From: an uncultured Bacteroidota bacterium
GTDB lineage: Bacteria > Bacteroidota > Bacteroidia > UKL13-3
Assembly (NCBI GenBank): GCA_903910445.1
Contig: CAIVZR010000047.1
Location: 1 to 32,614 of the forward strand
Length of the DNA stretch: 32,614 bases
Reading direction: 5' to 3'
Within the stretch, counting starts at the first letter, position 1; the number at the start of each line of letters is the position of its first letter. Made by a program: the position numbers and the translations under genes. Positions 1 to 32,614 of the stretch are shown piece after piece. Below the pieces are notes generated by a model that was not told where the DNA came from, ran no database searches, and saw nothing but the letters and a program-made list of their open reading frames with translations.

Positions 1-1875
1 ATTGATGCTACACGTGTAAATGTTACCATCAATGGAGTGCCTTATAACGACCCCGAAAGTCACGGTGTGTACTGGGTTGATTTGCCCGACCTGGCCGGAA
101 GTGTGAGTAATATTCAGGTGCAGCGTGGTATCGGTACTTCTACCAATGGAAGTGCAGCCTTTGGAAGTAGCATCAATATAGAAACCACCAAGAGTGCAGT
201 AGAGCCTTACACACAATATACATCGGCCTTTGGGTCATTCAGCACCTTTAAAAATAATATAAAGTTTGGTACTGGAATACTTAAAAATCACTGGGCTATC
301 GAAGGCTCCTTGAGTGCTATAAAAAGTGCAGGATATATTGATCGTGCTACGAGCAATTTAAAATCGGGATATGGTACCATCACACGTTATGGCGATAAAA
401 GCTTATTGAAGTTTATTGTGATGCGTGGTATGGAAACCACTTACCAGGCCTGGGATGGCGTACCACAGGATTCGCTTGCAACGCATCGTACCTACAATGG
501 ATTCACCTATAAAAACCAAACGGATAACTATACGCAAACACATTATCAGTTGCTTTATAGTTATGCCATCAACAAAAAATTAAACTGGAATACGGTATTT
601 CATTATACCAAAGGCAAGGGCTATTATGAAAGCTATTATCCTGGTGTTACGTTTACCGACTATGGAATGCCTGACTATAAAATTAATGATTCGACAAGTA
701 TTTCTGCAAGCGATTTGATTGTTCGTAAATGGCTTGATAATGATTTTTATGGGGTGGTTACCTCGGCAGTATATAAAGAAAAGAAATACGAAATTAGCGG
801 AGGTGCCAGCTTCAATCAATATGCTGGATTGCATTATAATGAAGTAATCTGGAGCGATTTATGGACGGCCCCAAAACCAGGTGGTGCCCTCGAGCCATTC
901 CGTTATTATACCGATAAAGGCTTGAAGAATGATGGTAACGCGTATGCGAAATTATTCTATCATGTGAACGACAACTTACAAGTGTTTGGCGATTTGCAAT
1001 TGCGTTATCTCACCTATAATTTTAATGATGCCAATCGATTAAATATTACCAATAAATATTTGTTCTTCAATCCGAAGGCCGGACTCAACTATGCTTTCAA
1101 AGATAGTAGCAACTTGATGTTTTATGTAGGCCGGTCGGCACACGAGCCCACTCGCGACGAGTTTGTACAATCAACACCAGCCTCCTTGCCCAAAGCCGAA
1201 TATATGGTTGATTTTGAATTGGGATATACCAAACAAATCAATCAATGGAATATTATTGGCAACCTATATAATATGGTTTATAATAATCAGTTAGTGCTTA
1301 CAGGTAAGCTAAACGATGTGGGTAGCCCTGTTAGAGAAAATGTGAAACAAAGCTATCGCAGAGGCATTGAATTGATAGTGCAACGTAAATTTAATAATGG
1401 TTTGACTATCAACGCCAATATAACGTACTCGAAAAATATATTGAAAGACTATACTGAATATGTATTTAAATCGACCTACGACTCGCTCTACGCCTATCAT
1501 TATGCAACCACGCCCATTTCATTTTCACCCGATATTATTTTTGGTTCTTCTATTCGTTATGCTACCAAACAACATTTCGAACTGGAGTTGATATCAAAAT
1601 ATGTAAGCCGTCAGTTTATGGATAATAGCGGCAGTGAGGATCGCAAATTGAATGCTTATTTTGTGAATGATTTCTATTTGCGTTATCATTTTGTGAATCA
1701 AAAATTATTCGATGATTTGAATCTTAGTGGTGTATTGTACAATGTGTTTAATACCCGCTATGAGAGTAATGGATATATTTATGGCGATGTTACCAATGGG
1801 GTGCGAAGTAGCTATAATTTCTACTATCCACAGGCATTACAGCATTTTGTATTGATGGTACAAGTGAAGTTTTAA
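1..1875 (+). CDS. TonB-dependent outer membrane receptor, 5'-truncated
   Basis: Frame 1 is open from the first base to TAA at 1873-1875, so 624 residues are visible; the signal peptide and the front of the plug lie outside the window. The first GTG at 37 is internal and not a start. The visible N-terminus is the end of a plug domain (VTINGVPYNDPESHG, then IQVQRGIGTSTNG and a SINIET turn), followed by a long beta-barrel rich in alternating aromatic and polar strands and ending in a terminal Phe (VQVKF), the usual outer-membrane insertion signal. The family imports siderophores, cobalamin, metals or glycans using TonB/ExbBD energy. The substrate cannot be read from this part, and no SusD partner follows. 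It ends tail-to-tail with the next gene, the two stop codons overlapping. The family assignment is sure; the substrate is unknown. Confidence 0.93.
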   Translation: MDATRVNVTINGVPYNDPESHGVYWVDLPDLAGSVSNIQVQRGIGTSTNGSAAFGSSINIETTKSAVEPYTQYTSAFGSFSTFKNNIKFGTGILKNHWAIEGSLSAIKSAGYIDRATSNLKSGYGTITRYGDKSLLKFIVMRGMETTYQAWDGVPQDSLATHRTYNGFTYKNQTDNYTQTHYQLLYSYAINKKLNWNTVFHYTKGKGYYESYYPGVTFTDYGMPDYKINDSTSISASDLIVRKWLDNDFYGVVTSAVYKEKKYEISGGASFNQYAGLHYNEVIWSDLWTAPKPGGALEPFRYYTDKGLKNDGNAYAKLFYHVNDNLQVFGDLQLRYLTYNFNDANRLNITNKYLFFNPKAGLNYAFKDSSNLMFYVGRSAHEPTRDEFVQSTPASLPKAEYMVDFELGYTKQINQWNIIGNLYNMVYNNQLVLTGKLNDVGSPVRENVKQSYRRGIELIVQRKFNNGLTINANITYSKNILKDYTEYVFKSTYDSLYAYHYATTPISFSPDIIFGSSIRYATKQHFELELISKYVSRQFMDNSGSEDRKLNAYFVNDFYLRYHFVNQKLFDDLNLSGVLYNVFNTRYESNGYIYGDVTNGVRSSYNFYYPQALQHFVLMVQVKF

Positions 1876-2627
1876 TTCACTTTATTCGTTTTTCTTTTTT
1901 CCAGATTTATGGCATGTTTATCCTTGGCATAACGATAAATTTTGTCGAGGAATATTGCCCCGCCAATGGAGTAAAACCATCCATCGTAATCGGTTTTAAA
2001 GGTGTCTTGCAAGATGCAATAGCGATAACCTGCAAGGAAATTAATTCCTATCCATGTGAACGGTTGAAAATGAAAGAATGCGGGCGGTTTCAGAAATAAG
2101 GAAAGCCCAACACCTGCAGGAAGGAAATCGCGGTATTCGGTTTTTAAGAGATTGTTGGAGTTGATATTATAATGATGAAGGATAGATTTTCCATAACCCA
2201 ATTCGAAGGGGAGACTAATATCATAGTATTTGCGACGAACCAGGAAGGGTTCGAAATAGGCCATGCCAAATTCAAGCTTCCATTTTAAATAGGTTTCGGG
2301 TGAATACAATTCCGATTTACGCTGAATGTTTTTATCATTCATATAGTATGCACCCAGTCCCACTTTATATTTTTGGTTGAGGATAACCCCTAATTTTTGT
2401 CCCCAAATATTTACTTGTTTTTGATGAATCAATGAAAAGCGCTGGTCGAAATCGGTCGATGGTTCTACGAGGTGCCGATGCTGCAACGTGGTGGTGGTAT
2501 CGGGTTTTTGTGCACTCAGTGGAGAGTATAGAAGCATCCAAGCGATAGTAATAAAACACATAAACACCCTAAAACCTCGCTGCTTTTGAGGTTTTATTAT
2601 GAATGATTTATGATTCGACTTATCCAT
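1872..2627 (-). CDS. Outer-membrane beta-barrel-like hypothetical protein
   Basis: 251 residues, function not recognised. A basic N-terminus (about 20 residues) is followed by a hydrophobic stretch ending in SPLSAQ, a typical Bacteroidota signal peptide with cleavage before Gln. The mature part is rich in aromatic residues with alternating strand-like segments (LGVILNQKYKVGLGAYYM, YRYCILQDTFKTDYDGWFYSIGG), as in small outer-membrane barrel proteins. It ends in a Lys/Asn-rich tail, not in a T9SS domain. The ATG at 2627 lies 12 nt after a TAGGTTTG promoter-like element, which supports this start; Met23 is an alternative. The stop overlaps the stop of the convergent TonB receptor by a few bases. 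Location in the outer membrane is inference. Confidence 0.75.
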   Translation of the reverse strand: MDKSNHKSFIIKPQKQRGFRVFMCFITIAWMLLYSPLSAQKPDTTTTLQHRHLVEPSTDFDQRFSLIHQKQVNIWGQKLGVILNQKYKVGLGAYYMNDKNIQRKSELYSPETYLKWKLEFGMAYFEPFLVRRKYYDISLPFELGYGKSILHHYNINSNNLLKTEYRDFLPAGVGLSLFLKPPAFFHFQPFTWIGINFLAGYRYCILQDTFKTDYDGWFYSIGGAIFLDKIYRYAKDKHAINLEKRKTNKVN

Positions 2628-2638
2628 CCTTGAAGGTA

Positions 2639-2646
2639 CAAACCTA
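2639..2646 (-). promoter_or_regulatory. -7 promoter element TAGGTTTG
   Basis: On the minus strand TAGGTTTG matches the Bacteroidota -7 consensus TAnnTTTG, 12 nt before the ATG of the barrel-like protein. The -33 element is imperfect (GTTT near 2669). Confidence 0.4.
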
Positions 2647-2802
2647 CTCCAAAGAATTCATAAAGAAACGTTAATCGGATTTAAGAATGTAATTCAGGAA
2701 TTATATAAAAATATGTAATAGTTTTATAAGAATAATCATTGTTCATGCAATAGAACAGCAATCAATTAACCATGACTCAAAGTCAGGAAGTATATCACTT
2801 AA

Positions 2803-4170
2803 TTATTTCTGAATCCATAACTTTAGATCATACCGCTTATTATCAGCCATAAAACTAATAATGTACAAGCCATTTGCAAGAGGGTTGGTATCATAACCTT
2901 GTTCGGTATGGTTTAGAAGAGTTTGTTGACCTAAAATACTAGTTGCTACTACTCTCGAAGGTGCAGTTGTTAAATTGATTTTAAAAAAACCTTGTGTTGG
3001 ATTAGGGTATGTAAAGAGGGTTTGTGAATCTATCTTCTTATCATTTTGAATCCCTGTTTTGTATGGGTAAATTTTTTCTATGGTAGCATAATCACTCGGT
3101 AGCTCGTATCTAGACCCACACACATATTGCGTATCGACATTTTCGAAGAAGTATTTATGAGTTATGATTTTGTTATTCGTCGTTTTATTAAAAGTTAGAA
3201 CAGGAACTAGGTTTAGGTTTGCCCCAATTTTATTTATAACAGCATTAGTACCATTACCCGTAACTATATAATCTAACAATAGGGAATTACTTAAAAAAGC
3301 ATAATTCCCATTGGCCGCATAAATTTTTGCTGTTATTAAGCTTGTTCCACTTCCGATATCTAGTAATATTATTGAGTCGTAAATGCTGAAAGAGGATGTT
3401 GTATACGCATTAATTAAGTATAGCTTCTGGTTTATTTTAGTATAATTAAAAATAAAATCATTGTATGAAGTAGAAAAGGGTTTATAATAATTATATTTAG
3501 TAGAATCAATCGAGGCATTGGTCAAATCGTGAACATATAATGCGAATTTCAATAAATCATAATTACATGCTATATAAAGCTTATTGCTAAACAAGTAGAA
3601 ATCGGCGAATGCATTTCCGAAAAAATTGTATTTTGGTTTAATAATGGTGTTTGTAATGGTATTATTTACTACGATATAGAAATCATTGATATTAATGTTT
3701 TGAGTAATATTAATTGAATCTATATGCCATATTTGAATTGCAGAAGTATCACCAAATTTTTTAATTTTCGACTTTATTACTCCAAAATGATTGGTTTTCC
3801 TTAGGAATAAGGAATCGGAAATATTAAGGGTTAAATTTTTCCTTAATAGATATACATTTCGAGTGCTTTTATCTTCAATAATTCTCTCGTAGAAGAGGTT
3901 TGTGTTCTTTTCATAAAACACAAACCCGAGAGCTTGACTATACTCAAATGAGTCTAATAATTTAGTTGAATCGGGTAGGTTTGATATTGATATAACCTGA
4001 CCTTGTCCTAAAAACGTGTTGACCTTCAATACGACATTATAACCATTTTTGAAATAGCCATTAACGATGGTGGAGTTTTGTTGATTAAATAAAATTTCTT
4101 TAGAAAAAAAATTCTGAGCGTTTGCAAAACAAGAAGCTAAAGTGAAGATTGCAAGTAATATCTTTTTCAT
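2803..4170 (-). CDS. Secreted protein with T9SS type A sorting domain
   Basis: 455 residues. A clean signal peptide (Lys-Lys start, hydrophobic core, ASCFANAQ cleavage region) is followed by about 350 residues with no domain I recognise, rich in Asn, Ile, Tyr and Thr, probably beta-structured. The last ~75 residues form a type IX secretion C-terminal domain: a FTYPNPTQGFFKINL strand, a VVATSILGQQTL strand, then LANGLYIISFMADNKRYDLKLWIQK-like ending with basic residues. Such proteins cross the outer membrane through PorV/SprA machinery and are released or anchored to surface lipopolysaccharide. The gene is visibly more AT-rich than its neighbours and has no obvious operon partner. A TATATTTG element lies 24 nt upstream. 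The cargo's job is unknown; the sorting domain is clear. Confidence 0.9.
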   Translation of the reverse strand: MKKILLAIFTLASCFANAQNFFSKEILFNQQNSTIVNGYFKNGYNVVLKVNTFLGQGQVISISNLPDSTKLLDSFEYSQALGFVFYEKNTNLFYERIIEDKSTRNVYLLRKNLTLNISDSLFLRKTNHFGVIKSKIKKFGDTSAIQIWHIDSINITQNININDFYIVVNNTITNTIIKPKYNFFGNAFADFYLFSNKLYIACNYDLLKFALYVHDLTNASIDSTKYNYYKPFSTSYNDFIFNYTKINQKLYLINAYTTSSFSIYDSIILLDIGSGTSLITAKIYAANGNYAFLSNSLLLDYIVTGNGTNAVINKIGANLNLVPVLTFNKTTNNKIITHKYFFENVDTQYVCGSRYELPSDYATIEKIYPYKTGIQNDKKIDSQTLFTYPNPTQGFFKINLTTAPSRVVATSILGQQTLLNHTEQGYDTNPLANGLYIISFMADNKRYDLKLWIQK

Positions 4171-4194
4171 ATTTATAAGTTGAATTTAGTAATA

Positions 4195-4202
4195 CAAATA
4201 TA
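4195..4202 (-). promoter_or_regulatory. -7 promoter element TATATTTG
   Basis: Exact match to TAnnTTTG on the minus strand, ending 24 nt before the ATG of the T9SS cargo gene. No good TTTG is seen at the -33 distance. Confidence 0.45.
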
Positions 4203-4412
4203 GAAAAATCAGGACATATTTTTGAATAAAAATTTTAGCAAGCTTTATTAATATACTGGTCAACAGTTTCTACCTAATCTAATATCTTCAAAATTTAACG
4301 TATAATTATATTCCATAAAATTCATCACCATCTAAAAAACCTGAGAACCTAATTATATCCATAATTTACCCAGAATTCCATCCTTCACCCTAAAGAGGCC
4401 GAAGCAAATTTG

Positions 4413-4420
4413 TATTTTCG
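4413..4420 (+). promoter_or_regulatory. -7-like element TATTTTCG close to the start codon
   Basis: TATTTTCG differs from TAnnTTTG at one position and lies only 4 nt before the ATG at 4425. If used, the mRNA would be leaderless or nearly so. No -33 TTTG is seen. Confidence 0.35.
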
Positions 4421-4424
4421 CGCT

Positions 4425-6143
4425 ATGGAAATGACCAAACCTCAAAGAATATTTTTACCTCAGGATTTTGCAATTACCAATTGGGAAGCCTTGAAGCCTT
4501 ATTTTGATTTACTCGTTAACGAAACAATTTCGGATATGCACGGATTAGAGCAATGGCTACGAAAAAGAAGTGAGCTCGAAAGTGTGGTGAGTGAAGACAT
4601 GGCCTGGAGATATATTCGCATGACCTGCGATACTACCAACAAAGACATTGAAGCAGCCTACTTATTTTTCGTTCAAGAAATTGATCCGCATATCGCACCC
4701 TATACCGACCAGTTGAACAAGAAACTCGTAAGTGCAGAAGCCTTATACCCATTGCCTTCTGAGAAATATTTTGTGTACCTGAGAGCCGTGAAAAAGGAGA
4801 TTGAAATTTTCAGAGAAGAGAATATTCCATTATTTACGGAGTTGTCGACTCTCTCGCAACAATATGCTGCCATCAATGCCAAGATGACGGTGCAGTATGA
4901 TGGGAAGGAACAAACACTACAACAGGCTGCCAACTATTTAAAGAGCCCCGACAGAAGCATTCGCGAAGAAGTATATTACCTCATTGCCAATCGCCGCTTG
5001 CAAGACCAGGAAGCCCTCGATGCTTTATTTCATCAGCTCGTGCAGTTGCGTCATCAGGTGGCCATCAATGCGGGCTTCGAAAATTTCCGTGATTTTATGT
5101 TTGCAGCCCTGGGCCGCTTCGATTATACTCCTGCCGATTGTTTCAAGTTTCATGAAAGTGTACGCGAACAAATTGTGCCATTCATGAATGCCCGTGCCCG
5201 CAAGCGCAAAGCTGATTTGCAGCTCGCACAACTAAAGCCCTGGGATATGGATGTGGATACCGAAGGCAAGCCTACACTGAAACCATTTATCGATGGTCAC
5301 GACCTCACCGAAAAAGGGATTGCTTGTTTTGCCAAGGTAGATCCATACTTCGCCGATTGCTTGAACACCATGAAAGGCATGAAGCATCTCGATTTGGATA
5401 GCCGTATTGGCAAAGCTCCAGGAGGTTATAATTATCCATTAGCAGAAACGGGTGCTCCATTTATTTTTATGAATGCCGCCGGAAATATTCGCGATTTACA
5501 AACTTTGGTGCATGAGGGCGGACACGCAGTGCATTCATTCCTTACCAAAGATATGGAGCTCAATGCATTTAAAAATACACCCAGCGAAGTGGCGGAACTC
5601 GCAAGCATGAGCATGGAATTAATTAGCATGGATGGATGGGATGCCTTTCATTTTGATAGCGATGAATTGCGTCGTGCCTTCATCGATCAGTTAGAGAACT
5701 CGCTTGAAACCTTGCCGTGGGTTGCTACCGTTGATAAATTCCAGCATTGGATTTATACACATCCTACGCATACCACAGCAGAACGTACTGAAGCCTGGGT
5801 GAAAATTTTCGATGAGTTCAATATGCAGGAAGTGGACTATAATGGTCAGGAGAAATATCGTGCCGCCGCATGGCATAAGCAACTCCATATTTTCGAAGTG
5901 CCATTTTACTATATTGAATATGGGTTTGCGCAATTGGGCGCCATCGCCATGTGGAAGAATTACAAACTCAATAAAGTGAAAGGTCTCGAAAATTATAAAG
6001 CTGCCTTACGTCTTGGATACAGTAAGCCCATTGGCGAAATCTATGCTACTGGAGGCATTCAGTTCGATTTTAGCAACGAGTACGTACATGAACTGAAAGA
6101 ATTTGTGGAGACAGAATTATCAAAACTTGAACAACCAGCCTAA
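4425..6143 (+). CDS. M3 family oligoendopeptidase (PepF-like)
   Basis: Cytoplasmic zinc metallopeptidase of family M3 that degrades short peptides. With ATG 4425 it is 572 residues, usual for the family; the open frame runs to a TTG at 4410, but that overlaps a promoter-like element, so I prefer the ATG (4431 is also possible). The zinc site is HEGGH at residues 363-367, with the third ligand expected at Glu391 in the ELASMSME segment (the family pattern ExxSxxxE). No signal peptide is present. The C-terminal part contains the usual PFYYIEYGFAQLGA and GYSKPIGEIY segments that close the active-site cleft. Its TAA overlaps the ATG of the following FAH-family gene by one base (TAATG), so the two are probably translationally coupled. 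Peptide turnover is the family role; the actual substrate is unknown. Confidence 0.93.
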   Translation: MEMTKPQRIFLPQDFAITNWEALKPYFDLLVNETISDMHGLEQWLRKRSELESVVSEDMAWRYIRMTCDTTNKDIEAAYLFFVQEIDPHIAPYTDQLNKKLVSAEALYPLPSEKYFVYLRAVKKEIEIFREENIPLFTELSTLSQQYAAINAKMTVQYDGKEQTLQQAANYLKSPDRSIREEVYYLIANRRLQDQEALDALFHQLVQLRHQVAINAGFENFRDFMFAALGRFDYTPADCFKFHESVREQIVPFMNARARKRKADLQLAQLKPWDMDVDTEGKPTLKPFIDGHDLTEKGIACFAKVDPYFADCLNTMKGMKHLDLDSRIGKAPGGYNYPLAETGAPFIFMNAAGNIRDLQTLVHEGGHAVHSFLTKDMELNAFKNTPSEVAELASMSMELISMDGWDAFHFDSDELRRAFIDQLENSLETLPWVATVDKFQHWIYTHPTHTTAERTEAWVKIFDEFNMQEVDYNGQEKYRAAAWHKQLHIFEVPFYYIEYGFAQLGAIAMWKNYKLNKVKGLENYKAALRLGYSKPIGEIYATGGIQFDFSNEYVHELKEFVETELSKLEQPA

Positions 6144-6754
6144 TGAAAATATTTTGTATTGGAAGAAATTATGTGGATCATGTAAAGGAATTGAATAATG
6201 TCATTCCCGATGCTCCCGTTATTTTTATGAAGCCAGATACTGCACTGCTAAAGGATGAGGAGCCCTTCTATCATCCCGCGTTTAGTCAGGATATACACCA
6301 TGAAGTAGAGCTGGTGATTCGTATCAACAGGGTTGGAAAAAAAATCCAAAAAGAGTTTGCTTCTAAATACTATAAAGAAATAGGATTGGGCATCGACTTC
6401 ACCGCACGCGATGTGCAAGCACAGCAAAAGGCCAAAGGCTTGCCTTGGGAAATTGCCAAAGGCTTTGATGGGAGTGCGCCTATTGGTGAATTTATTTCTG
6501 TTGAGAATATTAAGGATTTAAAGAATCTCAATTTCTCGCTCACAAAAAATGGAACGATGGTACAACAAGGAAACTCTTCCTTGATGATGTACTCCTTTGA
6601 TGATATCATTCATTATATTTCACAGTACTTCACGCTAAAAGTGGGCGACCTCATTTATACGGGCACACCTGCGGGTGTGGGAAAGGTCGAGATAGGCGAT
6701 GTGCTCGAGGGTTTCATTGAGGGCGAAAAGATGCTACACTGTGAAGTGAAGTAA
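6143..6754 (+). CDS. Fumarylacetoacetate hydrolase (FAH) family protein
   Basis: 203 residues, a single-domain FAH fold without N-terminal extension. It starts with the typical KIFCIGRNYVDHVKELN, keeps the divalent metal ligands in HHEVELVIRI (Glu54, Glu56) and GIDFTARD (Asp85), the Lys of PWEIAKGFDG (Lys106), and the GDLIYTGTPAGVG loop near the C-terminus. Members of this short group include acylpyruvate hydrolases and oxaloacetate decarboxylases, which cleave or decarboxylate 2-oxo acids in the cytoplasm; which reaction applies cannot be told from sequence alone. The ATG overlaps the stop of the oligoendopeptidase gene, indicating coupled translation, although the pairing has no obvious metabolic logic. 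Family assignment is firm. Confidence 0.92.
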   Translation: MKIFCIGRNYVDHVKELNNVIPDAPVIFMKPDTALLKDEEPFYHPAFSQDIHHEVELVIRINRVGKKIQKEFASKYYKEIGLGIDFTARDVQAQQKAKGLPWEIAKGFDGSAPIGEFISVENIKDLKNLNFSLTKNGTMVQQGNSSLMMYSFDDIIHYISQYFTLKVGDLIYTGTPAGVGKVEIGDVLEGFIEGEKMLHCEVK

Positions 6755-6807
6755 TAGGGTATTCATACTCATTCCAAAGATTCAAATCAGTTTTTATTGT
6801 CCATTAG

Positions 6808-6838
6808 TTTGGCGTACTTTGAGGGAAATTTAGATTTA
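6808..6838 (+). promoter_or_regulatory. Bacteroidota promoter for the P-type ATPase gene
   Basis: TTTG at 6808-6811, a spacer of exactly 19 nt, then TAGATTTA at 6831-6838 (TAnnTTTG with one mismatch), 19 nt before the ATG at 6858. Confidence 0.5.
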
Positions 6839-6857
6839 TAATTTTCTCTACCTAACC

Positions 6858-9368
6858 ATGCCTGCAAATAATTTTGATATCAAAGGATTAAGCAATGAAG
6901 AAGTATTGCAAGCACGAGCAGCACATGGCTCCAATAGCTTTGATGTAAAAAAAGAATATTGGTTTCTCAATGCCATAAAAAGCTTGGCCAAGGAGCCTAT
7001 GGTGGCGATGTTGCTGGTAGCCTCCGCAATTTATTTTATTAGTGGAAAAACAGGAGATGGCATCTTTCTCTCTTCAGCCATTGTGCTGGTGGCAACCATA
7101 TCCTTGTATCAGGATTCGCGAAGCAGGAATGCTTTGGAGAAGCTCAAAGAATATACCCGTCCCAGTTGCCGTGTAATTCGCAATGGAGAAGTGATAGAGA
7201 TTTTGAGCGAAGAACTGGTTATTGGCGACTGTCTGATGGTTGACGAAGGCAATTATATCGCTGCCGATGGAATCATCATTCATTCGAACGATTTTTCTGT
7301 GAATGAATCGATTCTTACAGGTGAGGCGATGACGGTTTATAAGGACAAGACGAGTCCGGAAAACACCATTTATCAAGGCACTACGGTGGGCAGTGGACTG
7401 GCCATTGCGCAAATTACAGCCATTGGAAATGATACGAAGCTGGGGAAAATTGGAAAGAGTTTAGAAAGTATTGCAGAAGAAAAAACACCGCTCGAATTAC
7501 AAATTTCAAGTTTCGTAAAGAAGATGGTGATTGTAGGTGCGATTGTATTCGTAGTCGTTTGGATCATCAATTATTTGCATTCATATAATATACTCGATAG
7601 CTTATTGAAGGCATTGACCTTGGCCATGAGTATCTTGCCTGAAGAGATTCCAGTGGCTTTCACCACCTTCATGGCTTTGGGAGCGTGGCGATTGATGAAG
7701 CTGGGCATAGTAGTGAAGCAAATGAAAACGGTGGAGACGTTAGGAAGTGCCACCGTGATATGCACAGATAAAACGGGAACCATCACCGAAAATAAAATGA
7801 GCCTGGCGCGCATCTATTTGCCAACAGAAAATAAAATATTTGAAGTTAATAAAGATTTACCTGAGTTAGGTAAAGAGCTCATTCGCACTGCCATGTGGGC
7901 CAGCGAACCCATCCCGTTCGATCCCATGGAAGTGGCGCTGCATCAGGCGTATCAGGAGGATTCCATGACCGATGATGAACGATTAACCTATAAAATGATT
8001 CATGAATATCCATTAGGAGGAAAGCCCCCTATGATGACCCATCTTTTTGAAAATGGGGAAGGGAAAAGAATCATCGCGGCCAAAGGAGCACCCGAAGCAA
8101 TCATGGCTGTAAGTGCATTGTCGGATACGGAGAAAGTATCTATAGAAGCAGCCATAACAGCACTCACCAAAGAAGGGTTTCGTGTATTGGCTGTTGGAGA
8201 TACCAGTTATGATGGTAAAGATTTTCCAAAAGAGCAGCAAGAATTTAAATTCAAATTCAAAGGCATTGTTGCTTTTTATGATCCACCGAAAAAGAATATC
8301 AATAATGTACTACAAGATTTTTATAAGGCTGGAATTGAAGTGAAAATTGTGACAGGTGATAATGCCGAAACTACCGCCGCCATTGCTCAGCAGGTTGACT
8401 TTGCTGGGCATGATAAAAGTATCAGTGGGGATGAGTTGATGAAACTGAATGATGAAGACCTGAGAAAGAAAGTTGGTTCATTAAGTATTTTCACACGCAT
8501 GTTTCCAGAGGCGAAATTGCGAATCATTGAAGCACTGAAATCGGAACAACAAATTGTAGCCATGACGGGTGATGGTGTGAATGATGGTCCTGCATTGAAG
8601 GCGGCGCATATTGGTATTGCCATGGGAAAGAAAGGGACAGAAATTGCCAAGCAAGCAGCTTCTTTAATTTTGGTTGAAGACGATTTGTCGAAGATGGTAG
8701 ATGCTGTAGCTATGGGCCGCAGGATTTATACAAATTTGAAAAAAGCCATCCGGTATATTATTTCAATACATATTCCAATTATCCTCACGGTATTTATTCC
8801 ATTGGCCTTGGGATGGTTGTATCCTAATATTTTTTCACCCATGCATATTATTTTTATGGAATTAATCATGGGTCCAACCTGTAGCATCATCTATGAAAAT
8901 GAACCGATGGAAAGCGATACGATGAGTCAGAATCCTCGACCTTTTGTGAATACTTTTTTTAGCTGGTCGGAATTGGCAACGAGTGTTACTCAGGGTTTGG
9001 TAATAACAGCAGGAACCTTGGTAGCGTATCAATATGCAGTGATGAATGGTGCTGACGAAAACACCACGCGCTCGATGGTATTTAATACACTCATTGCTTC
9101 AAATATATTTCTAACTCTGGTGAATCGCTCTTTTGTATTTTCCATCTTCACCACCATTCAATATAAAAATAATTTGGTGCCATTGATAATCGGCATTACC
9201 ATTGCCATCACGGCATCATTGCTTTATATAAAACCTTTGGCCAATTTCTTCAGCTTCTCAGCATTAAACATAACACAATTATCAGTTAGCATTGCACTAG
9301 GCTTTCTATCCGTAATTTGGTATGAAATTGTGAAATGGATTCACAGAATGAATGCACAAAAAAAATAA
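6858..9368 (+). CDS. Cation-transporting P-type ATPase
   Basis: 836-residue inner-membrane ion pump of the P2-like group. Visible in order: an N-terminal cation-ATPase domain, a first TM pair, the actuator loop with TGEA (154-157), M4 with LPEEIP (260-265), the phosphorylation site DKTGT with Asp304, the nucleotide-binding region with KGAPEA, the P-domain (KIVTGDNAE, then TGDGVNDG at 570-577) and a C-terminal TM bundle. There are no N-terminal CxxC metal-binding domains and no CPx motif in M4, so it is not a Cu/Zn/Cd pump of the P1B type. The LPEE in M4 and ELIMGPTCSI in M6 differ from the classical Ca2+ pump (PEGLP, NxxTD), so the ion is uncertain (Ca, Mg, Mn and others remain possible). Monocistronic, with a good promoter upstream. 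Confidence 0.93.
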   Translation: MPANNFDIKGLSNEEVLQARAAHGSNSFDVKKEYWFLNAIKSLAKEPMVAMLLVASAIYFISGKTGDGIFLSSAIVLVATISLYQDSRSRNALEKLKEYTRPSCRVIRNGEVIEILSEELVIGDCLMVDEGNYIAADGIIIHSNDFSVNESILTGEAMTVYKDKTSPENTIYQGTTVGSGLAIAQITAIGNDTKLGKIGKSLESIAEEKTPLELQISSFVKKMVIVGAIVFVVVWIINYLHSYNILDSLLKALTLAMSILPEEIPVAFTTFMALGAWRLMKLGIVVKQMKTVETLGSATVICTDKTGTITENKMSLARIYLPTENKIFEVNKDLPELGKELIRTAMWASEPIPFDPMEVALHQAYQEDSMTDDERLTYKMIHEYPLGGKPPMMTHLFENGEGKRIIAAKGAPEAIMAVSALSDTEKVSIEAAITALTKEGFRVLAVGDTSYDGKDFPKEQQEFKFKFKGIVAFYDPPKKNINNVLQDFYKAGIEVKIVTGDNAETTAAIAQQVDFAGHDKSISGDELMKLNDEDLRKKVGSLSIFTRMFPEAKLRIIEALKSEQQIVAMTGDGVNDGPALKAAHIGIAMGKKGTEIAKQAASLILVEDDLSKMVDAVAMGRRIYTNLKKAIRYIISIHIPIILTVFIPLALGWLYPNIFSPMHIIFMELIMGPTCSIIYENEPMESDTMSQNPRPFVNTFFSWSELATSVTQGLVITAGTLVAYQYAVMNGADENTTRSMVFNTLIASNIFLTLVNRSFVFSIFTTIQYKNNLVPLIIGITIAITASLLYIKPLANFFSFSALNITQLSVSIALGFLSVIWYEIVKWIHRMNAQKK

Positions 9369-9397
9369 TATCAACCGTTTAAAAAGGTTGATATTAT
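9359..9397 (-). terminator. Rho-independent terminator of the TonB receptor gene
   Basis: Perfect 12-bp stem (9365-9376 with 9386-9397) and 9-nt loop between two convergent genes. On the minus strand it is followed by a T-rich run (ATTATTTTTT), so it chiefly ends the receptor transcript; it may also stop the ATPase transcript from the other side. Confidence 0.8.
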
Positions 9398-9403
9398 CAT
9401 TGA

Positions 9404-11797
9404 TTATAATTTAAAGTTAACTGGTACCATCAATTTCACATTAATATTACGACCCATATTAAAAACTCCAGCACGGCCTGTGACGTAGTTTTCGGGTGCA
9501 TATTTGAGTCGGCTCAAGTGCGATTGATACGCCACATCAAAAATATTATTTACCGATACAATGGCACTAAAAAGTAGTTCCCCTTTTTTGTTTTTATAGT
9601 CGGAGCCCAGGGCTGCATTAAATAAGGTATAGCCGGCGGTAGGTGTTTCGGTGGCATCGGCAAGCAATACATGATTTTGTTTCAAGTAAATTTGGGCATT
9701 AATCAAGCCATAAAAATTAACCCAGTTTTTATTGAGCTTTTTTAAGTCGGCCTGCAATTCACTTGTAATGCGAGTAGCCGGAATCATAGGCAGGTAGCGG
9801 CTTTCCTGAGTTTGGTTTTTGTTTATTCCTTGCACATAAGAAAAAGTGTTTTCAAAGTGTAACCAGTCGAAAGGGTGCGGATGCAAATCGATAGATAGCT
9901 CGGCACCATTCAATACCGCATTACCTTGCACAAATTGATAAGTTGGTGTTGGGTTGCTGATATCGCTAATACTATCGCCTCCGAATACACTACTAAGCTT
10001 CCGCAAGAAAATAAAATGTTGAATTTGATTACTGAAAAAAGCCATATCCATCGATACGTGGTCGCTATTATAAATGATTCCCAGGTCGGATTGTAAGGAG
10101 GTTTCGGGAAGTAAGTTTGGATTGCCTAATTCGTAACGAAAGGTGCCTTCGTGTAATCCATTACTGCTTAGCTCCGCCGATTGTGGCGCCCGATATCCGC
10201 GGGCAATATTTGCTTTTACGACCCACTGTTTTTTCAATCGATAGGTTCCTCCAATGCTACCACTATAATTTCCGAAGGATTTGCGGAGTGCACTGAAACG
10301 GTCGATTCCATTGATGGTGAGCGACTCGCTATGATATTGGCGTGTATCGTAACGAATACCACCAGCAAAATTCAATTTATCATTTACCTCTTTTTTTATG
10401 TAGGCAAATGCACCCGCATCAAACTGACCATAAGCAGGAATTAAATATTCGGTACCTAAATTATTATTCTGTTGTTGCATGCCACTGGTGCCAAATGTTA
10501 CTTGCCAATTATTTTTCTCAGGTAAGAAATATTTAATATCGTAGGTGCTTGTAACCAAGGAGAGATGTAATCCAGAGAATGAAGGTGTGGTGATATCCCC
10601 AAACTCTTCCCGCGAATTTTGCTGGGTTGCCAAAAGAATGGAGAGTCGCGAATGGCCAATTATAAAAACATTGTCGAGCGCCAATTTACTATGGGTAATC
10701 GATTGCATTGGTACTTGCAAAAGCCTGCTTTTTAATTCCTGATTGGTAATAATTCCCATGCTAATGGAAGTATCCATCAGTGCCACTTGCTTCACAAATT
10801 TGCCAGTGATGGAATCCCTTTCGCCTTCAATGAGTCCTATATTTTGGTGAAACGCACTGAAGATCAAATGAGAGTACCCCCACTTTTTATTGATTCCAAT
10901 ATTACCATTGAGGTCTTGTTCTTTATAACCCGAATTAAAAACCTTTCCATCATAACGATTGGAATAGTTACCGGCATCTTTCACACTAGCCCGTAGCATC
11001 CAACTGATATTTTCAATATTGCCATTTTGCATAAAGGAAACAGCTGCCAGGTTATTATTCGATTGGTAATTGGTGGTGATGCTTCCACCAATCGTTCCTG
11101 GAGATGGAGCAGGTGCACTGAGGATATTAATTACTCCTGCCATGGCATCGCTGCCATACATTAAGCTGGCTGGGCCTTTCAGTATCTCAATTTTATTGGC
11201 ACTAAACTCATCGATTTCGATGCCGTGTTCATCGCCCCATTGCTGACCTTCCTGCCTGATGCCATCGTTGAGAGTAAGGATTCGGTTGTACCCCAATCCT
11301 CGGATTACAGGCTTGGAGATGCCTGCACCGGTGGTTATTTGAGCAATACCGGGTTTGCTTGTGAGTGCATCGATTAAATTGGTGGAGGTATTTTTGAAGA
11401 GTGCCACCCGATCGATGGTAGTAACGGCCACAGGCATTTTTAATAACTCAGTTGCCTTCGAAACACCAGTAACTACTACCTCTTTGGCTTCAATAACCGT
11501 GGTGCTCAATTCTATATTGACCATAGGTTGTATGCATGGGTTTACTTCCATACTCAAGCTATTATATCCCAATGTTTTTATTTCGACAAGGAATTTACCA
11601 TAGGGTAAATTTTCAATTTTATAATGACCATTGGTATCGGTAACAGCACCCTTTTTCAAGTCGGGTATATTAACGATGGCACCGATGATGGGACTTCGGT
11701 CTTGTTTATCAATAATGGTTCCTGAGAGTGTGCATTGTGCTTGAAGCATATTTGCAATACATACAAGAAGCATCAATAAAATGATTCGTTGTTTCAT
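9404..11797 (-). CDS. ZnuD-like TonB-dependent receptor with CarboxypepD_reg-like domain
   Basis: 797 residues, complete. A signal peptide (ending MLQAQ) is followed by a carboxypeptidase-regulatory-like beta-sandwich (CTLSGTIIDKQDRSPIIGA to about residue 105), a plug domain (EVVVTGVSKATELLKMPVAV, then KPVIRGLGYNRILTLNDG, IEILKGPASLMYGSDAMAGV) and a 22-strand-type barrel ending VPVNFKL. The plug contains GQQWGDEHGIEIDEF, an acidic/His loop that resembles zinc- or copper-type receptors such as ZnuD rather than siderophore receptors (from memory of the family). The gene directly upstream encodes a His/Cys-rich protein, which strengthens the idea of metal uptake across the outer membrane; the metal is inference. 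The gap between the two genes is 53 nt, so they are probably co-transcribed, and a strong terminator follows. Confidence 0.9.
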   Translation of the reverse strand: MKQRIILLMLLVCIANMLQAQCTLSGTIIDKQDRSPIIGAIVNIPDLKKGAVTDTNGHYKIENLPYGKFLVEIKTLGYNSLSMEVNPCIQPMVNIELSTTVIEAKEVVVTGVSKATELLKMPVAVTTIDRVALFKNTSTNLIDALTSKPGIAQITTGAGISKPVIRGLGYNRILTLNDGIRQEGQQWGDEHGIEIDEFSANKIEILKGPASLMYGSDAMAGVINILSAPAPSPGTIGGSITTNYQSNNNLAAVSFMQNGNIENISWMLRASVKDAGNYSNRYDGKVFNSGYKEQDLNGNIGINKKWGYSHLIFSAFHQNIGLIEGERDSITGKFVKQVALMDTSISMGIITNQELKSRLLQVPMQSITHSKLALDNVFIIGHSRLSILLATQQNSREEFGDITTPSFSGLHLSLVTSTYDIKYFLPEKNNWQVTFGTSGMQQQNNNLGTEYLIPAYGQFDAGAFAYIKKEVNDKLNFAGGIRYDTRQYHSESLTINGIDRFSALRKSFGNYSGSIGGTYRLKKQWVVKANIARGYRAPQSAELSSNGLHEGTFRYELGNPNLLPETSLQSDLGIIYNSDHVSMDMAFFSNQIQHFIFLRKLSSVFGGDSISDISNPTPTYQFVQGNAVLNGAELSIDLHPHPFDWLHFENTFSYVQGINKNQTQESRYLPMIPATRITSELQADLKKLNKNWVNFYGLINAQIYLKQNHVLLADATETPTAGYTLFNAALGSDYKNKKGELLFSAIVSVNNIFDVAYQSHLSRLKYAPENYVTGRAGVFNMGRNINVKLMVPVNFKL

Positions 11798-11850
11798 GAC
11801 AAAAAAATTAAATAATAAGAAAAAGCAAGCGCAAGAATGCGATGCGAAAA

Positions 11851-12195
11851 TTAAACCAATAACGAGGTTGTAGCAGGAGGTCCTTTATTAAAAAGTTCCT
11901 GAAGGATGTTTTCCTGAAATGAAAGGGTATTTTGGTATTCGGGCAATGGTGCCGAAAGTTCTATTAATAAGTAGGTGATGGGAGGAGCAGTATGCTCTGA
12001 CGTACAATGATTATCGCATGCAAAGCAATGCGCTGGAGTAGTATGTATATGCGTGTGATGTTCGCATTTATGCTCATCGCTTACGGCCACATTATAAATT
12101 ACATTCTCGCAATGCTCTGATGGGGTGTGAAAATAATCATGTGCAAAGAAATGCTCATGATTGAAATCTTTGGGTAATAAGGCCCACAGATACAA
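11851..12195 (-). CDS. Small His/Cys-rich protein, putative metal-binding partner of the receptor
   Basis: 114 residues from a TTG at 12195, but the frame is open back to a stop at 12268-12270 and the extra residues (RFFRNHIASTFLWLYLWALL) look like a signal peptide or membrane anchor, so the true start is probably upstream, near 12237. No ATG exists in that stretch. The middle about 60 residues carry 13 His and 5 Cys (HCENV, EHKCEHHTHIH, AHCFACDNHC), followed by PP and a LFNKGPP ending. Similar short proteins next to TonB receptors are common in Bacteroidota; the C/H and PP pattern recalls the HYC_CC_PP family, though I cannot confirm membership. Likely role: binding Zn or Cu at the periplasmic or outer face, in an operon with the receptor downstream. 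Function is inference. Confidence 0.7.
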   Translation of the reverse strand: MYLWALLPKDFNHEHFFAHDYFHTPSEHCENVIYNVAVSDEHKCEHHTHIHTTPAHCFACDNHCTSEHTAPPITYLLIELSAPLPEYQNTLSFQENILQELFNKGPPATTSLLV

Positions 12196-12324
12196 CCATA
12201 GAAACGTTGACGCGATATGATTTCTGAAAAATCGGATAGGCGAAATTAATAAAAAGGAAAGAGTCTGCTAATTTCTTATTCAAACCAAGGTATAAATCAC
12301 GGCCTTTGGGTGATGGAATCACAT

Positions 12325-12358
12325 AAAAAAGCCCCAATACGGTAAGATATTGGGGCTT
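12325..12358 (-). terminator. Rho-independent terminator of gyrB
   Basis: 11-bp perfect stem (AAGCCCCAATA at 12329-12339 pairs with 12348-12358), 8-nt loop, followed on the minus strand by six T. It lies 20 nt after the gyrB stop. Confidence 0.88.
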
Positions 12359-12378
12359 AGGAATATCTTTAGTAAAAA

Positions 12379-14370
<1,992 letters not shown>

Positions 14371-14684
14371 CTAAATCGCTCTTTGGGGGTTTATTTTTTA
14401 GCTCACGAAAGTACAAAAAAATGACTGCATTTTGACGCCCTAGGGCTAAGATTTTCCATCTTTTTTCCACATCTTTTGACACGACTAAAACCCTTGATTT
14501 TATTGAGTTTTATCGGGATTGAATGGAAGTGAAAGGGAAATGGAGTTGCTTTTCTCTCCAAATGAGAAAAATGGGGGTCAAAAGAAGGCAATTATTCAAT
14601 CCAATAAACCCGTAAATCGGGAAGAAATAAAAGGTGATTTTAAGCAGCTAATATACTAAAATACAGACGGCACTATGGCGTTGC

Positions 14685-14730
14685 ATAGATGCTATCTATT
14701 AGTATAGAACTATCTTTTGTATAGACTATA
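14685..14730. promoter_or_regulatory. Array of three ATAG-N1-3-CTAT dyads, putative operator
   Basis: ATAG and CTAT half-sites alternate: ATAGATGCTAT at 14685-14695, ATAGAACTAT at 14704-14713, and TATAGACTATA at 14720-14730, with an extra CTAT at 14696. The last dyad sits between the -33 and -7 elements of the pirin promoter, where a bound repressor would block transcription. The half-sites can also be paired as CTAT-N7-ATAG (14710-14724), a spacing like that of DUF24/HxlR-type regulators. The regulator is not in this window. Confidence 0.45.
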
Positions 14731-14743
14731 TGTGGTAGCTTTG
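14716..14743 (+). promoter_or_regulatory. Promoter of the pirin gene
   Basis: TTTG at 14716-14719 and an exact TAGCTTTG at 14736-14743. The spacer is 16 nt, shorter than the usual 19. The ATG follows 27 nt later. Confidence 0.5.
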
Positions 14744-14770
14744 TCACTTCAAAATAATTGGGAGATTTTT

Positions 14771-15646
14771 ATGTTAAAGAAAATTGCATTTGCCTATCAT
14801 GGAACCCACGCTGCCGTTGGCGATTTACAAGTGAAACGCATGTTGCCCAATCGGTATATGCAAACGGTGGGCCCGTTTTTCTTTTTGGATTATTTATTGC
14901 CCAACATGTCGAAACCCAAGCCAGCAGTTGCTCCTACAGGTGATTTTGCTCACCCTCACCGCGGTATTGCCACCTTCACCTATCTATTTAATGGGGAGAT
15001 TTCGCATTACGATAGCAGGGGCAACCGAGGCACTGTAAGTGATGGAGGTGCCCAATGGATGAAGGCAGGCAATGGAATCATTCACGATGAAAATCCTTCA
15101 ATACGTTTTCAGGAAGCTGGTGGATTGATGCATGGCATGCAGTTTTGGATTAACCTACCTGCGATAAACAAAGCAGAGTTACCCGAATATTTAGCGGTAC
15201 AAGTACAGGATTTTCCATCAATAACATTGGCAAATGATGCAGGTCAATTGAAAGTGCTCATTGGTACTTATCATGAGCAAATTTCTCCAATAAAAAGGTT
15301 TAGTGGGCAATTTAATTATCATGTGAAGCTCAATCCAGGTGCTAATTTTAAGCTGCCGGTTGATAAGCAATTTGAATCAGCTCTTTTTATTTCTGATACA
15401 ACTATTGAAGTGAATGGAGCTATACATGGAAATGGGGAATTGCTGGTTTTCGAGATTGAAGGCGATGAAATTAATTTGTTTAATCCAGGTAATCGCCCTG
15501 CAGATATAATAATTTTTGGAGGTGAAGGATATACAGAACCTATTATTGCCGAAGGTCCGTTTGTGATGAATAGTGCCAGCGAAATTGCTGATGCCTATCG
15601 CGATTATAATAATGGAAAATATGGAACGATTGATTATGGTTCGTAA
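14771..15646 (+). CDS. Pirin family protein
   Basis: Bicupin protein of 291 residues from ATG 14771, which has GGAG ten bases upstream; the open frame extends to TTG 14717 but that lies in the promoter. The N-terminal cupin keeps all four metal ligands of human pirin: His61 and His63 (HPHRGIATFTY), His105 and Glu107 (GNGIIHDENP). The pirin core HGMQFWINLP is also present. Some pirins are quercetin 2,3-dioxygenases, others redox-sensing cofactors; the actual reaction here is unknown, and in bacteria these genes are often induced by electrophile or quinone stress. The operator-like dyads upstream fit stress-type regulation. It ends 14 nt from the convergent VTT protein gene. Confidence 0.92.
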   Translation: MLKKIAFAYHGTHAAVGDLQVKRMLPNRYMQTVGPFFFLDYLLPNMSKPKPAVAPTGDFAHPHRGIATFTYLFNGEISHYDSRGNRGTVSDGGAQWMKAGNGIIHDENPSIRFQEAGGLMHGMQFWINLPAINKAELPEYLAVQVQDFPSITLANDAGQLKVLIGTYHEQISPIKRFSGQFNYHVKLNPGANFKLPVDKQFESALFISDTTIEVNGAIHGNGELLVFEIEGDEINLFNPGNRPADIIIFGGEGYTEPIIAEGPFVMNSASEIADAYRDYNNGKYGTIDYGS

Positions 15647-15660
15647 GGAATAGTTTTGAA

Positions 15661-16254
15661 CTATTTCCAGATACGGAAATTAAGCAAGAACTCTTTTTTT
15701 TGAATTAAGGAACGCCAATCGATAAACAATACGCCACTTAGTAAGATCAATCCCAAGCATAAGCTCGTAACCGATTGCCAAGAGATGGCACCTTTCAATA
15801 AACTTTCAGCATTTAACGTGGCGTATCGTCCAATTGAAACTACAATGGAGTCGCTTATAAATTTACCTACAAAAAACGAAGGTATAATATATATAGGTTT
15901 AATGCGTGCCATGCCAGCAGCAACAAAGAGTGGGGTGGTAGGCATTGGCAATAAGCAGTATGCTAGAATTACCACCTGACTTCTCCATCCTTTTTCTTTT
16001 AGTTTTTTACCTAGGTATTGAACGTCTTCATTTTTGGCAGGCTTAAATATACGCCCTGCGATATACGGAATATATAAGGTGAGCACATAACGTCCCAGGA
16101 TGGAGGCTATAACTCCTATAACAATCACCATCCAGATATTGAGGCCAAACATGATTTGCAAAAACACCATAATGGTGAATGCTGGAGGGAAGGGGAAAGG
16201 AACAACATCAAAAAGAAATGCTCCTAAAAAAACTAATAGATACTGCCACCACAT
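15661..16254 (-). CDS. VTT/DedA-like small integral membrane protein
   Basis: 197 residues, almost entirely membrane-embedded with about five hydrophobic segments: an N-terminal pair separated by the Pro-rich DVVPFPFPP turn, a cytoplasmic loop with basic residues (RIFKPAKNEDVQYLGKKLKE), the re-entrant-like CLLPMPTTPLFVAAGMARI, a GKFISDSIVVSIGRY segment, and a last TM helix. The G-x-P-x-P-T-x-P-L motif resembles the VTT fold of DedA/TMEM41 scramblase-like proteins, so a role in lipid handling or membrane potential maintenance is plausible but unproven. It is transcribed alone and converges on the pirin gene. Confident as a membrane protein, moderately confident for the family. Confidence 0.75.
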   Translation of the reverse strand: MWWQYLLVFLGAFLFDVVPFPFPPAFTIMVFLQIMFGLNIWMVIVIGVIASILGRYVLTLYIPYIAGRIFKPAKNEDVQYLGKKLKEKGWRSQVVILAYCLLPMPTTPLFVAAGMARIKPIYIIPSFFVGKFISDSIVVSIGRYATLNAESLLKGAISWQSVTSLCLGLILLSGVLFIDWRSLIQKKEFLLNFRIWK

Positions 16255-16393
16255 AATATACTTTCGTCAAAATCCGGTTTTATTTGAACCTTGTAAAGAT
16301 GCATTTTTTAAAGTACAAATGTATTGCAGAATTCATTAACATGGATATGATATTCCGCTATTTATTATCATGAAAGAGATGATGATATTTTTT

Positions 16394-16401
16394 TATCTTT
16401 G
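16394..16401 (+). promoter_or_regulatory. -7 promoter element TATCTTTG
   Basis: Exact TAnnTTTG 41 nt before the ATG of the DUF2059 gene; no TTTG at the -33 distance. Confidence 0.4.
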
Positions 16402-16442
16402 ACGGAACTAATTTATTTACTTAACCATTTAAACGCTAGGTC

Positions 16443-16886
16443 ATGAAAAAATTCTTCATCATTCTCCTCCTCTCTCTTTTATCAGTATCATATTCTCAGG
16501 CACAAACCAAGCAAGAATCGATTAAACAACTTTTTAAGCTAATGAAGACGGATTCATTGTATGATAAGATGATGGAATCAATTGTTCCAACAATCATGCA
16601 ACAATCAAGTAAAGATGCGAGCGACCCAGAAGCTGCCGCAACAATGAAAAAGGCCATAGATGCAATGAAACCGATTATGAATAAAATGCTGAATGAGGAT
16701 ATGGTTGCGATATACGACAAGTATTTTACAGAGTCGGAAATCAAAGATTATATCGCTTTTTACAAATCACCTTCGGGTCAAAAATTTGTGAATGTTACTC
16801 CCGCCATGCAAACAGATATTATGAATATCATGATGCAGAAATATATGGGAGAAATACAAAAGGCGGTGATGGATACAATGAAATAG
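16443..16886 (+). CDS. DUF2059 domain-containing secreted protein
   Basis: 147 residues. A strong signal peptide (MKKFFIILLLSLLS, ending YSQAQ) precedes an all-helical domain of about 120 residues with the DUF2059 signature YFTESEIKDYIAFYKSPSGQKF near its C-terminus, here split as EIKDYIAFY and KSPSGQKFV. It is Met-rich (IMNIMMQKYMGEI). Function of the family is unknown; proteins are periplasmic or secreted. It stands 48 nt upstream of the phosphatase gene on the same strand, so they may share a transcript. Family assignment is good; no function can be given. Confidence 0.87.
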   Translation: MKKFFIILLLSLLSVSYSQAQTKQESIKQLFKLMKTDSLYDKMMESIVPTIMQQSSKDASDPEAAATMKKAIDAMKPIMNKMLNEDMVAIYDKYFTESEIKDYIAFYKSPSGQKFVNVTPAMQTDIMNIMMQKYMGEIQKAVMDTMK

Positions 16887-16934
16887 TAATATGCAATTTC
16901 AATCCTATTTCATGTTCAACTTAATCGCTTCTTA

Positions 16935-17600
16935 ATGTCCAGAGTCTTCGCTATTGGCGACCTTCATGGCTGCCGAAACACCTTCGAGCATATACTTACA
17001 GAAGAAATAAAAATAAAGCGTTCGGATAAAATATACTGTCTGGGCGACTATGTTGGCCGTGGCCCCAATGCCAAAGGCGTTATCGATTATATCCTAAAAC
17101 TACGTAAGAAAGGATATGCAATTCATACGCTCAGAGGAAACCATGAAGCCCTTCTGCTCGATGCTGTAAAGGACGCAGAGAAACAAAAATTATGGCTAAG
17201 TAATGGGGGAGAGGCTACATTAGAAAGCTTTGGAATTAAATCGTTGAAGCGGCTCCCCGAAAAATATGAGGAGTTTTTAAAGCGCACAAAATTCTATATC
17301 GCCACTTCTGAAAATGTATTTGTTCATGCAGGTCTTAACTTCTCTATACCCGACCCGTTTACCGATAAGCGCGCCATGCTCTGGACTCGAGAGCCATTAT
17401 TCATATATCATAAAATTCAGCGCCGTATCCTTGTTCACGGACATACCCCAATTTCAATAGCTCAATTGCATAGCCAGCCATCCATTCATAAAATAAATAT
17501 TGATACAGGCTGCGTGTATAAGTCAAGAATAGGTTGTGGGCATCTCACCGCAGTAGAATTGCCGTCAAAAGAATTTATCTCGGTAAGAAATATCGACTAA
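16935..17600 (+). CDS. PPP-type metallophosphoesterase, variant motif
   Basis: 221 residues, cytoplasmic. The phosphoprotein-phosphatase signatures are all visible: GDLHG (8-12, metal ligands Asp and His), GDYVGRG (37-43), RGNHE (67-71) and later VHAG and VHGHTP His ligands. This is the PrpA/PphA and ApaH-like group, which dephosphorylates Ser/Thr phosphoproteins or dinucleoside polyphosphates. The second motif normally reads GDxVDRG; here the Asp is Gly41 (codon GGC at 17055-17057). In PP1 that Asp forms the catalytic dyad with the His of GNHE, so activity may be altered. The metal-bridging Asp38 and phosphate-binding Arg42 remain. It lies 61 nt upstream of the SpoIIM operon and may be its first gene. 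Confidence 0.88.
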   Translation: MSRVFAIGDLHGCRNTFEHILTEEIKIKRSDKIYCLGDYVGRGPNAKGVIDYILKLRKKGYAIHTLRGNHEALLLDAVKDAEKQKLWLSNGGEATLESFGIKSLKRLPEKYEEFLKRTKFYIATSENVFVHAGLNFSIPDPFTDKRAMLWTREPLFIYHKIQRRILVHGHTPISIAQLHSQPSIHKINIDTGCVYKSRIGCGHLTAVELPSKEFISVRNID

Positions 17601-17661
17601 CTAATTTTTCCTTTATTAGAACCTGCTTTGAATTCATCCCTTTCTATTATATTGCAGCCTA

Positions 17662-18615
17662 ATGCGTGAAGCCGTATTTTTAAAACAGAATCAGGAAAAA
17701 TGGGAAGAGCTAGAAAAGCAGCTCAATAACCCTACGGCTAGTGGCGATGAACTTGCCGAACTCTATGTTAAGGTAACCGACGATTTGGCTTATGCCCGAA
17801 CCTTTTACCCCGAAAGTAAATCATTAAGCTATCTTAACGGCCTCGCAGTAAAAATCCATAGTAAGGTATATCGCAATAAAAAAGAGAAAGTGAGCCGAAT
17901 GGTCACCTTCTGGCAATCGGAATTGCCCGTTGTGCTTTACAAACATCGTAAGAAGATGCTCTTCTCTTTCATCGTTTTTTTATTGGCTACTGGCATCGGG
18001 GTGATTAGCGCTGCCAACGATGATCAGTTTGTACGACTCATACTCGGTGATGACTACGTGGATATGACCATCAATAATATCAAGCAAGGGAAGCCACTCG
18101 ATGTGTATGGACAAAGTCACGAAGGGGATATGTTTTTTTATATCGCTTTCAATAATATTCGTGTCTCCTTCTATCAATATATCGGTGGACTCACCGCCGC
18201 TGCGCTTACTTTATGGAATGAAATGAGTAATGCGATCATGCTTGGTGCCTTTCAATATTTCTTTTATAAATATAATGTATTTCAAACATCAGTTCTAACT
18301 ATCTGGATTCATGGAACGCTCGAAATAGCTGCCATTATTATCGCTTGTGGTGCGGGGTTCGTGTTTGGAAGTGGATTGCTTTTCCCTGGCACCTATCGTC
18401 GTGTAGATTCATTCTTGGCTGGTGCAAAAGATGGGGTGAAAATCATTATTGGATTGGTGCCTGTATTTATCGTTGCTGCTTTCTTTGAGAGCTTTGTTAC
18501 AAGGCATTATCAGTTTTTAGGCATCTGGTCATTACTCATTATACTACCTTCTTTAGGCTTCGTTATTTGGTACTTCGCAATAAACCCTTATAAATTTAAA
18601 CATGGCAACAACTAA
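17662..18615 (+). CDS. SpoIIM (stage II sporulation protein M) family membrane protein
   Basis: 317 residues. A soluble helical N-terminal domain (about 1-100, starting MREAVFLKQNQEKWEELEK) precedes a multi-TM domain with the SpoIIM/DUF95 features: a long extracytoplasmic loop after TM1 (NDDQFVRLILGDDYVD), the FFYIAFNNIRVSFYQYIGG segment, and IWIHGTLEIAAIIIACGAGF followed by PGTYRR. In Firmicutes SpoIIM is part of the DMP peptidoglycan-engulfment machine; in this non-sporulating phylum the homologue is a conserved partner of MoxR/DUF58 operons with unknown role. Its 3' end overlaps the next gene by 14 nt, so the operon is tightly coupled. A TATATTG sequence 7 nt before the ATG could be a promoter element. 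Confidence 0.88.
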   Translation: MREAVFLKQNQEKWEELEKQLNNPTASGDELAELYVKVTDDLAYARTFYPESKSLSYLNGLAVKIHSKVYRNKKEKVSRMVTFWQSELPVVLYKHRKKMLFSFIVFLLATGIGVISAANDDQFVRLILGDDYVDMTINNIKQGKPLDVYGQSHEGDMFFYIAFNNIRVSFYQYIGGLTAAALTLWNEMSNAIMLGAFQYFFYKYNVFQTSVLTIWIHGTLEIAAIIIACGAGFVFGSGLLFPGTYRRVDSFLAGAKDGVKIIIGLVPVFIVAAFFESFVTRHYQFLGIWSLLIILPSLGFVIWYFAINPYKFKHGNN

Positions 18616-19627
18616 TAAAAAATATATTGAACTCCGACAGCAGCGCGACTTCGGACAAGTAATTAGTACGAGCTTTGAATTTCTTTTTGCAAATTTTGCA
18701 GGTTTCTTCAAAACAGTTTTCTTAATCACGGGACTCACTTTTGTGTTATCCATTTCTTTGTTTTCATTGTGGTTATATAAATTCATTAATGGGGTATCAG
18801 AAGGTGTACGTGCTACTCGATATGGGCGCCAGAGTTCAAGTGATGCCTTAATGACCATGTTTGGTGGCATGAACTTATTATACTTAATTTTGGGTGGGGT
18901 GGTACTTATTTTTTCACTCATGTTTACCTACCTTACGGTTTATAGCTATATAAAAATATATGTAAATAACCGAAAGCTCATGGATATAAGCATTGGTGAT
19001 GTATGGAATGAAGTGAAAAAGCGATTGCCTAAATACATTGGTGGAGGAATTCTTTTTGTCATCATTGTTACCTTGCTTAATGCGCTAAGCGTTGCTCTCG
19101 ATTCGGTAGGCTTCCTGCAATTTATTATTGGTTTGTTTACAAATGCCTTTATCATTTATACCTACCTCTACTTTTTGGTATTGGTTAATGAGGAGGATGT
19201 ATCAGTGCTAGATGCCTTCGGCCGTTCGTTCTACCTCGTATCGGGGAGATGGTGGTTTACCTTCGGGATATTTTTTGTGCTCTTCTTGCTATGCTATATT
19301 CTTACTTTACTTCTTTCGTTTACAGGTATTTTCATAGGAGGGTTGGTGAGCAACTTTTTTGGATATGCAGTTTCTAAGTATATCACTTTCCTATTGGTTA
19401 TTACAGGAAGCGTTTTGGGTACCATCTATCTTTACATGGTTTTTTGTTTCTTCATCATAAAAAATAGTGTTTTGTATTACAGCTATTCCGAACAAAAAGA
19501 TAGTATTGGTTTGCTCGAAAATATTGAAGCATTGGTAACACAAACTACGCAAGAGCCTTCGCAGGCGGTAAGAACCGAAAGAAGCAATCAACAATTTACG
19601 AATGACGAAACAGAAGAAGAGTTTTAA
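18602..19627 (+). CDS. Six-TM membrane protein of the MoxR/DUF58 operon
   Basis: 341 residues. The N-terminus is soluble (ELRQQRDFGQVISTSFEFL, as seen in DUF4013- or glycerophosphodiesterase-membrane-domain-like proteins), followed by about six hydrophobic segments (near residues 32-55, 95-120, 146-168, 175-200, 215-245, 257-285) and a charged, Gln/Thr-rich cytoplasmic tail ending NDETEEEF. I do not recognise a catalytic motif. It overlaps SpoIIM by 14 nt upstream and the DUF4129 gene by 26 nt downstream, strong evidence for one translational unit. The likely role is as a membrane component of an envelope-associated complex with its neighbours; this is inference from position only. Confidence 0.8.
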   Translation: MATTNKKYIELRQQRDFGQVISTSFEFLFANFAGFFKTVFLITGLTFVLSISLFSLWLYKFINGVSEGVRATRYGRQSSSDALMTMFGGMNLLYLILGGVVLIFSLMFTYLTVYSYIKIYVNNRKLMDISIGDVWNEVKKRLPKYIGGGILFVIIVTLLNALSVALDSVGFLQFIIGLFTNAFIIYTYLYFLVLVNEEDVSVLDAFGRSFYLVSGRWWFTFGIFFVLFLLCYILTLLLSFTGIFIGGLVSNFFGYAVSKYITFLLVITGSVLGTIYLYMVFCFFIIKNSVLYYSYSEQKDSIGLLENIEALVTQTTQEPSQAVRTERSNQQFTNDETEEEF

Positions 19628-20432
19628 TCCTGTTGTTTTATCTCTGCTATGGTGTATGGGATGCTATCTTCTGCTGTCCCCAAAATTTGCGTTTGCTCAA
19701 ATTCCCGATACCACGTATCACTTAATTCAAGAGCCTGCCGAGGAGCCTGTTTCAGTTAGAGTTCCAGCAAGCTATTCGGGTTTCGATTTCTGTAATTGCC
19801 ATGAAGATGATGTGGCAGCTCCTGTAAAACAAAGGCCAGTGAATACGGAGATTATTACTAAACATCTCTCCGAAAAGGAATTTCAATATGAGCGAACAGT
19901 GAATGATGAAGCGAAATCTTTTTGGGCAAATTTTAAAAGTTGGTTGATGCGCAAAATTTTTGGAAATATAACTCCCGAATCGGCCGACCGCACGCTCAAT
20001 ATCATCTATTGGATTTTAGCAATCTTTGGTATTGTAGTAGTAGCCGTATGGCTTTATCGGAGTGAGTTTTTTGGTGCACCCATGCAACGCACCACCCGAT
20101 TGGGCGATGGGCTCATGGAGGAAACCGCACGTAGTGAAGAAGATATTGAATCTCAGATTTTATCGGCATTGGCACAGAAGAATTATTCGATTGCCATTCG
20201 TTGGGTTTATATTAAAGCAATCAAGCTTTTATCACAAAAACAAGTGATAGAAATTCGCCAAGATAAAACCAATTATGATTATTTCTTAGAAATAAAATCT
20301 GATAAAATAAAGGAGCCATTTCGGTCGCTCACCCGCATTTATGAGTATTCTAATTACGGAAAATTTGATACCGAAGTTTCGCATTATCAAGAGTCGGATA
20401 GCTTATTAAAATCAATGAGTAGCAAATTATAA
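19602..20432 (+). CDS. DUF4129 domain-containing membrane protein
   Basis: 276 residues. An N-terminal hydrophobic segment (SLLWCMGCYLLLSP, ending KFAFAQ) acts as signal peptide. A periplasmic region of about 90 residues contains a CNC pair (FDFCNCHEDD) and KHLSEKEFQYE, then comes one TM helix (IIYWILAIFGIVVVAVWLY) and a cytoplasmic C-terminal DUF4129 domain (EDIESQILSALAQKNYSIAIRWVYIKAIKLL ... TNYDYFLEI ... FRSLTRIYEYSNYGKF, written here in parts). DUF4129 domains accompany transglutaminase, MoxR and DUF58 proteins; no activity is known. The gene overlaps its upstream neighbour and ends one base before the DUF4350 gene. Confidence 0.87.
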   Translation: MTKQKKSFNPVVLSLLWCMGCYLLLSPKFAFAQIPDTTYHLIQEPAEEPVSVRVPASYSGFDFCNCHEDDVAAPVKQRPVNTEIITKHLSEKEFQYERTVNDEAKSFWANFKSWLMRKIFGNITPESADRTLNIIYWILAIFGIVVVAVWLYRSEFFGAPMQRTTRLGDGLMEETARSEEDIESQILSALAQKNYSIAIRWVYIKAIKLLSQKQVIEIRQDKTNYDYFLEIKSDKIKEPFRSLTRIYEYSNYGKFDTEVSHYQESDSLLKSMSSKL

Positions 20433-20433
20433 A

Positions 20434-21648
20434 ATGAAGTCGAGCACTAAATTCTTATTGGGATTGGGCATCGTTTTCTTGCTCTTGTTTCTGGTTGAAT
20501 ACAACCAGGAGGAACCTATCGACTGGACTCCAGGATTTGGTAAGGCAGAAAGGAAGCCTTTTGGTGATTACCTTTTATTTGAATTGCTCCCCGAAATTTT
20601 TAAAGACCAGAAAATTGAAACGGTCAATAATAGTATTGTCGACCAGATGAACGAAGTAACTTTAAGCCAGTCGACTGGAATCAATTATATTTTCATCAAT
20701 GAACATCTCGAGTTCAATCCTTATGAAACGGAGGCAATCTTAGATTTTGTAAGGAATGGTAATTATCTTTTTCTCGCGGCCACCACCTTTTCCGACACCT
20801 TCGCAAACACATTGACACTAAAGCAAAAGAGTCTGGATGACAATCCATTATATTCTTATCGCGATTCGTTATTTCATTTTAATTATTGTGACCGATTTAA
20901 AAGTTCGGATACAGGATATGCTGTAAATAATGAATATTCACAAGTGAATACTTATTTCGATTCCATTCGATTTGAAAAGAAGATGCTGGTGGCCGATTCA
21001 TTGCATCGCTGCCTGATGACTGAAATAATAATTGGAGAAGGCAAAATTATAATGTGCACGATGCCTTTTGCGTTCACCAATTATTATATGTTAAAACCAG
21101 CCAATCTCGATTTTGTAACCAAGGCATTCACCCGCATGCCAGTGCAAAAAGTATGGTGGGATGAGCATTATAAAAGCGGATTGAAAACAGATACACCCAC
21201 ACGATATATACTGAGTAAGAAAGGTTTGAGATGGGCTTACTATTTAGCTATGATAGGGCTATTACTCTTTGTATTATTCATGGGTAAAAGGCGTCAACGC
21301 ATCATCCCAATACAAGACCCAATGAAAAATTCATCCTTGGAATTTGCCGAAACGGTGGGTCAGGTTTATTATGAAAAAGGCGACCACCATAACCTTGCCT
21401 TGAAAAAAATAAAGTACTTTATGGAGTACCTTCGTGCAACGTATTATGTGAATCCAAACCACGAATTACAGCGTAACCGTGAAGCGTTTATTGAACATCT
21501 TTGTCAGAAAAGTGGTAAGCCAGAAGCAGAGGTAAAATCACTTTTTAGTTTTATTTTATACATTGAAAATGCCAATTCCATTAATGAGAAGGAATTGATA
21601 AATCTTAATACCCTCATCGAAAAATTCAAAAAAATAACCAATAAATAA
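20434..21648 (+). CDS. DUF4350 domain-containing membrane protein
   Basis: 404 residues. A TM helix at residues 6-22 is followed by an extracytoplasmic domain beginning EPIDWTPGFGKAERKPFGDY, the typical DUF4350 entry, in which the GxxKPxG(D/A)Y and later NEHLEFNPYE and NGNYLFLAATTF segments resemble a Rossmann-like, GATase-fold domain. A second TM helix near residues 268-286 (WAYYLAMIGLLLFVLFMG) is followed by a cytoplasmic helical tail with FAETVGQVYYEKGDHHNLALKK, split here as FAETVGQVYYEKGD and HHNLALKKI. The function of DUF4350 is unknown. Spacing of one base to the DUF4129 gene and 11 bases to moxR places it inside the operon. Confidence 0.87.
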   Translation: MKSSTKFLLGLGIVFLLLFLVEYNQEEPIDWTPGFGKAERKPFGDYLLFELLPEIFKDQKIETVNNSIVDQMNEVTLSQSTGINYIFINEHLEFNPYETEAILDFVRNGNYLFLAATTFSDTFANTLTLKQKSLDDNPLYSYRDSLFHFNYCDRFKSSDTGYAVNNEYSQVNTYFDSIRFEKKMLVADSLHRCLMTEIIIGEGKIIMCTMPFAFTNYYMLKPANLDFVTKAFTRMPVQKVWWDEHYKSGLKTDTPTRYILSKKGLRWAYYLAMIGLLLFVLFMGKRRQRIIPIQDPMKNSSLEFAETVGQVYYEKGDHHNLALKKIKYFMEYLRATYYVNPNHELQRNREAFIEHLCQKSGKPEAEVKSLFSFILYIENANSINEKELINLNTLIEKFKKITNK

Positions 21649-21659
21649 CCACGTATATC

Positions 21660-22631
21660 ATGGATGAATTTACTACCCGAATTGATTTGACTCCCTTGCA
21701 TCAAGGCGTTGAACGCTTAAGATCCGAATTGCATAAAGTCATTGTTGGACAACAATCGCTCATCGATCAACTCATCATCTGTGTGCTGAGCAATGGTCAT
21801 GCACTTATTGAAGGGGTGCCAGGAGTAGCCAAAACGCTCTCAGCGAAATTGCTTGCACAAAGCATCTCCTCCGATTTCTCGCGAATTCAATTCACCCCCG
21901 ACCTCATGCCATCCGATATCTTAGGAACCTCTGTATTCAATCAGAAGACTACTGAATTCGAATTTAAGAAAGGTCCGATCTTTAGTAATTTGGTATTGAT
22001 AGATGAGATCAATCGTGCACCTGCCAAAACACAGGCTGCCTTATTTGAGGTGATGGAAGAACGTCAGATTACCCTCGATGGGAAGCAGTATGATATGCAA
22101 CTCCCTTTCTTGGTTTTCGCAACACAAAATCCAATTGAACAGGAAGGGACGTATCGCTTGCCCGAAGCGCAGCTCGATCGATTTATGCTGAAGATTGAAG
22201 TAGAATATCCGAACGATGCAGAGGAGCTTACCATCTTGCAAAATCATCACGCAAGAAAGGAACATAGCCAAATGGAAAACATTCACAAGGTAATCACAAA
22301 GAATGATATCTTGGAATTCCAAAATATTGTGAAGCAGATTCATGCAGAGGAAGCGGTATTAAAGTACATCACGCGTATTGTAACACAAACACGAAATTTC
22401 ACTAGCTTATATTTGGGGGCATCTCCACGTGCATCTTACTGGATACTGCAAGCAGCCAAAGCCAGTGCCGCCATGCAAGGCCGTGATTTCATTACTCCCG
22501 ATGATGTGCAACGCATGGCATATCCTGTATTGCGTCACCGACTCATGCTTACTCCCGATAAAGAAATGGAAGGCATCACTACCAACGATACCATCAAACA
22601 AATTCTTGAAAAAGTTGAAGTGCCTCGCTAA
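21660..22631 (+). CDS. MoxR family AAA+ ATPase
   Basis: 323-residue cytoplasmic AAA+ ATPase. Walker A is GVPGVAKT (52-59), Walker B LVLIDE (111-116) with INRAP following, then the MEERQIT helix, sensor 1 in ATQNPIEQEGTYRLPEA (Asn157) and LDRFM. The C-terminal lid contains YLGASPRASYWILQAAKA and the DFITPDDV segment typical of MoxR. MoxR proteins work as chaperone-like ATPases, often needed for cofactor insertion or assembly of VWA-domain complexes; the client here is presumably one of the membrane or DUF58 proteins encoded beside it (inference). The stop codon is directly followed by the ATG of the DUF58 gene with no spacer. Confidence 0.95.
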   Translation: MDEFTTRIDLTPLHQGVERLRSELHKVIVGQQSLIDQLIICVLSNGHALIEGVPGVAKTLSAKLLAQSISSDFSRIQFTPDLMPSDILGTSVFNQKTTEFEFKKGPIFSNLVLIDEINRAPAKTQAALFEVMEERQITLDGKQYDMQLPFLVFATQNPIEQEGTYRLPEAQLDRFMLKIEVEYPNDAEELTILQNHHARKEHSQMENIHKVITKNDILEFQNIVKQIHAEEAVLKYITRIVTQTRNFTSLYLGASPRASYWILQAAKASAAMQGRDFITPDDVQRMAYPVLRHRLMLTPDKEMEGITTNDTIKQILEKVEVPR

Positions 22632-23969
22632 ATGATCAAAAGATTCATATCCTCTCTGTATCTAAGCAATCGCTTTTTTATTGTCCTCGGAGTACTAGGG
22701 GTATTGTTTTTATGCACGTATTTTTTTGCAACGCTTTTCGTTTTAGTGAAAACCATTTTTAATATTATGGTGCTCTTGGTTGTGGTCGATTTTGTGTTGC
22801 TGTATGGCTTTAGAAATGCGATGAATGCTAGAAGAGCTGCTGCCGAGAAATTATCCAATGGTGATTATAATCCGTTCACCATCTACTTAGGAAATGCCTA
22901 CCCATTCCCCGTTTATGTAAAAGTGTATGATGAGTTGCCCATGCAATTTCAAATGCGTGATCATTATTTTAAAAAGGAATTGAATGCACGCAGTGAATCG
23001 AAAATTCATTATCAGCTCAAACCATTGAAACGGGGTAACTATAATTTTGGTGCCCTCAATGTATATGTGCATACCCTCTTAGGACTGGTAGTACGTCGAT
23101 ACAAGCTCGATAATGATTTGAATCTTCCGGTATATCCTTCCTTTATACAAATGCGTAAGTATGAGTTCCTCGCAATTCATAATCGATTACAGATGGCAGG
23201 GATAAAAAAGATAAGACGAATAGGTAATAATACTGAGTTTGAACAGATAAAGGAATATGTGCAGGGTGATGATTACCGTACAGTGAACTGGAAAGCTACG
23301 GCGCGAAAGGGAAGCCTCATGGTGAATCAATACCAGGACGAACGCTCTCAAAATATTTATTGTGTGATAGATAAAGGGCGTATGATGAAGATGCCTTTCG
23401 AGAAATTATCCTTGCTGGATTACAGTATCAATGCCGCCTTGGCACTCAGTAATATCGCCATCCGTAAATCGGATAAAGCAGGCATCATCACCTTCAACGA
23501 AAATAAAATACAATTCCTGAAAGCAGAAAGTCGCAATAGCCAAATGATGCGTATCGCCGACATGTTGCATCAGCAAAAAACGCGCTACCTCGAAAGTAAT
23601 TATGAGGCACTCTATATCCAGATGCGTCACTTATTGAATCAGCGTAGCTTGTGCCTCTTGTTCACTAATTTCGAAAGCCTGAGTAGCATGCAACGCAATT
23701 TGAAATCAATGGTAAGCATTGCTCGTTTTCATACCTTGGTAGTGGTTTTTTTTGAGAATACGGAGATTCGCACTTTACTTGATACACCTGCAAAAACATC
23801 GGAAGAAATTTATATAAAAACCATCGCGGAGAAATTCGCGTTTGAGAAAAAGCAAATTGTGCTGGAGTTACAGAAACATGGCATCTATACCATCCTTACC
23901 ACCCCACAAAACCTGACGGTAAATACAATCAATAAATATTTAGAATTAAAAGCAAGAGGCTTGGTTTAA
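22632..23969 (+). CDS. DUF58 domain-containing protein (VWA-like)
   Basis: 445 residues. Two close hydrophobic segments (residues 15-35 and 40-58) anchor the protein, followed by a beta-rich extracytoplasmic-type region and then the DUF58 core: EYVQGDDYRTVNWKATAR (NWK at 219-221), KGSLMVNQYQDERSQ, and CVIDKGRMM, which corresponds to a von Willebrand A-like fold (an altered DxSxS region). A long C-terminal part with LLFTNFESLSSMQRNL follows. DUF58 proteins are the constant partners of MoxR ATPases. It is the last gene of the operon and ends 15 nt from the convergent J-domain-like gene, with no clear hairpin between them. Molecular function unknown. Confidence 0.92.
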   Translation: MIKRFISSLYLSNRFFIVLGVLGVLFLCTYFFATLFVLVKTIFNIMVLLVVVDFVLLYGFRNAMNARRAAAEKLSNGDYNPFTIYLGNAYPFPVYVKVYDELPMQFQMRDHYFKKELNARSESKIHYQLKPLKRGNYNFGALNVYVHTLLGLVVRRYKLDNDLNLPVYPSFIQMRKYEFLAIHNRLQMAGIKKIRRIGNNTEFEQIKEYVQGDDYRTVNWKATARKGSLMVNQYQDERSQNIYCVIDKGRMMKMPFEKLSLLDYSINAALALSNIAIRKSDKAGIITFNENKIQFLKAESRNSQMMRIADMLHQQKTRYLESNYEALYIQMRHLLNQRSLCLLFTNFESLSSMQRNLKSMVSIARFHTLVVVFFENTEIRTLLDTPAKTSEEIYIKTIAEKFAFEKKQIVLELQKHGIYTILTTPQNLTVNTINKYLELKARGLV

Positions 23970-23984
23970 ACATTTTCGTTTAAC

Positions 23985-24905
23985 TCATTCCGTTTTCTTT
24001 TCATGAAATTCCTCCTTACACGTTATCATAATGCCTTGTGTCCATACACCAATAATTTCCGATTGGTCGAGGTTATAAGGTGAATAATGAATACGTAAAG
24101 AATCAAAATCACCTTTATAGGTAAGTGATTCATACGATACCACCCTGCGATGAGAGCCATCGTCGGCCTCCAAAGTATAGAGTATTTTATGATCAAATTC
24201 TTTGTAGGGTATATCCATTTCAAACCATACCGCCTTCTTCTCATAACTCTTGAAAAGATAAGGGCTCGCCCAAAAAAGCACGATAGAAATTGTGATTAAT
24301 AATAGCATGATAAATGGAATTTCATCTTCTGATAATTTGGAATCGGGACGAAATTCTTTATTGTAGCTCGCCTGCAGATAAAGCAGGTTAGGTATTCTAT
24401 GTAACGAAATGCCAAGAAAGGTGATACACACCACGATAATCCCCTCCGAGTTTTTTTTTACAGGCGACATGCCATAATAATAAAGCAGAATAAAGGAGGA
24501 TAGAAATAATAATGCTACCCATAAAAACACTTGGACGGCTACCGCCACATTACTTCCCGCTTTTTCATATCGCTGTGCAATTGCATCTCTCTCGGCCTCT
24601 TTTTGTTGCTCTTTTGTTAGTTCATGTTTGGGCGGCGGCGATGGAAGTAGATTATGAGTGAAGTTCTCTTTTTGAGGTAGGGGTGAAGGAACCAGTTTCT
24701 CCGAACGCACATCGTACCAGCTTTTCGATACTTCATTGCTTAGCGATTTATAGGCAAGATCTAGTTCTTCTAATTTTTCTTTAGCAAATACAGGATTAGC
24801 GTGGGTTTCAGGATTGTAGCGTGCAGCCAGCCTCTCATAGGATTGAAGAATCTCATCCGCTCCGGCATTTTCCGGTAGCTCTAAAATTTTATAATAATTG
24901 AGCAT
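23985..24905 (-). CDS. Membrane protein with degenerate N-terminal J domain
   Basis: 306 residues. The first about 65 residues fold like a DnaJ domain (NYYKILELPENAGADEI, helix II ILQSYERLAARY, helix III AKEKLEELDLAYKSLSN, then YDVRS), but the HPD motif that stimulates DnaK is NPE (residues 31-33). After a charged, Pro-rich linker come three TM segments (VAVQVFLWVALLFLSSFILL; IIVVCITFLGISLHRIPNLL; PFIMLLLITISIVLFWASPY) and a soluble C-terminal domain of about 85 residues (VWFEMDIPYKEFDHKILYTL, SYESLTYKGDFDSLRI). The tail may lie in the periplasm. A TATGTTTG element is 16 nt upstream of the ATG. The J-like domain may work as a protein-binding module without DnaK; role unknown. Confidence 0.8.
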   Translation of the reverse strand: MLNYYKILELPENAGADEILQSYERLAARYNPETHANPVFAKEKLEELDLAYKSLSNEVSKSWYDVRSEKLVPSPLPQKENFTHNLLPSPPPKHELTKEQQKEAERDAIAQRYEKAGSNVAVAVQVFLWVALLFLSSFILLYYYGMSPVKKNSEGIIVVCITFLGISLHRIPNLLYLQASYNKEFRPDSKLSEDEIPFIMLLLITISIVLFWASPYLFKSYEKKAVWFEMDIPYKEFDHKILYTLEADDGSHRRVVSYESLTYKGDFDSLRIHYSPYNLDQSEIIGVWTQGIMITCKEEFHEKKTE

Positions 24906-24921
24906 TGCTTTTTTCTGCCTT

Positions 24922-24929
24922 CAAACATA
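24922..24929 (-). promoter_or_regulatory. -7 promoter element TATGTTTG
   Basis: Exact TAnnTTTG on the minus strand, 16 nt before the ATG of the J-domain-like gene; -33 element not evident. Confidence 0.4.
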
Positions 24930-24966
24930 TCATTTTTTTATTCGTTGAATAAGTATGCAGGCTAAT

Positions 24967-25683
24967 TTATTTCACATCAGATGTTGCCTTCTTCTCTTTT
25001 GAGAAATTAATATTAAAATTAACACCAATGGAAATATGAAGAGGAATGTAAAGCACTTGTTGATCAGGAAGTAAGGCCGCTGCGGGTGTCTGACTATAAT
25101 TGGTTCCATAATCTAATCTTAATTGAAGCATCCCTTTGATATTTTCCGATCCACCACGAAACATTAGTCCGGGCTCAAAGCGAGTATCTGTGCCCCATTT
25201 GATATTAGTATATGCAACCTTTGAATAACGCATAAACACGGCCATTTCAAAGTAGGTCCAGTGAAACCCAACTGTTGGTTGAATAAAGGCTCGGGTGTAT
25301 GGAGAAAATGCCGCGAAACTATTATTTGGGCTCTTAGTCTTTGTGAAACCCAATCCTATCGGGCATTCGAAACGAGCTACTTGATATGGATAAAAGGGAA
25401 TGAGGGAAACTTCAAAATCGCGAAATTTGCGTGCAGTATTTGAGTTTGTGGAGTCGGAGCTCGTAGTGGCCCCCGCCAACGAGAGAGAACCGCCTAAATA
25501 ATTTATGGGAGCAAAGGCGGCATAAGCTTCTGCACCACCCCCTCCGATATTGAGCTGACCTGCAAAATCGTTGCGCTTCTCGAAGAGATTGGTTTTTGGA
25601 CTTACCGATTTATATACATAGGTGCCACATGATGAAATAATCATCACAAATAATAGCAAGGCTGAGTTGATTAGTTTTTTCAT
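24967..25683 (-). CDS. Putative lipoprotein/outer-membrane barrel-like protein
   Basis: 238 residues, function not recognised. The N-terminus is a lipoprotein signal peptide (MKKLINSALLLFVMIISSCG, lipobox ISSC with Cys19). The mature part begins GTYVYKSVSPKTNLFEKRND and continues with Gly-rich and aromatic strands (LNIGGGGAEAYAAFAPINYL, FPIGLGF-like, MLQLRLDYGTNY) that look like a beta-barrel or beta-sandwich, ending IPLHISIGVNFNINF plus a Lys-rich tail. Similar proteins in Bacteroidota are annotated only as hypothetical. It is divergent from the agmatinase gene; its TACCTTTG element lies 4 nt before the ATG, suggesting a leaderless transcript. Confidence 0.72.
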   Translation of the reverse strand: MKKLINSALLLFVMIISSCGTYVYKSVSPKTNLFEKRNDFAGQLNIGGGGAEAYAAFAPINYLGGSLSLAGATTSSDSTNSNTARKFRDFEVSLIPFYPYQVARFECPIGLGFTKTKSPNNSFAAFSPYTRAFIQPTVGFHWTYFEMAVFMRYSKVAYTNIKWGTDTRFEPGLMFRGGSENIKGMLQLRLDYGTNYSQTPAAALLPDQQVLYIPLHISIGVNFNINFSKEKKATSDVK

Positions 25684-25687
25684 AAGT

Positions 25688-25695
25688 CAAAGGTA
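25688..25695 (-). promoter_or_regulatory. -7 element TACCTTTG at the start codon
   Basis: Exact TAnnTTTG on the minus strand, with only 4 nt between it and the ATG at 25683; predicts an mRNA with almost no 5' leader. Confidence 0.45.
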
Positions 25696-25761
25696 GAAAA
25701 ACATTGTTATTAAAAAATATTACTCTAACATTAATTTAATATGGTGTTTTAAATATTAATG

Positions 25762-25769
25762 TAATTTTG
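25762..25769 (+). promoter_or_regulatory. -7 element TAATTTTG at the start codon
   Basis: Exact TAnnTTTG with GCGCCC-type spacing: only 5 nt separate it from the ATG at 25775. The -33 element is not clear. Predicts a leaderless or near-leaderless mRNA for the agmatinase-family gene. Confidence 0.5.
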
Positions 25770-25774
25770 CGCCC

Positions 25775-26662
25775 ATGAAATATTTAAAGACCAAAGATAA
25801 TTTTTTGAGTATTCCTGAGGAGAAAAATTACAACTATAAAGATTCGAAATTCGTAATTCAACAAGCTCCCTATGAGTACACTTCGAGCTATTTGGCCGGC
25901 AGCGATAAAGGCCCTAAAGCCATTGTAAAAGCTTCACAGTTTGTAGAATTGTATGATGAGGAATTGGATCAGGAAAGTTATTTGAAAGGTGGAATCTGCA
26001 CCTTGCCTCCTTTAAATTTCAAACATAAAGTAAATAAGAAAGCGGTGGATTATATTGCCGAAGAAACAGAAAAGCTGGTTGCTGATGGGAAATTTGTGGT
26101 AAGCATTGGCGCTGAACATACTGTTACTGCTGGTTTTGTAAGACCATTTGCCAAAAAGTATAAAAACTTAACTGTATTGCAAATTGATGCGCATAGCGAT
26201 TTACGTGAAAGCTATAACGATAATAAATACTCGCATGCAAGTGCGATGGCCCGTGTGCGCGACGAGAAAGTGAACTTGGTTCAAGTAGGAATTCGTGCAC
26301 AATGTATTGAAGAAAGTGAAGTGATTAAAAAATCGAAAAACATCCATACTTTTTATGCGCACTATATTCGTGAAAATGAAAAATGGATTGATGAGGTTTT
26401 GAAAGCTTGTACGAAGGATGTATATATTACCATTGATGCCGATGGCTTTGATCCAAGTGTAATTCCTGCAGTAGGTACTGCGGAGCCCAACGGACTGGCT
26501 TATATGGAAGGGGTGAACTTATTGAAGAAGATTATCGCCAATAAAAATGTGGTAGGTTTCGACGTGGTAGAATGTGCCCCCATGAAAGGTACTATCCTGA
26601 GCGAATACACCCTGGCCAAACTAATTTATAAAATGATTGGATACGTTACCTTGAAGAAATAA
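25775..26662 (+). CDS. speB: Agmatinase/arginase (ureohydrolase) family protein
   Basis: 295-residue binuclear manganese ureohydrolase. All six expected metal ligands are present: His115 in SIGAEHT, Asp138, His140 and Asp142 in QIDAHSDLRESY, Asp221 and Asp223 in TIDADGFDPSVIP. SHASAM and the VECAPMKG segments also fit. The family releases urea from agmatine (to putrescine), arginine, guanidinobutyrate or related compounds; the length and DAHSD/SHASAM pattern favour agmatinase-like enzymes used in polyamine synthesis, but the substrate is not proven, and the symbol is tentative. The usual GGxHS is GAEHT here. It stands alone, divergent from the lipoprotein gene, with a promoter element touching the start codon; the peroxiredoxin gene follows after 54 nt. 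Confidence 0.88.
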   Translation: MKYLKTKDNFLSIPEEKNYNYKDSKFVIQQAPYEYTSSYLAGSDKGPKAIVKASQFVELYDEELDQESYLKGGICTLPPLNFKHKVNKKAVDYIAEETEKLVADGKFVVSIGAEHTVTAGFVRPFAKKYKNLTVLQIDAHSDLRESYNDNKYSHASAMARVRDEKVNLVQVGIRAQCIEESEVIKKSKNIHTFYAHYIRENEKWIDEVLKACTKDVYITIDADGFDPSVIPAVGTAEPNGLAYMEGVNLLKKIIANKNVVGFDVVECAPMKGTILSEYTLAKLIYKMIGYVTLKK

Positions 26663-26716
26663 TTTTCGGTATCGTATCATACTCATTTTTCTTTTTTGAT
26701 TTATAATTTTATTCTC

Positions 26717-27172
26717 ATGACCAAATTAAAAGTAGGAGGGAAGGCTCCCGATTTCAGAGTGAATAACCAAGACGGGAAAGCCATCAGCCTGAAAGATTTT
26801 AAAGGGAAGAAGCTTGTGCTCTACTTTTATCCGCAGGCAAATACTCCTACCTGTACGGTAGAAAGCTGCAACCTCAGCGATAACTATCAATTTTTGCATA
26901 AGGCTGGATACGCTGTTTTGGGAGTAAGTCCAGATTCGGAAACGAAGCAAGCCGGATTCAAAAAGAAGTTTGGCTTCCCATTCAATTTATTGGCGGATAT
27001 TAACCAAGAGGTGATTCAGGCTTATGATGTTTGGGGTGAAAAAACCACCTTTGGCAAAACCTATATGGGATTGATTCGTACTACTTTCATCATCGATGAG
27101 AAAGGAAAAATTGAAGAGATTATTGAGAAGGTAGAATCGAAGAACCACGCCAATCAGATTCTGAAGAAATAG
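26717..27172 (+). CDS. bcp: Thioredoxin-dependent peroxiredoxin, Bcp/PrxQ type
   Basis: 151 residues from ATG 26717; the open frame reaches a TTG at 26696, but the ATG gives the canonical start MTKLKVGGKAPDF. The enzyme reduces H2O2 and organic peroxides using thioredoxin in the cytoplasm. The PrxQ pattern is clear: YFYPQANTPTCTVESCNLSD with peroxidatic Cys46 and resolving Cys51 five residues later, and the conserved GVSPDSETK and TFIIDEKGKI. There is no signal peptide. A TATAATTTTA stretch just upstream resembles a -7 box. It converges with the next gene; the 32-nt gap holds only a weak 5-bp hairpin. Confidence 0.94.
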   Translation: MTKLKVGGKAPDFRVNNQDGKAISLKDFKGKKLVLYFYPQANTPTCTVESCNLSDNYQFLHKAGYAVLGVSPDSETKQAGFKKKFGFPFNLLADINQEVIQAYDVWGEKTTFGKTYMGLIRTTFIIDEKGKIEEIIEKVESKNHANQILKK

Positions 27173-27204
27173 CAAGGATAACAAAAAGTTATTGCCACAA
27201 TTTC

Positions 27205-27756
27205 TTACAAGAACATCAACTGAAATTCTTTCTTTAAAAACTCTAATGCTTTATGTGTAGGCATCTCGTTGCGTTGTATCACGTTTTCGAGGATGGCTTT
27301 GCTCAAATCAATTCCTGTTGCATCAGGGCGCAATGGAATAAACGATTGATTGATTAAATTGATGGTTTGCTCTTTGGCATCCTTCAATACAATCCATGCC
27401 TGAGTAGAAAGATACATTTGCATCGCTACATTATGCGCATACTCTGTATTAATTTCGGTAATCAAAAGTTGTTTTAAGTCGAGCGCCATATGTGTTGAAA
27501 CAGAGCTTCTCATTAAAATACTATCGGGTTGAATGCGTTCCAAGAACAAAGTCATGCGTTCATAAGCCTGCATACGTGCGGGTAAAATGATGCTCTCCCC
27601 ATGTTGTTTCAATTCGATATTTCTTTTCTTTAATTCATTATCCAGAAACATATGGGTAATGAAGTATGCTGCTGCCAGCGATACAATTGAAGGAATAATA
27701 TAACGACTAAGTTCTAAAAAATAATCGGTGTTTTCCATTAAGAAGAGTGGCGCCAT
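27205..27756 (-). CDS. Small membrane-anchored protein of unknown function
   Basis: 183 residues from ATG 27756 (or 177 from ATG 27738, MENTDYFLELSRY, which may be the better start). One TM helix near the N-terminus (IIPSIVSLAAAYFITHMFL) is followed by a cytoplasmic-type helical domain with conserved-looking segments ILPARMQAYERMTLFLERI, QLLITEINTEYAHNVAMQMY, LSTQAWIVLKDAKEQTINLI. I recall this type as a Bacteroidota-only family usually left hypothetical. No catalytic motif is seen. It lies 67 nt downstream of murQ on the same strand and could be the last gene of the tpiA-rsmG-murQ transcript, but the gap suggests its own start. Confidence 0.78.
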   Translation of the reverse strand: MAPLFLMENTDYFLELSRYIIPSIVSLAAAYFITHMFLDNELKKRNIELKQHGESIILPARMQAYERMTLFLERIQPDSILMRSSVSTHMALDLKQLLITEINTEYAHNVAMQMYLSTQAWIVLKDAKEQTINLINQSFIPLRPDATGIDLSKAILENVIQRNEMPTHKALEFLKKEFQLMFL

Positions 27757-27823
27757 AGTGAAGAATTAAAATATATGAATGAAAGTCAAATTTAAGAGTT
27801 TGAATGAATAACGCAATTTTTAT

Positions 27824-28648
27824 TTATTTATTTTCTTTCTGAAGGGCATCTACGGCCTTCCGAACGCTTCCATGTTGAGTTAGGTACTGTGCAGCTTTCG
27901 ATTCGCTCACGCCCGTTTCTTGTGCAATCATCAGGGTGCCGCGCTTGATCAACTTGTGGTTGCTGAGTTGCATATCCACCATCTTATTGCCTTTCACATG
28001 CCCCAGCTTAATCATCACACTGGTGCTAATCATATTGAGGATGAGTTTCTGTGCAGTGCCTGCCTTCATGCGTGTACTGCCCGTAACAAACTCGGGGCCT
28101 ACAATGCACTCAATCGTGTTATCGGCATACGATGCTACCAAACTTTTTTTATTGCAAACAATACATGCGGTGCTAATCTCTTTTTCCTGGCAAGTCTTTA
28201 AAGCATGCGCTACATATGGCGTTGAGCCACTTGCAGCAATACCAATCACCACATCTTTTTTTGTGATTTTATATTCACGCAAATCCTTGAAACCTTGGGT
28301 GGTGCTATCTTCTGCGAACTCAACGGCTTTCCGAATGGCGATATCACCACCAGCAATCAATCCGATGACGAGGCCCTGTGGCACGCCATAGGTTGGTGGG
28401 CATTCGCTTGCATCTACAATGCCCAAACGGCCGCTGGTGCCCGCTCCAATATAAAACAAGCGTCCTCCTTTTTCCATTTTGGCAATAATTACTTTCACCA
28501 ATTTCTCGATGACTGGGATGCATAAAGCAATGGCATCAGGCACGCTACGATCCTCGGTATTGATGGATTTTAGGAGCTTCTTCACCGACATCTTTTCCAA
28601 ATGAGAATAGTTCGACGATTGCTCCGTGGTGAGGTTAGATTTTTTCAT
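27824..28648 (-). CDS. murQ: N-acetylmuramic acid 6-phosphate etherase
   Basis: 274-residue SIS-fold enzyme of peptidoglycan recycling; it cleaves the lactyl ether of MurNAc-6-phosphate to GlcNAc-6-phosphate and D-lactate in the cytoplasm. The signature is strong: STRMKAGTAQKLILNMIST, FYIGAGTSGRLGIVDASECP with the catalytic Glu82, and Glu113 in VEFAEDS (equivalents of E83 and E114 in E. coli). The GIAASGSTPYV loop is the second SIS segment. It is about 20 residues shorter than E. coli MurQ at the ends. The ATG overlaps the TGA of rsmG (28645-28648), so translation is coupled. No MurNAc kinase (anmK) or transporter is seen nearby. Confidence 0.95.
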   Translation of the reverse strand: MKKSNLTTEQSSNYSHLEKMSVKKLLKSINTEDRSVPDAIALCIPVIEKLVKVIIAKMEKGGRLFYIGAGTSGRLGIVDASECPPTYGVPQGLVIGLIAGGDIAIRKAVEFAEDSTTQGFKDLREYKITKKDVVIGIAASGSTPYVAHALKTCQEKEISTACIVCNKKSLVASYADNTIECIVGPEFVTGSTRMKAGTAQKLILNMISTSVMIKLGHVKGNKMVDMQLSNHKLIKRGTLMIAQETGVSESKAAQYLTQHGSVRKAVDALQKENK

Positions 28649-29277
28649 CGATGGATATAAATGAGTTTCTTCGTTTCAAAGAATTCGGTATTGAAATATT
28701 TCTTGAGTGATATTTCTTCATGCTTGAACTGATAGCGTTGATGTGCCTCATGCATCTCATTCTTCAGGTCGCCACCTTTGAGTAATAAGAACCCGTTGGT
28801 GATTTTGTTTTTCCCCGTTTCTTGTATTTTTCCTTTGCTCCAAAAAATTAAATCAATGGTTGGGGCTACGGCACGACTAATGATAAAATCGAATTTATCT
28901 TTTAAGGTCTCTGCCCGTGCATGCAGTGCCACCACATTTTTCAATTCGAGGGCGGTCACAATTTCCTGTACCACCTTAATTTTTTTACCAATACTATCTA
29001 CGGCTGTGAATTGCACTTCCGGAAAAAGTATGGCCAATGGAATGGTTGGAAATCCGCCCCCACAGCCAATGTCGAGGATGGTAGTGCCTGGAACGAATTG
29101 TACAAAGCGAGCAATGGCTAAAGAGTGCAGCACATGCTTTTCATAGAGTGCTTCAATATCTTTTCGGGAAATAACATTGATCTGCGCATTCCAGTGTTCG
29201 TATAGATTTTGCAATGCTGCAAACTGCGACAATTGTGCAGGGGTAAAGTCGGGGAAATAACGATTGATGAGCTCCAA
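28645..29277 (-). CDS. rsmG: 16S rRNA (guanine527-N7)-methyltransferase
   Basis: 210 residues; methylates G527 of 16S rRNA using SAM, loss of which gives low-level streptomycin resistance in other bacteria. Visible: N-terminal helices with EHWNAQINVISRKDIEALYE and KHVLHSLAI, the SAM loop TILDIGCGGGFPTIPLAI (69-77 core), FTAVDSIGKKIKVVQE, and the SRAVAP motif. The start is TTG at 29277: there is a stop four codons upstream and no ATG in frame, and MELINRYFP matches the usual RsmG start, so TTG is convincing. It follows tpiA after 8 nt and overlaps murQ by 4 nt. Confidence 0.94.
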   Translation of the reverse strand: MELINRYFPDFTPAQLSQFAALQNLYEHWNAQINVISRKDIEALYEKHVLHSLAIARFVQFVPGTTILDIGCGGGFPTIPLAILFPEVQFTAVDSIGKKIKVVQEIVTALELKNVVALHARAETLKDKFDFIISRAVAPTIDLIFWSKGKIQETGKNKITNGFLLLKGGDLKNEMHEAHQRYQFKHEEISLKKYFNTEFFETKKLIYIHR

Positions 29278-29285
29278 ATAGAATT

Positions 29286-30050
29286 TTATTTAATGCCTTT
29301 CACGATATCGATAAAGCTGCGTGCTTGCAATGCTGCACCACCAATCAATCCACCATCAATATCGGGTTGTTCGAAAAGCTCCTTCGCATTGTCGGGCTTC
29401 ACGCTGCCTCCGTATAGGATGCTGATATTTTCTGAAAGCTCATCACCATATTTATCGGCAATGATTTTGCGAATGAAGGCATGCATTTCCTGAGCCTGAG
29501 CCGAGGTGGCAGTTTGGCCTGTTCCTATTGCCCATACCGGTTCGTAAGCAACAACAACGTGACGCATTTGTTCTTCTGGCAAATGAAATAAAGCATCACG
29601 CAATTGCGATTCGATGACTTCATAAAACTTACCATTATTACGTTCTTCCAATGTTTCACCAACACAATAGATGGGTTGCATCAAATTGGCGAGTGCGATA
29701 TCTACTTTTTTAGCCAACCAATCGTTGGTTTCGTTGAAGTAGGCGCGGCGTTCGCTATGACCGATGATCACGTAATCGCAACCTACCGATTTAAGCATGG
29801 CAGCCGAAATTTCCCCAGTATAGGCGCCATTGGGCATATTGCTGCAGTTTTGGGCTCCCAGTTCGAGCATGGGCATACCAAAAAGCAAGGGTTGTAATTT
29901 GTATAGATGAATGAAAGGAGGGGCGAGCACAACGTATACCTGGCTGGTTACTTCTTTCGAATAAAGCTCAATAATTTCTTTCACCAGTTGAACACCTTCG
30001 TCGAAGGTTTTATTCATTTTCCAGTTACCGGCTACAATTTTCTTTCTCAT
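29286..30050 (-). CDS. tpiA: Triosephosphate isomerase
   Basis: 254-residue TIM-barrel enzyme interconverting dihydroxyacetone phosphate and glyceraldehyde-3-phosphate in glycolysis and gluconeogenesis. Catalytic residues are all present: Lys11 (GNWKMN), His98 (VIIGHSERR), Glu170 (AYEPVWAIGTG), plus the phosphate-gripping ISILYGGSVKPDN and GGLIGGAAL near the end. Length is standard. First gene of a minus-strand operon with rsmG (8-nt gap) and murQ. A TATATTTG element 41 nt upstream is the likely promoter. Confidence 0.97.
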   Translation of the reverse strand: MRKKIVAGNWKMNKTFDEGVQLVKEIIELYSKEVTSQVYVVLAPPFIHLYKLQPLLFGMPMLELGAQNCSNMPNGAYTGEISAAMLKSVGCDYVIIGHSERRAYFNETNDWLAKKVDIALANLMQPIYCVGETLEERNNGKFYEVIESQLRDALFHLPEEQMRHVVVAYEPVWAIGTGQTATSAQAQEMHAFIRKIIADKYGDELSENISILYGGSVKPDNAKELFEQPDIDGGLIGGAALQARSFIDIVKGIK

Positions 30051-30091
30051 GATATTTTTTTACGCTTAATGGGGGCTATTAATAAGGAATG

Positions 30092-30099
30092 CAAATATA
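30092..30099 (-). promoter_or_regulatory. -7 promoter element of tpiA operon (TATATTTG)
   Basis: Exact TAnnTTTG on the minus strand, 41 nt before the tpiA ATG. The -33 region is weak. Confidence 0.5.
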
Positions 30100-30260
30100 A
30101 AAAGTTATCTAAGGAATTCGTAAGGAATAATGATGGAAATTAATGGTGGTGGATGGTGGGAGTTGGGCGAGGGAATGATGTTTTTAGTCTCAAATGACAA
30201 TACATTGTTGCCATTTAAACATCATCAATTGGATTTATTTCGAATAAAGAAATATCTACA

Positions 30261-30300
30261 CGATTGGCCCCTACAGGGCAGAATACCGAGGGGGTGAATT
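30261..30300 (+). repeat. Palindromic repeat, copy 1 (degenerate)
   Basis: GCCCCTACAGGGC core (30267-30279) followed by AGAATACC; lacks the CTACCCAC leader found in copies 2-4 but has the same TAC centre as copy 2. Confidence 0.55.
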
Positions 30301-30304
30301 TTTT

Positions 30305-30356
30305 CTACCCACGATAAGCCCTTACAGGGCAGGAATACAAAGGGAAATTCTAATTT
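30305..30356 (+). repeat. Palindromic repeat, copy 2
   Basis: CTACCCAC leader, then the palindrome GCCCTTACAGGGC (30318-30330), then AATACAAAGGGAAATTCT. Nearly the same frame of flanks as copy 3, with a different palindrome. Confidence 0.75.
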
Positions 30357-30412
30357 GAGGATTGCTGCCGTATTCTCTCTTTTCTCACACTCCGCCCTCA
30401 CTCTGATTTTTG

Positions 30413-30478
30413 CTACCCACCATATGTCCCTAAGGGACATGAATACAATGGGAAATTCTTATTCATATAATAATTTGA
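30413..30478 (+). repeat. Palindromic repeat, copy 3
   Basis: CTACCCACCAT leader, a perfect 8-bp-arm palindrome ATGTCCCTAAGGGACAT (30424-30440), then GAATACAATGGGAAATTCT and an AT-rich tail shared with copy 2. Confidence 0.8.
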
Positions 30479-30498
30479 AAATTGAAGTAAGGAGGGTG

Positions 30499-30534
30499 TT
30501 GTATTATGTTCCATTGGAACATTTGGTGGGTAGA
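30499..30534 (-). repeat. Palindromic repeat, copy 4 (inverted)
   Basis: Read on the minus strand: CTACCCACCAA, palindrome ATGTTCCAATGGAACAT (30506-30522), then AATACAA. It differs from copy 3 by two changes in each arm, and each is compensated in the opposite arm. Confidence 0.78.
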
Positions 30535-30549
30535 ATAACGGTTTCCCCA

Positions 30550-30580
30550 GCCTGACCATCCGTAGGATGGTTTGACGAAA
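30550..30580 (-). repeat. Palindromic repeat, copy 5 (inverted, partial)
   Basis: Read on the minus strand: ACCATCCTACGGATGGT (30555-30571), 7-bp arms around the same TAC centre seen in copies 1 and 2; the CTACCCAC flank is absent, a GGCTGGGG flank follows. Confidence 0.55.
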
Positions 30581-30629
30581 ATGTTCAAGTTAGAATTCGT
30601 CTTTAGAATAAACATCAATAATATTTCTA

Positions 30630-30682
30630 GGCCGTTGGTGAGGCTTAAGCTTTGGCTTTCACACAACACCAACTGCGGCGTC
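30630..30682 (+). repeat. 53-nt intergenic repeat, copy R1
   Basis: Begins GGCCGTTGGTGAGGCTT and ends CACAACACCAACTGCGGCGTC-like (20 nt core ACAACACCAACTGCGGCGTC). The inner part is diverged from R2 and R3. The ends are inverted to each other (GTTGGTG / CACCAAC). Confidence 0.75.
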
Positions 30683-30778
30683 AGCAGAGATTTAGTGTAA
30701 ATATTATTCGGAATATTTTAAATTAAAAAAGTGTTAGAGAACAAAATAGTGCTACAAATTCTTAAATCCATTTTATTA

Positions 30779-30831
30779 GCGCCGCAGCTGGTGTTGTGGG
30801 TTTGGCATGTGCGCAAGCCTCACCAACGGCC
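30779..30831 (-). repeat. 53-nt intergenic repeat, copy R2 (inverted)
   Basis: On the minus strand: GGCCGTTGGTGAGGCTTGCG, then CACATGCCAAACC, then CACAACACCAGCTGCGGCGC. Preceded, like R3, by a TTAAATCC-containing AT-rich stretch. Confidence 0.8.
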
Positions 30832-30890
30832 AAATAATTGACGGGACTTGCTCATAAAATAATGAGATAATTAAATCCGTTATATTTATT

Positions 30891-30944
30891 GACGCCGCAG
30901 TTGGTGTTGTGACGTTGGCATCTGCGCAAGCCTCACAAACGGCC
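30891..30944 (-). repeat. 54-nt intergenic repeat, copy R3 (inverted)
   Basis: On the minus strand: GGCCGTTTGTGAGGCTTGCG, then CAGATGCCAACGT, then CACAACACCAACTGCGGCGT. Same orientation as R2, opposite to R1. Confidence 0.8.
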
Positions 30945-30985
30945 TTGTCATTTAAGACCCCAAAAAACCTTCCCAAAAACCCGAA

Positions 30986-32167
30986 TTAGAATTTTCGATA
31001 TTTCGCGGTTTGTTCGAATACGGAATTGAGAATTTTCTTATCAATTTCGCTTAGCGATAAATGCCTGCGTTGCATCACCAGCTCGGCTACTTCAAACACT
31101 TTATTCACCTGGTACACCTCCATTCCATGTGCACCACCCCAACTAAAATCCGGCACAAAATTGCGCGGGAATCCCGATCCGAAAATATTGCAAGCTACAC
31201 CCACCACCGTTCCTGTATTGAACATGGTATTTATTGCACATTTGCTATGATCGCCCATGATGAGTCCGCAGAATTGCAAGCCTGTGCGATCGAATTTATC
31301 ATTCTTATAATTCCAGAGTTTTACTTCCGCATAATTGTTTTTGAGGTTGCTATTATTACTATCGGCACCAATATTACACCATTCGCCAAGCACGCTATTG
31401 CCTAAAAATCCATCGTGGCCTTTATTGCTATAGCCAAACATCAAACTATTATTCACCTCCCCACCAGCGCGGCATTCAGGGCCTAGTGTGGTAGCTCCAT
31501 AAATCTTGGCACCCATCTTCAATACGCTGTGTTCGCACATGGCAAACGGGCCTCTCACCATACAACCTTCCATCACTTCGGCATCGGCTCCAATATAAAT
31601 GGGTCCTGATTGGGTATTTAAGATAGAAGCATTCACCTTCGCCCCCGCTTCAATAAATAACTGGGAAGCATCGCCTATGAGGGTGTTATGAGCAGGCAAG
31701 GGTTGAGAGGCACGCCCTTGGGTTAAGCGTGCGAAGTCGGCACGAATTTCCCGGTCGTTATACGTAAATAAATCGGGCAACTGGTTAATCACGGTGAGCT
31801 CCTCCGCCTGGGTATCATAAAAAGTGAGTCCGCTGAAATTCAATTTTTGCGGCTCTTTCAATTTGGCAGCGATGAGTTCCCCCTTGTATTTGAGGGCATC
31901 GCCTGGGGTGAGGTGTTTTATTTCTTCGGCGAGGAGGACATTCGGACAAACGCCAGCATTAATAAATACCGTATCGTCGTCGGTAATGAGGCAAGGATAT
32001 TTTTCCTGAATGGGCTCGGCTGTTTTATAACTCACGGGGCATTGCGTATGGCGCTCCCATTTTTCTTTGATGGTGAGGATGCCAATACGAAAAGCACCCA
32101 CAGGGCGAGTTGATGCCAGGGGGTAGAATCGTTCGCGGGAAGGAGGGTCAATCAGGACGAGGTTCAT
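30986..32167 (-). CDS. GlmU-like sugar nucleotidyltransferase / left-handed beta-helix protein
   Basis: 393 residues. The N-terminal half (LVLIDPPSRERFYPLASTRPVGAFRIGI) is the Bacteroidota version of a nucleotidyltransferase domain (NTP_transf_4 type, found in proteins named GlmU family); it lacks the classical LAAGxGTRM loop. The C-terminal half is a left-handed beta-helix of hexapeptide repeats (IGADAEVMEGCMVRGPFAMC, GAKIYGATTLGPECRAGG), with SNNSNLKNNYAEVKLWNY and GDHSKCAINTMFNTGTVVGV as in acyltransferases. The expected role is in nucleotide-sugar formation such as UDP-GlcNAc for the envelope, inferred from the family. It is transcribed alone between the repeat block and rpmE2. Confidence 0.85.
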   Translation of the reverse strand: MNLVLIDPPSRERFYPLASTRPVGAFRIGILTIKEKWERHTQCPVSYKTAEPIQEKYPCLITDDDTVFINAGVCPNVLLAEEIKHLTPGDALKYKGELIAAKLKEPQKLNFSGLTFYDTQAEELTVINQLPDLFTYNDREIRADFARLTQGRASQPLPAHNTLIGDASQLFIEAGAKVNASILNTQSGPIYIGADAEVMEGCMVRGPFAMCEHSVLKMGAKIYGATTLGPECRAGGEVNNSLMFGYSNKGHDGFLGNSVLGEWCNIGADSNNSNLKNNYAEVKLWNYKNDKFDRTGLQFCGLIMGDHSKCAINTMFNTGTVVGVACNIFGSGFPRNFVPDFSWGGAHGMEVYQVNKVFEVAELVMQRRHLSLSEIDKKILNSVFEQTAKYRKF

Positions 32168-32240
32168 AGCAGGTAGTTTGAATTAGTGCCGAGCGTTCGT
32201 TGCGGGCATGGGGCAAATTACGTAAAAAAGTTCCGACAAT

Positions 32241-32271
32241 AAAAAGCCCTTCTGCTTGCGACAGAAGGGCT
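32241..32271 (-). terminator. Rho-independent terminator of rpmE2
   Basis: 10-bp perfect stem (AGCCCTTCTG at 32245-32254 pairs with 32262-32271), 7-nt loop, followed on the minus strand by TTTTTATT; lies 27 nt after the rpmE2 stop. Confidence 0.88.
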
Positions 32272-32297
32272 CGTAGATTTGAACCTAAAGACTGGGC

Positions 32298-32549
32298 TTA
32301 GGCTTTCTTTGCGTAACGTTTGTTGAACTTGTCAATACGTCCTGCAGTATCAATTAAATTCGATTTACCTGTGTAAAACGGATGTGATTTATCAGAAATT
32401 TCTAATTTGTAAAGTGGATATTCGTTACCGTCTTCCCATTTAATGGTTTCTTTGGTGTCGACTGCGCTCTTAGTTAAGAAGGCATGATCGCAACTCATAT
32501 CTTTGAATACTACTAAACGGTAGTTTTTCGGGTGTATCTCGGGTTTCAT
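32298..32549 (-). CDS. rpmE2: 50S ribosomal protein L31, type B
   Basis: 83 residues, normal for type B L31. Recognised by [20 protein letters not shown] at the start, [20 protein letters not shown] in the middle and [17 protein letters not shown] at the end. It bridges the ribosomal subunits. Only one Cys (Cys20) is present, so this is the zinc-free (C-minus) form, in contrast to the CxxC zinc-binding type A. It has an ideal promoter and its own terminator, so it is a monocistronic unit. Confidence 0.96.
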
Positions 32550-32577
32550 ATAAGGGTCTTTCTTTAAAAAAGGAGTG

Positions 32578-32608
32578 CAAATATAGGATAATTTCGTGAA
32601 ATGTCAAA
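32578..32608 (-). promoter_or_regulatory. Perfect Bacteroidota promoter of rpmE2
   Basis: Minus strand: TTTG (32608-32605), exactly 19 nt, then TATATTTG (32585-32578); the ATG follows 28 nt later. The best match to the TTTG-N19-TAnnTTTG consensus in the window. Confidence 0.75.
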
Positions 32609-32614
32609 TAAGAG

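Follow-up and report, generated by a model that had tools for sequence, protein, structure and literature searches.

A stretch of 32,614 nucleotides from the genome of an uncultured Bacteroidota bacterium (hereafter the window) contains an intergenic block in which short palindromes recur in both orientations with differing sequences. The locus raises the questions of what kind of element these palindromes belong to, which enzyme might have spread them, and whether the matched differences between their arms reflect selection for a hairpin. The initial annotation of the window described five palindromic copies, some of them framed by a shared leader and trailer, and regarded them as a possible REP-like family mobilized by a transposase of the RAYT/IS200 type.

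The leader and trailer surrounding variable palindromes are real. The arrangement CTACCCAC–hairpin–AATACAA is found three times in the window without a mismatch, at positions 30305-30340 and 30413-30448 of the forward strand and 30499-30533 of the reverse strand, where shuffling expects 0.00 occurrences, and the sequence letters reported previously are correct. Alignment of 36 genomic copies together with their upstream flanks places another hairpin (H1) in a fixed register approximately 45 nt upstream of the CTACCCAC hairpin (H2). The full unit of about 90 nt is thus composed of H1 and H2 arranged head to tail. All five of the palindromic copies are present; however, they are not equal in status: the H1 hairpins are represented by copies 1 and 5, which form two units with the H2 hairpins of copies 2 and 4, respectively, and in copy 3 H2 stands alone. 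The first copy starts at position 30254, beyond the range of 30301-30580 that the initial annotation covered.

The first unit, U1, is of type 1 and occupies positions 30254-30346 of the forward strand (R1 match of 69.9 bits); it is predicted to fold into two hairpins with z values of -2.5 for the forward and -2.45 for the reverse strand. Its H1, identified from the sequence, alignment, and predicted fold, has the structure GCCC-CTACA-GGGC at positions 30267-30279 and is preceded by the leader CTACACGATTG. The H2 of U1 (30305-30340, pattern match and predicted fold) has the leader CTACCCAC, the stem GCCCT/AGGGC at positions 30318-30330, and the trailer AATACAA. The second unit, U2 (30378-30454, forward strand, R1 match of 44.4 bits), contains H2 alone, with the hairpin ATGTCCC-TAA-GGGACAT of copy 3 at positions 30424-30440 (sequence and pattern match), and has a pyrimidine-rich tract in the place of H1, as do other half units. 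An AT-rich spacer of 38 nt (30455-30492), delimited by the gap list and spacer sequences, separates U2 from the inverted unit U3, which is of type 2 and occupies positions 30493-30582 of the reverse strand (R1 match of 85.2 bits; z of the predicted single-stranded DNA fold of -3.4 for the reverse and -2.4 for the forward strand). The hairpins of U3, both on the reverse strand, are H2 with the sequence ATGTTCC-AAT-GGAACAT at positions 30506-30522 (sequence, pattern match, and predicted fold) and H1 with the sequence ACCATCC-TAC-GGATGGT at positions 30555-30571 (sequence, alignment, and predicted fold). The predicted folds of the two strands of the units are about equally stable.

The stem of H2 is 7 bp long and is closed by a loop of 3 nt (TAA, TAC, GAA, CAC, AAT, or TAG in various copies), instead of the 8-bp symmetry proposed initially. 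A CTAC foot, which is most evident on H2, is positioned 7-12 nt 5′ of the stem, and the trailer is AATACA. The C/T difference between copies 3 and 4 at arm position 5 is matched by G/A in the partner, as had been noticed; however, the match claimed for arm position 8 would require a pair spanning a single base, which is impossible in a hairpin, and this position varies freely in other copies. Predicted folds suggest a third stem between the G-run following H1 and the leader of H2, but units from Flavobacterium lack the G-run. In half units, a pyrimidine-rich tract (purine-rich on the other strand) replaces H1 or H2 and often adjoins GCTGTATT; examples are located at positions 30368-30412 of the window, at L135:2826-2914, and in several units of L130.

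Across the 3.43 Mb and 107 contigs of the genome from which the window comes (G000), the leader-trailer pattern has 45 exact matches and the backward control has none, which rules out that the copies are absent elsewhere in the genome. Since the pattern is silent on the sequence between its ends, it provides a fair test for palindromes: 32 of the 45 centers, found by their ends alone, form a perfect 7-bp Watson-Crick stem, compared with 0.1% of shuffled centers. In a relative from the same genus (G003), the stem is present in 16 of 27 centers, which are those of its 29 copies that lie within the stretches used. The arms vary, with the opposite arm matching, and include ATGTCCC, ATGTTCC, ATGCCCC, ATGTCCT, ATGACCC, TTCTTCC, CGCCC, and others. 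A covariance model of the two hairpins has at least 85 matches in G000 with E ≤ 0.001 among the 150 of 748 candidates that were scored. Both hairpins are recognized by a strict stem criterion in 46 of 91 uncut units, a count that is low because a recurrent A·C mismatch breaks the stem, and in 64 when one mismatch is allowed, a criterion that 27% of shuffled H1 zones also pass. Type 2 is the most common, accounting for 62 of the 91 units.

Among 94 units from 30 stretches, 93 are located outside open reading frames of 130 amino acids or more. The units occur in both orientations and in clusters of up to eight, and their neighboring genes have every orientation. Inverted neighbors have preferred gaps of 24-27 nt (11 of 24 pairs in the +- arrangement) and 34-37 nt (7 of 20 pairs in the -+ arrangement), and the spacers between them are AT-rich and variable in sequence. 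Many units occupy corresponding sites in G000 and G003, and one type 1 pair, L130:2654-2924 compared with L156, seems to have opposite orientations in the two genomes. The repeat block of the window is missing from three other genomes of the genus, in which the corresponding intervals are 46 (G002), 65 (G004), and 100 bp (G001) long, as opposed to 915, 933, and 957 bp in the window, respectively. The short intervals imply that the block was either gained in the lineage of the window or lost in the others. What these genomes lack is the entire intergenic block and not single units, so that the comparison yields no clean insertion boundaries by which the mobile unit would be delimited. An imperfect 30-nt inverted repeat (77%; 30171-30200 and 30945-30974) surrounds the entire repeat block, which may be due to chance.

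The genome contains seven Y1_Tnp genes, located on C6, C11, C18, C25, C43, C60, and C92, five of which are of subclass 1.2 and two of subclass 2.6 type; as judged by eye, each is flanked by its own set of palindromic repeats. Inverted units of the window's family, 537 and 547 nt apart, enclose the genes on C11 and C43, an arrangement that bears out the initial suggestion of a REP-like family connected to a transposase of the RAYT/IS200 type. The C6 gene is accompanied by a related set, CTATTAACGGG...AATACAA, which is also caught by the unit model; such a leader is present in 7 of the 91 uncut units. Both flanks of the C43 gene match G003, which has the gene at the corresponding site. For the C11 gene, the match to G003 covers the downstream side and both flanking units; upstream, it stops approximately 95 nt beyond the left unit (at about position 5510 of L052). 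This loss of match indicates that the neighborhood of the gene changed on one side, and the sequence points to a border formed by rearrangement or insertion. The dN and dS values are 0.005 and 0.156 for the C11 gene, and 0.011 and 0.012 for the C43 gene, the latter being based on five substitutions and therefore uninformative. No tnpB was seen among the listed neighboring open reading frames of the Y1 genes inspected by eye. Units of type 2 were seen neither within 600 nt on each side of the seven RAYT genes in G000, inspected by eye, nor beside the three in G003. The genes in G001 and G002 are accompanied by an H1 resembling that of type 2 (CAAACGTTCC), and it is therefore possible that the type 2 enzyme belongs to that branch and was lost or lies in an assembly gap.

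The motifs D-H-x-H, W-Q, and Y---Q--HH are shared by all 12 aligned proteins, which comprise those from C11, C43, C6, C25, and C18 and seven homologues. Residues D54, H55, H57, W95, Q96, Y115, Q119, H122, and H123 are invariant in all 12, and one row reads DHMH. Subclass 1.2 of TnpA_Y1 transposases, as described by Quentin et al. 2018 (PMC6006769), is characterized by DH[IV]H, WQ, and Y---Q--HH, a length of about 148-150 residues, occurrence in Bacteroidetes and Cyanobacteria, and low copy number; by this signature motif, the transposases can be assigned to subclass 1.2. According to the same source, the subclass generally lacks typical IS200 ends, and its Table 1 gives REP as "no" for subclass 1.2. 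However, repeats are present and abundant beside subclass 1.2 genes, contradicting the published entry. The automatic REP scan described in that paper required GTAG or GTGG at a distance of 0-2 nt from the stem, and would therefore miss repeats with a CTAC foot 7-12 nt away, which suggests why motif scans that demand GTAG at the stem overlook such repeats. No description of repeats of subclass 1.2 was recognized among the open-access papers that the literature searches listed. Five of the seven Y1 proteins pass the NCBIfam model NF033573 (IS200/IS605) with 65-76 bits at a cut-off of 55, and in the model NF047646 (REP transposase) four of these five reach 28-38 bits, below the cut-off of 80, and one has no hit; the proteins from C92 and C60 pass NF047646. 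The best structure matches of the predicted model of the C11 protein (pLDDT of 86) are the transposases of IS608 and ISDra2, with E of about 4e-9, and the REP transposase 4er8 matches with E of 8e-5.

Across 58 genomes including G000, the window's form of the repeat occurs 45 times in G000, 29 times in G003, and no more than twice in any of the 56 remaining relatives. In G001 and G002, hairpins are located beside the RAYT gene and few are elsewhere, with at least five and at least six model matches, respectively. There is no model match in G004 among the 150 candidates scored per genome, and its sole Y1 gene has internal stops. An alignment scan of named genomes with C11 and C43 identified 16 loci, including ones from Flavobacterium, Mucilaginibacter, and uncultured Bacteroidetes. 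An H1-H2 pair is present on one or both sides of the gene in nine of the ten loci that were inspected by eye. In Flavobacterium and Mucilaginibacter, the same layout flanks related genes and the copies are dispersed; the H2 pattern of the group is dispersed in 8 of 10 homologue genomes, at 57 places, with none for the control.

A pattern modeled on H2 was sought in 121 genomes belonging to the same genus as G062 (F. anhuiense record), and was found in 14 of them, with the control found in none. A relative of the RAYT is encoded in 50 of the 121 genomes, and in seven of these its identity to the query is 85% or higher. All seven contain the pattern in 6 to 21 copies, one of which is within 100 bp of the gene; one of the seven genes (G073) has an internal stop. 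The pattern is present in 13 of the 50 genomes with any RAYT hit and in 1 of the 71 without (p = 3.5e-5, phylogeny ignored). The 37 genomes that have a RAYT hit and lack the pattern are read as probably having other stems, and several genes that are 50-65% identical to the query have different stems behind a CTA[CT] foot. Among 50 loci, 44 of which have an intact gene, at least one foot-tagged hairpin is present at 35 of the 44; the foot is on the correct side of 69 of 152 hairpins, compared with 28 of 152 for the wrong-side control. C11, with stems of 4-5 bp, C6, and C25 score zero under the 6-bp criterion for foot-tagged hairpins. Because the loci partly overlap and are related, some being the same gene twice, the foot-tag count is support for the layout and not a statistic. 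Beside the homologous genes there are 28 different foot-tagged stems with 15 different 5-nt cores, all of which are hairpins, a hairpin being the search criterion.

The 36 aligned units contain both-side changes in 40 cells, compared with 7.6 in shuffles that ignore relatedness, and 91.3% of cells are paired, compared with 80.6%, for a structure that was read from the same 36 sequences. Double changes occur at 8 of 14 pairs, and sliding the partner column by one to three positions reduces pairing to 25-40%. One pair of H1 is broken in 14 of the 36 units, mostly by the recurrent A·C mismatch. In the case of TnpA_REP of E. coli, a bulge in the REP stem is described as important for recognition (PMC8266576); by analogy, the recurrent mismatch alone need not be a sign of decay. 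Long aligned stretches of G000 and G003 are mostly 85-98% identical. Of 51 G000 units tried, 26 have a spanning alignment, and after eight with less than 90% identity were left out, 18 orthologous units with 226 stem pairs were counted. Their stems changed eight times, each time on one side alone. Four of the eight positions are paired only in G003, two only in G000, one in both, and one in neither. Changes affect 8 of 452 positions in stems, 4 of 144 in leaders, and 46 of 1047 in the remainder (p = 0.010 for stems against the remainder). The units that were left out include replacements of a whole hairpin, with both arms and nearby spacer (H2 of L146/L163 and H1 of L038/L160), and the site in the window is itself one of them, with a unit of type 1 in G000 and of type 2 in G003 at the same place. 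The whole-hairpin replacements, together with the exclusively one-sided changes in orthologs, indicate that a matched pair of arms characterizes a version that spread in its entirety, after which single copies drift slowly and without matching changes.

The initial annotation took the paired changes as a sign of selection for a hairpin and held that many unmatched changes would speak against it. The H1 pair broken in 14 units and the one-sided ortholog changes are partly of this kind. Constraint on the hairpin is supported, since stems change more slowly than the rest of the unit despite the broken H1 pair and the one-sided ortholog changes; however, compensation at the same site was not seen in the 18 orthologous units, and the paired changes separate spreading subfamilies. 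Alternatively, template switching within the hairpin, or gene conversion from one copy to another, might produce both matching changes at once, which would then say little about selection. The lack of double changes in the 226 pairs and the exchange of hairpins with both arms and adjacent spacer speak for such an origin, and the slower change of stems against it, as does the diversity of stems and cores beside homologous genes, which remain hairpins and for which conversion within a genome offers no explanation. We regard the one-step origin as possible and do not favor it.

The units could alternatively act as RNA hairpins, terminators or stabilizers of mRNA that are kept for the benefit of the host. 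Their intergenic position agrees with this, and REPs have been hypothesized to contribute to termination and to the stability of mRNA (PMC3733652). However, terminator-like or promoter-like sites are absent from positions 30050-30990 according to prediction, the window has no Rfam match, and the units are confined to some lineages and occur in clusters and in both orientations irrespective of how the neighboring genes are oriented, which makes such a function very improbable. A closer competitor is a miniature IS200/IS605 transposon, in which H1 would be the left end and H2 the right end on one strand, as in IS608, the CTAC and AATACAA regions would contain the cleavage sites, and the copies would be gene-less insertion sequences and not REPs. 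In the alignment, H1 and H2 are in direct orientation, which is also how the two ends of elements of the IS200 family are oriented to each other; the NCBIfam scores of the five proteins and the top matches of the predicted structure also point to the IS200 side. By contrast, the gene is enclosed by two whole inverted units and not by H1 and H2, the seven Y1 genes of G000 all differ, with neither the C11 nor the C43 gene duplicated among them, and 24 of the 91 units are, by a rough criterion, half units with H2 only. The units are thus unlikely to be miniature transposons. Elements of both interpretations would be combined if subclass 1.2 were a separate origin of REP-type systems from the IS200 side, with the unit a 90-nt miniature of fused IS200 left and right ends, and with several sets of enzyme and repeat co-diverging within a genome, each gene having its own stem and the CTA foot remaining constant; we propose this only tentatively.

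The repeats of the window are probably REP-like non-autonomous single-strand elements spread by a Y1 transposase of subclass 1.2, which together constitute a REP/RAYT-type system. The analogy with IS608 and TnpA_REP predicts that the protein binds hairpins folded from single-stranded DNA and makes its cut next to them. The Y1 (HuH) transposase, encoded between inverted units of the like kind, would recognize the hairpin folded on single-stranded DNA, cut and rejoin the strand near the foot or trailer, and thereby spread units between genes. We infer from these analogies that binding, cutting, choice of strand, and movement of the units are carried out by this enzyme, and the mobility of the units is itself deduced. 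The sequences themselves show the units, the constraint on their hairpins, their dispersal, the enclosure of the gene by inverted units, and the association of gene and repeat across Flavobacterium. Several observations weigh against the reading: many units have kept their sites between G000 and G003, type 2 units were seen beside none of the RAYT genes of these two genomes, the C11 neighborhood changed on one side, the wrong-side control for the foot also scores, 37 Flavobacterium genomes with a RAYT hit lack the pattern, and the predicted folds of the two strands are similar. A branch of single-strand transposases that has been described without a repeat now has one, and hence a likely substrate, and the named DNA target makes a subclass 1.2 enzyme testable at the bench. 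The combination of an IS200-like enzyme with a REP-like genome layout bears on how IS200 transposases became domesticated REP enzymes.

Systems of REPs, BIMEs, or REPINs with RAYTs are described as palindromes dispersed in intergenic regions, with the gene flanked by inverted repeats (Nunvar 2010, PMC2817692; PMC6006769). The family from the window shares with them the short dispersed intergenic palindromes, the inverted pairs, the presence of several sets per genome, and the possession of its own set by each transposase gene. The flanking of a Y1 gene by inverted repeat copies is also shared, and is found for C11 and C43, in G001 and G002, and in Flavobacterium and Mucilaginibacter. A REPIN consists of two inverted repeats with a spacer of set length, which the preferred gaps between inverted units resemble. 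By contrast, the foot is CTAC located 7-12 nt before the stem, whereas that described for REPs is GT[AG]G at 0-2 nt, and the enzyme has Y---Q--HH in place of the Y---NP reported for class 2 RAYTs. In Bacteroidetes, subclass 2.6, or RAYT group 5, is described as having genes with atypical structures on their flanks that recur elsewhere. The main repeat of the window differs from these in belonging to another enzyme branch (subclass 2.6 has NH[IL]H and YIH[NQ]NP) and in the repeat itself. The window contains a second repeat family, GGCCGTTGGTGAGGCTT...CACAACACCAACTGCGGCG, at positions 30629-30683 of the forward strand and 30780-30838 and 30885-30945 of the reverse strand, which has four exact matches to the strict pattern in the genome and also flanks the Y1 gene on C92 (NH[IL]H, YIH[NQ]NP; passing NF047646); it looks like the atypical repeats described for subclass 2.6. 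The predicted HuH Y1 fold of the enzyme and hairpins that would be used on one strand are reminiscent of the IS200/IS605 elements IS608 and ISDra2; unlike these, the system has one gene per repeat set, positioned between whole inverted units, instead of a mobile gene in multiple copies, each enclosed by one left and one right hairpin.
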